A stretch of 48,501 nt of DNA, taken from NCBI GenBank assembly GCA_900316255.1, contig ONCI01000016.1:1-48501 (forward strand), read 5' to 3'. Positions within the stretch are counted from its first letter, which is position 1, and each line of letters starts with the position of its first letter. The notes under the pieces are model-generated. The model was not told the origin of the DNA, did no database searches, and was given only the letters and a program-made list of their open reading frames with translations. Both the position numbers and the translations under genes were made by a program. This DNA is from an uncultured Eubacteriales bacterium (GTDB lineage: Bacteria > Bacillota > Clostridia > Oscillospirales > Oscillospiraceae). Shown here piece by piece: positions 1 through 48,501 of the stretch.

Positions 1-1
1 G

Positions 2-652
2 TTTGCCCGGATGTGCCGGGAAATGAGCGGGGAGGAGCCGGAGCTGCAGATGCTGGCCTACTCGGGCCGTTCCCTTCGCTGGCACCGGGAGGAGTACTTC
101 TCCCTGCGCTTTGCCCTGCTCCGGGGCGGCTTTGACTACTGCGTGCTGCAGCAGCAGGCCCACCCTTTCCCCGGGGCGGAGGAGACAGAGCTGGCCCTGG
201 GGGAGATCCTGCCCCTCTGTGAAAAGGCGGGGACGAAGCCGGTGCTGTTCATGACCTGGGCCGAGAAGGCAAAGCCGGAAAACGCCGGGATCATGAGCCG
301 CTGCTATCGGCGTCTCGCGAAGGAAACCGGTGCGCTGCTGGCCCCGGTGGGAGAGCTTTTTGAGCGCTTCCAGGGGACGGGGATCGAGCTCTACTGGGAG
401 GACGGGGAACACGCCTCTCCCTACGGCAGCTATCTCACCGCGGCGACCTTTGCGGCTCTGCTCTGCGGGACAGAGGGGCTCACACGCCTCTCGGACCGGG
501 GCTGCAATTTCGCCGTCTGCTTTGAAGGGGAGAGCGGCCTGCCCCGGGCGGAGGAGGATCTGAGCAGGGCGGAGATCCGCCTGGACCCGGAGAAGACCGC
601 CGCCCTGCGGGATGCGGTGCGGGAGGCGCTGGAAGCGGGAGAGCACCGTTGA
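2..652 (+). CDS. SGNH/GDSL-type hydrolase, C-terminal part (5' end outside window)
   Basis: The frame is open to the left edge, so the true start lies upstream and the ATG at 11 is probably internal. The visible part has a 'DYCVLQQQ' strand followed by a proline. This resembles the SGNH-hydrolase block where the polypeptide runs from a beta strand to the oxyanion Asn. It also has a 'DGEHASPYG' stretch that fits block V (D-x-x-H, catalytic Asp/His). The nucleophile block (GDS) would be upstream and cannot be checked. The family cleaves esters or acetyl groups from sugars and lipids; the substrate here is unknown. A terminator follows at 693-742. Alternative: a non-enzymatic SGNH-like protein. 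Confidence 0.6.
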   Translation, partial: FARMCREMSGEEPELQMLAYSGRSLRWHREEYFSLRFALLRGGFDYCVLQQQAHPFPGAEETELALGEILPLCEKAGTKPVLFMTWAEKAKPENAGIMSRCYRRLAKETGALLAPVGELFERFQGTGIELYWEDGEHASPYGSYLTAATFAALLCGTEGLTRLSDRGCNFAVCFEGESGLPRAEEDLSRAEIRLDPEKTAALRDAVREALEAGEHR

Positions 653-692
653 TTTTCCCAAAAAGAGGGACAAATAATTAGGAAAAGCGCAC

Positions 693-742
693 AAAAGCCC
701 GGGAGAGGAGCAAGAATCCGTTGACTTTTCTCCGGGCTTTTT
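693..742 (+). terminator. Rho-independent terminator of the SGNH gene
   Basis: Arms AAAAGCCCGGGAGA and TCTCCGGGCTTTTT pair with one bulged base and end in a T run. The right arm lies inside the promoter of the next gene. Confidence 0.7.
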
Positions 743-749
743 CTACAAT
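721..749 (+). promoter_or_regulatory. Sigma-A promoter of the GPH transporter gene
   Basis: TTGACT (721-726), 17-bp spacer, TACAAT (744-749). The spacer and -35 overlap the right arm of the upstream terminator. Just downstream, ATGACA and TGTCAT form a spaced inverted repeat that could be an operator. Confidence 0.7.
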
Positions 750-824
750 GTACGGGATGACATGTCCGCCCAGCGAGCCTGTCATCGTCGTTTGTCCGAA
801 ATGCTTTGGGAGGATAGAAAAAAC

Positions 825-2201
825 ATGAAACAGTTGAAGCCCATCACCAACAAGCTGCTCTGGATCTTTGCCATCGGGCAGTTCGGCTGGAGCCTGCTGT
901 CCGGCGTCGTGACCAACTGGATGGTCTACTACTACACTGGCACCCCCGACGCCAACAACCCCAACACCGGCATCTTCGCCTCCATGGTGACCCAGAACCC
1001 CATCGTCTTCAAGCTGACTCTCTTCGGCCTGGTCATGGCCGTGGGCCGCATTTTCGACGCGGTGACAGACCCCCTGATCGCCGGCTGGTCCGACCGCAGC
1101 AACTATAAGGGCGGCCGCCGCATCCCCTTCATGCGCACCGTGGCCATCCCCTTTGCCCTGATCACCGTGGCCCTCTTCACTGTGCCCCAGACCGCGAATG
1201 TGGCGGTGAACGACGTGCTGCTCTTCGTGATCCTCATGAGCTTCTACCTGTTCATGACCATCTTCTGCACTCCCTACAATGCCCTGATCGCGGAGCTGGG
1301 CGACACCCAGCAGCACCGCATCAACGTTTCCACCTACATCTCCTTCACCTTCATCGCCGGTACCAGCATCTCCTTCATGCTGCCCAACGTGGCGGGCCTC
1401 TTCTCCTTCGCGGGCCAGGCCGGCTCCATCCGCCTGGCAGTGGCCGCCATGTGCACCGTTGCCTGCATCGCCATGCTGGTGCCCTCCCTCTATATCAAGG
1501 AGCGGGACTACATTGACTCCAAGCCCAGCGAGACGCCCGCCTTCTCCTCCCTGCTCAAGACCTTCAAGAACGGGCAGTTCCGCCGCTTCGTGTACAGCGA
1601 CGTGATCTATTTCTTCGCCCTGACCCTGTTCCAGACCGGCCTTGCCTTCTATGAGACCAAGCTCATGGGCATCGAGGACACCTGGACCTTCCCCCTGACC
1701 GCCACCATGACCTTTGTGAGCGTGCTGCTCTACCCGGTGGTGAACAGGCTGGCTCCCAAGCTGGGCAAGAAAAAGCTGATTGTCACGGGCTTTTTCTCAT
1801 ACGCCTTTGTGTTTTTCATCACCTCCATCTGCGGCAAGGGCCTCTATTGGGGCTTCATCGTGGCTGTCTGCGCCTCCGTGCCCCAGGCCATCCTGGGCAT
1901 CCTGCCCCAGGCCTGCGTGGCGGACGTGGCGGAGCTGAGCCGTCTGGAGACCGGCGAGGACCGCAGCGGTATGTTCTTTGCCGCCCGCACCTTCGCCTTC
2001 AAAATGGGCCAGGCAATCGCCATGGTGGTCTTCACCTCCATCACGGCCCTGCGCCCCGGCATGACCGAGGTCCTGCCCGCCCAGTACCGGACCACCGCGG
2101 TGGTGGCAACCGTCACCTGCCTCATGGGCGCAAGCCTCTTCCTGCTCTATAACGAGAAGATGATCCTCTCCCGCATCGAGGAACTGAAGAAGCAGAGCTG
2201 A
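825..2201 (+). CDS. GPH-family (MFS superfamily) sugar:cation symporter
   Basis: Start chosen at 825 because GGGAGGATAG sits about 10 bases upstream; the in-frame ATG at 762 has no ribosome site. The 458-residue protein has about 12 hydrophobic segments. Near the N-terminus are 'MVYYYTG' and 'GRIFDAVTDPLIAGWSDRS', the signature of glycoside-pentoside-hexuronide:cation symporters (family 2.A.2, related to MelB), with the D-x-x-x-D cation-site region. 'GGRRIPFM' is the loop 2-3 motif. It probably imports a glycoside or oligosaccharide with Na+ or H+. It has its own promoter and terminator and no adjacent glycosidase, so the substrate cannot be assigned. Confidence 0.9.
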   Translation: MKQLKPITNKLLWIFAIGQFGWSLLSGVVTNWMVYYYTGTPDANNPNTGIFASMVTQNPIVFKLTLFGLVMAVGRIFDAVTDPLIAGWSDRSNYKGGRRIPFMRTVAIPFALITVALFTVPQTANVAVNDVLLFVILMSFYLFMTIFCTPYNALIAELGDTQQHRINVSTYISFTFIAGTSISFMLPNVAGLFSFAGQAGSIRLAVAAMCTVACIAMLVPSLYIKERDYIDSKPSETPAFSSLLKTFKNGQFRRFVYSDVIYFFALTLFQTGLAFYETKLMGIEDTWTFPLTATMTFVSVLLYPVVNRLAPKLGKKKLIVTGFFSYAFVFFITSICGKGLYWGFIVAVCASVPQAILGILPQACVADVAELSRLETGEDRSGMFFAARTFAFKMGQAIAMVVFTSITALRPGMTEVLPAQYRTTAVVATVTCLMGASLFLLYNEKMILSRIEELKKQS

Positions 2202-2230
2202 AAAGTGTTTGCCGGAAAAACACAGAACAT

Positions 2231-2263
2231 AAAACCACGGCTGTTTTCTCAGCCGTGGTTTTG
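2231..2263 (+). terminator. Rho-independent terminator of the GPH transporter
   Basis: Perfect stem AAAACCACGGCTG / CAGCCGTGGTTTT with loop TTTTCT, directly after the transporter stop. Confidence 0.85.
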
Positions 2264-2292
2264 TTCTATCCGGGGACTTGCCCGCATATGCT
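2263..2292 (+). promoter_or_regulatory. Possible sigma-E-type promoter of yabP
   Basis: GTTCTAT, 15 bases, then CATATGCT resembles the sporulation sigma-E pattern (-35 like GTMATATT, -10 like CATACANT). yabP is a sigma-E gene in Bacillus subtilis. The match is partial and rests mainly on context. Confidence 0.35.
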
Positions 2293-2310
2293 GTCTGTGG
2301 GGGTGATAGG

Positions 2311-2592
2311 ATGGCAAAGGAAGAAACGGCGCAGCTGCCGGCGCTGCCCCACGGCCTGCGCCTGGAGGGCCGGGAAAGGCTCAGCATCACGGGGGTGCAG
2401 GACGTTTCCGGCTTTGATGAGGGTACCGTCCTGCTGGAGACCGGCCTGGGAGAGCTCTGCATCCGGGGGGAAGGGCTGCACATCGAACGGATCGACCTGA
2501 ACACCGGGGCTCTGGAGCTGCACGGCAGGGTCCGGGAGCTGAGCTATGAAGAGCCCGCCCGGGGCGGCCTGCTGTCCCGTCTCTTCTCCTGA
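2311..2592 (+). CDS. yabP: Sporulation protein YabP
   Basis: 93 residues, the usual YabP size. The body 'LRLEGRERLSITGVQDVSGF' followed by 'LLETGLGELCIRGEGLHIERIDL' is the typical YabP/YqfC beta-rich pattern, in which a self-assembling fold is needed for spore cortex formation in the mother cell. Start at 2311 follows GGGGGTGAT; the earlier ATG at 2278 overlaps the putative promoter. It is followed two bases after its stop by yabQ, then divIC and yabR. This is the gene order of B. subtilis, here without the upstream S4-domain gene. Confidence 0.93.
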   Translation: MAKEETAQLPALPHGLRLEGRERLSITGVQDVSGFDEGTVLLETGLGELCIRGEGLHIERIDLNTGALELHGRVRELSYEEPARGGLLSRLFS

Positions 2593-2593
2593 A

Positions 2594-2992
2594 ATGGGGA
2601 TCCGTCCGTCCGCCCAGGCGCTGGAGCTGCTGGGCGCGCTGCTGCTGGGCCTGGGGCTCGGTCTGGGCTACGACCTGCTGCGGCCCCCCAGACACAGGCT
2701 CGGAAAGCGGGGCGGCAGTCTGCTGGACCTGCTCTTTGCCCTGCTTGCGGGAACGGCTGCCTTCCTTCTTGCGATGCGCAGGCAGGAGGGGCGGACAGGC
2801 CTGTGGGACCTGAGCGCCGCGCTGCTGGGTTTTCTGCTCTATCTCCATGCCCTGAGTCCTGCGGTACTGCCGCTGCTGGAGCAGGGGTATCGCGTGATGT
2901 CCAACACCATGCGATTATTTAAAAAAATTGAAAAAAATCTCTGGAAATCTGCAAAAAAATCTTTCCAAACCCGGAAGAATGGATTATTATGA
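2594..2992 (+). CDS. yabQ: Spore cortex biosynthesis protein YabQ
   Basis: 132 residues. It opens with a hydrophobic segment reading 'LLGALLLGLGLGLGYDLLR', the diagnostic start of YabQ, then has two or three more membrane segments and a basic, lysine-rich tail. YabQ is an integral membrane protein of the outer forespore membrane required for cortex peptidoglycan assembly. The start is one base past the yabP stop, suggesting translational coupling. The extreme C-terminus is short and basic, like the family. Confidence 0.88.
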   Translation: MGIRPSAQALELLGALLLGLGLGLGYDLLRPPRHRLGKRGGSLLDLLFALLAGTAAFLLAMRRQEGRTGLWDLSAALLGFLLYLHALSPAVLPLLEQGYRVMSNTMRLFKKIEKNLWKSAKKSFQTRKNGLL

Positions 2993-3038
2993 TACGGTAG
3001 GTTCGGCCTTCGGACTGCCGCAAAAGGAGGTCGGAAGC

Positions 3039-3362
3039 ATGCCGGGCCCCAGGGGGATCGTTCGGATCGTCATTACTCTGCTGTTGGTCTATTCGCTGCT
3101 GTGCTTTGCCCGGGCGGGCAGGACACTTGCGGAAATGGAGCGCACAGCCGCCCGACTGGAAGAGGAGCGGGAACTGCTGGAGCAGGAGCAGGCGGAATGG
3201 AAGCTGCGTCTGCTGCAGCGGGACAGCCCCGAGCAGGTGGAGGCGCTGGCCCGGCGGGAGCTGGGCATGGTGATGCCGGGAGAGATCGTATTTCTATTTA
3301 CGCAAGAGGAAGAAGCCAATTCGGTACAGACAGAGAGGGACCCTTTATGCCGCTGGAAGTAG
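3039..3362 (+). CDS. divIC: Septum formation initiator DivIC/FtsB-like
   Basis: Start at 3039 is set by AAAAGGAGG eight bases upstream; an in-frame ATG at 2928 lies inside yabQ. The 107 residues comprise a short cytoplasmic end, one membrane helix (about residues 8-24), a coiled coil rich in Glu/Leu (about 28-65) and the FtsB/DivIC tail 'ARRELGMVMPGEIVF'. The protein acts in the divisome with FtsL and DivIB. The position between yabQ and yabR is conserved in Firmicutes. Its 3' end overlaps the yabR start by 16 bases. Confidence 0.9.
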   Translation: MPGPRGIVRIVITLLLVYSLLCFARAGRTLAEMERTAARLEEERELLEQEQAEWKLRLLQRDSPEQVEALARRELGMVMPGEIVFLFTQEEEANSVQTERDPLCRWK

Positions 3363-3802
3363 GAACTATTGTAGAAGGAAAAGTTACCGGGATCACCAAG
3401 TTCGGCGCCTTTGTGGCCCTGCCCGAAGGGAAGAGCGGCCTGGTGCATATCTCCGAGATCGCCAACAGCTTTGTCAGTGACGTGCATGAGCACGTCCAGA
3501 TGGGACAGACGGTGAAGGTCCGGGTCCTGAGCGTCAGCGAGGAGGGAAAGATCAATCTCTCCATCAAGCGCGCCCAGGAGCAGAGCCCCGCGCCGGCCGG
3601 CCGGGAGAGTTTCCGTCGGAGCAATCCGGCGCCCCGCCCTGCGCCTGCTCCAAGACCCGCCGCGGATCGCGTGGCGGCCGACGGGCCCAGCAGCAATGTG
3701 GAGTTCGAGGACAGGCTGAAGAAATTCATGCAGGAGTCGGACAGCCGCATTGCGGATAACCGCATCTATGCCGATCACCGCAGCCGGAACCGCCGGCGCT
3801 GA
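3347..3802 (+). CDS. yabR: S1-domain RNA-binding protein YabR
   Basis: The 151 residues begin with an S1 domain (about 1-73): 'VGTIVEGKVTGITKFGAFV' and 'GLVHISEIAN' are classic S1 strands, and the domain ends in 'KINLSIKRA'. The tail is rich in Pro/Ala/Arg and finishes with a short Arg-rich helix. YabR homologues associate with RNA or ribosomes; the exact role is unsettled. The start overlaps divIC and is preceded by AGAGGGA. This is the last gene of the yabP cluster; the usual downstream spoIIE/tilS/hpt/ftsH genes are absent. Confidence 0.88.
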   Translation: MPLEVGTIVEGKVTGITKFGAFVALPEGKSGLVHISEIANSFVSDVHEHVQMGQTVKVRVLSVSEEGKINLSIKRAQEQSPAPAGRESFRRSNPAPRPAPAPRPAADRVAADGPSSNVEFEDRLKKFMQESDSRIADNRIYADHRSRNRRR

Positions 3803-3814
3803 GGATGGCGTTTC

Positions 3815-3843
3815 ACCGGGGCCGGAGCATCTCCGGCCCCGGT
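3815..3843 (+). terminator. Hairpin after yabR
   Basis: Perfect 12-bp stem ACCGGGGCCGGA / TCCGGCCCCGGT with a 5-base loop, but only a weak T tract. It probably ends the yabP-yabR transcript. Confidence 0.55.
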
Positions 3844-3939
3844 TGAACACAGGGAGTGCCTTCGGCGCTCCTTATATTATGTTAGAGGATGGGTGGATTG
3901 TGCCCGGAAGAGACGCCGCCCAGCCAAAAGGAGAGAGAC

Positions 3940-5247
3940 ATGACAGACTTCGGAACTCTGTACGAGGCGAAACGCAGCACGGCGGAGGACCTGGCAGCCC
4001 GGGTGGAGAGCGGATGGCTCATCGGCATGGACGCCGCTGTGGCCGGCGCGCCCTGCATCCTGGAAGCCTTGGCGGAGCGGGCCAGGAAGGATGAATTGAA
4101 GGGCGTGCGCATCCAGACCCTGCTGGATGTCTACCCCTATGCTTTTTACGCGGACAACAGCCTCTTCGGAAAGCTGACCGGCGAGGCCTGGTTTTCCGGC
4201 GGCGGCGCCCGCAAGGCCGTGAACGCGGGCTTTGCGGACACCATTCCCAACTACTACCGGGACTGCCCGGGCCTGATCCGCAAGGGCGGGGACTATGACC
4301 TGTTCATCGCCTCCGTCTCCCCCATGGACAAGCACGGCTACTTCAGCCTGGGCGCTACCTGCTCTTATTCCCCGGCCATGCTGGAAAAGGCCAAACGGGT
4401 CTTCCTGGAGGTCAACGACCGCCAGCCCCGGGCCGTCTGCGGCGGGCAGATCCACATCAGCCAGGTGGACGGCTTTGTGGAGACCAGCTATGCCCTGCCG
4501 GTACTGCCCCCCACCAGGCAGGACGATATCAGCCGGCAGATCGGCGGCCTGATCGCGGAGCGGATCGACGACGGCTCCTGCATCCAGCTGGGCATCGGCG
4601 CCATTCCCGACGCGGTGGGCGCGGCCCTGACGGCAAAGCACGACCTGGGCATCCACACGGAGATGTTCACCGACTCCATGGTGGAGCTGATCCAGTGCGG
4701 CGCAGTGAACAACAGCAAAAAGCAGATCTACCGGGGCCAGAGCGTGACCACCTTTGCCTTCGGCTCCCAGCGGATCTACGACTATATCGACGATAACCCC
4801 GGCATCGCCATCCTGCCGGTGGACTATGTGAACGACCCCAATGTGATCTGCCAGAACGACAACATGATCTCCATCAACGCCGCCCTGGAGGTGGACCTCT
4901 GGGGTCAGGTCTGCGCGGAGAGCGTGGGCACGAAGCACATGTCCGGCACCGGCGGCCAGGTGGACTACGTCCGGGGCGCTACCCAGTCCCGGGGCGGCAA
5001 GAGCTTCATCGCCTTCTCCTCCACCACCAAGAATGACACCATCAGCAAGATCAAGTCCACCCTGACCCCCGGCGCGGTAGTCACCACCAGCAAGAACGAC
5101 GTGGACTACATCGTCACCGAGTTCGGCGTGGCCCATCTGCGGGGCGAATCCCTGGCCAGCAGGGCCAGACAGCTCATCGCCATCGCCCATCCCAATTTCC
5201 GGGACGAACTGACCTTCGAGGCCAAAAAACGGGGCATCCTCATCTGA
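3940..5247 (+). CDS. Acetyl-CoA hydrolase/transferase family CoA-transferase (butyryl- or 4-hydroxybutyrate-CoA:acetate type)
   Basis: 435 residues, close to the usual 430-450 of class I CoA-transferases of the Cat1/AbfT/But group. 'GIHTEMFTDSMVEL' carries the catalytic Glu (E241) that forms the gamma-glutamyl-CoA thioester. 'GTGGQVDYVRGA' (about 336-347) is the glycine-rich CoA loop. 'LGIGAIPDAV' is another conserved block. Such enzymes move CoA between acetate and butyrate, 4-hydroxybutyrate or propionate in the cytoplasm, often as the last step of butyrate formation. Start at 3940 follows AAAAGGAGAGA. Monocistronic. The exact acyl donor cannot be told without phylogeny. Confidence 0.88.
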   Translation: MTDFGTLYEAKRSTAEDLAARVESGWLIGMDAAVAGAPCILEALAERARKDELKGVRIQTLLDVYPYAFYADNSLFGKLTGEAWFSGGGARKAVNAGFADTIPNYYRDCPGLIRKGGDYDLFIASVSPMDKHGYFSLGATCSYSPAMLEKAKRVFLEVNDRQPRAVCGGQIHISQVDGFVETSYALPVLPPTRQDDISRQIGGLIAERIDDGSCIQLGIGAIPDAVGAALTAKHDLGIHTEMFTDSMVELIQCGAVNNSKKQIYRGQSVTTFAFGSQRIYDYIDDNPGIAILPVDYVNDPNVICQNDNMISINAALEVDLWGQVCAESVGTKHMSGTGGQVDYVRGATQSRGGKSFIAFSSTTKNDTISKIKSTLTPGAVVTTSKNDVDYIVTEFGVAHLRGESLASRARQLIAIAHPNFRDELTFEAKKRGILI

Positions 5248-5284
5248 GCTTGATCCGCAAACACGATACCGGTCCAAAAAAAGA

Positions 5285-5321
5285 CAAAACAGGAGTAACT
5301 GCCGCAGTTACTCCTGTTTTG
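5285..5321. terminator. Bidirectional terminator between convergent genes
   Basis: Perfect 17-bp stem (CAAAACAGGAGTAACTG and its complement) with a 3-base loop. It has A/T-rich flanks on both sides and serves the CoA-transferase and the convergent hydrolase. Confidence 0.85.
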
Positions 5322-5342
5322 CCTTTTCTGCCCGGATGCGCG

Positions 5343-6041
5343 TTACAGGAAGGGATCGATCCCTTTCGGATGGGGAAGCAAGGCGGCTCTCTTCAGAAGC
5401 CACGCCGAAGTATCCTTCACGAAAGCATCTGCCCGTTCCGGTGTCAGGTATCGGTAGTCCCTGTATAGGTCGCCGTGTTCCCCGCTGCGATAAAAACCGC
5501 AAATGTAGCGACGCCTGTCGTCAAACGCATTCCCGGCGAACATGTCCATCAAATCGTTGTCGAAGCCGGCGGCGTTCTCATAAACCGAAAACGCGTGGAA
5601 GTCCGGATGCTTCTCCAGATAGAGATAATCAAGATCGTACCAGTCTTCTTTTGCCGCCTCGATCATTCGGCGCTTGTTCTCGGCATAAGCCGCGGGATGC
5701 TCCTTTTTCAGCGCGGAAAGGATCGTCTCGGACCAGCGGACGTCGGTCAGCAGGTGAATATCATAGCCGAGAAAGAAGGAATACTCTCTTAAACTGTATC
5801 CACGGATCAGGCTTTCGCTGAAATACTGTCTGCAGAAGGAGTCAAGGTCGATGACGCGCCCCGACTCCGTCTTTTTGTAGAAATGCGTGACGGTTTTGGG
5901 CGGATGAAACTCCGTCCAGTCCGCGTTGGGAACGCCGCTGTCCGGGGCCATGTTCCCCATGACAAACGCCGTTTCGTCAATGCTGCGGAGCTGTTTCAGG
6001 AGCTCATCCGCAATTCTGAGATGGATCATCCACGATGCCAT
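5343..6041 (-). CDS. Zinc-dependent phospholipase C-like hydrolase
   Basis: Start chosen at 6041: the ATG for 'MASWMIHLRIADEL' is preceded by GGAAGGGGGAG, and this N-terminus is the family's typical one. A longer frame to 6137 lacks a ribosome site. In 232 residues, candidate metal ligands of the zinc-dependent phospholipase C/S1-P1-like fold are visible: H7, D34 in 'GNMAPDSG', H53, and H96/D100 in 'GYDIHLLTD'. Members are small cytoplasmic hydrolases of unknown substrate. No signal peptide, so it is not a secreted toxin-type phospholipase. Next to, but not overlapping, the LCP gene upstream. Confidence 0.75.
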   Translation of the reverse strand: MASWMIHLRIADELLKQLRSIDETAFVMGNMAPDSGVPNADWTEFHPPKTVTHFYKKTESGRVIDLDSFCRQYFSESLIRGYSLREYSFFLGYDIHLLTDVRWSETILSALKKEHPAAYAENKRRMIEAAKEDWYDLDYLYLEKHPDFHAFSVYENAAGFDNDLMDMFAGNAFDDRRRYICGFYRSGEHGDLYRDYRYLTPERADAFVKDTSAWLLKRAALLPHPKGIDPFL

Positions 6042-6132
6042 ATCCGGATCTCCCCCTTCCTCATGACCAAAGATCGCCTTGCACAGCGCGGATACCATGG
6101 CGGAAGCAGGCGGTCGATTTCCGCTTCGGTAA

Positions 6133-6174
6133 GGCAAAGGGAGGCGGCTTCCTTACCAAGCGCCTCCCTTTGCC
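6133..6174 (-). terminator. Inverted repeat downstream of the LCP gene
   Basis: 14-bp arms GGCAAAGGGAGGCG and CGCCTCCCTTTGCC. A nested alternative pairing GGTAAGG/CCTTACC could compete with it. No clear T tract, so termination is uncertain; it may instead be a short palindromic repeat. Confidence 0.5.
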
Positions 6175-6204
6175 CGTCTCTTCCCTGCAGTGATAAGAAC
6201 AGAA

Positions 6205-7215
6205 TCAGCCCTCCGGGCCGTAGATCAGCTCCCGGATCCGCTCAGCCTCAAACTGGAAGTCACAGCGGGCGGGCTGCCCGGGAACGCGCAGGGGAACGGT
6301 CATCTGCTCCGCCGTTGCGCCGAGATACTTGTTGGCGTGGAGCAGCAGGTCGGAGATCTGCTCCTTGGTGAGATTGGTGTGGATCAGGGGCAGGACCACG
6401 TCTGCCAGCGCGTCCAGCTCTTTCAGGCTCAGACTCTTGGCCCGGTCCATGGCGGCCTGAATGGCGGTACGCTGGCGCTCGATACGGTGCCAGTTGGAGT
6501 CGATGCTGCGCAGACGGCAGTATTTCAGGGCATATTCGCCGTTCAGCCGGTTGACCCCCTCCGTCAGGTGGGTGTGGTAGGGAAACTCCTTGTCGATCGC
6601 CCAGGCCTCCACTTCGGAAAGCTCCACGTCAATGCCGCCCATGGCGTCGATGATCTCAATGAAATTTTCAAAATCCACCTGGGCGTAGCCGGCCATGTCC
6701 ATCAAAAAGTAGTCCCGGAAAAGGCTGAGCATGTATTCCGGGCCGGCCCAGCGGAAGGCGTGGGTGAGCAGATCGATGTCGTGATCCGGCACCGGGACCA
6801 TGATACCCCGCTCAAAGCTGATGAGCTTGATGGCCCCCGTGGACCGGTTCAGGGAGATGACCTGGATGGCGTCTGCCCGTCCGGGGTCGTTGCCGTAGGG
6901 AAGCCGCTGGTCCGTGCCCAGCAGCAGAATGTTGATCACATCGCTGTCCCAGACCACTTCGCCCTCGGGAGGGGCATCCGAGGTTTCGATGCTCTCCCCG
7001 GCTTCCTTCTCTTTCCGGGATTCCTCCTCCAGCAGTTCCCGCTCCTCCTCCGTGTATTCGGGCTGGACATAGGTGCCGGTGGGGGTATAGGAGATCTTGT
7101 CCAGCTTCCGGTCCAGGTATCGGGAGAGATACTTGGATGCGACGAGGCCAAGGACCACCAGGACCAGGAGAACGCCGGCAAGGATCAAAAGGCTTGTTCT
7201 CTTGTTTTTTTTCAT
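6205..7215 (-). CDS. LytR-CpsA-Psr (LCP) family cell-wall glycopolymer ligase
   Basis: Start taken at 7215, with GAGGA about nine bases upstream; ATGs at 7230 and 7275 lack good sites. 336 residues: Lys/Arg-rich start, one membrane helix (about 8-28), a charged linker (about 40-85), then the LCP domain. Visible LCP signatures are 'LLLGTDQR', 'RADAIQVISL', 'AMGGIDVEL' and the Arg-rich 'RIERQRT' end. LCP enzymes attach undecaprenyl-linked polymers (teichoic acid, capsule) to peptidoglycan outside the membrane. The usual 'SxPRD' is here 'SFERG', an unusual change near the pyrophosphate site. Transcribed from its own consensus promoter. Confidence 0.88.
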   Translation of the reverse strand: MKKNKRTSLLILAGVLLVLVVLGLVASKYLSRYLDRKLDKISYTPTGTYVQPEYTEEERELLEEESRKEKEAGESIETSDAPPEGEVVWDSDVINILLLGTDQRLPYGNDPGRADAIQVISLNRSTGAIKLISFERGIMVPVPDHDIDLLTHAFRWAGPEYMLSLFRDYFLMDMAGYAQVDFENFIEIIDAMGGIDVELSEVEAWAIDKEFPYHTHLTEGVNRLNGEYALKYCRLRSIDSNWHRIERQRTAIQAAMDRAKSLSLKELDALADVVLPLIHTNLTKEQISDLLLHANKYLGATAEQMTVPLRVPGQPARCDFQFEAERIRELIYGPEG

Positions 7216-7340
7216 TGACAGAATCCTCATATTTGAAACTCGAGACGGACGGCGGAAGGGGAGCCGCGAAAGCATCCCTTCCCGGCGCGGCAGAAAGGAG
7301 AAAGCCGCGGGGGGAACCGTCCCGCTCTCTTTGTTTTGCC

Positions 7341-7369
7341 ATTATAGAAAATGAAAGGCCGCTTGTCAA
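7341..7369 (-). promoter_or_regulatory. Consensus sigma-A promoter of the LCP gene
   Basis: On the minus strand TTGACA (7369-7364), 17 bases, TATAAT (7346-7341): both boxes are perfect. The leader is about 120 bases and contains GC-rich inverted sequence (GGCGGAAGGGGAGCCGC region). Confidence 0.85.
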
Positions 7370-7372
7370 TTC

Positions 7373-8074
7373 TCAGAGGAAGAACTTCTTGTGCAGCGAG
7401 CGGCGCAGCGGCGGGGAGAGGCCGATGATGATGAGCATCGTACCCAGCAGAAACAGAACGGTGAGAGGGTAGAGGCTCCACCAGAGCATGGGGAGAGAGA
7501 AGCTCACATGCAGCAGAAACTCGATCAGCAGGCAGAGCCCGCCCAGCGCGATGATGCCGCCGCCCAGAATGAAGAGCGCGCGATGCCGCTTTTCCCCCAC
7601 GGTGTAGCGGAGAAGGACGATCATGGCTTCCGCAAGCAGCAGCAGGGCGCCGCCCGCCGGAAAGGCAAAGGACAAAAACCAATGCCCGCCGGTCTTCAGA
7701 GAGATGTAGAGAGCAAGGCCCAGGGATACCGCCATGGAGATGGGGAAGAAGACCGCGGGATTGCGGCGGGAAAACCAGAGAGGCAGGCAGACCCAGACAT
7801 AGAGGGTCAGCAGTCCGAAGCAGACATAGCCGCTCCAGGTCACGGCACGGTCAAGCTTCAGATCCACCAGCAGGCAGATCAGAGCGGGAAGCAGAAACAG
7901 AAAGCTCAGGACAAACAGAATGGCCTCGTGGCTTACGGCCTCCGGCTCGGTATAGCGGGGGTAGGGGGAAGGCTCCTTTTCCTCCTGCAGATCCGGGTGC
8001 CAGACCCGCAGCGAGCAGAGCGGGCAGCGCTCCACGCCTTTTTGCAGCTCTACGCCGCAGCGCGCACAGTACAT
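7373..8074 (-). CDS. DUF6320-like zinc-ribbon membrane protein
   Basis: 233 residues. The N-terminus has a zinc ribbon, C-x2-C ('CARCG') and C-x2-C ('CPLC'), then about six hydrophobic helices arranged in pairs from about residue 50 to 225, and a basic end. A small zinc ribbon plus membrane bundle placed directly after a condensation/acyltransferase-like gene is the usual setting of DUF6320. Start at 8074 is set by GGAGGTG; an upstream GTG at 8083 overlaps that site. It is 24 bases downstream of the acyltransferase stop, so the pair is an operon. No biochemical function is established that I know of. Confidence 0.7.
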   Translation of the reverse strand: MYCARCGVELQKGVERCPLCSLRVWHPDLQEEKEPSPYPRYTEPEAVSHEAILFVLSFLFLLPALICLLVDLKLDRAVTWSGYVCFGLLTLYVWVCLPLWFSRRNPAVFFPISMAVSLGLALYISLKTGGHWFLSFAFPAGGALLLLAEAMIVLLRYTVGEKRHRALFILGGGIIALGGLCLLIEFLLHVSFSLPMLWWSLYPLTVLFLLGTMLIIIGLSPPLRRSLHKKFFL

Positions 8075-8098
8075 GACATGCACCTCCGTAGATGGTGA

Positions 8099-9388
8099 TT
8101 ATTCTTTTGCGTTGGATTCGATCCGGACGGCAAAGCCCTGCTTCACGAGAGCGGTGAAAAAATGCCGCTCCAGGCTGGGCTCCACGGTGTTGCGCACCAG
8201 ATTCACCCAGGTCTTGCCCCGCCAGCTGGTGACCGAGCAGTTATAGGGGGCGCTGGCCTGGGAGCCCAGGACGAATTCCACCCTTGTCACATAGGGGGCC
8301 ATGGCCTCCGGCAGGCGGACCTGGCCCAGGTTCGAGAGGGAGAGAGAGGCCACCCGCTCGCCGATGCTGTCAAACACCAGGCGCATGATGACGCTCTTGA
8401 GGCTCAGCGGTACGATCTTCAAAAGGGGATTGGCCTCGTCGTTCACATTGGGAGTGAAGATGGCGCGCATGTTCTTCTCGGTGATGGTGAGCTTCATCTG
8501 ATAGTGGACGATCTTGACCAGCTCTTCAAAGCTGTAGTCCCCCAGACGGGGGTCCACGCCGATGTTGGCCACCGCCACGAAGTTGCGCAGGGTATCGCCG
8601 CCGTAGAGCTGGCGGAGATTCACCGGGATCTGGACCTTCACAGGGTGTCGGCGCCGCCGGTGAGGCTGTTCCTCGGCCTGCATGTCCAGCAGCGCCTGGA
8701 GCAGCACCGCGGTGAGATAGGCCGTCACCGTGACGCCCAGCGCCTTGGCCCGGCCGAGAAGGTCATCGCTCTCCAGGATGCCGCAGGTCACGTGCAGGAA
8801 GCGGTCCGGCTCGAGCCGGCCCTTGGGGCGGTAGACATCGCGGCTGTCCCGGGGAGCGGCCACGGGGCCGGCGGTGTCCTGAAAACGGTCTTCAAACTCC
8901 GACCGGCGGGGGGCTTCCGCAAGATCCCGGATGCCTTCCTCGGCGGGGATCTCCACCCGGTAGCGCAGCCGGATGTACTCCGCCGCCAGGTTTTTGGCGA
9001 AGACAAGGCCACCGGTGCCGTCGGTGACGGCGTGAAAGTATTCCACGGCCATCCGGTCCCGGTAGTAGAGGACCCGGATGGCGCAGCTGCGCACGTCCGC
9101 AAGCGTCATGCCCACGAGAGGCTGGGCGCTGTCCTCCCGCACCCGGGGAAGCTCCGCAAGCTCCTCCAGATAGTACCAGAAGGCGCTGCGCCGCAGGCGG
9201 ACGCAGATGGAGGGGAAACGGGGAGCCACATGGTCCAGCGCCTGCTGGAGCAGGGCCGGGTCCACCGGGTCCGGGAAGTTCAGGGAGATGCGAAAGGCGT
9301 TGCTCCAGTGCCTGCGCAGGGAAGCGGGGAAGATGAGCGCGGCGTTGTCCAGCCGCATCCAGCGCAGCTCCCGTTTGCGTTCTTCCAT
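8099..9388 (-). CDS. HxxxDG acyltransferase/condensation-domain-like protein
   Basis: 429 residues starting at 9388 behind AAAGGAGG. 'YFHAVTDGTGG' (H119-x3-D123-G) is the HxxxD(G) catalytic motif of chloramphenicol-acetyltransferase-like folds: condensation domains, alcohol acetyltransferases, Pap-type acyltransferases. A second CAT-like half follows, with 'VKVQIPVNLRQLYGGDTLRNF' and 'SLSNLGQVRLPE' resembling the N-F-G/solvent-channel regions. It is cytoplasmic, with no signal peptide. With the membrane DUF6320 partner it probably acylates a lipid, alcohol or surface metabolite; the substrate is not evident. A long hairpin-rich region precedes it. Confidence 0.75.
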   Translation of the reverse strand: MEERKRELRWMRLDNAALIFPASLRRHWSNAFRISLNFPDPVDPALLQQALDHVAPRFPSICVRLRRSAFWYYLEELAELPRVREDSAQPLVGMTLADVRSCAIRVLYYRDRMAVEYFHAVTDGTGGLVFAKNLAAEYIRLRYRVEIPAEEGIRDLAEAPRRSEFEDRFQDTAGPVAAPRDSRDVYRPKGRLEPDRFLHVTCGILESDDLLGRAKALGVTVTAYLTAVLLQALLDMQAEEQPHRRRRHPVKVQIPVNLRQLYGGDTLRNFVAVANIGVDPRLGDYSFEELVKIVHYQMKLTITEKNMRAIFTPNVNDEANPLLKIVPLSLKSVIMRLVFDSIGERVASLSLSNLGQVRLPEAMAPYVTRVEFVLGSQASAPYNCSVTSWRGKTWVNLVRNTVEPSLERHFFTALVKQGFAVRIESNAKE

Positions 9389-9479
9389 GAGCAAGCCTCC
9401 TTTCTGTCGGTTTCGAAATAAGGAATAGTGAAGGACAGAAGAAAACTCAGTTCAATGCCCCAAAGGGAATCATAATCGT

Positions 9480-9645
9480 TTTTGCCGTAGCTTTGCCACG
9501 GGAAAAACACCCTAAGCCGAGCATCGCGAGGCCTCGCGCCGACCAAACACGGCGCATCTCCCGTGCGCCGTGTGCGATAAGCGCGAGCTCCCGATTGCGA
9601 AACGTCAGTTTTGCAATCGCCAAAAGTATACCCCCAAAAGGGGGC
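9480..9645 (-). other. Hairpin-rich leader/intergenic region
   Basis: The 351-base gap between the divergent acyltransferase and DUF1653 genes holds at least four hairpins. They are CCGTAGC/GCCACGG (9485-9501), ACACGGCGCA/TGCGCCGTGT (9547-9573), CGATTGCGAAAC/GTTTTGCAATCG (9592-9619, one mismatch) and CCCCC/GGGGG (9631-9644). A palindrome CGCGAGGCCTCGCG lies near 9525. On the minus strand they would form the 5' leader of the acyltransferase mRNA. No known riboswitch was recognised; a dispersed repeat is the other possibility. Confidence 0.45.
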
Positions 9646-9653
9646 CGCGTCCA
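9625..9653 (-). promoter_or_regulatory. Possible minus-strand promoter of the acyltransferase operon
   Basis: TGGACG, 17 bases, TATACT on the minus strand; good -10, weak -35. If used, it gives a structured leader of about 230 bases. Confidence 0.35.
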
Positions 9654-9660
9654 GTCTTCC

Positions 9661-9689
9661 TTGACAGAAAGAGAGGGGCGGCGTATGCT
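9661..9689 (+). promoter_or_regulatory. Sigma-A promoter of the DUF1653-smr pair
   Basis: TTGACA (9661-9666), 17-bp spacer, TATGCT (9684-9689), about 50 bases before the start codon. Confidence 0.8.
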
Positions 9690-9739
9690 GATAGAGAAGT
9701 CCCCAGAAGCGTAGAGAGAAGAAAAAGGAGTAGAGCGCT

Positions 9740-9964
9740 ATGAGCGAAGAGATCAAATGCGGGAAATACCGGCATTTTAAGGGCAAGGAATATGAGGTGC
9801 TGGGCCTTGCCACCCATTCCGAGACGGAGGAGACCATGGTGGTCTACCGGCCGCTTTATGGGGAAGGGAAGCTCTGGGTCCGCCCGGCCGCCATGTGGAA
9901 CGAGACCGTGGAGCGGAACGGGAAGACGTACCTGCGCTTCACCTATATCGGAGACGGAGTATGA
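9740..9964 (+). CDS. DUF1653 domain protein
   Basis: 74 residues, essentially one DUF1653 domain. 'GKYRHFKGKEYEVLGLATHSETEE' followed by 'VVYRPLYGEGKLWVRP' and a final 'RF' strand is the family signature, a compact beta barrel of unknown role often found beside housekeeping or nucleotide genes. Start follows AAAAAGGAG. The stop overlaps the start of the smr gene by four bases (ATGA), so the two are translationally coupled. Confidence 0.88.
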   Translation: MSEEIKCGKYRHFKGKEYEVLGLATHSETEETMVVYRPLYGEGKLWVRPAAMWNETVERNGKTYLRFTYIGDGV

Positions 9965-10481
9965 ACGCCTTTCAGGAACTGGACGTGCATAACATGACGA
10001 AAGTACAGGCCGTGACGGCCATCGACGCCATGCTGCGCCGGGCCGACGCCGGGGTCTACCGCATCCGGGTGATCCATGGCTATCATGGCGGTACCGTGCT
10101 GCGGGACGCGGTGCGCGCCCGGTAGGTTTAGTGGATACGAACACCTACCGCCTGTGAGCGTCCCTTTTCGGTGCTTTTTGTCCCGCCTCATTTGCTGGGC
10201 GTCAGCCCAGCGGCGTTCGTTGGGCGCAAAAAACCCTCGAAAATTGCCAGCTCACAGGTGCTTCGCAGTTTCCGCGGAGCAGATTGGGGCTGAGGCAAGG
10301 CGCAGGCCGCAGGGAATACTCCTGTATTTCCAAGGGCTGGAACGAAGTGTCAGCCCCAATCTGCCCGCGAAAACCGGCAGGGGTTCGTATCCACTAAGCC
10401 TATGCCAAACACCCCAAGGTGAAGAGGGTCGAGCTTGGCCTGAACCCGGGGGAGACGGACCTGATCCTGCGGGAGCTCTGA
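9961..10481 (+). pseudogene. Smr-domain protein gene interrupted by a MITE
   Basis: The first 54 codons encode the N-terminal part of an Smr domain: 'LDVHNMTKVQA' (the LDLHG-like motif) and 'RIRVIHGYHGGTVLRDAVRAR' (the H-G-x-G region). The frame stops at TAG 10123-10125, created by the target TA plus the first base of an inserted element. After the element, from 10401, the domain resumes in frame as 'YAKHPKVKRVELGLNPGETDLIL' and ends at TGA 10479-10481. Removing 10125-10402 restores an uninterrupted frame of about 80 codons. Smr domains bind or nick nucleic acids in recombination control and ribosome rescue. The 54-residue fragment lacks the last strand of the fold and is probably non-functional. 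Confidence 0.9.
10125..10400. mobile_element. 276-bp MITE-like element inserted in the smr gene
   Basis: Terminal inverted repeats of about 26 bp start GGTTTAGTGGATACGAAC on the left and GGCTTAGTGGATACGAAC on the right (read inward), with three mismatches over the full length. The target is TA, duplicated at 10123-10124 and 10401-10402, as for IS630/Tc1-mariner elements. There is no transposase frame inside. Internal structure includes CTGGGCGTCAGCCCAG and a 14-bp inverted repeat CAGATTGGGGCTGA / TCAGCCCCAATCTG. It is a non-autonomous element needing a transposase from elsewhere. Confidence 0.88.
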
Positions 10482-10503
10482 AAGCCTGACCAGAGAAAAA
10501 GAA

Positions 10504-10732
10504 GTACGGCGGATCCGCAAACACGCGGATCCGCCGTACGCTGTCGACAAAGTGTCGACAGCTTGACAGCAAAAATGGGAACTTCCAAAAAAGTTCCCAT
10601 TTTTGCGTAGATTGGACGTGAAGGGGGGCATACCCTCCCCCCCTTCACAATCCCCCCATGCGTGTCTATGCCATGTCGCATAGGTTTGTCTGCAGTCTGC
10701 GGCGGATCCGCAAATACGCGGATCCGCCGTAC
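10504..10732 (-). repeat. Modular hairpin repeat, copy A
   Basis: 229 bp, in reverse orientation to copy B at 15384-15598. Both ends are the same hairpin, GGCGGATCCGC / GCGGATCCGCC, and the outer GTAC edges form a terminal inverted repeat. The core shares with copy B the palindrome CTGTCGACA..TGTCGACAG, a GTGAAGGGGGG..CCCCCCTTCAC hairpin and the stretch AGACAAACCTATGCG. An extra GGGAACTT..AAGTTCCC hairpin lies in the middle. It fills most of the gap between smr and the convergent DUF4097 gene. Confidence 0.85.
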
Positions 10733-10738
10733 GCTTTG

Positions 10739-10800
10739 GTCTTCCCTCAGCGGGGGAGAATGTCGCTTGCGACAGGTGAGGGAGAAAAACGCGGTATTTT
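10739..10800. repeat. Short palindromic repeat downstream of the DUF4097 gene
   Basis: CCCTCA..TGAGGG arms enclose a TGTCGC/GCGACA hairpin. It looks like a small dispersed intergenic palindrome and may terminate the DUF4097 operon on the minus strand, where a T run follows. Confidence 0.5.
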
Positions 10801-10824
10801 CCCTTGAGCGGAGATGGGCTGCGC

Positions 10825-11796
10825 TCAGCCGATCTCGATGTGGATGTCGCCGGTGCTCGTGGTGATCTTGCACTTGCCGCCGGAGACGGTCTCGGGCACG
10901 TGGATCTCGCCGGTGCTGCTGCGGACGAGGAAGATCTTTTCCGTGAGGAGCGTACCGTGGACGTCGCCGGTATCGGTGCTGATGAGAAGCTCTCCGGCGT
11001 CGCAGTCCTCCAGGCGCACATCGCCGGTGCTCCGCTCCACGGAGAGAAGGCCGGAGACCAGCACCCGCTCCAGACGGAGCTCCCCGGTATCGCCCGTGGA
11101 GGTGAAGCTTTCACAGCTTACCTCGCTCAGGATCACTTTGCCGGTGGTGACGCTTACGTTCAGGTCTCCCGCGCAGGCGACGGAGCGCAGCTCGATCCTG
11201 CCGGTGTCGGTGGAGAGGGCAAGCGCCCCCGCGGAGAGCGCTTCCAGCCGGACATCCCCCGTGCTGGTCTCGATGCTGATAGGCCCGGAGGATGAGGCGC
11301 GGCAGTCCACGTCCCCGGTATCAAGGGTAAAGCGGATGCTCTCAAAGGCAAAATCCCCGGGGAGAAAGACGTCTCCCGTGTCCTCGTCGATGGAGAGGGC
11401 GGCATAGTCCCTCTCGGGCAGATAGACCGTGATCCGGGGCTTTTCCACAGGGCCGAAGGAGAAGGAAACGGCATCGCGCCAGGTCCCCTGATCGCTCAGC
11501 TCGATGGTAAGCGTATCTCCCTCCACGGAGGCGGAGACTTTCCGCTTTTCCATCACCGCGTAGTCCACACGGCAGACGCCGTCCGACCCGGGGAGGAAGC
11601 GGATCTCCTCCGTGTCGGAGCTGATGCTGATGTTCCGAAAGCTTTCGGCGATCTCAAGACTGCCGGTCTCCAGCTTCACGGTGCCGAAAGCGTTCAGATC
11701 CCAACGGTGGAGGGCAAGCTCTCCCACGAAGAGCAGTCCCCCCAGCAGGATCAGGATGAGCCCGATGATGAGCCAGGCTTTGGACGGATTTTTCAT
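10825..11796 (-). CDS. DUF4097 beta-strand-repeat membrane-anchored protein
   Basis: 323 residues, start 11796 behind AAAGGAGAGGT. One N-terminal membrane helix (about 7-27) anchors an extracytoplasmic region. From about residue 130 to the end there are at least eight repeats of a 'S/D-TGDV/I' strand unit, for example 'DEDTGDVFL', 'TSTGDVRLE', 'STDTGDVHG' and 'TSTGDIHIE'. This is the adhesin-like beta-solenoid of DUF4097. The partners DUF1700 and PadR upstream form the standard operon. The family is thought to act in envelope stress signalling; the ligand is unknown. Confidence 0.9.
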   Translation of the reverse strand: MKNPSKAWLIIGLILILLGGLLFVGELALHRWDLNAFGTVKLETGSLEIAESFRNISISSDTEEIRFLPGSDGVCRVDYAVMEKRKVSASVEGDTLTIELSDQGTWRDAVSFSFGPVEKPRITVYLPERDYAALSIDEDTGDVFLPGDFAFESIRFTLDTGDVDCRASSSGPISIETSTGDVRLEALSAGALALSTDTGRIELRSVACAGDLNVSVTTGKVILSEVSCESFTSTGDTGELRLERVLVSGLLSVERSTGDVRLEDCDAGELLISTDTGDVHGTLLTEKIFLVRSSTGEIHVPETVSGGKCKITTSTGDIHIEIG

Positions 11797-11798
11797 GA

Positions 11799-12395
11799 TT
11801 ACCTCTCCTTTCTGAGAAACAGGGATTTGACCCAAAGAGCGATCTTCCCCGTCAGAACGACGGCGCCTTTGGAGGCAGCTTTACAGCCAAAGAACAGAAA
11901 GACGGAAAGACCCGCCAACGCGAGCCCCGCGCCGATGGCCAGAAGTCCGTTGGAGCTATCTCCCCGGAAAAGGGACAGGATCCCCGCAGCCAGAGCGCCC
12001 AGGGCGCTCACCGCCAGAGCCAGCTCCGAGGCCCAGAGGCAAAGGATCAGGGACCAGAGCACGATGTACACGGAAAGCAGGACCGCAAAGGCGGCAAGGA
12101 GCAGGGGAAACCACAGCGGAAAGCCCAGCACCAGCAGCACCATCTCCCAGACGGGCATCCTTCCCCGGGGCTTGATCCGCTCCCGGACCAGAGCGGGCAA
12201 AGGGGTCTCCGCCAGGATCTGCGCGGCGATCTCCTCCACAGGGCCGAGCTGGGCCACGGCCGCTTCCTCGCTCAGGCCTTCTTCCATCCGGTCGTCGATG
12301 CTCTCGCCGTAAAAGGCCAGGCGCTCCCGCAGGTCATCTGCGGGAAGGCCGGAGAGCGCCTTCTCCAGCCGCGAGAGATATTGCTGTTTATTCAT
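11799..12395 (-). CDS. DUF1700 (HAAS) domain membrane protein
   Basis: 198 residues. The N-terminal about 65 form the helical DUF1700/HAAS domain: 'MNKQQYLSRLEKALSGLPADDLRERLAFYGESIDDRMEEG' pattern followed by 'LGPVEEIAAQIL'. About four membrane helices follow (about 80-180), then a basic tail. Such proteins are regulated by, and probably signal to, the PadR repressor of the same operon. It overlaps padR by eight bases and stops two bases before DUF4097. Confidence 0.88.
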   Translation of the reverse strand: MNKQQYLSRLEKALSGLPADDLRERLAFYGESIDDRMEEGLSEEAAVAQLGPVEEIAAQILAETPLPALVRERIKPRGRMPVWEMVLLVLGFPLWFPLLLAAFAVLLSVYIVLWSLILCLWASELALAVSALGALAAGILSLFRGDSSNGLLAIGAGLALAGLSVFLFFGCKAASKGAVVLTGKIALWVKSLFLRKER

Positions 12396-12705
12396 ACTGT
12401 CCCTCCCTGGTCACAAAATGGTAGATCGCCAGGATCTCTTTCCAGTCTTCCTTGAAATCCTCCAGCCGTCGGAGCCCGGCGCCGGTGATATGGTAATACT
12501 TTCGAAGCCGTCCGTCGTGCTCTGCGCTGCGGACTGTGAGCTGTTCCGCCGCCTCCAGCCGCTTCAGGATGGTATAGAGCGTGGACTCGGACATCTCCAG
12601 ATAGGGCTTCATATCCTTGATGATCTGATAGCCGTAGGAATCTTCGTTTTTGATGGCGGCCAGAACGCAGAGGTCCAGCAGACCGCGCTTGAGCTGAATG
12701 TCCAT
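12388..12705 (-). CDS. PadR family transcriptional regulator
   Basis: 105 residues with the winged helix of PadR: 'LKRGLLDLCVLAAI', 'YGYQIIKDM', 'ESTLYTILKRLEA' (recognition helix), then the wing 'GRLRKYYHIT' and a C-terminal dimerisation helix. Start follows AGGGGAGGT. It is the first gene of the padR-DUF1700-DUF4097 operon. The promoter contains an inverted repeat, so autorepression relieved by an envelope signal is likely. Confidence 0.93.
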   Translation of the reverse strand: MDIQLKRGLLDLCVLAAIKNEDSYGYQIIKDMKPYLEMSESTLYTILKRLEAAEQLTVRSAEHDGRLRKYYHITGAGLRRLEDFKEDWKEILAIYHFVTREGQYE

Positions 12706-12724
12706 AGAATACCTCCCCTTGCGG

Positions 12725-12747
12725 AATACATCGTATCACGAAGTATT
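12725..12747 (-). promoter_or_regulatory. Putative PadR operator
   Basis: Interrupted palindrome AATACTTCG-5-CGATGTATT on the minus strand (8 of 9 paired), overlapping the -10 box and spacer of the padR promoter. Confidence 0.55.
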
Positions 12748-12758
12748 GGGTCTGTCAA
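12730..12758 (-). promoter_or_regulatory. Promoter of the padR operon
   Basis: TTGACA, 17 bases, TACGAT on the minus strand. Confidence 0.8.
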
Positions 12759-12828
12759 GCACGGACTGCCCGCAAAACGAAAAAACTGGGAAAGAATCAG
12801 TTTCCCGGCGGCGATCCCTCCTTTTTCC

Positions 12829-12856
12829 TTGCATTTCGACAGAAGCGTGATAAAAT
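12829..12856 (+). promoter_or_regulatory. Promoter of the serine-hydrolase operon
   Basis: TTGCAT, 16 bases, TAAAAT preceded by TG (extended -10). It closely resembles the promoter of the CooC operon at 44099-44127. Confidence 0.65.
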
Positions 12857-12940
12857 AACTCTGTTATGCATTGTGAAGATGCAGGTCCTGCGCCCTTCCT
12901 GCAAGGGAGAGGACAAGATCCAGGAGAGCGGTTGGAGAAG

Positions 12941-14764
12941 ATGATGAGACGGATCAAGAACCTGTTGTGTCTGGCGCTGGCGCTGTGCATGCTGCTGCCG
13001 GGACTGCCCGCTGCCTTTGGGGAGGAGCCTGACGAGGCCCTTCCGGAGGACAGCTTCGGCATCGAGTTTCCGGAGGACGAGCGCTTTGACGGAAAAACCT
13101 GGGAGCAGGTGGTGGAGGAGTTCCTGCAGAGCTGGGGCGCCGATCCCGACAGCGTTGGCCTGGGCTACTACAACACCGTCACCGGGGAGGAGCAGTACTG
13201 GAACGGGGACAAGTACATGGTCTCCGGCAGTATGTACAAGGTGCCGCTGAACATGGCCTATGCCGCCAAGGTGGCCAGCGGCGAGATGGACTGGGACACC
13301 ACCATCGGCGCTTTCACCTACGAGAGGTTGCTGGAGGGCTCCATCGTCCACTCCGACAATGAGTTTGCCAAGATCCTCTGGGACCACCTGGGCAACGGCC
13401 GCTACCGCACCTACCGGCGGGTCATCGCCCCCCTGATGGGCGAGGATCCGGACACGGTGGACGCCAAATACTATGAGAACAATTTCTTCACGCCCCGGCA
13501 GATGATCTTCTGCCTGCGGGAGCTCTATGAAAACCAGGAGAACTATCCCCGCATCATCGAGACCATGCAGCGGGCGGAGCCCACGGAGTACTTCAAGCGC
13601 CGGGAGAGACGCTTCAACATCGCCCACAAGTACGGCTTTCTGCAGGAGACCTATCACCTGTACATGAACGACTGCGCCGTCGCCTTTACGGACGATCCCA
13701 TCGTGTTCGTCATGTTCACGGACAATACAGTCCACGCCTATGACGTGATGGCGGACTTCTGTACCCTGATGTGCGACTATGCCCAGTATCACCACGCCCT
13801 GCGCCTGGCCCAGGAGGCCGTGGAGGCGGAGCGGCAGCGGCTGGAGGAGGAACGCCTGGAGCAGGAGCGGCTGGAGCAGGAAAGACTGGCGCAGGAACAG
13901 CAGCAGGAACAGGCCGTGCCGGAGACCTCCCAGAGCGCTTCTCCCGCCCAGACGCCTTCCGAGACCGAGAACCAGACTCCTCAGGAGGAGGACCGGAGCC
14001 CGGAAACGCCGGAGGAGCCGCAGAAGAAGGGGCTTGGCCTCACTTCCTTTGCCGCCATCGGCGCTGCGGTGCTGGCCATGGCGCTGGCGATCGCGGCCCT
14101 TTCCGCCATCGCGAAGCGGTTTCGGGTCCGCCGCGGCTTTTTCCTGGTACTGGCGGTGCTGCTGAGTCTTGGCGCCCTGGCACGGATCGCCTGGCCGGCC
14201 TTTGAGACCGCCCGGAACAAGCCCAAGGGAGACCCGCAGGAGACCGTTGTAAACTTCCTCGGCGCATTGAGCCGGGGAGATTATGCCGAGGCCTATGCCC
14301 GCATGGACTATGTGGAGACCCTGGGCCTGGACTATCAGCCCCAGCGGGAGAGCCAGAAGCAGCTTTTTGGCGCCATGCGCAGGACCTTTTCCGCGGAGCT
14401 CTACGGAGACTGCACAGTGAGCGGGGACCGGGCCTATCAGCAGGTGAGCTGCCGCTATCTGGATGTGGACAAGCTCAACACCGAGGCCAAGGGGCAGGCG
14501 CTCATCTATATCAGCCGCTACGTCAGCAGCCACCCGGTGGGGGACCTGTACAACGAAAGCGGCAACTACCGGCCGGAGCTGATGTGGGAGGCCTGGGACC
14601 ATGCCATGCTGGAACTGCTGCAGCACCCGGACGACTATCGGAGCTCAGCCGGGGTCCAGCTGGAGCTGCGCTGGCATGACGGCGCCTGGCACGTGGTGCC
14701 CAACGCCAAGCTCCTGCAGCTGCTGACCGGCGGCATTGATGTGACGGAGGAGGGAGCGGCATGA
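12941..14764 (+). CDS. Beta-lactamase-fold serine hydrolase with coiled coil, two membrane helices and an NTF2-like C-domain
   Basis: 607 residues; ATG at 12941 or 12944, both behind GGAG. Signal peptide about 1-27. The class A beta-lactamase/PBP motifs are S97-M-Y-K (SxxK), S138-D-N (SDN) and K230-Y-G (KTG position). After the domain come a Glu/Gln-rich coiled coil (about 285-325), a Pro/Glu linker, two membrane helices (about 368-391 and 398-418), and from about 431 an NTF2-like domain ('ETVVNFLGALSRGDYAEAY'). The hydrolase is extracytoplasmic, and both membrane helices hold it to the cell. Probably a peptidoglycan-related D-Ala hydrolase or a sensor rather than a resistance enzyme. It overlaps the next gene by four bases. 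Confidence 0.8.
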   Translation: MMRRIKNLLCLALALCMLLPGLPAAFGEEPDEALPEDSFGIEFPEDERFDGKTWEQVVEEFLQSWGADPDSVGLGYYNTVTGEEQYWNGDKYMVSGSMYKVPLNMAYAAKVASGEMDWDTTIGAFTYERLLEGSIVHSDNEFAKILWDHLGNGRYRTYRRVIAPLMGEDPDTVDAKYYENNFFTPRQMIFCLRELYENQENYPRIIETMQRAEPTEYFKRRERRFNIAHKYGFLQETYHLYMNDCAVAFTDDPIVFVMFTDNTVHAYDVMADFCTLMCDYAQYHHALRLAQEAVEAERQRLEEERLEQERLEQERLAQEQQQEQAVPETSQSASPAQTPSETENQTPQEEDRSPETPEEPQKKGLGLTSFAAIGAAVLAMALAIAALSAIAKRFRVRRGFFLVLAVLLSLGALARIAWPAFETARNKPKGDPQETVVNFLGALSRGDYAEAYARMDYVETLGLDYQPQRESQKQLFGAMRRTFSAELYGDCTVSGDRAYQQVSCRYLDVDKLNTEAKGQALIYISRYVSSHPVGDLYNESGNYRPELMWEAWDHAMLELLQHPDDYRSSAGVQLELRWHDGAWHVVPNAKLLQLLTGGIDVTEEGAA

Positions 14765-15330
14765 GCGGAAACCAGGATCTGGACCTGGACGCCATCCTGG
14801 CGGAATTCCACGGCCAGGAGGAACAGGCCCGCCCGGTGAAGAGACCGGAGCCCCCGAAGGCCATGAGCCGCAGAGAACTGCGGGAAGCGGCGGAGCGGCA
14901 GACGGCAGCGGAACAGCCCGTTCCTCCCGAGGAAAAGACGGTCCTCTTTGAGCCCCTGCCCGCCGAGCGCCCCGCGCCAAAGCCGCACACGGCTGCCGCG
15001 GCGCCTGCGCCGGCTCCGGCGAAGGAACGGCGGACTGCGGAAGAGCCGCGAAGAAAGGCGCCTGCAGCCCCGGCGCGGGATGCGGCGGAAAAGCCGGCAA
15101 AACAGCGTCCCGCGGCAAGGCCGCAGACAAAAAAAGAGCAGAGGCCCGGAACAGCCTTTGCCCTGATGTTCCTGGTGCTGCTGCTTCTTGCGGCGGCCCT
15201 GACGGGACTGATGCGCTGGAGCCGTCTGGCGGAGGAGGCAGCAAAGCCCCAGCCGCCCCAGGAGATCCGCATGAGCCTGGGAGAGGACCTGGAAGCCCTC
15301 CTGAACGAGGAAGCGGCGTCAAGTCGATAG
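14761..15330 (+). CDS. Single-pass membrane protein with long Ala/Pro/Lys-rich cytoplasmic part
   Basis: 189 residues, not recognised. Residues 1-125 are low-complexity, rich in Ala, Pro, Glu, Lys and Arg. A membrane helix follows at about 131-153 ('FALMFLVLLLLAAALTGLM') and a short acidic outside tail of about 35 residues. The start overlaps the hydrolase stop (ATGA), so the two are coupled and probably partners. The N-terminal 'DLDLDAILAEFH' is reminiscent of short conserved helices in Clostridia envelope proteins with Pro-rich linkers. Function unknown; a scaffold or anchor for the hydrolase is an inference. Confidence 0.75.
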   Translation: MSGNQDLDLDAILAEFHGQEEQARPVKRPEPPKAMSRRELREAAERQTAAEQPVPPEEKTVLFEPLPAERPAPKPHTAAAAPAPAPAKERRTAEEPRRKAPAAPARDAAEKPAKQRPAARPQTKKEQRPGTAFALMFLVLLLLAAALTGLMRWSRLAEEAAKPQPPQEIRMSLGEDLEALLNEEAASSR

Positions 15331-15383
15331 ATTTGAGTTTTGTGTTTTGAGAGAAACAGCAGATCTCGTCTCAAATCGCAGAA

Positions 15384-15598
15384 ATAACAAGACAGGGGAC
15401 CGCAGGTCCCCTGTCTCAGACTGTAGACAAACCTATGCGGCAGAGCTTGGACACGCATGGGGGGATTGTGAAGGGGGGAGGGTATGCCCCCCTTCACGTT
15501 CAATCTATGCCATCGGAAGTTTCCATTTTGGCGGTTCAAGCTGTCGACACTTTGTCGACAGCTTGAGACAGGGGACCGCAGGCCCCCTGTCTTGTTAT
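15384..15598 (+). repeat. Modular hairpin repeat, copy B
   Basis: 215 bp, reverse orientation to copy A (10504-10732). The ends are a different hairpin, ACAGGGGACC-GCAG-GTCCCCTGT, present at both ends. The edges ATAACAAGACAGGGG form a terminal inverted repeat. The core matches copy A: CAGACTGTAGACAAACCT, CACGCATGGGGGGATTGTG, the GGGGGG/CCCCCC hairpin and the CTGTCGACA palindrome. It lies between two convergent genes and its right end includes the stop codon of the thioesterase gene. Confidence 0.85.
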
Positions 15599-15987
15599 TC
15601 CTTTTTTGAAAGGGCTTTTTCCAGGAAGCGGGCGTTGTCGATGACAAAGCGCTCGTGCTCGCCCTCGCCGATGAGCTCGTCTCCCGCCCAGGCGCGGACG
15701 GCGAAGCGGAGCTTCCGGCGGTCCACGGCGATGAGCTCGCTTTCCGCCCGAACGGTGAGCCCAATGGGGGTCGCCGCCAGGTGGGATACCTCCAGCCTTG
15801 TGCCCACCGTGCCCTGCCCTTCGGGAAGGAAGGGCTGGACGGAGCTTGCGGCGGCCTGCTCCATGAGGGCCAGCATGGCCGGGGTGGCAAAGACCGGCAG
15901 CAGCCCGCTGCCCATGGCGGCGGCGGTGTTTTCCTCGGTGACTAGGGTTTCGGCAAGGCCCTTCAGGCCGATGGGAAGAGCGTCCAT
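15595..15987 (-). CDS. FlK-like hot-dog thioesterase
   Basis: 130 residues, typical size. T35 in 'FATPAM', E43 in 'LMEQAAA' and H69 in 'SHLAATPIG' correspond to the Thr/Glu/His catalytic set of fluoroacetyl-CoA thioesterase FlK-like proteins. 'VTEENTAAAMGSG' and 'GEGEHERFVID' are also family blocks. It hydrolyses a short acyl-CoA, substrate unknown. The gene starts ten bases after the MBL gene stop, so they are co-transcribed. A repeat element abuts its stop codon. Confidence 0.85.
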   Translation of the reverse strand: MDALPIGLKGLAETLVTEENTAAAMGSGLLPVFATPAMLALMEQAAASSVQPFLPEGQGTVGTRLEVSHLAATPIGLTVRAESELIAVDRRKLRFAVRAWAGDELIGEGEHERFVIDNARFLEKALSKKE

Positions 15988-15997
15988 GTTCGTGTCC

Positions 15998-16705
15998 TCA
16001 CTTTCTTTTCAGAAATCCCAGAAGGCCCCTGCGCTCCGGCTGCTTTTCCGGGGCGGCCAGGTCGGTCCAGGCTGCGGGGCCCAGATACTTCAGCACCGCC
16101 ACCTGGGGCTCAATGTCCTCGGAGACGGTGAACACATCGGTGTCATAGCGGTGGATGAACTCCGGCGCGTCGAAGTACTTGATGAATTCCTCCACGCTCT
16201 CCAGCCGGTGGGCGCCCCGGTTCTGGTCCCGGTAGTGCATGGGGATGATGACCTTGGCCATGATCTCGTCCGTGGCCCGCTTGGCCTCCTGGGAGGGCAG
16301 GGCCGTGGCGGAGCCGGCGCAGATCATGCACACGTCCGCCCCGAAAAGCCGTGAAATCTGTCCTCCGTCCAGCTGAGTGCCCAGGTCTCCCATGTGGACC
16401 AGCTTGAAGCCGTCAGCCTCCAGAATGTGGATCTTGGTAAAGCCCCGCCAGTTGCCCATTTTGAACTCGTGGGGCGCGGTGAGGGCGGTGACGGTGAAGG
16501 GGCAGTCGCTCTCTGGCCGGCCGGAGAGAGTGACGCCCTCCCGGTAGTTGTGGCCGAAGTGCTCATGGCTCACCAGCACCATGTCCGCCTGCAGACGCAG
16601 CTTGGGATAGCCTGCGGTATAGTCGCTGTTATAGGGATCGATGATGATGGTGTAGCCCCTGTGCCGGATGGCAAAGCAGGCGTGCCCCAGCCATTGGATG
16701 GTCAT
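15998..16705 (-). CDS. MBL-fold metal-dependent hydrolase (UlaG-like)
   Basis: 235 residues from 16705, behind AAGGAGG; a longer frame to 16807 runs into repeat sequence. 'TIQWLGHACFAI' and 'IIIDPY' are the first strands of the UlaG-like metallo-beta-lactamase fold. The metal motif is H47-E-H49-F-G51-H52, where the usual D of HxHxDH is replaced by G. 'HMGDLG' is the later Asp block, followed by 'IIPMHY'. The missing Asp may leave one metal site incomplete. Cytoplasmic; substrate unknown. Coupled to the thioesterase gene. Confidence 0.8.
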   Translation of the reverse strand: MTIQWLGHACFAIRHRGYTIIIDPYNSDYTAGYPKLRLQADMVLVSHEHFGHNYREGVTLSGRPESDCPFTVTALTAPHEFKMGNWRGFTKIHILEADGFKLVHMGDLGTQLDGGQISRLFGADVCMICAGSATALPSQEAKRATDEIMAKVIIPMHYRDQNRGAHRLESVEEFIKYFDAPEFIHRYDTDVFTVSEDIEPQVAVLKYLGPAAWTDLAAPEKQPERRGLLGFLKRK

Positions 16706-16715
16706 ATGTTTCCTC

Positions 16716-16844
16716 CTTGCAGTCGGAAAAGTGAAAAGTGAAGAGTGAAAAAAGAAGAGGGAAGGTATCGCGTCGCGATTGTGAATCATCCCCGAAGGGG
16801 ATACCACAACTGTTCACTATTCACTATTCGTTATTCACTATCTT
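16716..16844. repeat. Short direct and inverted repeats between the MBL and DUF4037 genes
   Basis: Tandem AGTGAAAAGTGAAGAGTGAA on one side and TTCACTATTCACTATTCGTT on the other form an imperfect inverted repeat around ATCCCC-GAAG-GGGAT. It looks like a small dispersed repeat; no promoter was clear. Confidence 0.5.
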
Positions 16845-17759
16845 TCAGCCTTCCATCACGTGAAGCGAACGGATCTCCGGGTTCTGGATCCTGCCCTGGA
16901 CGGCGAAGGCGTGGGGCTCCAGATAGTCCCAGTCTCCGTCGGAGAGGCCCTGGACGCGGAGCTCGGCGGAAACGGTGGCGCAGAGATCCTCGATGACCCC
17001 CTGGCGGAGGGCGGGATCGTCCTCCCCGGTGAGCAGAAATTCCAGGGCGCTGCGCAGATGCCCCAGCCGGGGCAGACTGTCCATGCCCCGGAGCATCCAC
17101 TTGGTATAGGGCATGTGCCGCTTTTCCAGCAGATAGACGGCGCCGCAGGCGGCGCGGACAAAGTCCGAAAGCTCCAGGGCGGCGGCGCCCTGTTCCCCGT
17201 GCTTCAGGCAGCGGGCATAGTTATACTGGCCGGTCTGGGCCATCTCGATGAGCCGGGCGGCCAGCTTCTTTTTGCGCACGTCCTCGGGCATGCCATGGAG
17301 CAGCGTCTCCCGGACGGCGGAGAATTCCCCCAGATCGTCCCGGAAGACCTGCCCGTTGGTGGCCTCCGCCAGAGCGTGGGAGGGGAGGGCGAGCCATTGC
17401 TGCCAGCTCTCCGGCGCGCCGGGGGAGCCGGTGTAGCGCCGGTAGAAGAAGGCTGTGCGCCGCACGCCGCAGTTGTCCTCCGCCAAAGCGCTGTGCTTGC
17501 CCCCTTCGCCCAGAGGGAGGCTCCGGTAGGCCCGGTTCAGGGCCACCCCATAGCGCAGATCGTCCTCATCCGTAAGCCAGAGGCAGAAGCCCCGGGCAAA
17601 ATCGTGGTCCCGTGAGATCGCGTCGTCGAAGCCGTAGCACTCCGAGCCGTGGCCCACGAGGCCCACGGCGATCCGTCCCTCCAGCTGGGGGAACTGCTCA
17701 CGGAGCATGGGCCGTCCAAAGTCCTCATAGAGGGCCAGGGCCTCTTCAAGTCCCTGCAT
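16845..17759 (-). CDS. DUF4037 nucleotidyltransferase-like protein
   Basis: 304 residues. 'IAVGLVGHGSECYGFDDAISRDHDFARG' holds a nucleotidyltransferase-like G-S motif and an acidic D-x-D-like pair ('SRDHDF'), followed by a mostly helical C-terminal part that matches DUF4037. In such proteins the catalytic status is unknown. The start overlaps the upstream TPR gene by 14 bases, indicating tight coupling. It could transfer a nucleotide to a small molecule or protein; no target can be read. Confidence 0.75.
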   Translation of the reverse strand: MQGLEEALALYEDFGRPMLREQFPQLEGRIAVGLVGHGSECYGFDDAISRDHDFARGFCLWLTDEDDLRYGVALNRAYRSLPLGEGGKHSALAEDNCGVRRTAFFYRRYTGSPGAPESWQQWLALPSHALAEATNGQVFRDDLGEFSAVRETLLHGMPEDVRKKKLAARLIEMAQTGQYNYARCLKHGEQGAAALELSDFVRAACGAVYLLEKRHMPYTKWMLRGMDSLPRLGHLRSALEFLLTGEDDPALRQGVIEDLCATVSAELRVQGLSDGDWDYLEPHAFAVQGRIQNPEIRSLHVMEG

Positions 17760-18561
17760 AGATCTGCTCCGCCCTTTCCTTCAGCTCCTTCGCGTAGAGG
17801 AAGTAGCCGAAATAGTCAAAGCTGGGGGCGCATTTGGAGATGGTAAAGGCGTGGTAGCCGTTGCGGGGAAGGCTGGGAGCGTTCAGATAGTCCCAGGCCA
17901 TTTCCATGTATTCCCCGATGCGGGGGTCCTCCGGGTCCTGCCGGTCGTAGAGCTCCGCCAGGTTGCAGCAGGTGACGGCCAGCTCGTTCTCCGGATTCCG
18001 GGAGTGGGCGATGACGTTCAGGGCCAGGCGGAAGCTCCGCTCGGCCTGGAGATAATCCCCCTCGTCCTCGTAGCTCAGGCCCATGTTGTTGTAGAGCCCG
18101 GCGAAGCGGTAGTCCGTGGGATCCAGACTGTCGGCATAGACCCGGGCGGCGTGCTCAAAGACGGGCAGCGATTCCTTCGCCCGGCCGAAGGCCTTGAGGG
18201 TGGTGGCGGCGTTGATGAGCACCGTGGCGCCGGAGACGGTGGCCCCCATGCGGTGGATGCGGATCAGGTCCAGAGCGCCGTTCACCGCGGCCATGGCCTT
18301 TTCCCGGTCCCCGTCCCGCCGGTGATAGCCCAGCAGCTCGCTGAGCATGCTGAGTTCGCCCCGCCAGTCTCCCCGGCTGCGGGCGGCGTCCCGCCAACGC
18401 TCCAGCAGGGCCAGGGCGTCCTTCTCCCGGCCGGCGTTGTATAGCCCGTCCAGCTCACGGATGACGGCGGGCACGTCGATGGGATCGCGGCAGGGCTCGG
18501 CATCGGGGATGCCGCGATAGGCGCTGCTGTCAAAGCAGCAGCAGGGTTCGATGTAGTCCAT
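17746..18561 (-). CDS. Tetratricopeptide-repeat protein with an N-terminal Cys cluster
   Basis: 271 residues from 18561 (GTGAGGT upstream); longer frames cross the promoter region. It begins 'MDYIEPCCCFDSS', a run of three cysteines, followed by about six helix-turn-helix units of TPR type from residue 35 on ('GLYNNMGLSYEDEGDYLQAERSFRLAL' is the clearest). TPR arrays bind partner proteins. It is first in a two-gene unit with DUF4037, so it probably regulates or presents substrate to that enzyme. The CCC motif may bind metal. Confidence 0.75.
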   Translation of the reverse strand: MDYIEPCCCFDSSAYRGIPDAEPCRDPIDVPAVIRELDGLYNAGREKDALALLERWRDAARSRGDWRGELSMLSELLGYHRRDGDREKAMAAVNGALDLIRIHRMGATVSGATVLINAATTLKAFGRAKESLPVFEHAARVYADSLDPTDYRFAGLYNNMGLSYEDEGDYLQAERSFRLALNVIAHSRNPENELAVTCCNLAELYDRQDPEDPRIGEYMEMAWDYLNAPSLPRNGYHAFTISKCAPSFDYFGYFLYAKELKERAEQIYAGT

Positions 18562-18573
18562 AAAAAACCTCAC

Positions 18574-18602
18574 TTGATAGCAGGCGTCGATTTGGCTATA
18601 AT
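18574..18602 (+). promoter_or_regulatory. Promoter of the YyaL-like gene
   Basis: TTGATA, 17 bases, TATAAT, about 60 bases before the start. The gap to the divergent TPR gene is only 100 bases, so both promoters probably overlap here. Confidence 0.8.
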
Positions 18603-18661
18603 ACAAACAAAACCTGCCTGCATTATAAACCATAGGCCTTTGCCTGTAAAGGAGAATCACC

Positions 18662-20644
18662 ATGCCGAACCGTCTGCAAAACCAACGCTCGCCCTACCTG
18701 CTGCAGCACGCGGAGAACCCCGTGGAATGGTACCCCTGGGGGGAGGAAGCCTTTGAAAAGGCCCGCCGGGAGGGAAAACCCGTCTTCCTCTCCATTGGCT
18801 ACGCCACCTGCCACTGGTGCCATGTGATGGCCCGGGAGTCCTTTGAGAGCCCGGAGGTGGCCCGGATCCTGAACCGGAGCTTCGTGCCGGTGAAGGTGGA
18901 CCGGGAGGAGCGGCCGGACGTGGACGCGGTGTATATGGAGGCCTGCGTGGCCCTCAACGGCAGCGGCGGCTGGCCCCTGACCCTGCTGCTCACCCCGGAG
19001 GGGGAGCCCTTCTTTGCCGGGACCTATCTGCCCCGGGAGAACCGGGGGCGGCAGCTTGGCCTGATCCCTCTGCTCCAGGCGGTGGAGGGCAAGTGGAAGC
19101 GGGACCGGCAGGGGCTCGAGAAGACCGCCGGGGAGCTCAGCGAGTTCCTCCGCCGGGAGCGGCCCCTGCAGCCCGGGGAGCTCGACCCGGAGCTGCCGAA
19201 ACGGGCCTTTGAGCAGCTGAAGGAGATCTTCGACGAGGAATTCGGCGGCTTCGGCACGGCGCCCAAGTTCCCCGCGCCCCAGAACCTGCTGTTCCTGCTG
19301 CGCTATGCCGCCCTGACCGGCGAGAAGGAAGCCCGGCGCATGGCGGAAAAGACCCTGCAGCAGATGGCCCGGGGCGGCATCTATGACCAGATCGGCGGGG
19401 GCTTTTCCCGCTATTCCACGGACCGGGAGTGGCTGGCTCCCCACTTTGAAAAGACCCTCTATGACAACGCCCTGCTGGCCCTGTGCTATACCGAGGCCTG
19501 GCAGGAGGGGCGCTTTGCCCTTTACCGCCGCATCGCGGAGGAGACCCTGGATTACTGCATGCGGGAGCTCAAAAGCCCCTGCGGCGGCTTCTGCAGCGGC
19601 CAGGACGCGGACAGCGACGGGGAAGAGGGCAAGTACTACCTGCTGACCCCGGAGCTGGTGAAAGCGGTCCTGGGGGAGGACGAGGGACGGCACTTCGGCG
19701 AGTGCTATGACATCACCCCCGAGGGCAATTTCCAGGGCAAGAGCATCCCAAACCTCCTGCTGAACCAGCGCTGGAACCTGATCCCCGAGGGCTACGGGGA
19801 ATACCGGGTACGCCTCCGGGAGGACCGGGCAAAGCGGGTGAGTCTGAGAAGGGACGACAAGCTCCTCACCGCCTGGAACGGCATGCTGCTGATGGCCCTC
19901 TCCCGGGCGGCCAAGGCCTTCGAGCGGGAGGACTATGCCAAAGCAGCCCGGGAGCTCTGCGCTTTCCTGCTGGAAAAGGCGGGAGGAGCGACACCGGAGA
20001 AGCTGCGGGCCGTCTCCTACGAGGGGGAGAGCGCCTTTTTGCCCGGACAGCTGGACGATTACGCCTTCGCGGCCCTGGGCCTGCTGGAGGCCTACGCCCT
20101 GGACCGGGACGCCTCCCTGCTCCTGGCGGCGGAAGGGCTGGCAAGGGAGATCCCCGCCCACTTCGCCGCGCCGGGCGGCGGCTTTTACCGCAGCGCGGAC
20201 CGGGGAGAGAAGCTGCTGAAGCGGCCCATGGAACGCTATGACGGGGCCCTGCCCTCCGGCAACTCCGCGGCGCTGGTCCTTTTCGACCTGCTGCGGCGGC
20301 TCAGCGGCAAGGAGGAATGGCAGGAGGCTGCGGAAAAACAGGGGGCCTTCCTCTGCGCCGCGGTGAAGGAGGCCCCCATGGCGGGAGCCTGCGGCCTGCT
20401 TGGCCTGATGGGACAGCTCTATCCCACAAAAGAGCTGGTGGCGGCCCTGACCGGAGAGGAGAGCACCATGCTGCGCAGCATCGAGAGCCGCTTTGATCCC
20501 CGGATCACGATCCTGGTGAAAAAGCCGGGGGACGAGAAGCTGGAGAAATTTGCGCCCTTTACCGCGCCCTACGGCCCCATCGAAGGCAAAAACGCCTTCT
20601 ATCTCTGTGAAAACGGCGCCTGCGCCCTGCCGCTCACGGAGTGA
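18662..20644 (+). CDS. YyaL/SSP411-type thioredoxin-domain protein
   Basis: 660 residues, the normal length. The N-terminal DUF255 thioredoxin-like domain has '[13 protein letters not shown]' and '[18 protein letters not shown]' with C50-H-W-C53. The rest is an alpha/alpha toroid of the N-acylglucosamine-2-epimerase/glycosidase type ('[17 protein letters not shown]', '[14 protein letters not shown]', '[16 protein letters not shown]'). Found from bacteria to mammals (SPATA20); the reaction is unproven, with redox or sugar-related activity suggested. Start 18662 follows AAAGGAGA. Monocistronic. Confidence 0.92.
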
Positions 20645-20657
20645 GTTTTGAGAGCTG

Positions 20658-20796
20658 TATTGTGAGAAAAGGTTCGGCGAATTCGCCGAGCCTTTTCTTG
20701 AACCTTTGTTTCCTGCTGTCGGGAGGGGCAAGCCCCTCCCCTACGGTGCTGACTGGGCTGTTCGCTGTTTTGCAGCGAGCCCTTAGGAACCAAAAA
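20658..20796 (+). repeat. GTTCGGCGAATTCG hairpin repeat, copy 1 (short)
   Basis: Central hairpin GAAAAGGTTCGGCGAA / TTCGCCGAGCCTTTTC works as the terminator of the YyaL-like gene. A second hairpin, GGGAGGGG-CAAG-CCCCTCCC, and the shared tail CTACGGTGCTGACTGGGCTG follow. Relative to copies 2 and 3 it lacks the spacer in the central loop and the left GC hairpin. Confidence 0.8.
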
Positions 20797-20929
20797 AGGC
20801 AAAAAAAGAAAGCCCCCCTGACGGGAGCCGACAATCAGGATATCTTTGAAGCAAGAACAGACGCAGGGAAACGATGATTCGAGCGGCGAGAGCGAATCCC
20901 GAAGGCGGTCGAACCGGAGTGTTTCAGAC
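20797..20929. other. Gene-free stretch of unclear origin
   Basis: Between repeat copy 1 and the RNA gene. It contains A-rich runs and a unit GCGGCGAGAGCGAATCCCGAAGGCGGTCG with weak inverted symmetry. No coding frame or promoter is convincing. Confidence 0.3.
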
Positions 20930-21217
20930 AAAAAAAGAAGCAGCCCTTGACTGTGACACGTCCGATTTTTCACACAGTCAAGGGCTACTTCTCAGTGTTC
21001 TTGGTATCTAGCATCCTGGTTACCTCTCTTTCTACAGATTTTTTGCTGCTGTGTCGTTCTCGGGACTCGCAATCGGCATCTTAATGTGGGTTCTCTTCCC
21101 CGTCCTCAAAAGTGAGGCATGCTTTTGGCCGTCGTTCCCGCTGGCGCATCCCCAGCAGCTTCCGCAGGTTCCCGTTCCTCGGATCTTTCCTATATGTAAC
21201 GGACCTTCATCCTTTGT
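20930..21217 (-). ncRNA. Candidate structured non-coding RNA (possibly raiA-type)
   Basis: A minus-strand unit of about 288 bases with its own promoter (21224-21252) and a strong terminator: 14-bp stem AGCCCTTGACTGTG / CACAGTCAAGGGCT followed by seven T. The interior has no credible gene but has paired segments: GCTGCTGG with the later CAGCAGC, GGAT..ATCC at the 5' end, and CGGGG..CCCG. Purine-rich unpaired stretches such as GAGGAACGGGAACC look like conserved RNA cores. The layout and motifs remind me of the raiA RNA of Firmicutes, from memory only; no raiA gene is adjacent. Confidence 0.55.
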
Positions 21218-21223
21218 GGCTAT

Positions 21224-21252
21224 AATATAGCAGATCACACGATGGAATACAA
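21224..21252 (-). promoter_or_regulatory. Promoter of the candidate ncRNA
   Basis: TTGTAT, 17 bases, TATATT on the minus strand. Confidence 0.7.
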
Positions 21253-21337
21253 GTGGTATTCTGTACAAAATATACAAAGTGATCTTGTTGAAACAGCAGA
21301 ATTTCGGCAGGCCTCTGTGAAAATATCCAAAAAGCTA

Positions 21338-21367
21338 TTGACATTTGCGCGCTTTTCATAGTATGAT
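21338..21367 (+). promoter_or_regulatory. Orphan promoter facing the mutY terminator
   Basis: TTGACA, 18 bases, TATGAT. The predicted start is only about 12 bases before a strong terminator and no gene follows on this strand. Confidence 0.55.
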
Positions 21368-21384
21368 AAATTCGTTGGGGCCTA

Positions 21385-21417
21385 AAAACCGACCGCTTTT
21401 GAAGCGGTCGGTTTTTT
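21385..21417. terminator. Terminator of mutY (works in both directions)
   Basis: Perfect 14-bp stem AAAACCGACCGCTT / AAGCGGTCGGTTTT with a 3-base loop, A-rich on one side and T-rich on the other. Confidence 0.85.
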
Positions 21418-21422
21418 CATCT

Positions 21423-22460
21423 TTATTCGATCAGCGCCAGGTAGGCCTTCAGAGCGGTGGGAATGGAGTAGCGGGAGCGGATCTCTGCCGCCGTCTCCCA
21501 GGTGAGGCCCGGGAGAGGCCTTTTCAGATCCAGCAGCCAGCCCTCCATGTGCCACTCCACATGGGTGAAGATGTGCCTGGCCCTGCCGCAGGGGGCGATG
21601 CGCTCCGCCTGAGGGAAGCGGGCGCGGAGCTCCTCCTCCGTCACAGCGCCAAGCTCGTTGGGAAACTCCCAGAGTCCGGCCAGAAGCCCCTTCTTTTCCC
21701 GCTGCCGGATGGCCCACCGATCTCCCCAGCGCAGGAGCAGCACGCTCCGCTCCTCGATCCGCCGGGGCCTGGGCGGGGCTTTTACCGGGTAGTTTTCCTC
21801 CGTGCCGTTCTGATGGGCCCGACAGAGGCTTTGCCAGGGGCAGAGCTCGCATTTTGGCGCGCCGTTTGGGATGCAGACCGTCTCGCCCAGCTCCATGAGC
21901 CCCTCCGTGGTGAGGGCGGCGGCCTCCCCGCAGGGGTAGTGCTCCCGCAGCAGAGTCGTGACGCTCTTTTTCACGGCGGGGGAGAGGACGTCCCCGCCGT
22001 TTTCCAGCAGCCGGGAGAGCACCCGGAGGACATTTCCGTCCACGGCGGGCTCCGGCTCCCCACAGGCGATGGAGGCGATGGCCCCGGCGGTATAGTCCCC
22101 GATGCCGGGGAGCGTGCGGAGCGCCGCCGCGGTATGGGGCAGCTCGCCGCCGAAGTCCCGCATCACCATCTCCGCCGCCCGCTTCAGGTTGCGGGCCCGG
22201 CTGTAATAGCCCAGGCCCTCCCAGAGCTTCAAAAGCCGGTCCTCCTCCACGGCGGCCAGGGCCGCCGCGTCCGGGAGCTCCGCCAGAAAGCGGCGGTAAT
22301 AGGGGATCACCGCCTCGATGCGAGTCTGCTGCAGCATGATCTCCGAGATCCAGACGCGGTAGGGCGTGGGCTCCTCCCGCCAGGGCAGCACCCGGCGGCT
22401 GAGCGCGTACCAGTCTGCGATCCGGGGCAGGGCTTGTTCGATGATCTGAGCGTCCGTCAT
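21423..22460 (-). CDS. mutY: A/G-specific adenine DNA glycosylase MutY
   Basis: 345 residues, start 22460 behind AAGGAGAGG. 'WISEIMLQQTRIEAVIPYY' carries the catalytic Glu region and substrate loop. 'LPGIGDYTAGAIASIA' is the helix-hairpin-helix, 'AVDGNVLRVLSR' the catalytic Asp. Four Cys in 'CIPNGAPKCELCPWQSLC' hold the [4Fe-4S] cluster. The C-terminal about 110 residues form the NUDIX-like 8-oxoG recognition domain ('GLWEFPNE', 'HIFTHVEWHMEGW'). It removes A mispaired with 8-oxoguanine. Monocistronic with its own promoter and terminator. Confidence 0.96.
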   Translation of the reverse strand: MTDAQIIEQALPRIADWYALSRRVLPWREEPTPYRVWISEIMLQQTRIEAVIPYYRRFLAELPDAAALAAVEEDRLLKLWEGLGYYSRARNLKRAAEMVMRDFGGELPHTAAALRTLPGIGDYTAGAIASIACGEPEPAVDGNVLRVLSRLLENGGDVLSPAVKKSVTTLLREHYPCGEAAALTTEGLMELGETVCIPNGAPKCELCPWQSLCRAHQNGTEENYPVKAPPRPRRIEERSVLLLRWGDRWAIRQREKKGLLAGLWEFPNELGAVTEEELRARFPQAERIAPCGRARHIFTHVEWHMEGWLLDLKRPLPGLTWETAAEIRSRYSIPTALKAYLALIE

Positions 22461-22488
22461 GGCGCACCTCTCCTTGTTTGCTGCTGCG

Positions 22489-22517
22489 ATTGTAGCACAG
22501 GAAGGGCAAATGCGCAA
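22489..22517 (-). promoter_or_regulatory. Promoter of mutY
   Basis: TTGCGC, 17 bases, TACAAT on the minus strand. Confidence 0.7.
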
Positions 22518-22542
22518 ATGCTTTCCAGGAAGGGAGCGTTTC

Positions 22543-22594
22543 CCCTATCCCCCAGTGTGCGCACTGGGGACTTCCCCCGGAGGGGGAAGCAAGG
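22543..22594 (+). repeat. CCCCAGTG-type double-hairpin repeat
   Basis: CCCCCAGTGTGCGCACTGGGG hairpin followed by CTTCCCCC-GGA-GGGGGAAG. Same family as the copies near 24.2, 28.6, 29.8 and 48.0 kb. It sits between divergent mutY and the PstS-like gene. Confidence 0.75.
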
Positions 22595-22603
22595 GCTCTG
22601 CCC

Positions 22604-22632
22604 TTGCAGAGCGGCGCGACGCGTGATAGAAT
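22604..22632 (+). promoter_or_regulatory. Promoter of the PstS-like gene
   Basis: TTGCAG, 17 bases, TAGAAT with an upstream TG (extended -10). It lies just after the repeat at 22543-22594. Confidence 0.65.
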
Positions 22633-22706
22633 TACAAAAAGAATGAAACCTTTTGGCAGGTTCAACCGTTATACGGACAGATCAAAGAGATCAGGAGGGA
22701 AAGGAT

Positions 22707-23999
22707 ATGAATAACAGCGAACAGGATCTGGTGACCTGGCTGATCCTCTTCTCCCTTTTTGGGCTGCCGCTGCTGATCACGCTGGGGGTGATCCTGGCAG
22801 GCTGGATCCGGAAGAGAAAAACAGGGGAGCGCAGCGACGGGGTTCGGGAAATAACAGTGGGAATGGGCCTGTGGGACGGCTTTGCCATCGGATTATTTGC
22901 CTTTTTGATGTGCATTTTTCAGCTCCATTGGTATATGCGCGTCTGCATCATCCTGGCGGCGATCCTAGTGGAGGGGCTGCTGGTGGGCCTGATGGCAGGC
23001 TGGTTCACCTGGAAGCGCTTTCTCCTCTGGCTGCCCTGCGCGCTGGCAGTGTTCGGCGTGCTGGTGGGCACGACCCTGTGGGAGGAGCATCTGCGGGAGA
23101 TCAGCATGCCGGAAAGCTTTGACTATCGGGACTTTCTGCCCTTTCAGGAGGAAAGCCCCGTGGCGCGGCTGGAGGGGGAGAGCAGCCTGCGCTTTGCCGC
23201 GGACGACAAGCTCCCGAAGATGGATGGAGCCACAGCACTCTACCCGGTCTATGCCGCCTTTGCCCAGGCCACCTATCCGGAGGAGATGGAAGAATGGAAT
23301 CGCTGGGAAGTGGAGCAGCAGGTGTACTGCGGCACCACCTCCTATGCCTACAGGAATATCATAAAGGGAGGCTGCGACATTATCTTTGTGGCCGGGCCCA
23401 GCAAAGAACAGGAGGAGTACGCTAAAGAGCAGGGCGTGGAGCTGGTGTACACCCCCATCGGGCGGGAGGCTTTCGTCTTCTTTGTGAATCCCCAAAATCC
23501 CATTGACGGGATGACTCTGGAGCAGATCCGGGGCATCTATTCCGGTCAGGTCACCCGCTGGGACGAGTTGGGGATCGAGGGACTGGGGAAGATCCTGCCC
23601 TTCCAGCGCAGCGAGGGCAGCGGCAGCCAGACAGCCCTGGAGCGCTTTGTGATGGGGGACACGCCCCTAATGCCGGCGGAGAAAGAAACCGTCATGACCG
23701 GCATGCTGGATATCGTGGAGCGGGTCTCCAGCTATAAAAACCACCCCAACGCCATCGGCTATTCCTTCCGCTTTTACTGCACCGGGCTCATGCGGGACTT
23801 TGACGTGAAGCTTCTCAAAATCGAGGGGGTGGCCCCCACGGTAGAGAACATCGAAAACGGGAGCTATCCGCTGGCGTCGTATTTCTACGCCGTCACCCGC
23901 AGCGACGCGGACGAAAACACCCTGCGTCTGCTGGACTGGATCCTATCGCCCCAGGGACAGGAGCTGGTGGAAAAGAGCGGGTATACGCCGCTGGAATGA
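22707..23999 (+). CDS. PstS-like substrate-binding domain fused to four membrane helices
   Basis: 430 residues; start 22707 behind CAGGAGGGAAAGG. The N-terminal third has four hydrophobic helices (about 10-33, 56-73, 79-99, 105-122). Residues about 140-430 are a phosphate-binding-protein-like domain: 'KMDGATALYPVYAAFAQATYP' (N-terminal P-loop), 'GTTSYAYRNIIKGGCDIIFV', 'VNPQNPIDGMTLEQIRGIYSGQVTRWDELG' and 'FQRSEGSGSQTALERF' (anion site). No Pst permease or ATPase genes are near. This points to a membrane-tethered anion receptor or sensor rather than a transport subunit. The typical lipoprotein Cys is absent. Confidence 0.85.
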   Translation: MNNSEQDLVTWLILFSLFGLPLLITLGVILAGWIRKRKTGERSDGVREITVGMGLWDGFAIGLFAFLMCIFQLHWYMRVCIILAAILVEGLLVGLMAGWFTWKRFLLWLPCALAVFGVLVGTTLWEEHLREISMPESFDYRDFLPFQEESPVARLEGESSLRFAADDKLPKMDGATALYPVYAAFAQATYPEEMEEWNRWEVEQQVYCGTTSYAYRNIIKGGCDIIFVAGPSKEQEEYAKEQGVELVYTPIGREAFVFFVNPQNPIDGMTLEQIRGIYSGQVTRWDELGIEGLGKILPFQRSEGSGSQTALERFVMGDTPLMPAEKETVMTGMLDIVERVSSYKNHPNAIGYSFRFYCTGLMRDFDVKLLKIEGVAPTVENIENGSYPLASYFYAVTRSDADENTLRLLDWILSPQGQELVEKSGYTPLE

Positions 24000-24027
24000 G
24001 AAAAAGAAAAGAGAAAAAGAAAACAAG

Positions 24028-24072
24028 AAATCGGGCTTTCGCCGGAGAAACCGGCGGAAGCCCGATTTTTTG
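24028..24072 (+). terminator. Terminator of the PstS-like gene
   Basis: AAATCGGGCTTTCGCCGG and its complement form a long stem with a short loop, followed by six T. Confidence 0.85.
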
Positions 24073-24361
24073 CGTATGGAACGGGGAGCGGGCGATTCGT
24101 GAATCGCCCCTGCGGGGGACAGGGGAGACGCCCTCCGTCATCCGGCGGGCGGATACAGCGTCGTTGTTACGGCGGGATCGAGAGACCGACACCTCATCCG
24201 CCCCAGTGTGAGCACTGGGGCACCTTCTCCTCAAGGAGAAGGCTTGAGGGCGGTTGAGCGTCATCCCGGCACCGTAGGGACGAGCATTGCTCGTCCGTCC
24301 AAGCCTTCCCACAGCGGACGACCAATGGTTGTCCCTATGCGGGACGGAAAGCGTTGCCCAC
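24073..24361. repeat. Cluster of palindromic repeats
   Basis: The gap before the convergent M56 gene holds four palindromes. They are GGGCGATTCGTGAATCGCCC, the CCTCATCCGCCCCAGTG family copy at 24190-24244 (CCCCAGTG..CACTGGGG, then CCTTCTCC-TCAA-GGAGAAGG), GGGACGAGCATTGCTCGTCC and GGACGACCAATGGTTGTCC. No gene was found here. Confidence 0.7.
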
Positions 24362-27300
24362 TTACGGCGCGGGGGTGGGAGGGACGCCCTGACCGGCGGC
24401 TTTGGTGTAGACCGTGATGGTCTTGCTCAGATCCCGGTAGCGCACCGTCAGACGGACCCCGCCGGGGACGGCCTTCAGGGCCTCCAGGCTGCAGGAGCGC
24501 CCGTCGGCGTCCGGCGTGATCTTCAAGGCTTCATCGTTTTCACAGATCCAGGTGATCCCATCTGTCGGATAACGGCCCAGGGGGAAGAGCACCGCATCCA
24601 GGCGGACCGATTCCCCTTCGCTCAGGGTAAAATCCGAGAGCAGATTGTCGTAATAGAAGACCTCCAGCGCTTCCTGTTCGAATTCCTCCGGCAGGGTGCC
24701 CTCCAGGGCGATCACCATGAGGCGCAGATCATGCGCAGCGCCATCCGCCATGCGGGCAAAGGCCAGACGGCCGCCGCAGAAGGTGTTGCCCAGCTCGGAG
24801 GCGCCGTAGGCGTCCAGGGGGGCATTTGCGATCTCCTGCCGGTAGGAAGGAGGCATCAGCGCGTCCAGATCCTGGGCGAGAAAGTCCTCCGGCGTGTAGG
24901 AGACAAGGGAATCGGTGCCGGTGAAGATGGGGAAGGGATAGCAGAGCTGGGTACTCAGGGCCGCCCAGTTGCCCTCGGCGATGTTCTGCTGCACGGCCCG
25001 GGCAAAGTCCAGGGTCTCGCCCTCCTGAAAGCGGCCGGGGTCCAGGATCTCGATGGGAGGATAGGCCAGGGAGTAGCCTTCCCCGGCAGGTCCGGCGGGG
25101 TCGGGATCCACGGAGAAGGGCTTCCCATCGGCGTCCAGATCAAAGCGGCTGCCCTGGAGCGGCTCCCCGTTCCAGCTCAGATCTCCGCTGTTGAAAAAGT
25201 ACAGGGCGGGGCTGGGAACATCGTGAATGTCGCAGTTCAGGAAGCGGACGCCGTCGGTGCGGGCCAGATGCACGGCGCCCTGGGAGCACTCATAGATCTC
25301 ACACTCCCGGACCGCCACGCTGCTGCAGCCGTCGCAGTCCAGACCCAGGATGCCGCAGCCGTAAAGCCTGCAGCGGTCCAGGTCGATGCCGTGGCAGTTT
25401 GTAAAGTACAGGACGCCGCCCGAACAGGAGCCGGGCTCCTTGGTATGACCGGCGGTGAAATCCGAGAGACTGATGTTGCTGCAGTCCCGGAAGGCCAGCA
25501 CATTGGCATAGCGGGGTACGGCGGCCAGAGTGACGGCCTTGGGATCCCCGTCGGCACCCCGGATGGTGAGGCCGGAGACCTCGGTGATGATCAGCGCCGG
25601 CCCGTCGTAGCCCTCCGCCCAGTAATAGTACTTGCCGCCCATGCCGCCGTAGCTGGAGGCGGTGGAGAGGTCAAAGAGCTCCCCATCCAGAAGGATGGTC
25701 CGATCCGGGCCGATGGCCTTCAAAAACTCGTCCACAGTCTTCACGGTGACGCTGCCGCCCACCGGCAGCTCCATTGCGTCCTCGGCGGGAACGGGAGGCT
25801 GCACCTTCGCCGGGTCAAGCTCCCGGTACTCCATGGCCTGGAGCGCGGCAGGATCCAGCGCGTTCCCGTCCATATCCACGGGGAAAATGCCGCCGCCGTA
25901 GATGAAGCTTGCGACCTCGTTGTCCGTAAAGGCGCAGCCGTCCACCGTGGCGGGATATTGCTGCATCTGGAAGAGGCTGGTTTGGAAGTGGTTGTTTTCC
26001 ACCCGGTTGGAAAGGAACAGGGCGTTTTTGCTGTTGGCCGTGTTCAGAAGCGTCTGGCAGGCATTGTCGTGGACGCGGCAGTTCAGCACGGTGAATCCGT
26101 CGGTGAAGTCCGCGGAAAAAAGACTGTAGGCCGGGCCGGTCTCGGGCTTGAGGCCGTTGCGCTCCGCCTCGCAGGCTTCCACCAGCACATTCCGGCAGCT
26201 GTGTACGTTCACGGCGCTGTAGCTGCACTCATAGATGTGGCAGCCCGTCACGCTCAGATCGTGACAGTCCCGGGCCTGGACGCCGATGGTGCCGCAGCCG
26301 AAGAGCCCGCAGTCCGCAACGGCAAGCTCGCTGCAGACGTCGAAGTACAGCACGCCGCCGTTGCAGAAGCCGGGGGCCGTGGTGTGCCCGGCGGTGAGGC
26401 TTTCCACCCGCACCCCGTCGCAGTTCAGGAAGTGGAGAACGTTGGCGTAGCGGGGCACGGCGGCCAGGGTCGTTTTTCCCTCCCCAGCGCCGCGGATGGT
26501 CAGATCCTCCACGCCCAGGATCTGCAGCTCATAGCCCGGCGTGTTCTCCACACTTTCGTGGACGGGGACCCAGGCGTAATAGGGATTTGCGCTCTCCCTG
26601 CCGTAATCGGCGGCTGTGGAGAGGTCATAGTCGCCCTCGGCCAGGACCAGAGTGGCATTGGGGGCGATGGCGGAGAGCAGCTCGTCCACGGTGGAGACAT
26701 GGGTCACGTTTTCCTCCGCAGGGACCAGGGAGGCCGCCTGTGAGTCGGCGGGCCCCGCCGCGAGGCCGCAGCCGCAAAGCAGCAGCAGGGCCAGCAGGGC
26801 GGCCAGCACCCTGCCTTTTGTGTGTTTATAATGCATGATTTGCTCCAATCTTTCTTTCAGATCCTTCTTCTCGGTGGAGAAGGTGGTGGCGACGACGCCC
26901 GCGGGCAGGGACGCGCTTGCGGCCATGCGCAAAAGCGTCTCGCCGTAGGATTGCTTTCTCTCCCGATCCATGGAGCGGAGAAGCGTTTCGTCACAGCTGA
27001 GCTCGCAGGCCCGGTTCAGCTCCCGGCGGATAAGCCAGGAGAGGGGATTGAACCAGTGCAGGCTGAGCACCAGGACTGCAAACCACTTGTACAGCGGGTC
27101 CCGCCGCCGGTAATGGCAGAGCTCGTGGCGCAGGATGTTCTCCAGCGTCTCCGGATCGGAGATGCCTTGGGGCAGAACGATCCGCGGGGAGAAGACCCCG
27201 AACATCAGGGGTGTTTGCAGCGCGGTACAGATGGAAAGCACCGGCTTTCTCCCCGGGATGCGGGTATAAAGGGCGCACAGAGCCGGATCAGGCTCCCGGA

Positions 27301-27784
27301 GAGCTGGCCGGAGCGCACGGCGAAAGCGCAGGTAGGAAACCAGCGGCCAGAGAAAGCAGAGCCCTGTCCCCAGTGCCCAGAGGGAGAGCCAGAGTGTGGG
27401 CGAGCGCCAGTCGATGCTGAGCGTGTGCGCGGCGGCAGGGGAAGGCGCTGGGAAGGATCCTGTCGCCTGCCCGTCCGCTTCCGGGACCGCCGGCGTCAGC
27501 ACGGGGAGCTCGGAGAGCGGCGCAGGGGCCGGAAGCTCTGCCTGCACAGGAAGTTCGGTTTCCTCCGGCAGCCGCGGCGCGGTCAGGTGCGAGGGAGCGC
27601 TGCTGTTTGCCTCCTGCCCCAGAGGCACAAGACCCGGAAGGGGCAGCAGAAAGCGCAGCAGCACCAGCAGCCAGGCATAGTAATACAGCGTGCTGGAAAG
27701 ACGCCTGCCCAGCAGTTTTTTCAAAAGCAGCAGCAAGAGCGCCAGGGCGCTGCCAGAGAGCGTCAGAGAGAGCAGTGTCTCCAT
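24362..27784 (-). CDS. M56 (BlaR1-like) membrane protease fused to a duplicated beta-helix sensor
   Basis: 1140 residues. Residues 1-340 form the M56 peptidase: two N-terminal membrane helices, a Pro-rich loop, more helices, zinc motif H220-E-L-C-H224, 'CDE' at about 264-266, and a last hydrophobic segment (about 325-342) ending 'LLLLCGCG', which resembles a lipobox. Then follow two homologous right-handed beta-helix domains (about 362-640 and 681-885) that share 'LAAVPRYANVL'. Next is an NTF2-like part (about 920-1040) and a BIG2/Ig-like strand set (about 1050-1130). It lies four bases after blaI, so it probably cleaves or releases that repressor on an outside signal. The signal is probably not a beta-lactam, since no penicillin-binding sensor is present. 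Confidence 0.85.
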   Translation of the reverse strand: METLLSLTLSGSALALLLLLLKKLLGRRLSSTLYYYAWLLVLLRFLLPLPGLVPLGQEANSSAPSHLTAPRLPEETELPVQAELPAPAPLSELPVLTPAVPEADGQATGSFPAPSPAAAHTLSIDWRSPTLWLSLWALGTGLCFLWPLVSYLRFRRALRPALREPDPALCALYTRIPGRKPVLSICTALQTPLMFGVFSPRIVLPQGISDPETLENILRHELCHYRRRDPLYKWFAVLVLSLHWFNPLSWLIRRELNRACELSCDETLLRSMDRERKQSYGETLLRMAASASLPAGVVATTFSTEKKDLKERLEQIMHYKHTKGRVLAALLALLLLCGCGLAAGPADSQAASLVPAEENVTHVSTVDELLSAIAPNATLVLAEGDYDLSTAADYGRESANPYYAWVPVHESVENTPGYELQILGVEDLTIRGAGEGKTTLAAVPRYANVLHFLNCDGVRVESLTAGHTTAPGFCNGGVLYFDVCSELAVADCGLFGCGTIGVQARDCHDLSVTGCHIYECSYSAVNVHSCRNVLVEACEAERNGLKPETGPAYSLFSADFTDGFTVLNCRVHDNACQTLLNTANSKNALFLSNRVENNHFQTSLFQMQQYPATVDGCAFTDNEVASFIYGGGIFPVDMDGNALDPAALQAMEYRELDPAKVQPPVPAEDAMELPVGGSVTVKTVDEFLKAIGPDRTILLDGELFDLSTASSYGGMGGKYYYWAEGYDGPALIITEVSGLTIRGADGDPKAVTLAAVPRYANVLAFRDCSNISLSDFTAGHTKEPGSCSGGVLYFTNCHGIDLDRCRLYGCGILGLDCDGCSSVAVRECEIYECSQGAVHLARTDGVRFLNCDIHDVPSPALYFFNSGDLSWNGEPLQGSRFDLDADGKPFSVDPDPAGPAGEGYSLAYPPIEILDPGRFQEGETLDFARAVQQNIAEGNWAALSTQLCYPFPIFTGTDSLVSYTPEDFLAQDLDALMPPSYRQEIANAPLDAYGASELGNTFCGGRLAFARMADGAAHDLRLMVIALEGTLPEEFEQEALEVFYYDNLLSDFTLSEGESVRLDAVLFPLGRYPTDGITWICENDEALKITPDADGRSCSLEALKAVPGGVRLTVRYRDLSKTITVYTKAAGQGVPPTPAP

Positions 27785-27788
27785 CCCG

Positions 27789-28166
27789 TCAGTCCTCCAC
27801 GTGGAACATCGCCTGCAGCTCCTCCAGATCCCGGCGGCTCAGCCCCTCGGAGTGGACCAGCGCCGCCACCAGATCCTTGGCACTGCCGTTGTAAAGGCGG
27901 CGGATCAGGTTCCCGGTGGCCCAGGCGTTGTACTCCTGTTCTGTGATGCGGGGGGAATAGTAAAAGACGTTCCGCTTTTCCTGGGCGATCACGCCCTTGG
28001 ACACCAGGCGGGAGACCAGCGTCTTCACCGTGGTGGCCTCCCAGCCCCGGCTCCGCTGCAGAGCCTCGCGGATCTCCGTGACAGGCAGAGCGTCCTCCGC
28101 CTGCCACAGCAGCTTCATGACCTCCAGCTCGGAGTCGGAAATTTTATCGGCGAGAGAATCAGACAT
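27789..28166 (-). CDS. BlaI/MecI/CopY family repressor
   Basis: 125 residues, normal size. The winged helix is clear: 'ISDSELEVMKLLWQ', 'VTEIREALQ', 'WEATTVKTLVSRLVSKGVI' (recognition helix) and the wing 'RNVFYYSPRI'. The C-terminal helices dimerise and carry the site cut by the partner protease. It is the first gene of the operon with the M56 sensor. Its promoter contains a TACA-2-TGT(A) element, so it is likely self-repressed until the M56 partner is activated. Confidence 0.92.
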   Translation of the reverse strand: MSDSLADKISDSELEVMKLLWQAEDALPVTEIREALQRSRGWEATTVKTLVSRLVSKGVIAQEKRNVFYYSPRITEQEYNAWATGNLIRRLYNGSAKDLVAALVHSEGLSRRDLEELQAMFHVED

Positions 28167-28232
28167 GGGGAGTCCTCCTTGTTGTCGAAGTTCAAAACGC
28201 TAAGAGATTACACGCGTAGTCCGGACAAGTAC

Positions 28233-28261
28233 AACATAGCACAGGAGACTACAGTTGTCAA
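28233..28261 (-). promoter_or_regulatory. Promoter and likely operator of the blaI-M56 operon
   Basis: TTGACA, 17 bases, TATGTT on the minus strand. TACAGTTGTC (28250-28259) overlaps the -35 and spacer and is one base off the BlaI/CopY core TACANNTGTA. Confidence 0.75.
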
Positions 28262-28269
28262 CTATGAAA

Positions 28270-28640
28270 TTCTGAAGAAATCATAAAAAGGGAGAGGTAT
28301 CCCCCCGACCCTCGCAAGCTCGGGTCACCCCCCTTTAGGCAAGGGGGGCGTTTCGGACGCAAGCGGGAGCCGCCGATCAGAGAAGCGCCCTATGCGGGGG
28401 AAGGGAACATGTCATCCTGAGGAGACGAAGCCGACGAAGGATCTCGGAGGCGCCAGGCAGGAAGTTCCCCGGCACCAAATAATACCGACCTGCGCCGGGG
28501 GCGGGATCCTTCGGCTCGCTCCGCTCGCTCAGGATGACAGGCGGGGGATGGCGCGATCAGGGGATCGCGCCCTACGCGGGGACCTCATCCGCCCCAGTGT
28601 GCGCACTGGGGCACCTTCCCCGTGCGCGGGGAAGGCATTG
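28270..28640. repeat. Intergenic repeat cluster between the blaI operon and the XRE gene
   Basis: About 370 bp without a gene. It contains a 130-bp inverted-repeat element at 28410-28539 with edges TGTCATCCTGAG and CTCAGGATGACA and inner CGAAGGATC/GATCCTTCG. A GGCGCGATCAGGGGATCGCGCC palindrome follows near 28549. A copy of the CCTCATCCGCCCCAGTG double-hairpin family lies at 28582-28635. Confidence 0.8.
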
Positions 28641-28769
28641 GCGGACTCAACCGGGAGGAGAGTCGACTCCCGTGAGAGGCGCTGGTATTTCGGCGTTCCC
28701 TCTGTTATAGTAAGGCCATGAAAGAGATGCGGGACGCGGTCCCGCAGAAAGATCCAAGGAGGAAACCAC

Positions 28770-29789
28770 ATGGAAATGGGAAAAGAGATCCGCAGACTGC
28801 GCAATGAGAGAGGCCTGACCCAGGAGGCTCTGGCGGCGGACCTGCATGTGACGGCCCAGACGATCAGCAAATGGGAGTGCGGCAACAGCGTGCCCGACGT
28901 GCAGATGCTGCCGGAGATCGCCGTGTACTTCGGCGTCACCATCGACCAGCTCTTTGCCATGAGCCCGGAGCAGCAGCTGGAGCGGATGGAAAATCACATC
29001 TACGCCCGTGGCCTCTTCCCCGAGGCGGAGCAGCGGCAGCTGGAGCAGCAGCTCAAGGCCATCGGAGAGGATCCGGCCATGACCGGGAAGACCGAGACGC
29101 TGCTGGCAAAGCTCTACAACAACCAGGCAGAGCAGTACCGGATGCTGGCCGTGGAGCACGGAAAGATCGCCGTGGAAAAGACCGGCGGCGACCGGGACGC
29201 GATCAGCGAGCTCGCCAATGCCTGGGGAAGCTACATCCCCGACTGGTGCGTCCGCAACCACCACGCCCTCATCGCCTGGTTCGGCGACTACTGCCGCCGC
29301 AACCCCAATAACCGCGCCGCCCTCATGTGGCTGCTGGACAATCTCATCGACGACCGACGCCTGACCGAGGCAAGGGAGTGGCTGGAGAAGCTGGCCGCCA
29401 TGGACGACAGCTTCCGTGTGCCCCTGTACCGCTATCTCGTCGCCCAGGCGGCGGGAGACGGGGAAGAAGTGGAAAAGCAGCTCCGGACCCTGGAGGACCT
29501 GGCGGAGAGCGAATGGTGCTGTGCCGCCACCCTGGGGGACATCTACACCCAGCGGCAGGACTACGACCGGGCCATCGCCTGGTACCGCAGGGGCCAGGAG
29601 CTGCAGCCCGCCCCCAAATTCACCGACAGCGCCATGAGCATCGCCCATATCTGCGAGATCCGGGGCGACAAGGCCGGGGCCGTCGCCGCCTACCGGGAGC
29701 AGCTGCGCCTGATGCGGGAGGACTGGGGCATCGCCGGCGGCGAGGACTACGCCCAGGTGGAGCGGGCCATCCACAAACTGCAGGAGTAA
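28770..29789 (+). CDS. XRE-family regulator with C-terminal TPR-like domain
   Basis: 339 residues, start behind AAGGAGGAAA. Residues about 5-58 are a Cro/C1 helix-turn-helix ('IRRLRNERGLTQEALAADLHVTAQTISKWECG'). The rest is helical with TPR-like pairs near the end ('TLGDIYTQRQDYDRAIAWYRRGQEL', 'AHICEIRGDKAGAVAAYREQL'). Such DNA-binding/TPR regulators often sense a peptide or a partner protein. It is transcribed alone, and no obvious target gene is adjacent. Confidence 0.88.
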   Translation: MEMGKEIRRLRNERGLTQEALAADLHVTAQTISKWECGNSVPDVQMLPEIAVYFGVTIDQLFAMSPEQQLERMENHIYARGLFPEAEQRQLEQQLKAIGEDPAMTGKTETLLAKLYNNQAEQYRMLAVEHGKIAVEKTGGDRDAISELANAWGSYIPDWCVRNHHALIAWFGDYCRRNPNNRAALMWLLDNLIDDRRLTEAREWLEKLAAMDDSFRVPLYRYLVAQAAGDGEEVEKQLRTLEDLAESEWCCAATLGDIYTQRQDYDRAIAWYRRGQELQPAPKFTDSAMSIAHICEIRGDKAGAVAAYREQLRLMREDWGIAGGEDYAQVERAIHKLQE

Positions 29790-29793
29790 GGGA

Positions 29794-29898
29794 CCCCTAT
29801 TCCCCAGTGTGCGCACTTACTACAAGTTCTTGGCGACGTAGGAGCTTTAGAACTTGTGTATGCCGTGTAGGGGACTTCCCCCAAAGGGGGAAGCAAGG
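29794..29898 (+). repeat. CCCCAGTG repeat copy split by a 53-bp insert
   Basis: The usual CCCCAGTGTGCGCAC..GGGGACTTCCCCC unit is broken after GCGCAC by about 53 bp (29817-29869). The insert carries its own 9-bp inverted repeat ACAAGTTCT / AGAACTTGT. Confidence 0.7.
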
Positions 29899-29927
29899 AT
29901 ATGAGGAATAACAGAGCAGAATGGCAC

Positions 29928-29966
29928 AAAGAACCTGCACGGTCACAGGACCGCGCAGGTTCTTTT
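29928..29966 (-). terminator. Hairpin downstream of iorB
   Basis: AAAGAACCTGC and GCAGGTTCTTTT arms continue into GGTC/GACC around ACAG. The T run is short on the minus strand. Confidence 0.6.
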
Positions 29967-29998
29967 CCGCGTATTTGCTTTTTTGGAGCGGCCCCGCC

Positions 29999-30574
29999 TT
30001 ACACCGCAGCGTATCCGGCGCGGTAGGCCTGCAGGTTCAGCTCCTTGAATTTGGGCGGGACGGTCTCGGCGATGACGGCTTCCCAGTCGATATCGTCCAT
30101 GTGCAGGGCCTTCACCATGCCGCCGAAGAGGACGATGTTCATGCACTTGGCATTGCCCAGATCCTCCGCGATCTTCTCCGCGTTCAGGACCAGGCAGCGG
30201 TAGTGCTTCTGCATGGCCTCCAGGCAGCCCTCCGGATACTCGCAGAGCCCGGCGGCGATGCTGGAGGAGGCCATCTCATAGTCGTTGATGACGGCGACGC
30301 CCTCCGGCTTCAGGAAATCCGCGTAGCGGACGGCTTCCATCTTTTCAAAGGCCACGATGATATCCGCCGCGCCCTTGCCGATGACCGGGGACCAGACCTT
30401 GTCGCCCCAGTGAACCTGGGTGGAGACGCTGCCGCCCCGCTGGCTCATGCCGTGGACCTCGGACATTTTGACGTCATAACCGGCCTTCATCAGGCCGTTC
30501 ACCAGCACCTTGGCGGTGAGGATGGCGCCCTGGCCGCCAACGCCCACCAGCAGCGCGCTTTTGGTTTCTCTCAT
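29999..30574 (-). CDS. iorB: Indolepyruvate:ferredoxin oxidoreductase, beta subunit
   Basis: 191 residues, the normal size. 'ALLVGVGGQGAILTAKVLVNGLMKAGYDVKMSEVHGMSQRGGSV' is the gamma-domain signature of 2-oxoacid oxidoreductases. Start 30574 follows GGAAGGAG. It forms the enzyme with IorA, five bases upstream, and oxidatively decarboxylates aryl pyruvates from aromatic amino acids to aryl-acetyl-CoA while reducing ferredoxin. Confidence 0.93.
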   Translation of the reverse strand: MRETKSALLVGVGGQGAILTAKVLVNGLMKAGYDVKMSEVHGMSQRGGSVSTQVHWGDKVWSPVIGKGAADIIVAFEKMEAVRYADFLKPEGVAVINDYEMASSSIAAGLCEYPEGCLEAMQKHYRCLVLNAEKIAEDLGNAKCMNIVLFGGMVKALHMDDIDWEAVIAETVPPKFKELNLQAYRAGYAAV

Positions 30575-30579
30575 GCCGC

Positions 30580-32328
30580 TCACTCCTTCCTCGAAATGGC
30601 GCCCTTGGGGCAAACCTGGGCGCAGACGGTGCAGCCCACACACTGATTCTGGTCGATGCGGGCCTTCTTGTTCTCCACCAGGATGGCGGGGCAGCCCACC
30701 CGCAGGCAGCTCTTGCAGCCGATGCACTTGTCCGTGTCCACCACGCACTTGCCAATGTCGTGCTTGATGCCCTTGATGAGGAGACACGGACGGCGCACCA
30801 CGATGGCGGCGGGCACTTCGGAGGCGGCGGCCTTCATGACAGCCTCGTCCATGGCCTTCAGATCCTGGGGATCCACGATCTGGATGAATTCATAGCCCAT
30901 GGAGGCCAGGATCTTTTCGATGCGCAGCATCTCGGCGATCTCCCCCTGGAGGGTCTTGCCGGAGCCGGGATTGTCCTGATGGCCGGTCATGCCGGTGATG
31001 GAGTTGTCCAGCACCACGGGGATCATGGGGCCCTTGTTGTAGATGATCTCGGCGGCGCCGGTCATGCCGCTGTGGAAGAAGGTGGAGTCGCCCACCACGC
31101 CGAAGACCTTCCGGGGATCGCCGGTGAGGGCCAGGGTCTTGGCCATGCCCATGCCCACGGTGAAGCCGCCGCCCATGCAGACGCAGGTGTCCGCCGCGTT
31201 GAGGGGAGCGGCGCCGCCCAGAGTGTAGCAGCCGATATCGCCGGTGACGATGAAGTTCTTGTGCCGGGACATGGTGTAGAAGAAGCCGCGGTGGGGGCAG
31301 CCGGGGCAGAGAGCGGGGGGACGGGATACAGCGCTCACGCCCAGATCGGGGGCCTGGGGCTTTTCGCCGAAGAGCCGCTCCTTCAGCAGCTGGGGATTGA
31401 ACTCATACAGATTGCCGGTGAGCTCCTTGCCCACGCAGTCGATGCCGGCGGCCTTGATCTGCTCCTCCATGAAGGGGTCCAGCTCCTCAATGACGTAGAG
31501 CTTTTCCACCTGGGCGGCAAAGTCCCGGATGAGCTTCATGGGCAGGGGATTGGTCAGGCCCAGCTTCAGGAAAGAGGTGTCCTCGGGGAAAATATCCCTG
31601 GCATAGAGATAGGAGATGGAAGCGGTGATCACGCCCACCTTGTGGCCGCGGATCTCCATCTTGTTGAGGCAGCAGGTATTGCCGTACTCCTCCAGCTCCT
31701 TCATGTGCTTTTCCACCTTGGGGTGGTTGCGGTAGGCAAGGGCGGGGGAGCAGGAGAATTTGCCGGGGTTGCGGACATAGGGCTTGATCTCGACTTCTTC
31801 CCGCTGGCCCAGCTCCACCAGACTCTTGGAGTGGGAGACGCGGGTGGTGGTGCGGAAGAGCACCGGCGCGTCAAACAGTTCGGAGATCTTGTAGGCCTCC
31901 TTCATGAAGTCCTTGCACTCCTGGGAGTCGGATGGCTCCACCAGGGGGATCTTGGCGGCCCGGGCGTAGTGCCGGTTGTCCTGCTCGTTCTGGGAGGAGT
32001 GCATGCTGGGATCGTCCGCCGTGACGATGACCATGCCGGCGTTCACGCCGTTGTAGGCGGCGGTGAACATGGGGTCGGCCGCCACGTTCAGCCCCACATG
32101 CTTCATGGCGCAGAGGCTTCTTGCCCCGGCGATGCTGGCGCCGTAGGCCACCTCCAGAGCCACCTTTTCGTTGGGGGCCCATTCGCAGTACAGTGCGTCC
32201 TTGAACTGGGGAAGATTCTCGAAGATCTCGGTGCTGGGCGTGCCGGGATAGGCGGAGCACATGCGCGCGCCGGCCTCATAGGCGCCGCGGGCAATGGCCT
32301 CGTTCCCGGATAACAGAACCTTGTCCAT
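30580..32328 (-). CDS. iorA: Indolepyruvate:ferredoxin oxidoreductase, alpha subunit
   Basis: 582 residues from 32328 (GGAAGGAAAG upstream); a longer frame would cross the promoter. N-terminal pyrimidine-binding domain ('GNEAIARGAYEAG', 'AYPGTPSTEI'). C-terminal TPP domain ('GDIGCYTLG', 'GVVGDSTFFHSGMTG', 'VVLDNSITGMTG'). Last about 60 residues with two ferredoxin sites ('CIGCKSCLRVGC' and 'CVGCTVCAQVCP'). It binds TPP and two [4Fe-4S] clusters. It is controlled from a promoter overlapping that of the divergent LysR gene. Confidence 0.95.
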   Translation of the reverse strand: MDKVLLSGNEAIARGAYEAGARMCSAYPGTPSTEIFENLPQFKDALYCEWAPNEKVALEVAYGASIAGARSLCAMKHVGLNVAADPMFTAAYNGVNAGMVIVTADDPSMHSSQNEQDNRHYARAAKIPLVEPSDSQECKDFMKEAYKISELFDAPVLFRTTTRVSHSKSLVELGQREEVEIKPYVRNPGKFSCSPALAYRNHPKVEKHMKELEEYGNTCCLNKMEIRGHKVGVITASISYLYARDIFPEDTSFLKLGLTNPLPMKLIRDFAAQVEKLYVIEELDPFMEEQIKAAGIDCVGKELTGNLYEFNPQLLKERLFGEKPQAPDLGVSAVSRPPALCPGCPHRGFFYTMSRHKNFIVTGDIGCYTLGGAAPLNAADTCVCMGGGFTVGMGMAKTLALTGDPRKVFGVVGDSTFFHSGMTGAAEIIYNKGPMIPVVLDNSITGMTGHQDNPGSGKTLQGEIAEMLRIEKILASMGYEFIQIVDPQDLKAMDEAVMKAAASEVPAAIVVRRPCLLIKGIKHDIGKCVVDTDKCIGCKSCLRVGCPAILVENKKARIDQNQCVGCTVCAQVCPKGAISRKE

Positions 32329-32383
32329 AAGCTTTCCTTCCTTTCTGACGAATGATGAGACGAAAAGATTTTCTGCAGATTCT

Positions 32384-32412
32384 ATTCTACAAAAGCTCTT
32401 GAAATGTGTAAA
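32384..32412 (-). promoter_or_regulatory. Promoter of iorAB
   Basis: TTTACA, 17 bases, TAGAAT on the minus strand. Its -35 lies within the spacer of the divergent LysR-gene promoter. Confidence 0.7.
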
Positions 32413-32427
32413 ATACTTCCTTATAAT
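32399..32427 (+). promoter_or_regulatory. Promoter of the LysR gene
   Basis: TTGAAA, 17 bases, TATAAT. Confidence 0.75.
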
Positions 32428-32449
32428 AGGGATATAAGAATTGCTTATA
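32420..32449. promoter_or_regulatory. Putative LysR binding sites
   Basis: Three 6-bp half-sites alternate in direction: CTTATA (32420), TATAAG (32433), CTTATA (32444). The last two form a perfect TATAAG-5-CTTATA palindrome. They cover the LysR -10 region and start, fitting autoregulation and activation of iorAB. Confidence 0.6.
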
Positions 32450-32470
32450 AAGATAAGAGGATGTGATTTT

Positions 32471-33424
32471 ATGACCACCACCCAGGCCCTCTATGTGCTG
32501 GAGGTGGCCGCCTGCCGCAGCATGTCCCGGGCGGCCCAGCGGCTCTATGTGTCCCAGTCCGCCATTTCCCAGCAGATCCAGAAGCTGGAGCAGGAGCTGG
32601 GCTGCGCCCTCTTCACCCGCACGGCGGCAGGGCCGGAGCTCACCGCCGCGGGGGAGAGCTTCTGCCATCAGGCCCGGCCCGTGATCGACGCCTGGCAGAA
32701 GCTCTGCCAGGATCTGAACGCGGATAACATCACCGCCAAAAAGCAGCTGCGCATCGGGCTGGGCTCCCGGGTCTATTCCAACAGCCTCTTCCAGGACATC
32801 GTCCGCTTTTTCGACGACCGGCCGGAGATCGAGGTGTCCTTCCACACCGAGGCGGGCATGGATTTTATCCAGTCCCTCCGGCAGCAGCAGGTGGATCTGG
32901 TGCTGGACCGACTCCCGACGGAGGACTATCTGGACCGGCAGCCGGAGTATTATAACCTGCCTCTGGTGCGGGAGCGGCAGTGCATGCTCATGGCCCGGCG
33001 GGACCCCAGGGCCGGTCTGGAGGAGATCTCCATTGCCGCGCTGGAGGGGGCAACGGTGATCTCGGGCCTGGAAAACTCCGCCGAGGACCGGCAGCTCAAG
33101 GAGCTCTGCCGCCGCCACGGCATCAGCCTGAGCCGCGTCTACCGCTCCGACGGCATTGACACCAACATGAGCATGGTCCGGGGCGGGGTCGGGGTGGTGC
33201 TGGGGCCGGAATCCTTTGCCCGCTATTACAACGTTGCGGCGGTGCCCCTGTCGCCGGAGACGGAGGCCTCCCTGCGTTTCATCTGCCTGACGAGCCTGCT
33301 GCAGCGCAAGGAGATCCGGGAGCTGCGGGATCACCTGCTGCGCATCTGCCGGGAGCACAAGCTCCTGGACGGGGGAGAGAGCCAGTCTTCGGCCGCAGAG
33401 AGAAAAGAATCACGTAAGACTTGA
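32471..33424 (+). CDS. LysR-family transcriptional regulator
   Basis: 317 residues. The N-terminal winged helix reads 'LYVLEVAACRSMSRAAQRLYVSQSAISQQIQKLEQELGCALFTR', a typical LysR DNA-binding domain. The rest is a periplasmic-binding-like effector domain (about 88-295). Start at 32471 follows GAGGATG; a TTG at 32441 would overlap the operator. It is divergent from iorAB, so it is the likely regulator of aromatic 2-oxoacid oxidation. The effector is unknown. Confidence 0.93.
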   Translation: MTTTQALYVLEVAACRSMSRAAQRLYVSQSAISQQIQKLEQELGCALFTRTAAGPELTAAGESFCHQARPVIDAWQKLCQDLNADNITAKKQLRIGLGSRVYSNSLFQDIVRFFDDRPEIEVSFHTEAGMDFIQSLRQQQVDLVLDRLPTEDYLDRQPEYYNLPLVRERQCMLMARRDPRAGLEEISIAALEGATVISGLENSAEDRQLKELCRRHGISLSRVYRSDGIDTNMSMVRGGVGVVLGPESFARYYNVAAVPLSPETEASLRFICLTSLLQRKEIRELRDHLLRICREHKLLDGGESQSSAAERKESRKT

Positions 33425-33449
33425 AAAAAGACGCGGCAAGTATTATAGT
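33421..33449 (+). promoter_or_regulatory. Promoter of the cation-exchanger gene
   Basis: TTGAAA, 17 bases, TATAGT. It starts at the LysR stop codon. The leader is about 90 bases and includes CCTCTGCC-AGAA-GGGGCAGAG; no known riboswitch recognised. Confidence 0.7.
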
Positions 33450-33548
33450 CTCTACCATCGGGAAAAACGCCCGTCCTCTGCCAGAAGGGGCAGAGATCGG
33501 ACTGTTCATTCACACCGGGAATTTTTTCGTGCAAAAGGAAGAAAAACT

Positions 33549-34529
33549 ATGCTGATACCTGTGCTCCTGTTCCTCGTGGGCTTTGGGCTGCTCATCAAGG
33601 GCGGCGACTGGTTTGTGGACGGCTCCGTGGGCATTGCCCGCCGCTTCCACCTGCCGGAGCTGCTCATCGGCGCCACCATCGTCTCCATCGGCACCACCCT
33701 CCCGGAGGTGATGGTCTCCAGCCAGGCCGCCATGCAGGGCAACGCCGGCATCAGCTACGGCAACGCCATCGGCTCGGTGATCTGCAACACCAGCCTCATC
33801 GCCGCCATCACCATCTCCGTGAGCCCCGGGAAGGTCAATCCCAGATCCTTTGCTCTGCCCACCGCCTTCTTCTTCGCCGCGGCGCTTTCCTATGCGCTGG
33901 TGGCCTGGACAGTGGGCAGCTTCCAGCGTTGGATCGGGCTTTGCTACCTGGCGGTGTTCGTGCTGTACATGGTCATCTCCACGCTGCAGATGAAGAAGCA
34001 CCCGGAGCTGGCCGAGGAGGAAGACGAGGAAGGCGGAGAAGGGGACAAGCCCCGGACCTTTGCCATGGAGCTTCTGCTGCTGGTCATCGGCGCGGCGGCC
34101 ATTGCCGTGGGCGCACGCTTCCTGGTGGATAACGGCACCAAGATCGCCGCGGCCCTGGGCGTGCCCGACTCGGTCATCGGCCTGACCATGGTGGCTCTGG
34201 GTACCAGCCTTCCGGAACTCATCACCGCCATCACAAGCCTGGTGAAGGGCCACGGTTCCCTGTCCCTGGGCAACATCATCGGCGCCAATCTCTTCAACAT
34301 CATCCTGGTCAGCGGCATGGCCATCTCCATTTCGCCCTTCGCCATCCCGGCGGAAAAGACCCTGCCCGGCGGGGCCAATTCCAGCCTTGTCATCGATCTG
34401 CCGGTGATGCTGGCTGTCATGGCGATCATGTGCCTGCCCGCCCTGAAAAAGGGCGCGCTGAAGCGCTGGCAGGGGATCCTGCTGCTTTGCATCTACGCGG
34501 CCTTCACGACCTATCAGTTCGTGAGCTGA
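33549..34529 (+). CDS. CaCA-family sodium/calcium exchanger-like antiporter
   Basis: 326 residues with about ten membrane helices. Two inverted alpha-repeats carry the ion-site motifs: 'GATIVSIGTTLPEVMVSSQAA' (first half) and 'LTMVALGTSLPELITAITSL' (second half), each followed by 'GNAIGSVICN' or 'GNIIGANLFNI'. An acidic cytoplasmic loop ('EEEDEEGGEGD') separates the halves. Probably exchanges Ca2+ or K+ for Na+/H+ across the membrane. RBS AAGGAAG. Monocistronic. Confidence 0.93.
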   Translation: MLIPVLLFLVGFGLLIKGGDWFVDGSVGIARRFHLPELLIGATIVSIGTTLPEVMVSSQAAMQGNAGISYGNAIGSVICNTSLIAAITISVSPGKVNPRSFALPTAFFFAAALSYALVAWTVGSFQRWIGLCYLAVFVLYMVISTLQMKKHPELAEEEDEEGGEGDKPRTFAMELLLLVIGAAAIAVGARFLVDNGTKIAAALGVPDSVIGLTMVALGTSLPELITAITSLVKGHGSLSLGNIIGANLFNIILVSGMAISISPFAIPAEKTLPGGANSSLVIDLPVMLAVMAIMCLPALKKGALKRWQGILLLCIYAAFTTYQFVS

Positions 34530-34623
34530 TCTCGTCCCTCCCATGGCAAGCGCCGATCCCCCGCGAGGCGGACGTCGAATGAGGAAGAACAGGAGCCGCA
34601 ATGCTCCGCCAAAAAGAAAAAGG

Positions 34624-34665
34624 CAATGGACGGATACGAAAATGAGTATCCGTCCATTGTTTTTT
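34624..34665 (+). terminator. Terminator of the cation-exchanger gene
   Basis: 14-bp perfect stem CAATGGACGGATAC / GTATCCGTCCATTG with an 8-base loop and six T. Confidence 0.85.
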
Positions 34666-34776
34666 CGTCAACGGAGGATCCCGGGAAAGAAAAATCTGAA
34701 AAGATAAGAAATCTTTAGATTCTTTGGCGGAAAAATGTGGTATCATGGAGAAAAACGAGAGCGGGAGGAAAGAAAG

Positions 34777-36066
34777 ATGAAAAGACGCTGGACCGCGGCG
34801 CTGCTGGCGCTGCTGCTCCTGGCCCTCTGCGGCTGCGCTTCCCGGGGACAGGAGAGTGCCGAAGTGTCCGCGGCGCTGCCCGAACAGAGCGCCGCGCCCG
34901 AGACAACGGCGGCCCCCGCCCCCGCGGCGACAGAGGCCCCTGCTCCTTCGGCAGGTGAGGCGCCGAAGCTGGGCGCGGCGGCGGAGCCGGTCCAAACGGA
35001 GACCGCGGAGCCCTCCCCGACGGGGAGTCCGGAGCCGGCAGAAGAAGAGGAGATCCGACTCACCACCCACTGGCAGATGGCCTATGCGGCGCTGCTGGAA
35101 GATCCGGCCCTGCTGGATCAGGTGATCGGACAAAACGGGGACTACCGCAAGGGCTACTTCGGCGGCTGGGACAATACCGGCTATCAGCTGCCCTTTTCCT
35201 CCTACGCCGCAGCGGACCTGGACGGGGACGGGATCCCGGAGCTGCTGCTGGATTCCGCGGAGATGGGGCTTGTGGACCTGATCGGCTGGAACGGGGACTA
35301 TGTGTACATCGGCTACGACGATTATCTGGGCTTTCTGCCGGAGTATGGCGCGGCTCTGGTCCACGGGCACTGGCACGGCGCGGGCGGCTCCTATTTCTAC
35401 GAGTATTCGGTGAGCAGACTGCCCCAGCATGAGCTGCTGGCCTATTTCGATCACAGCGAGCCTGGCTTCGGCGAGATCGTGTGGAGCTTTCTGGAGGAGG
35501 GCGGCAGCTGGTACAACGGTTCCGCCGAGGGGGACAGCGCCCGCTATGACGCCCTGGTCCGGCAGTATGTGAACCCGGCCCTGCGCCTGGAGGATCTGGA
35601 TTTCTATCCCCTGGATTCCCTCCAGGGCCTTGCCGAGCCCCAGGAGCTCTCCGGCCTGCCCACGCTGGAGGAAGTGGCCCGCCGCTTCCCCGGGACCTGC
35701 AAACGTTTCCTGGAGGAGAAGGGGTGGCAGGCTCTTGGCCTGAACCTGGCGGCGGAGGGCCTGGAGGCAGCCCTCTGGGATCTGGACCGGGACGGCGTGC
35801 AGGAGCTTCTGCTGCGTGATTCGGCAGTCTGCTTCCTGTTCCGCTATGACGGCGCAGGGGACCGGATGGAGTACTTGGGCGAAGCCCGGGGCGAGATCGT
35901 CGGCGTCATGGGCAGCGAGCTTGCCGCCCGCGCCGTGGGGGGCTGGACCCTCTACACCAAGAGCCGGGGCACGCTGCACAGCGGCTTCTTCACCAATTTC
36001 TCCGAGGAGTACACCAGCCTGATCGGCTGGGTCACGCCCCAGGCGCTGGCCGCAGGCCTGTTGTGA
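34777..36066 (+). CDS. Lipoprotein with FG-GAP-like repeats
   Basis: 429 residues, start 34777 behind GGGAGGAAAG (an ATG at 34735 overlaps the probable -10). Signal sequence ends in a lipobox around 'LCGC' (C18/C20), then a Ser/Pro/Ala/Glu-rich linker to about residue 90 typical of surface anchoring. The mature domain has two Ca2+-loop-like motifs, 'DLDGDGIPELLLDSA' and 'DLDRDGVQELLLRDS', as in FG-GAP/VCBS beta-propeller units. Surface protein of unknown partner; the family is common in gut Clostridia. Confidence 0.8.
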   Translation: MKRRWTAALLALLLLALCGCASRGQESAEVSAALPEQSAAPETTAAPAPAATEAPAPSAGEAPKLGAAAEPVQTETAEPSPTGSPEPAEEEEIRLTTHWQMAYAALLEDPALLDQVIGQNGDYRKGYFGGWDNTGYQLPFSSYAAADLDGDGIPELLLDSAEMGLVDLIGWNGDYVYIGYDDYLGFLPEYGAALVHGHWHGAGGSYFYEYSVSRLPQHELLAYFDHSEPGFGEIVWSFLEEGGSWYNGSAEGDSARYDALVRQYVNPALRLEDLDFYPLDSLQGLAEPQELSGLPTLEEVARRFPGTCKRFLEEKGWQALGLNLAAEGLEAALWDLDRDGVQELLLRDSAVCFLFRYDGAGDRMEYLGEARGEIVGVMGSELAARAVGGWTLYTKSRGTLHSGFFTNFSEEYTSLIGWVTPQALAAGLL

Positions 36067-36156
36067 TGCAGGCAAAGGCAAATGGCTTCTGTCAGAACAG
36101 ACTGCACATCAAAAAAAGCACCCCTGGAGTGACCATTCACCCAAGGAGGATTCTTT

Positions 36157-36234
36157 GTGGCATACAACAACCTGCTGAAAGAACATGAAACGGGCTCGTT
36201 GCACAATAAACGCACAGCCCAATCAGCACCGTAG
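36157..36234 (+). pseudogene. Possible truncated gene start cut by a repeat element
   Basis: GTG at 36157 sits six bases after the near-perfect site AAGGAGGA and opens a 25-codon frame starting 'MAYNNLLKEHETG'. From about codon 13 the sequence is that of the hairpin repeat copy 2, where the frame ends. It looks like the 5' remnant of a lost gene. It could also be a chance ribosome site. Confidence 0.3.
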
Positions 36235-36417
36235 GGGAGGGGCTTGCCCCTCCCGGCAGCAGGAGACATAGATTCAAGAAACGGTTCGGCGAATTCGCAG
36301 ATTGTACGAATTCGCCGAACCGTTTCTCACAATACACCCAGGTTCTGCCGGGAGGGCACAAGGCCCTCCCCCTACGTTATGATCAAGGGTTTGCGCTCTT
36401 TTTTGTGTTTTCAACGC
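36193..36417 (-). repeat. GTTCGGCGAATTCG hairpin repeat, copy 2
   Basis: About 225 bp in reverse orientation to copies 1 and 3. Three hairpins: GGGAGGGG/CCCCTCCC on the left, the central GAAACGGTTCGGCGAATTCG with its complement, and GGGAGGGC/GCCCTCCC on the right. Shared flanks include AGCCCAATCAGCACCGTA and GTTATGATCAAGGGTTTGCG. The remaining stretch to 36509 shows no gene. Confidence 0.85.
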
Positions 36418-36509
36418 GCCAGTTTTGCCTGTTTGCTCTGGACTGTGTGGGGTAAAATCCGATGGATAAACCTATGGACAACACTGCAAAATGATGATTG
36501 CCTTTGCCT

Positions 36510-37043
36510 TTATTTCTTCTCAATATATTTCAAATGATCGTTTTCGAGCATCCGGGCCTGTCTCTGCGGAAGAACTGACATCAAATACTTGTACGTTTTC
36601 TCGCGGAAAACCATTTTTATTCGTGTGTCAGAAGGTGCCCATCGGTTGATGCTGTACCTGTACTTTTCGTCAAAGGGTTCAATTGATAGAAATATATAGT
36701 GACGGGTATTGCCAAATACACTATGTTGAGAGTTCATAAACGCATGACGGTATAACCCAATCCCGCATCCCTGACATTTGTCATATGGTAACAGATAGTC
36801 CTTATGAAACAAAACAGAAACTCTTACAGCTTTACCCGAAAAGATTCCCCACGCATAGAGCGACTTTCTTCTTTTCCAAACGAAGATTGCCCACAATATG
36901 CTGCAGAAAAAGCAAAGGAAAAATACAAAAACGGTTGCCGCGCTTACTTCTGACAGCAACGCCAGGACTCCAAAAATAATAGGGTAAATGATAAAACAAG
37001 GAGACAAGACAGCAGCAAAGGCTGAGCCAAGAAACAGCTTCAT
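36510..37043 (-). CDS. Unrecognised membrane protein, AT-richer than its neighbours
   Basis: 177 residues; start 37043 behind GGGATT, a weak site. Two hydrophobic segments near the N-terminus (about 5-30 and 35-55) precede a cytoplasmic or exposed part with 'KCQGCGIGLYRHAF' (one C-x2-C pair) and a Lys/Arg-rich end. I do not recognise the family. Base composition is clearly lower in GC than neighbouring genes, and inverted copies of a repeat flank the block 36.2-38.5 kb. Both suggest recent acquisition. Confidence 0.55.
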   Translation of the reverse strand: MKLFLGSAFAAVLSPCFIIYPIIFGVLALLSEVSAATVFVFFLCFFCSILWAIFVWKRRKSLYAWGIFSGKAVRVSVLFHKDYLLPYDKCQGCGIGLYRHAFMNSQHSVFGNTRHYIFLSIEPFDEKYRYSINRWAPSDTRIKMVFREKTYKYLMSVLPQRQARMLENDHLKYIEKK

Positions 37044-37147
37044 ATTCTAATCCCTTCTATCATTTTTCGTCTGCAACAATACTATCATATGCCTTCCCGC
37101 AGAGTCAATCTTTACTGTGAAGTTCATTTTTTCGCATATTTACACAT

Positions 37148-37182
37148 CGAGGGAGGCACTTCCTTATGAAATGCCTCCCTCG
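37148..37182 (-). terminator. Inverted repeat downstream of the SPFH gene
   Basis: CGAGGGAGGCA / TGCCTCCCTCG with a 13-base loop. T tract weak on the minus strand. Confidence 0.5.
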
Positions 37183-37204
37183 GGGGTGCTTTTTGCTGCG
37201 TTTG

Positions 37205-38203
37205 TTATTCGGGAAGATTCAGCATGAAGTTCATGCCGTCGCCCAGGACGGTGCTGGGCAGGATGCCGTTCCACTGCTTGATCCAGTAGTACTGGATGAG
37301 CGCGGGGGTGAGGGACTCGGAGATCCGCTTGTTCATCTCGGCCTCTTTCTCACCGGCGTAGAGAGCGGCTTCGGCCTGGACCTTCACCACCTCCAGCTCG
37401 GCGTTGGCGGCGATGACGGCCTTTTCGGCCTCGGCGTTGGCGGCAATCACCGCCCGCTTGGCGGTGGCTTCCTCCTCCATGGTCTTCTGGGCCTGCTGGG
37501 TCTCGGCGGTGAGTTTGTTCTGGGCCGCTACCTGCTTGGCCTCCACGGCGGTGGTGAAGGCGTCGGTAAAGTCGATGTCCTCGATGGCGATGGAGACGAT
37601 GGTGATGCCGTAGGGCTTCATGTCCTCCGAGGTGCTCTCGGCGATCAGATCGGAGAGGGCGTTGCGCTTGGCGATGAGGTTTTCCGCGGAATACTGGGAG
37701 AAGACGGCTTTGGTGTTCTCCAGGATCCGGGGGTACATCACGTTCTCGTAATAGCCCACGCCCACGGTGCGGTAGAGCTCCTGGGCGGTCTCCTGGTCGA
37801 TGCAGTAGTTCACGCTGAGCTGCAGGTCCACCTGCTGGATGTCGCTGGAAAAGGCCTGGGTGACGATCTGCACCTTCTGGGTGCGGTTGTCCATCTTCAC
37901 CACGTCCTGCCAGGGCAGGATCAGGTGGGCGCCGGCGGAGAGGGTCCGCTGCTCCACCCGGCCGAAGGTGGTGATGATGCCGGTGTAGCCCGTGGGCACC
38001 ACGGTGACGCTGCCCAGGATCAGGGCTGCCACCAGCACCACAAGGGCAAGGGCCTGGGCGGGACGCCGCTTCCAGCTGTAGCGCCCGGTCTTTTTTGTCT
38101 TTGTGACCCCACGGGCGTCGGTCACGACGGTCTCCTCCGGCTGCAGCCCCAACATAATAAAGAGCACCACAGCCGCGATCAAACCAAGAATCAGAATAAA
38201 CAT
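37205..38203 (-). CDS. SPFH/prohibitin-family membrane protein
   Basis: 332 residues, start 38203 behind GGAAGGAGG. Two N-terminal membrane helices (about 1-20 and 50-69). Then the SPFH/band-7 domain: 'VVPTGYTGIITTFGRVEQRTLSAGAHLILPWQDVVKMDNRTQKVQIV' and 'EDIDFTDAFTTAVEAKQVAAQ'. A long Ala/Glu-rich coiled coil (about 225-290) follows, and the typical 'NGILPSTVLGDG' end. Such proteins form membrane-bound oligomers that organise membrane domains or control proteases. No NfeD partner is adjacent. Confidence 0.93.
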   Translation of the reverse strand: MFILILGLIAAVVLFIMLGLQPEETVVTDARGVTKTKKTGRYSWKRRPAQALALVVLVAALILGSVTVVPTGYTGIITTFGRVEQRTLSAGAHLILPWQDVVKMDNRTQKVQIVTQAFSSDIQQVDLQLSVNYCIDQETAQELYRTVGVGYYENVMYPRILENTKAVFSQYSAENLIAKRNALSDLIAESTSEDMKPYGITIVSIAIEDIDFTDAFTTAVEAKQVAAQNKLTAETQQAQKTMEEEATAKRAVIAANAEAEKAVIAANAELEVVKVQAEAALYAGEKEAEMNKRISESLTPALIQYYWIKQWNGILPSTVLGDGMNFMLNLPE

Positions 38204-38317
38204 TCCTCCAACCTCCTTCCGTCTATCCCGTATGGTTTGGCTTACGCTTATATGGACGGAGAAGGCGAAAAAAGGTTCCCGAAAATCGGTGGGATCGTGT
38301 CGGAAATCGGGAGGAGG

Positions 38318-38516
38318 GTGCGCTGCAAAACATGAAAAAGAGCGCAAAGCCCATGGTCATAACGTAGGGGAGGGCCTTGTGCCCTCCCGGCGAAACCCAG
38401 CCATGTTGTGAGAAAATGTTCGGCGAATTCGTACAATCTGCGAGTTCGCCGAACATTTTTGCAAATCTGTGTTTCCGACTGCCGGGAGGGGCGAGCCCCT
38501 CCCCTACGGTGCTGAG
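38318..38516 (+). repeat. GTTCGGCGAATTCG hairpin repeat, copy 3
   Basis: About 200 bp, same orientation as copy 1, opposite to copy 2. Hairpins: GGGAGGGC/GCCCTCCC on the left, the central TGTTCGGCGAATTCG..CGAGTTCGCCGAACA with T tail, and GGGAGGGG/CCCCTCCC on the right. It ends about ten bases before the methyltransferase stop codon and may terminate that gene. Confidence 0.85.
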
Positions 38517-38526
38517 CTCCTGCTTC

Positions 38527-39756
38527 TTATACGATCTGGAAGAGGTAGAATTTCAGATAATCCGTCTCCGGCACGTTCCAGAGGATGGGGTGATCCGGCC
38601 CCTGCTGGCGCACCTCGATCTGCCTCAGCTGCACATTGGCCTGGCGGGCTGCGGTGCGCAGCATCTGCTGGAAGCGCTCGTTGGGCATGAAATGGCTGCA
38701 GGAGGCGGTGGCCAGATATCCGCCCCGGGGCAGGAGCTTCATGGCCAGATAGTTGATCTCCCGGTAGCCCCGCTCCGCCGCATCCGCTGTTTTGCGGGAT
38801 TTGGTAAAGGCGGGCGGGTCCAGGATGATGAAGTCAAAGGGCTTGTGGGCCCGCTCGGCAAGCTCGGTGAGCCGGTCGAACACGTCGTGCTGCTGGAAAT
38901 CCGCGATATGGTCCAGACCGTTGCGTTTGGCGTTGGCCTTTGCCATCTCCACCGCGGCGGCGGAGATGTCCCAGCCCTCCACATATTCCGCGCCGCCCTT
39001 GGCCGCGTTTAGGGCAAAGGAGCCGGTGTGGGTGAAGCAGTCCAGCACCCGGCGGCCTTTGGCGAGACGCGCCACAGCCAGGCGGTTGAACTTCTGATCC
39101 AGGAAAAAGCCGGTCTTCTGGCCGTTTTCCACGTCTACCTGATAGGTGATCCCGTTTTCGCAGATCTCCGTCAGGGGAGAGTCCGGGATCGGCAGGCCCG
39201 GCAGGGGATACCAGCCCTTGCCCTGCTCCAGCCCCTCCAGCTCCCGGATGGCCAGGTCGTTGCGCTCATAGAGCCCGCGGATGCTCTGCCCGTCCTCCTG
39301 CAGCACCTCCGCCAGAAGGGGAAACAGCAGATCTTTGATCCGCTCGATCCCCACGGAGAGAGTCTGCGCCACCAGAAGGTCGGAAAAGCGGTCCACCGTC
39401 AGGCCGGGGAAGCCGTCCGCCTCACCGAAAATGAGGCGGCAGCAGTCCGTCTGCCCGTCCATGACGGTCTTGCGGTAGTTCCAGGCGTACTGGATCCGCC
39501 GCTTCCAGAAGGCGGCGTCAAAGCTGTCGTTGGCGTTGCGGGAGAGGATGCGCACCCGGATCTTGCTGTGCTCGCTGAGAAAGCCGGTGCCCAGGTACCG
39601 GCCCTTGCCGCTGATCACGTCCACCAGACCGCCGTTGGGGCAGTCCCCCTCCAGGCGGACCACTTCGCCCTCGTAGACCCAGGGATGGCCGGCGGAGACC
39701 CAGTCGGCCCCCTTGGCGGAAATGATGCATTTGGGATAACTGCGTTCGATCTTCAT
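38527..39756 (-). CDS. RlmI-like 23S rRNA (cytosine-C5) methyltransferase
   Basis: 409 residues from 39756, behind CTGGAGGA. N-terminal PUA-like domain ('GHPWVYEGEV', 'GRYLGTGFLSEHSKIRVRIL'), middle EEHEE-like part, then the SAM-binding Rossmann fold ('VLDCFTHTGSFALNAAKGGAEYVEGWDIS'), catalytic region 'FIILDPPAFTKS' and 'TASCSHFM' with the nucleophile Cys. This is the class I SAM methyltransferase of the RlmI/COG1092 type that modifies C1962 of 23S rRNA (E. coli numbering). Divergent from the small helical protein gene. Confidence 0.92.
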   Translation of the reverse strand: MKIERSYPKCIISAKGADWVSAGHPWVYEGEVVRLEGDCPNGGLVDVISGKGRYLGTGFLSEHSKIRVRILSRNANDSFDAAFWKRRIQYAWNYRKTVMDGQTDCCRLIFGEADGFPGLTVDRFSDLLVAQTLSVGIERIKDLLFPLLAEVLQEDGQSIRGLYERNDLAIRELEGLEQGKGWYPLPGLPIPDSPLTEICENGITYQVDVENGQKTGFFLDQKFNRLAVARLAKGRRVLDCFTHTGSFALNAAKGGAEYVEGWDISAAAVEMAKANAKRNGLDHIADFQQHDVFDRLTELAERAHKPFDFIILDPPAFTKSRKTADAAERGYREINYLAMKLLPRGGYLATASCSHFMPNERFQQMLRTAARQANVQLRQIEVRQQGPDHPILWNVPETDYLKFYLFQIV

Positions 39757-39781
39757 GGCTTCCTCCAGGACTTTTTCTGCG

Positions 39782-39810
39782 ATTTTACCATAAGCGGGGA
39801 AAAGATACAA
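39782..39810 (-). promoter_or_regulatory. Promoter of the RlmI-like gene
   Basis: TTGTAT, 17 bases, TAAAAT with TG one base before on the minus strand. Its -35 is ten bases from the -35 of the divergent promoter. Confidence 0.7.
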
Positions 39811-39820
39811 TGAAAAATGC

Positions 39821-39849
39821 TTCCGATTTCGCCCAAACTGTGGTAGAAT
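39821..39849 (+). promoter_or_regulatory. Promoter of the small DUF1858-like gene
   Basis: TTCCGA, 17 bases, TAGAAT with an upstream TG. Confidence 0.6.
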
Positions 39850-39884
39850 CAAATGCGGAGATCCGAAGAAAAGGAGAATCGACC

Positions 39885-40112
39885 ATGTCGTACAATGAAA
39901 ACACCAAGCTGAGCCAGATCCTCAGCGAGTACCCCTGGCTGGAGGAGGAACTCCCCAAGCGTTACCCGGAACTGAAGGCCATGGACAATCCGGCGGCCCG
40001 CTTCATGCTCAAGCGCATGACCGTAAAGGACGCCAGCAAGCTCAGCAAGATCCCGGCGGAGAAGCTCATCGCAAAGCTGGAGAGCGTGATCCGCGAGCAC
40101 GAAGGCAAGTAA
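39885..40112 (+). CDS. Small helical DUF1858-like protein without cysteines
   Basis: 75 residues, start behind AAAAGGAGAA. 'LSQILSEYPWLEEELPKRYPELKAMDNPAARFMLKRMTVKDASKLSKIPAEKLIAKLESVI' fits the helical DUF1858/ScdA N-terminal pattern seen at the start of DUF438 proteins, but lacks the C-x2-C of redox members. It could be a cytoplasmic regulator. A related protein with the Cys pair is encoded at 43007-43210. Confidence 0.75.
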   Translation: MSYNENTKLSQILSEYPWLEEELPKRYPELKAMDNPAARFMLKRMTVKDASKLSKIPAEKLIAKLESVIREHEGK

Positions 40113-40116
40113 ACAG

Positions 40117-40159
40117 AAAAAAGCCTGGATGTGAAAACGCTTCACATCCAGGCTTTTTT
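40117..40159. terminator. Bidirectional terminator
   Basis: 19-bp stem AAAAAAGCCTGGATGTGAA and its complement with a 5-base loop; serves both convergent genes. Confidence 0.9.
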
Positions 40160-40179
40160 CTCAAAACTGAAAACTGAAC

Positions 40180-40917
40180 TCAGGCCTTGGGCAGCTGGAT
40201 CTCGCGCACGTAGGGATCCCAGTGATCGGTAGCGGCGCAGATCTCGTCCCGCAGCGCGGCGGCGTCGTCCTTGTTGTCAAACTTGCCGGCCATGATCAGG
40301 TAGAAGAAGGGCATGCGGACCACGTAGGCGTCAAAGCCCTTTTCGATCAGCATATCCCGGGAGCGCTCGGCGCCCTTGAAGCTGTTGCCGGCGCCGTACT
40401 GGACGGCAAAGACAGGCGCGGTCTCTTCTTCATTGAGCGCCATGTCGATAAACGGGCCGCTGGGGTTCTCCCAGCCGCGGAAGGCCACCTTGTTGGCGAC
40501 CAGAGGATCATGCCGGAAATTCTCGGCAAATTCGTCGATGGCTTCCTGGGGCAGGCGCACGTCGGTGACATAGGCGGTGTCCCGCTCGGTCTTCTTGTGG
40601 ATCAGATCGCAGTAGGCCCAGGCTTCTTCCGCATGGGGGAACTTGCCGCTCATGATGCGGTAGCCGCCCTCCACCTCAAGGATGAAGCCGTCAAAGCCCT
40701 TGGAAAGCATGTAGTCGCGCACGCGCTCGGCGCCGGAGAGATTGCAGCCGGCGGATACCTGTACGGTGTATACAAAGACCTGGTTCTCATCGGACTGGTA
40801 AGTCTGCTCGGTGGTGTAGGTGTAGCCCGGGTTCTCCGCAAAGGCGACGGCGGAGAGAGAGCAAACGGTGATGGCTGCCAGAAGCAGCGCGATCACAGTG
40901 CGAATTCTTTTCTTCAT
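40180..40917 (-). CDS. Secreted protein with two SPOR-like domains
   Basis: 245 residues, start 40917 behind GGAGGTAATTGAT. Signal peptide about 1-27 ending 'AFA'. Two similar halves (about 50-130 and 160-245) each have a 'VQVSAGCNLSGAERVRDYMLSKGFDGFILE..YRIMSGKF' or 'VQYGAGNSFKGAERSRDMLIEKGFDAYVVR..YLIMAGKF' pattern. This is SPOR-type 'Y-x-V-x-x-G-x-F' folding as in peptidoglycan-binding division proteins. Probably binds denuded peptidoglycan or acts in the spore envelope. Confidence 0.75.
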   Translation of the reverse strand: MKKRIRTVIALLLAAITVCSLSAVAFAENPGYTYTTEQTYQSDENQVFVYTVQVSAGCNLSGAERVRDYMLSKGFDGFILEVEGGYRIMSGKFPHAEEAWAYCDLIHKKTERDTAYVTDVRLPQEAIDEFAENFRHDPLVANKVAFRGWENPSGPFIDMALNEEETAPVFAVQYGAGNSFKGAERSRDMLIEKGFDAYVVRMPFFYLIMAGKFDNKDDAAALRDEICAATDHWDPYVREIQLPKA

Positions 40918-41014
40918 ATCAATTACCTCCATAACACGATACCATTATTATAGTCTCTTTTCCAAAAAATGCAATAGCGAGATGGCGTTTCCGGCGCAGG
41001 GACTTGCCCTCCGT

Positions 41015-42253
41015 TCAGTCCAGCGGCAGCTTGAGGGTGAAAATGATGGCGTCTCCCTCATAGGCGGCATGGATGCTGCCCTTGTGACCCTGGGCAATGG
41101 CCTGGGCCGCGGACAGGCCGATGCCGTTGCCGCCGGTCTCCCGGCTGCGGGCCTCGTCCGCCCGGAAAAAGCGGTCGAAGAAGCGCTCGGGGTCCGCCAC
41201 CTTCTCCGCAACGCTGTTTTGCACCCGGAGCACAGCCTTGTCCTCCCTGCGCAGAGAGAGCGCCAGGCTGCCCCCCTCCGGGCAGTATTTCACGGCGTTG
41301 TCCAGCAGGATGGAGAGCAGCTGCCGCAGCTGCACGGGACTGCCGGAAACACTGAGCTCCGGGGCGATCACGGCGGTACAGTTGAGCCTTTTCAGCTCTG
41401 CCGGAGCGAGAAAGCTGTCCCAGACCTCCTGCGTCAGCGCGGAGAGGGAGACGCTCTGCCGGTCCTGCAGGGCGGCGCCCTCGTCATAGCGGGCCAGGGT
41501 CAGGAGATTCTGCATCAGGTCAGAGAGCCTGACCGTCTGGGAGAGGATGTTGCGGCTGTACTTGCTCTCGCCGCCCGTGAGCTCCAGGGCCTCGGCATTG
41601 GCCCGGATGATGGCCAACGGCGTCTTCAGCTCGTGGCCGGCGTCGGTGATGAAGCGGCGCTGCCGCTCCATATTCTCCGCGATGGGGCGGATGGCACGGC
41701 GGCTCAGGGCCCGGACCAGCAGCAGCATGGCAAGCCACGCGGCGATCCCGCCAAGCCCGGAGAGGGCGGCCACCCGCAGAAGCTCGTGGGTCTGCCGGCT
41801 CATGTCCAGGAACACCACGGTCCTGGTCTCCGGCGCGGGCCGGACGACCTGGTAGCGAAAAGAGCCGATCCTGCCGCATGCCTTGCCGGAATCCAAAGCC
41901 TGCCGCGCCAGGGAGACGGCCTCCTCCTCGCTGAGATCCGCCACGCGGCTCAGGTCGGAGCCCAGGAGGGCTCCCTCGGCGTCAAAGCGGACGGAGAAGG
42001 TCAGCGCGCTCATCCGATCCCCGGCGTCGGGGCTGCGGCGGAAGAGGCCGTTTCCCTCGTCCCACGGGAGGAAGGCGTCCCGGGGAGCCGGCCCGAAATC
42101 CTTCTGGGCCGCCAGGACGGAGAGCAGTTCCTCCCCGTCCCGGACGACGGAGAGAGCGTTGAACAGGTTGATGCCGCCCAGCAGCAGCACCAGCAGCACC
42201 GTGACCGCGATCATGGCGGTGACGGTGAAGCGTTTTTGCAGTGTGCGGATCAT
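41015..42253 (-). CDS. Sensor histidine kinase
   Basis: 412 residues. Two membrane helices (about 12-32 and 165-182) enclose an outside sensor domain of about 130 residues of no known family. Then HisKA with H207 in 'ITDAGHELKTPLAIIRANAEAL', a N-box 'LLSILLDNAVKYCPEGG', and the G-box 'GGNGIGLSAAQAIA'. The start overlaps the response-regulator stop by four bases. The pair is a standard OmpR/EnvZ-type system; the signal is unknown. Confidence 0.93.
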   Translation of the reverse strand: MIRTLQKRFTVTAMIAVTVLLVLLLGGINLFNALSVVRDGEELLSVLAAQKDFGPAPRDAFLPWDEGNGLFRRSPDAGDRMSALTFSVRFDAEGALLGSDLSRVADLSEEEAVSLARQALDSGKACGRIGSFRYQVVRPAPETRTVVFLDMSRQTHELLRVAALSGLGGIAAWLAMLLLVRALSRRAIRPIAENMERQRRFITDAGHELKTPLAIIRANAEALELTGGESKYSRNILSQTVRLSDLMQNLLTLARYDEGAALQDRQSVSLSALTQEVWDSFLAPAELKRLNCTAVIAPELSVSGSPVQLRQLLSILLDNAVKYCPEGGSLALSLRREDKAVLRVQNSVAEKVADPERFFDRFFRADEARSRETGGNGIGLSAAQAIAQGHKGSIHAAYEGDAIIFTLKLPLD

Positions 42254-42924
42254 TTGGGCTCCTCCAGTGTGTAGCCGATGCCGCGGCGGGCCTTGATCTC
42301 CAACCCGGAGCCCAGCGCGGCCAGACGCTTGCGCAGATAGCTGAGGTAGACCCAGACCACGCCCAGGTCCGCCTCCGTCTCATAGCCCCAGACCTTCACC
42401 AGCATGTCCTCGGTGGAGAGGCAGCGGCCCCGGTTCAGCATCAGCAGCTCCATGAGCTTGTATTCCAGCTTCGGCAGAACAACGGCGTTTTCCCCGCAGC
42501 GCAGCTCCGCTGTCTGCTGGTTCAGCTCCAGATCCCCGCAGCGCAGCACCGTGGGGGTGAATTCCTCCCGCCTGCGCAGCATTGCCCGGACCCGGGCCAG
42601 CAGCTCTCCCATGGCGAAGGGCTTGGGCAGATAATCGTCCGCCCCCAGGTCCAGACCTTCGATCCGGTCCTCCACCTCGGCCTTGGCGGTGAGCAGCAGC
42701 ACCGGCGTGCGGCAGCCCTCGCTCCTCAGCTGGCGCAGCACCTCCAGCCCGCTCAGCTTCGGCATCATCACATCCAGGATGATCCCGTCATACTCCTCCG
42801 CCCGGGCGTAATCCAGCGCGTCCCGCCCGTCATAGACGGCGTCCACACTGTATTTGTGATAGGTAAGGACGTCGGTCACGGCCTCGGACATGGCCCGTTC
42901 GTCCTCCGCATACAATAGCTTCAT
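42250..42924 (-). CDS. OmpR/PhoB-family response regulator
   Basis: 224 residues. Receiver domain with acidic E7-D8 pocket, phospho-acceptor D51 ('ILDVMMPKLSG'), T79 and K101 ('LPKPF'). The C-terminal winged helix (about 125-224) contains 'LPKLEYKLMELLMLNRGRCLS' and 'VVWVYLSYLRKRL'. The gene leads the operon with the histidine kinase. No clear target operon nearby. Confidence 0.95.
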   Translation of the reverse strand: MKLLYAEDERAMSEAVTDVLTYHKYSVDAVYDGRDALDYARAEEYDGIILDVMMPKLSGLEVLRQLRSEGCRTPVLLLTAKAEVEDRIEGLDLGADDYLPKPFAMGELLARVRAMLRRREEFTPTVLRCGDLELNQQTAELRCGENAVVLPKLEYKLMELLMLNRGRCLSTEDMLVKVWGYETEADLGVVWVYLSYLRKRLAALGSGLEIKARRGIGYTLEEPK

Positions 42925-42965
42925 GTAGATCCCTCCCAGCTTGGTTCAGACTGCGGGATAGAGAA

Positions 42966-42993
42966 AGCAGGGGCGACAGCGATCGCCCCTGCT
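42966..42993 (-). terminator. Hairpin between the DUF1858 and response-regulator genes
   Basis: AGCAGGGGCGA / TCGCCCCTGCT with a 6-base loop. The T tract on the minus strand is broken (TTTCTC), so it may be partial or a repeat. Confidence 0.5.
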
Positions 42994-43006
42994 CTCGGCC
43001 CGCGCC

Positions 43007-43210
43007 TCAGCCGCGGCTCTGCAGATACTCCTGAATGGAGGCCAGGACCACGTCCACGTCCAGACCGTGGACGGCGCAGGCCTCTTCCAGGGACTCCCCG
43101 ATGGAGGAGGGGCAGCCAACACAGTGCATGCCCGCCTGCATCAGAACATAGGCGATGCCCATGTCATACTCCAGCATGGCCCCCATGGTGGTTTCCTTGG
43201 TGATTTCCAT
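43007..43210 (-). CDS. DUF1858 (hybrid-cluster-associated redox disulfide) protein
   Basis: 67 residues, typical size. 'GIAYVLMQAGMHCVGCPSSIGESLEEACAVHGLDVDVVLASI' is the DUF1858 signature with C-x2-C in 'HCVGCP' and the 'E-S-L-x-x-A-C-x-x-H-G' helix. Members are small cytoplasmic redox disulfide proteins often linked to hybrid cluster or sulfur metabolism. Start at 43210 follows GGAAAGGA. It has its own promoter and a hairpin behind it. Confidence 0.92.
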   Translation of the reverse strand: MEITKETTMGAMLEYDMGIAYVLMQAGMHCVGCPSSIGESLEEACAVHGLDVDVVLASIQEYLQSRG

Positions 43211-43291
43211 GTGAGATCGTCCTTTCCCAGAATAATACGGTGCTTTCTTATGCTTTTCCCACCCAAAAGGCGGGTTTCTGTCAGCAGCCCT

Positions 43292-43319
43292 ATTATAACA
43301 GCTTCAAAAGAAAAATCAA
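43292..43319 (-). promoter_or_regulatory. Promoter of the DUF1858 gene
   Basis: TTGATT, 16 bases, TATAAT on the minus strand. The gene-free stretch 43211-43519 also holds the divergent promoter at 43410-43438 and nothing else evident. Confidence 0.65.
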
Positions 43320-43409
43320 GAGGCCGGATAAGGGTATTAAACTGCGGCAAAAGTTGAGAAAAAACCGGAAAAGGAGATTGAAAAATAACATAGAATTAAT
43401 AATTTACTG

Positions 43410-43438
43410 TTGCAAAGCGAGAAAGTATGTGGTACAAT
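43410..43438 (+). promoter_or_regulatory. Promoter of the solitary BlaI-like gene
   Basis: TTGCAA, 17 bases, TACAAT preceded by TGG (extended -10). Confidence 0.75.
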
Positions 43439-43519
43439 GAGCAAAAATTGAGTGCAACTTAATCTGATTTGTTCAAAATGGGAAAAATTGGATTATGACC
43501 GCTGCAGGGAGGCATTCAC

Positions 43520-43879
43520 TTGTATCTGACAAAAAATGAACTGGAGATCATGGACGTTCTGTGGGAACAGCAGCGTCCTCTCTCCCGGGGAGAACTGCTC
43601 TCTCTCCCCAAAAACAAGACCTGGATGGACAGCTCCGTCCACATCCTTCTCAACAGCCTTCTTCGGAAGGGCGCGATCCGGGAGGCCGGTTATGCCAAGT
43701 GCGGCAAGACCAGCGGCCGGGTCTATGAGGCTGCGCTCAGCTGCGCGGAGTATTATATCACCACGCTGAGCTCCACCAAGGTGCAGCCCACGCTTCCCCA
43801 GCTGCTGGAGGCCTATCTGGCGGCGGTCCCGCTGGAGGACGAACAGAGAGAAGCGGCTCTGGCGCTTCTGCAGAAGTAA
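43520..43879 (+). CDS. BlaI/MecI-family regulator without an adjacent protease
   Basis: 119 residues, TTG start at 43520 behind GGGAGG; no better ATG in frame. Winged helix: 'LTKNELEIMDVLWEQQRPLSRGELL', then 'WMDSSVHILLNSLLRKGAI' (recognition helix) and the wing. It is shorter than BlaI at 27789 and lacks an M56 partner. It lies directly upstream of the CooC/dehydratase operon and has its own terminator, so it is a candidate regulator of that operon. The C-terminal helices differ from protease-cleaved BlaI. Confidence 0.8.
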   Translation: MYLTKNELEIMDVLWEQQRPLSRGELLSLPKNKTWMDSSVHILLNSLLRKGAIREAGYAKCGKTSGRVYEAALSCAEYYITTLSSTKVQPTLPQLLEAYLAAVPLEDEQREAALALLQK

Positions 43880-43901
43880 CATAAGCAGAAGCTCAGACAG
43901 C

Positions 43902-43944
43902 GAAAACTCCCCGGACTTCATGAAGTGAAGTCCGGGGAGTTTTC
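43902..43944 (+). terminator. Terminator of the BlaI-like gene
   Basis: 19-bp perfect stem GAAAACTCCCCGGACTTCA / its complement, loop TGAAG, T-rich end. Confidence 0.85.
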
Positions 43945-44098
43945 TGTGTTCACGGGAGAAAAAGCAAAAACTTGGACGCGGAAAGCGCGCCTGTCTAAAC
44001 AAAGAAAAGATACGAAAACGGGGCTGCCAAAAATCCGGCGCCGTTTTTTTGCAACTTGCACCAAAATTCCGCAAAGGGACTTTTTTCCGGCGTTTTCC

Positions 44099-44127
44099 TT
44101 GCATAACGAACCGCCCTGTGATAAAAT
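44099..44127 (+). promoter_or_regulatory. Promoter of the CooC/dehydratase operon
   Basis: TTGCAT, 17 bases, TAAAAT with TG upstream. The rest of the gap after the BlaI-like gene holds only an imperfect stem near 44018-44050 (ACGGGGC..GCGCCGT with T run) and the leader. In the leader GCATAGTG and GCACTAT may pair. Confidence 0.7.
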
Positions 44128-44198
44128 ACTGACAAGTATGCATAGTGGGATTTTCCTGTTCTTTTATGCAAAACTGCACTATCCGAGGGGGGACGTAT

Positions 44199-44963
44199 AT
44201 GGAGAATAAGGCCAAGATCATTACGGTCGCCGGCAAGGGCGGCGTCGGAAAGACGTCGATCTGCGCGTGCATCGTGAGGCTTCTTGCCGAGAAATATCCT
44301 GACAAGAAGATCCTCGCCATTGACGCGGACCCAGCCGTCGGTCTGTCGGTTGCTCTTGGCGTGGACGTGAAGATGACGCTGGATGATATCCGGATGAGCA
44401 TCGTGGACAGCGTGGAAAACGGGGAGACCCGGGAGGCGCTGGAGCTTCTCAGCGAGGCCCGCTTCCGCATTTTCGACGCGCTGGTGGAGATGCCCGGCTT
44501 CGCTTTCCTGGCCATCGGACGGCCGGAGAGCTCCGGATGCTACTGCAAGGTCAATTCCTATCTGAAGGAAGTCATCGGCATCCTGGCCAACAGCTTTGAC
44601 TATGTGGTCATTGACGGCGAGGCCGGGATCGAACAGATCCAGCGACGCGTGATGGAAAAGGTCACCCACCTGCTGCTGATCACCGATCAGAGCAAGAAGG
44701 GCGGCCAGGTCATCACCACCATCAAGGGTGTGGCGGACGATCTGATCTCCTACGAGAGGATCGGCGCCATCATCAACCGGGTCACCAATCCGGAGCTCGT
44801 GCCGCTCATGCAGGTGCCCGGTGTGGAGATCCTCACCGCGATCCCAGCGGACAGCGCTTTTGCGGCAAACGACATCAAGGGCAAGAGCGTTATGGAGCTG
44901 CCCGCGGATTCCTCCATGCTCAAGGGAGTGCAGGAAGCGCTCCGGAAAATAGAAATTCTATGA
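44199..44963 (+). CDS. CooC-type MinD/ParA-like ATPase
   Basis: 254 residues, start 44199 behind GAGGGGGGA. Deviant Walker A 'AGKGGVGKTS' (G12-T19), 'IDADPAVGLSVALG', and a C114-Y-C116 pair in 'SSGCYCKVNSYL', which is the metal-site motif of CooC proteins that load nickel into CO dehydrogenase. 'DYVVIDGEAGIEQIQRR' is the second switch. No CO dehydrogenase is visible in the window; instead the gene is first in an operon with 2-hydroxyacyl-CoA dehydratase subunits. It may serve a metal-delivery or ATP-dependent role for them, or for a distant CODH. Confidence 0.85.
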   Translation: MENKAKIITVAGKGGVGKTSICACIVRLLAEKYPDKKILAIDADPAVGLSVALGVDVKMTLDDIRMSIVDSVENGETREALELLSEARFRIFDALVEMPGFAFLAIGRPESSGCYCKVNSYLKEVIGILANSFDYVVIDGEAGIEQIQRRVMEKVTHLLLITDQSKKGGQVITTIKGVADDLISYERIGAIINRVTNPELVPLMQVPGVEILTAIPADSAFAANDIKGKSVMELPADSSMLKGVQEALRKIEIL

Positions 44964-44979
44964 AGAAGAGGTGTAACAT

Positions 44980-46176
44980 TTGAAAGATCTTAAGCATCTG
45001 ATCTACTTCGAACGTCTGCTTGAGAACGCCGACAATGAGCTCGTGGAAAAGGCCAAGGCCGACGGCGGCGTCTGCCTGGGCTATACCTGCTTCCACATCC
45101 CCGAGGTGCTGCTCAATGTGGACAACTGCTTCTCCACCAGACTGCGCGCACCCAACACCGGCTCCATCGACATCGCCACCTACTACATGTCCAACTACAC
45201 CTGCGAGTTCGCCCGCGCCCTGCTGGAGCGCGCCATTGAGGGCGGCTACCAGTTCCTGGACGCGCTGATCGGCGTGGACGCCTGCTCCATGATGAACCGC
45301 TCCATGGAGCACTTTGAGATCCTGCAGGTCAATGACAAGCCCAACTTCTTCGTCACCCACACCGACATGCCCTTCAAGATCACCGACTACACCATCAAAG
45401 CCTATGTGCAGCAGATGCAGGCCCACGTGCTGGACCGCATCCACGAGGTCTTCGGCGCCGACGTCTCCGACGCCTCCATCCGCAAGGCGGTGGAGCAGCA
45501 CAACGAGGTCTGCCGGATCATCTCCGAGATCCGCGAGATGCGCAAGGCCGAGAATCCCGTCATCACCGGCTATGAGTTCCACGTGCTGAACCTGGTGACC
45601 TATGTCTGCCCCAAGGCCCTGATCCTGCCCTACCTGCGGGAGACCCTGGAGGAGCTGAAGACCCGCGAGCCCGACGTCAAGAGCCCCTTCCGCGCCCGCG
45701 TGGCCATCGTCGGCTCCGAGATCGACGACCCCAGCCTCACCAAGCTCATCGAGGGCTGCGGCGCCCTGGTGGTTTCCGACCGCTACTGCTTCGGCTCCAC
45801 CCCCGGCCGCGAGGTCATTGAGCTCAACGACGAGGAGGACGCCCTGACCCAGATCTGCCGCCACTACATGGAAGTCTCCGAGTGCGCCCGCTACATCTCC
45901 GACGAGAAGGTGCTGCAGCGCCGGGAGACCGCCGACCGCCTGGCCAAGGAATTCAACGCCGAAGGCATCATCTACGAGCAGATGAAGTACTGCGACTACT
46001 GGGGCTTCGAGCGCGCCCTGGTCAGCCACATCATGCACGATGAATACGGCTGGCCCGTCCTCTCCATCGACCGTCTGTACAACAACGGCAACTCCGGTCA
46101 GCTGCGCACCCGCGTGCAGGCTTTCGTGGAGTCTCTGGAGATCAAGCGCATTCATAAAGAGGAGGGTAAAGCATAA
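44980..46176 (+). CDS. 2-hydroxyacyl-CoA dehydratase, HgdB-like subunit
   Basis: 398 residues, TTG start at 44980 with AGAGGTG six bases upstream, 16 bases after the ATPase gene. 'LGYTCFHIPEVLLNVDNCF' has the Cys (C37) expected as a [4Fe-4S] ligand; other family blocks include 'DACSMMNR' and 'CDYWGFE'. This matches the HgdB/BcrC superfamily. With the next subunit it forms a radical dehydratase that removes water from (R)-2-hydroxyacyl-CoA. The substrate (glutarate, lactate, aryl-lactate) is not decided by sequence. Its stop overlaps the next start by one base. Confidence 0.88.
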   Translation: MKDLKHLIYFERLLENADNELVEKAKADGGVCLGYTCFHIPEVLLNVDNCFSTRLRAPNTGSIDIATYYMSNYTCEFARALLERAIEGGYQFLDALIGVDACSMMNRSMEHFEILQVNDKPNFFVTHTDMPFKITDYTIKAYVQQMQAHVLDRIHEVFGADVSDASIRKAVEQHNEVCRIISEIREMRKAENPVITGYEFHVLNLVTYVCPKALILPYLRETLEELKTREPDVKSPFRARVAIVGSEIDDPSLTKLIEGCGALVVSDRYCFGSTPGREVIELNDEEDALTQICRHYMEVSECARYISDEKVLQRRETADRLAKEFNAEGIIYEQMKYCDYWGFERALVSHIMHDEYGWPVLSIDRLYNNGNSGQLRTRVQAFVESLEIKRIHKEEGKA

Positions 46177-47966
46177 TGGCAAAGGTTCAATATCCCAACC
46201 CTAAATTCTGGAAAGCCAAAGACAATATCAACTGGAAAAAGCAGGGCGAAAACCTGATGGAGGTCATGGGCATCTTCGGCGACATGCTGAAGGAGACCGA
46301 CTGGAAGGCCTTCGGCAAGGGAGCCATTGAGGGCTGCAAGGCCGATATCGAGCGCATCAAGGGCGAGTACAAGGACTTCATGGCCCTGGACAATGCCGAG
46401 AAGTGGGACCGCGTGGTCAACGGCGAGCGCAGCCTGGGCCGCCTCTACCGCAAGGGCGCCATGGCCACCGTCCGCCGCGAGTGGCGCGGCGTGAAGGACA
46501 CCGCCTATGACTTTTATGAGTGGGCCCACATGTGGGGCATGCTCCTCATGACCTTCTCCAAGGACCTGATCCCCGCCATGAACAGCGCGCTGTGGTACCG
46601 CTGGATGATCTCCTACTTCTGCTGCCACGGCTTTATGGACAAGAACATCCTGGGTCTGCGCGGCTCCAACCTGCGCATGAGCCATGAGGTCACCTTCCAG
46701 ATCTTCCGCTACGTGGCGGAGAACCTGGTCTTCCTCTCCAAGGCTGACCGGAAGAACGGCAACAGCGAGGAGCTCAACAAGATGCTCTTCACCTTCGACG
46801 AAATGACCATGGGCCAGATCGCCGCCGGCTTCCCCGATCTGCTTGCCATTCCGCACCAGCTGCTGCCCATGTTCCTGGTCTCCGAGATCGACCAGCTGGT
46901 CTGCATCCCCTATATTGACGCTGTTGAGAGCTACGGCCTGCCCTCCGACACCTGCCCGGTGCCTTCTTCCGAGTGCGGCGCCCTGGTCATCAACGCCCTG
47001 CCCGACATGGGCTCTCTGTTCATCTCCAGCTCCATGCCCTGCGACGGCTCCACCATGGCTTCCTCCTACTTTGCCCGCCGCTTCCCCAACACCCCCGTGT
47101 TCCACCTCTGCTTCCCCGTGCGTTATCTGGACGATGAGAACACCGTGCAGTACGCCGCCGAGGACATCAAGGCCTGCATCAAGGCCATCGAGGACGCCAC
47201 CGGCGCCAAGTGGAGCTGGGATGCCTACTTCACCGCCATGAAGCGCTTCAACCAGGAGACCGACCTGGAGCTGCAGAAGTGGGAGATCAACAAGTCCGCC
47301 TATCCCCAGTTCATCGGACCGAGCTATGAGCTCTTCCGCAAGTGGAACTACGAGATGGACGGCGGCATCGATCCCCGCGTCCTGCCCTCCATGGAGAAGG
47401 TCAACAAGATGCTCATGAAGGCCTATGAGAACCGCGAGACCGCCTGGCCTGCGCGCAAGATGCGCTACCGCGCCATCGTGTGGTCCTGCCCGGCCCATTA
47501 CTACGCCAACTTCTCCAACTGGCTGGCCAACTGCTGGGGCATCAACGTCCTGGTGGAGATGGAGTCTCTGAACTTCACCAAGCACCTGGAGACCGAGGAC
47601 AAGGAAGAGGCGCTGCGTGACCTGGCCCGTCTGTACGAGCGCATGGTCATGCGCCGCCACACCAACGGCGGTTACCAGAACGTGGTGGACGAGTGCTGGC
47701 GCCAGGTGGAAGCCTGGAACGCCCCGCTGGTCATCATGTACCAGAACGTGGCCTGCAAGAACATGGCCACCGTGCAGGGCATCCTGGACGAGCAGGGCCG
47801 TCAGCGCGGCTACGACCTGATCTGGGTCGAGCACGACCTGATGGATCCCCGCACCGTCTCCCGCCGCACCATGCGCGACAAGGTCAACGAGTACATGCGC
47901 ACCGTCAAGCGCGCCGAGCCCGTGGACCCGTCCCTGGTGGAGTTCGAGGACGAAGTCTGCATGTGA
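46176..47966 (+). CDS. 2-hydroxyacyl-CoA dehydratase, larger subunit with an N-terminal extension
   Basis: 596 residues, longer than the 420-480 of HgdA-like proteins. About 150-170 N-terminal residues are helical and not part of the standard fold. After them come 'LRGSNLRMSHEV' and the Cys-containing 'SDTCPVPSSECGALVINALPDMGSLFISSSMPCDGS', which fit the HgdB/BcrC-type cluster-binding region. The final part has 'LWRQ'-like helices and an acidic end. Partner of the 44980 subunit. The extension may fix the complex or bind the CooC-type protein; this is inference. A perfect 13-bp hairpin starts at its stop codon. Confidence 0.83.
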   Translation: MAKVQYPNPKFWKAKDNINWKKQGENLMEVMGIFGDMLKETDWKAFGKGAIEGCKADIERIKGEYKDFMALDNAEKWDRVVNGERSLGRLYRKGAMATVRREWRGVKDTAYDFYEWAHMWGMLLMTFSKDLIPAMNSALWYRWMISYFCCHGFMDKNILGLRGSNLRMSHEVTFQIFRYVAENLVFLSKADRKNGNSEELNKMLFTFDEMTMGQIAAGFPDLLAIPHQLLPMFLVSEIDQLVCIPYIDAVESYGLPSDTCPVPSSECGALVINALPDMGSLFISSSMPCDGSTMASSYFARRFPNTPVFHLCFPVRYLDDENTVQYAAEDIKACIKAIEDATGAKWSWDAYFTAMKRFNQETDLELQKWEINKSAYPQFIGPSYELFRKWNYEMDGGIDPRVLPSMEKVNKMLMKAYENRETAWPARKMRYRAIVWSCPAHYYANFSNWLANCWGINVLVEMESLNFTKHLETEDKEEALRDLARLYERMVMRRHTNGGYQNVVDECWRQVEAWNAPLVIMYQNVACKNMATVQGILDEQGRQRGYDLIWVEHDLMDPRTVSRRTMRDKVNEYMRTVKRAEPVDPSLVEFEDEVCM

Positions 47967-48132
47967 TCGAAAAGGCAGGGCCTTTTCGATCAGAAGCCTT
48001 CCCCTTGAGGGGAAGGTGCCCCAGTGCGCAAACTGGGGCGGATGAGGTGAGAACAATCCGGCAGAGCTGGACAAGAAACGAACACCTCATCAGTCAGCCT
48101 GACGGCTGACAGCTTCCCCTCGAGGGGAAGCC
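47964..48132 (+). repeat. Hairpin-repeat array inside the dehydratase operon
   Basis: Starts with the 13-bp perfect stem TGATCGAAAAGGC / GCCTTTTCGATCA, whose first bases are the stop codon. Then follow two family copies in opposite orientation: CCTTCCCC-TTGA-GGGGAAGG with GCCCCAGT..ACTGGGGC (47992-48050), and CACCTCATCAGTCAGC..GCTGAC with CTTCCCC/GGGGAAG (48083-48132). GGATGAGGTG and CACCTCATC between them form an outer inverted repeat. Confidence 0.85.
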
Positions 48133-48162
48133 AATAAAGAATTAACGGAGGTTATTATAAAC

Positions 48163-48501
48163 ATGAAGTATTTCGGCGGTTGTGACGTAGGATCCACCTA
48201 CACCAAGGCAGTCATTCTGGACGAGAACGGCAAGATGGTAGCCGACACCACCATCAAGAGCAAGATCAATTCCGAGCAGAGCGCCATCGCGGCGATGGAC
48301 GAAGTGCTGAAGAAGGTCGGCCTGCAGAGCAGCAAGGAGCTGGAGTACCTGATCGGTACGGGCTACGGCCGCAACAAGGTTCCCTTTGCGGACGAGAACA
48401 TTTCCGAGATCAGCTGCCACGCCATGGGCGTGCACGTGACGGATCCCAGCGTGAAGGCCATCATCGACATCGGCGGCCAGGACGTCAAGGGCATCAGCAT
48501 C
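48163..48501 (+). CDS. 2-hydroxyacyl-CoA dehydratase activator (HgdC/BadF-type ATPase), N-terminal part
   Basis: 113 residues visible; the 3' end lies outside. Start at 48163 follows ACGGAGG. 'FGGCDVGSTYTKAVILDENG' is the ASKHA phosphate-1 motif. 'LIGTGYGRNKVPFA' and 'EISCHAMGV' are typical of HgdC, and 'AIIDIGGQDVKGISI' is phosphate-2 region. The activator is a homodimeric iron-sulfur ATPase that injects an electron into the dehydratase. It belongs with the two upstream subunits despite the 196-base gap filled by repeats. Confidence 0.93.
   Translation, partial: MKYFGGCDVGSTYTKAVILDENGKMVADTTIKSKINSEQSAIAAMDEVLKKVGLQSSKELEYLIGTGYGRNKVPFADENISEISCHAMGVHVTDPSVKAIIDIGGQDVKGISI

Follow-up and report, generated by a model that had tools for sequence, protein, structure and literature searches.

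The question raised by this locus is which protein is served by a CooC-type ATPase that is encoded directly before a pair of 2-hydroxyacyl-CoA dehydratase family genes. CooC-type ATPases are usually read as signs of CO dehydrogenase/acetyl-CoA synthase (CODH/ACS) metabolism. Here the ATPase was found in a conserved system which often occurs without CODH and in which it is accompanied by a double-cubane-type enzyme and a fragment of ACS. The analysed stretch of DNA (the window, 48,501 nucleotides) is the entire contig C75 and ends within the activase gene of the operon.

The ATPase and its operon

The ATPase, CooC-A (254 aa; 44199-44963, plus strand), was assigned to the CooC/AcsF-type MinD-class ATPases by profile, PDB search, alignment and tree. 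The deviant Walker A motif GKGGVGKT comprises residues 12-19 (44232-44255, plus strand). The CYC metal-site motif (C114 and C116; 44538-44546, plus strand) was aligned with that of CooC 3kje, the best PDB match (E 1.5e-16), the cysteines of which are given as Cys112/Cys114 in PMC6006190. G12-K-G-G, G17-K-T and both CYC cysteines were invariant in all the CooC/AcsF-type ATPases aligned (33/33; alignment A5, hand-picked for brevity), confirming the motifs named in the initial annotation. N193 was considered as the G4 asparagine of CooC and rejected, the alignment to 3kje giving no support.

CooC-A was defined by at least 54% identity to the window copy (observed range 54-93%); the next match in the 200 genomes of the family was 38%, and the other ATPases of the 33-sequence alignment were 26-36% identical. 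In the tree, CooC-A formed one side of a branch with the support of 100/98 and was located nearer to AcsF-type ATPases than to CODH-linked CooC. MinD-class profiles score on CooC-A as well, and in the structure of CooC the CxC dimer interface contains Zn (PMC6006190). Both points fit a role in which CooC-A, as a relative of MinD and NifH whose Zn is structural, would not carry metal and would instead control assembly or electron transfer through ATP. This role is rather improbable, considering that the nearest tree relatives, with the exception of the long-branched ATPase of L058, are AcsF-type ATPases beside ACS and that the operon partner is ACS-like.

The stop codon of CooC-A ends at 44963 and the small HGD-D subunit gene (398 aa; 44980-46176, plus strand) starts with TTG 16 bp further. 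The large-subunit gene (596 aa; 46176-47966, plus strand) begins on the final base of the small-subunit gene. Both matched PF06050, so that the spacing and the family of the genes next to the ATPase were as annotated initially. The activase also noted there (BcrAD_BadFG by profile; 48163-48501, plus strand) is represented by its first 113 codons and is separated from the large subunit by a gap (47967-48162) with palindromic repeats (TTCCCCTTGAGGGGAAGG...), the length of which is very variable among genomes. Upstream of CooC-A, an inverted repeat of 24 nt that is flanked by A and T (43897-43949; 92% complementary) was detected. It is terminator-like, and it is absent from the terminator-like sites of the scan. 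Since the repeat parts the operon from the upstream neighbour, a penicillinase-repressor-type gene, CooC-A most likely opens the operon, as had been proposed.

The contig C119 opens with the 31 terminal codons of an activase gene, probably the one that is cut in the window, followed by an ACS-like gene (L177:498-1244). The operon thus comprises five genes, encoding CooC-A, the small subunit, the large subunit, the activase and the ACS-like protein CDHC, the last of which was invisible to the initial annotation because the contig ends inside the activase gene. The collinear five-gene order was found in 22 loci on 20 different contigs, two of which are represented twice, and two further families contributed five loci with the complete operon; this recurrence argues against a chance arrangement. 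The distance between CooC-A and the small-subunit gene was 3-39 bp in 21 of the 22 collinear loci (two pairs being the same contig). Medians for the collinear loci were calculated from 21 of 23 loci. L040 and L053 duplicate the contigs of L149 and L170 and were therefore omitted; L050 remained in the set despite its enzyme pair being a different paralogue on the other strand. Among the matches listed for open-licence PMC papers, as far as their accessible text goes, no description of the five-gene operon was found, and CdhC together with 2-hydroxyglutaryl-CoA dehydratase gave no match in open-licence PMC papers. A conserved five-gene operon in gut Clostridia, many of them without CODH, points to an undescribed metal-loading system.

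CDHC and the enzyme subunits

CDHC, about 245 aa long, is homologous to the middle domain of ACS, is encoded as a separate protein and has a C-terminal CxxCx5C motif. PF03598 was above the cut-off in CDHC of L040, L043 and the window genome's own copy. The CDHC profile matched ACS residues 334-482, weakly by sequence (best E 0.0016). The model of CDHC (pLDDT 84.6) gave 22 PDB matches at E <= 0.001, all of them ACS/CdhC, and the profile and the model together predict the ACS middle-domain fold. The pLDDT of the three-cysteine region was mostly below 50.

The three cysteines (C213, C216 and C222 in the numbering of L144) were invariant in 80/80 CDHC sequences (best 80 of 329 loci) and were the only cysteines kept in all. 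Two patterns were used to retrieve these loci and C222 is part of one of them; therefore the invariance of C222 is partly built in. All three cysteines were also present in the 6/6 sequences from other families, which were found by profile and were 32-50% identical to the best library member. The motif was better conserved than the remainder of the protein. Alignment A2 of CDHC comprised 56 of the 80 sequences, hand-picked for brevity. The ligand set of the ACS A-cluster includes the CGC dinickel site. CGC was present in the ACS alignment, and CDHC, with three conserved cysteines, does not contain the complete set. The CxxC of CDHC presumably sits where ACS has the first A-cluster cysteines.

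In the small subunit, C37, C75, C102, C270, C302 and C338 were aligned with the double-cubane cysteines of BzdN, C36, 73, 100, 263, 293 and 327 (PMC11971306), and the six were present in 35/35 small subunits. C260, C289 and C527 were the only cysteines common to all 36 large subunits aligned. Both sets include near-copies, contigs represented twice and paralogous pairs. By our reading of the alignment, HadC aligns at four of the six positions, and MbdN, which forms the small subunit in a different type of benzoyl-CoA reductase, at three, so the six-cysteine set is no mark of all benzoyl-CoA reductases. The small subunit scored below the NCBIfam equivalog cut-offs for both BzdN (83.3 against 453.8 bits) and the double-cubane reductase (137.3 against 350 bits). 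Because it retains all six cysteines of BzdN and HadC four, the operon enzyme, judged by its sequence, resembles the double-cubane enzymes more than the classical dehydratases. The HAD-type set of two HGD-D subunits and a BadF-type activase stands as initially annotated; 'dehydratase', in view of the six cysteines of BzdN/DCCP, is a family label only.

The initial annotation had suggested that the ATPase might use the helical N-terminal extension of the large subunit. This gained no support as a docking site: all 20 matches of the large-subunit model (pLDDT 73.7) at E <= 0.001 were HGD-fold chains, and the two paralogous enzyme pairs in the window's genome share part of the extension (match from residue 80-82) and have no adjacent ATPase. 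C438, frequent among the operon-type large subunits, was weighed as the mark of a special cluster and dropped, as it is V in the operon-type L052_5603 and C in the non-operon-type L117 and L052_13682.

Distribution of the operon and of CO dehydrogenase

In the 200 genomes of the family, the large subunit was detected in 19, CooC-A in 17 and CDHC in 17, all in the same ten genera (kinship ignored). All 17 CooC-A genomes fall within the 19 large-subunit genomes, and 16 CDHC genomes are shared with CooC-A. Among the matches listed, by whose named genomes the within-genus counts are defined, six members of the genera g4, g29, g31 and g80 had no CooC-A (G003, G122, G184, G031, G185, G154). The same six had neither the large subunit nor a full CDHC, G003 retaining a CDHC tail. 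Confinement of the linkage to one species, which would have spoken against the initial annotation, was thus rejected, the linkage being found in several genera and three families.

PF03063, which covers CODH and hybrid-cluster protein, had no match in the entire 96%-complete assembly of the window, extending the absence of CODH noted for the window itself. Screening of 39 CooC-A loci (6.5-48.5 kb each, the window among them and a few contigs represented twice) revealed neither CODH nor ACS, so that an adjoining CODH, which would also have spoken against the initial annotation, was not found there. In 13 of the 17 CooC-A genomes of the family PF03063 was not found; the association of a CooC-type ATPase with this type of enzyme is conserved across several families, mostly in genomes that lack CODH. 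A CODH elsewhere in the genome was rejected as the client of the ATPase for the window's genome and for these 13. The PF03063 proteins of the remaining four (G029, G079, G173 and G196) may be CODH or hybrid-cluster protein. In other families, three of six CDHC genomes had PF03063 proteins, none of them on the stretch examined around the operon.

The PF03063 proteins in four CooC-A genomes, and an activase that is the sole CoA_E_activ match in G036, G051, G123 and G136, genomes with one to several enzyme pairs, would be expected if the genes were a clade-level collection, the activase serving all the enzyme pairs and CooC-A and CDHC being passengers or relics of a CODH/ACS pathway that has been lost. 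Such an origin is very improbable: the order is preserved across three families at the low CDHC identities given above, the genes are jointly present or absent within four genera (among the matches listed), and the cysteine motif is conserved better than the rest of CDHC.

The client of the ATPase and known systems

The link of CooC-A to the operon enzyme is well supported, and the initial annotation is borne out in so far as a second, CooC-type ATPase accompanies this type of enzyme. The direct client of the ATPase is likelier CDHC than the enzyme, because AcsF acts on ACS and because six contigs are split, CooC-A adjoining CDHC away from the operon-type enzyme genes. The best explanation, to which we give somewhat less than even confidence, is that CooC-A is a metallochaperone, probably for nickel, with CDHC as its first client and CDHC as the partner of a double-cubane enzyme. 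The small subunit would carry an [8Fe-9S]-type site and the large subunit a [4Fe-4S] site, with the activase donating electrons. A dimer of CooC-A would hold a metal at its CxC site, and homology makes Ni(II) the most likely one; ATP would then be used to load this metal into CDHC, by analogy with AcsF and ACS. Once loaded, CDHC may serve the enzyme as one of its subunits or as a partner that either bears a cofactor or handles CoA.

The loci also include departures from the pairing of CooC-A with CDHC. G169 is opposite to the split loci: its CooC-A adjoins the enzyme genes, and its CDHC lies at a separate place. A lone CDHC was seen in 5 of 80 loci (best 80 of 329), G102 has CDHC without CooC-A, G196 has CooC-A without CDHC, and G080 has a second, lone CooC-A. 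The exceptions in G102 and G196 may be assembly gaps. In the genus g4 (L058, L072), another CooC-type ATPase directly follows the subunits of a Bzd-like reductase; a metal-sensing repressor (PF02583) adjoins it, and the locus has no CDHC. All of these were counted against the best explanation, together with the PF03063 proteins in 4/17 and 3/6 genomes, the missing CGC and low-pLDDT cysteine region of CDHC, and the three cysteines of MbdN.

The g4 locus favours the enzyme itself as the client, as in the initial reading that CooC-A acts directly on the double-cubane enzyme. CooC-A would then supply either subunit with a metal, as Ni replacing Fe or as part of a cluster, or would carry out a step in its assembly, and CDHC would be a scaffold or side partner. 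The short distance to the small-subunit gene, the large-subunit family in every CooC-A genome and the arrangement in G169 agree with direct action. We consider it possible but rather unlikely, since the split loci place CooC-A with CDHC, two of the three enzyme pairs in the window's genome have no adjacent ATPase, and CooC, nickel and maturation are all absent from the main text of a double-cubane reductase paper (PMC11971306).

A more specific and doubtful possibility is a hybrid nickel enzyme, in which CDHC, with an Fe-S cluster that contains nickel or is site-differentiated and is loaded by CooC-A, would form a complex with the activase-driven [8Fe-9S] reductase. If true, the ACS architecture would be used outside the Wood-Ljungdahl pathway, and nickel dependence would appear in the HAD/BCR family for the first time to our knowledge. 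If the preferred metallochaperone reading is true, the family gains a metal-loading step, the ACS middle domain has an existence of its own, and a tractable route is obtained to asking how double-cubane enzymes mature. The annotation of cooC or cdhC alone is insufficient to call CO metabolism in gut Clostridia.

In comparison with known systems, CooC-A shares the deviant Walker A, the CxC, the length and the sequence family with AcsF/CooC, lies on the AcsF side of the tree and has an ACS homologue as its neighbour. In contrast to them, it forms a separate branch, its partner is a double-cubane-type enzyme, and its loci contain an ACS-domain homologue instead of CODH or full-length ACS, neither of which was found there. 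CDHC has the middle (A2) domain fold of ACS/CdhC, but it lacks the N-terminal domain and the CGC dinickel site, and CxxCx5C replaces the full A-cluster set. HadBC/HadI resemble the operon enzyme in the two HGD-D subunits and the activase; HadC differs by its reduced cysteine set, and we know of no CooC or CDHC with HadBC. Class I benzoyl-CoA reductases and double-cubane enzymes share the six small-subunit and three large-subunit cysteines and the BadF-type activase, whereas the operon enzyme is far below the equivalog cut-offs and has a long large subunit, CooC-A and CDHC. The isoprene reductase operon of Acetobacterium wieringae, as described in PMC10134865, contains the Ni chaperone genes hypA and hypB beside an iron-sulphur reductase; its enzyme and chaperones are unrelated to those studied here, but it likewise places Ni chaperones beside a reductase that is no known Ni enzyme.

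Operon layout and enzyme subunits

The genome studied is a 2.71-Mb draft (136 contigs, 96% complete), and the window is its complete contig C75. The four operon genes, all on the same strand at the right end of the window, encode the CooC-type ATPase, CooC-A (44199-44963, 254 aa), the small (44980-46176, 398 aa, TTG start) and large (46176-47966, 596 aa) HGD-D proteins and a BcrAD_BadFG activase, which the contig end truncates after 113 codons (48163-48501). The subunit genes overlap by one base, and the gap at 44963/44980 confirmed the 16 bp noted by the initial annotation between the ATPase and dehydratase genes. A 24-nt inverted repeat (43897-43949), absent from the terminator list of a consensus scan, sets the operon apart from a penicillinase-repressor-type gene, so the operon most likely opens with CooC-A, in agreement with the initial annotation. 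A repeat element of palindromic sequence (TTCCCCTTGAGGGGAAGG... and CTTCCCCTCGAGGGGAAG) fills the gap before the activase (47967-48162). Across collinear loci, the large subunit-activase gap ranged from -7 to 703 bp.

By sequence, the nearest solved relative of the small subunit was BzdN (E 1.5e-24), followed by DCCP, HadC and MbdN. According to a passage of PMC11971306, the double-cubane [8Fe-9S] cluster is bound by Cys36, 73, 100, 263, 293 and 327 of BzdN, and the catalytic [4Fe-4S] cluster by Cys95, 128 and 380 of BzdO. In alignments all six BzdN positions were cysteines in the small subunit (C37, C75, C102, C270, C302, C338) and likewise in DCCP, whereas HadC and MbdN had aligned cysteines at four and three of them, respectively. 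The six cysteines were invariant in 35/35 small subunits; C260, C289 and C527 of the large subunit, whose fold is that of HGD near BzdO and HadB, were conserved in 36/36. Judged from these residues, the enzyme carries the cysteine set of double-cubane enzymes, and "dehydratase" is a family name only. Since the enzyme scored below the curated cut-offs of both the BzdN and the double-cubane equivalogs, it was filed as neither.

Elsewhere in the window, YabQ, DivIC, S1 and acetyl-CoA hydrolase/transferase genes are consecutive (2546-5247). By eye, this row apparently lies 3' of the fifth operon gene, CDHC, in 17-28 of 98 loci; in the own genome the two are on different contigs. A two-gene pyruvate/indolepyruvate-type ferredoxin oxidoreductase (POR, a TPP enzyme with Fer4 domains; 30002-32481, minus strand) is in line with amino-acid fermentation.

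Conservation and gene order

In relatives, a gene of 239-265 aa, CDHC, comes 3' of the activase; it lies outside the window and was thus not visible to the initial annotation. In the own genome it was located at C119:498-1244, after the final 31 codons of an activase, so the operon probably continues from C75 to C119. The activase had a median amino acid conservation of 87.5%, versus 52-69% for its operon neighbours. Apparent near-identical second activase copies, judged from equal scores, were seen at contig ends in G004 (C28:1-648, C10:1-648) and G109 (C6, C8); such copies would explain the frequent assembly breaks within this gene.

Among 200 genomes of the own family (106 genera, an even sample of a larger group), members of the large-subunit family (E <= 1e-60) were found in 19, CooC-A (at least 54% identity) in 17, all within those 19, and CDHC (E < 1e-100) in 17. 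CooC-A and CDHC occurred together in 16 genomes; G102 had CDHC without CooC-A, G196 (85% complete) CooC-A without CDHC, and G191 neither, apart from a distant CDHC paralogue. Fisher tests of co-occurrence, which ignore phylogeny, gave p = 9e-23 and 2e-21. The joint presence or absence within genera is a better sign: in g4, g29, g31 and g80, further listed genomes (G003, G122, G184, G031, G185, G154) had none of the three, G003 retaining a 34-codon CDHC tail.

A protein of the CODH/hybrid-cluster family PF03063 was present in four CooC-A genomes and absent in 13 of 17. The CooC-dehydratase linkage is not confined to one species. Among 391 genomes of the class, CDHC was detected in six besides the own, across three other families, PF03063 being present in three and absent in three. 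The complete operon was found in five of these (f31, f58); at the sixth locus (f12) the contig end truncates the row after large subunit-activase-CDHC.

Of the best 80 of 329 CDHC contigs, 65 had the activase immediately 5', four had CooC-A adjacent with the activase absent, five had CDHC alone and six were uninformative. The five genes were collinear, in the order CooC-A, small subunit, large subunit, activase, CDHC, at 22 loci (20 after removal of two duplicate contigs). At six split loci (G041, G130, G153, G079 and contigs in L175 and L176) CooC-A adjoins CDHC. An operon-type large subunit was located elsewhere in G041, G079 and G153, and fragments of one in G130; the enzyme genes about 3 kb off in G079 are those of another paralogous pair. 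G169 shows the opposite split, CooC-A with the enzyme genes and CDHC elsewhere.

The CooC-A ATPase

The assignment to the CooC type made by the initial annotation was borne out: the top PDB match was CooC (3kje, E 1.5e-16) with the CYC motif in register, and the P-loop core and both cysteines were invariant across 33 aligned CooC-type ATPases picked by hand. In CooC, Cys112 and Cys114 hold Zn at the dimer interface, as stated in a passage of PMC6006190. In a midpoint-rooted maximum-likelihood tree, 22 CooC-A formed one side of a branch (support 100/98) and were nearer to ATPases adjoining ACS (AcsF-type) than to those adjoining CODH, the "AcsF" and "ACS" labels being assigned from sequence and adjacent genes; in L064, a PF03063 match falls on the CODH. 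Besides the full operon, G080 carries another CooC-A (L055:8987-9748), 54% identical to that of the window; CDHC or enzyme genes were not found in the 18-kb stretch around it.

CDHC and the proposed role of the ATPase

PF03598 (CdhC) scores were 28.6 for L040, 24.4 for L043 and 24.7 for the own copy, against a cut-off of 24 bits; the search gave no match for the L208 copy from another family. A 56-sequence CDHC profile gave a weak match to the middle domain of Moorella ACS, residues 334-482 (E 0.0045; E 0.0016 for the best ACS chain), and hhalign against an ACS alignment placed it in the same region with 83% probability. The AlphaFold model had a pLDDT of 84.6, and 22/22 PDB matches at E <= 0.001 were ACS or CdhC.

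AcsF reportedly loads Ni into ACS. That the AcsF-like CooC-A shares its operon with the ACS-like CDHC suggests, by analogy, that it would load CDHC with a metal, Ni being the most likely, and that CDHC would work with the double-cubane enzyme, to which the activase would supply electrons. CDHC might also handle CoA esters, as an interaction with CoA is proposed for the ACS middle domain (in a passage of PMC12289521). The comparisons showed one conserved module; the later steps we infer.

The initial annotation was right in linking a CooC-type ATPase to the enzyme, and half right in its interpretation; its reading that the ATPase acts on the enzyme directly is now the main rival to the loading of CDHC. 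In favour of direct action, in g4 (L058, L072) a different CooC-type ATPase, adjoining a metal-sensing repressor, lies 3' of Bzd-like subunits, with CDHC absent at the locus. Besides this ATPase and repressor, the two stretches (L058:4302-10115, L072:8100-13914) hold a Bzd-like reductase operon of two activases, a ferredoxin-like protein and two HGD-D subunits, one L058 activase scoring above the BzdQ cut-off. The small repressor of L058 matched PF02583, and the same repressor cluster was found at the ACS loci L066, L067, L071 and L073. As a whole, the system is more unusual than the initial annotation described; searches of open-licence PMC papers gave no published description of the operon among the matches listed.

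A distant CDHC paralogue (30-33% identity) in genus g41 (L181, L182, L183 of G191, G130, G041) keeps the ACS-like domain without the C-terminal three-cysteine motif. In CDHC itself the motif, D-C-x2-C-x5-C-[DE]-x2-[ED]-G...H, follows that domain. Its three cysteines were invariant in 80/80 sequences, C222 having belonged to one search pattern behind this set, and were kept in 6/6 profile-found homologues from other families, in which the motif was the best-conserved stretch. A CxxC placed behind the middle domain likewise provides ACS with its first two cluster cysteines. CDHC is without the dinickel CGC motif of ACS.
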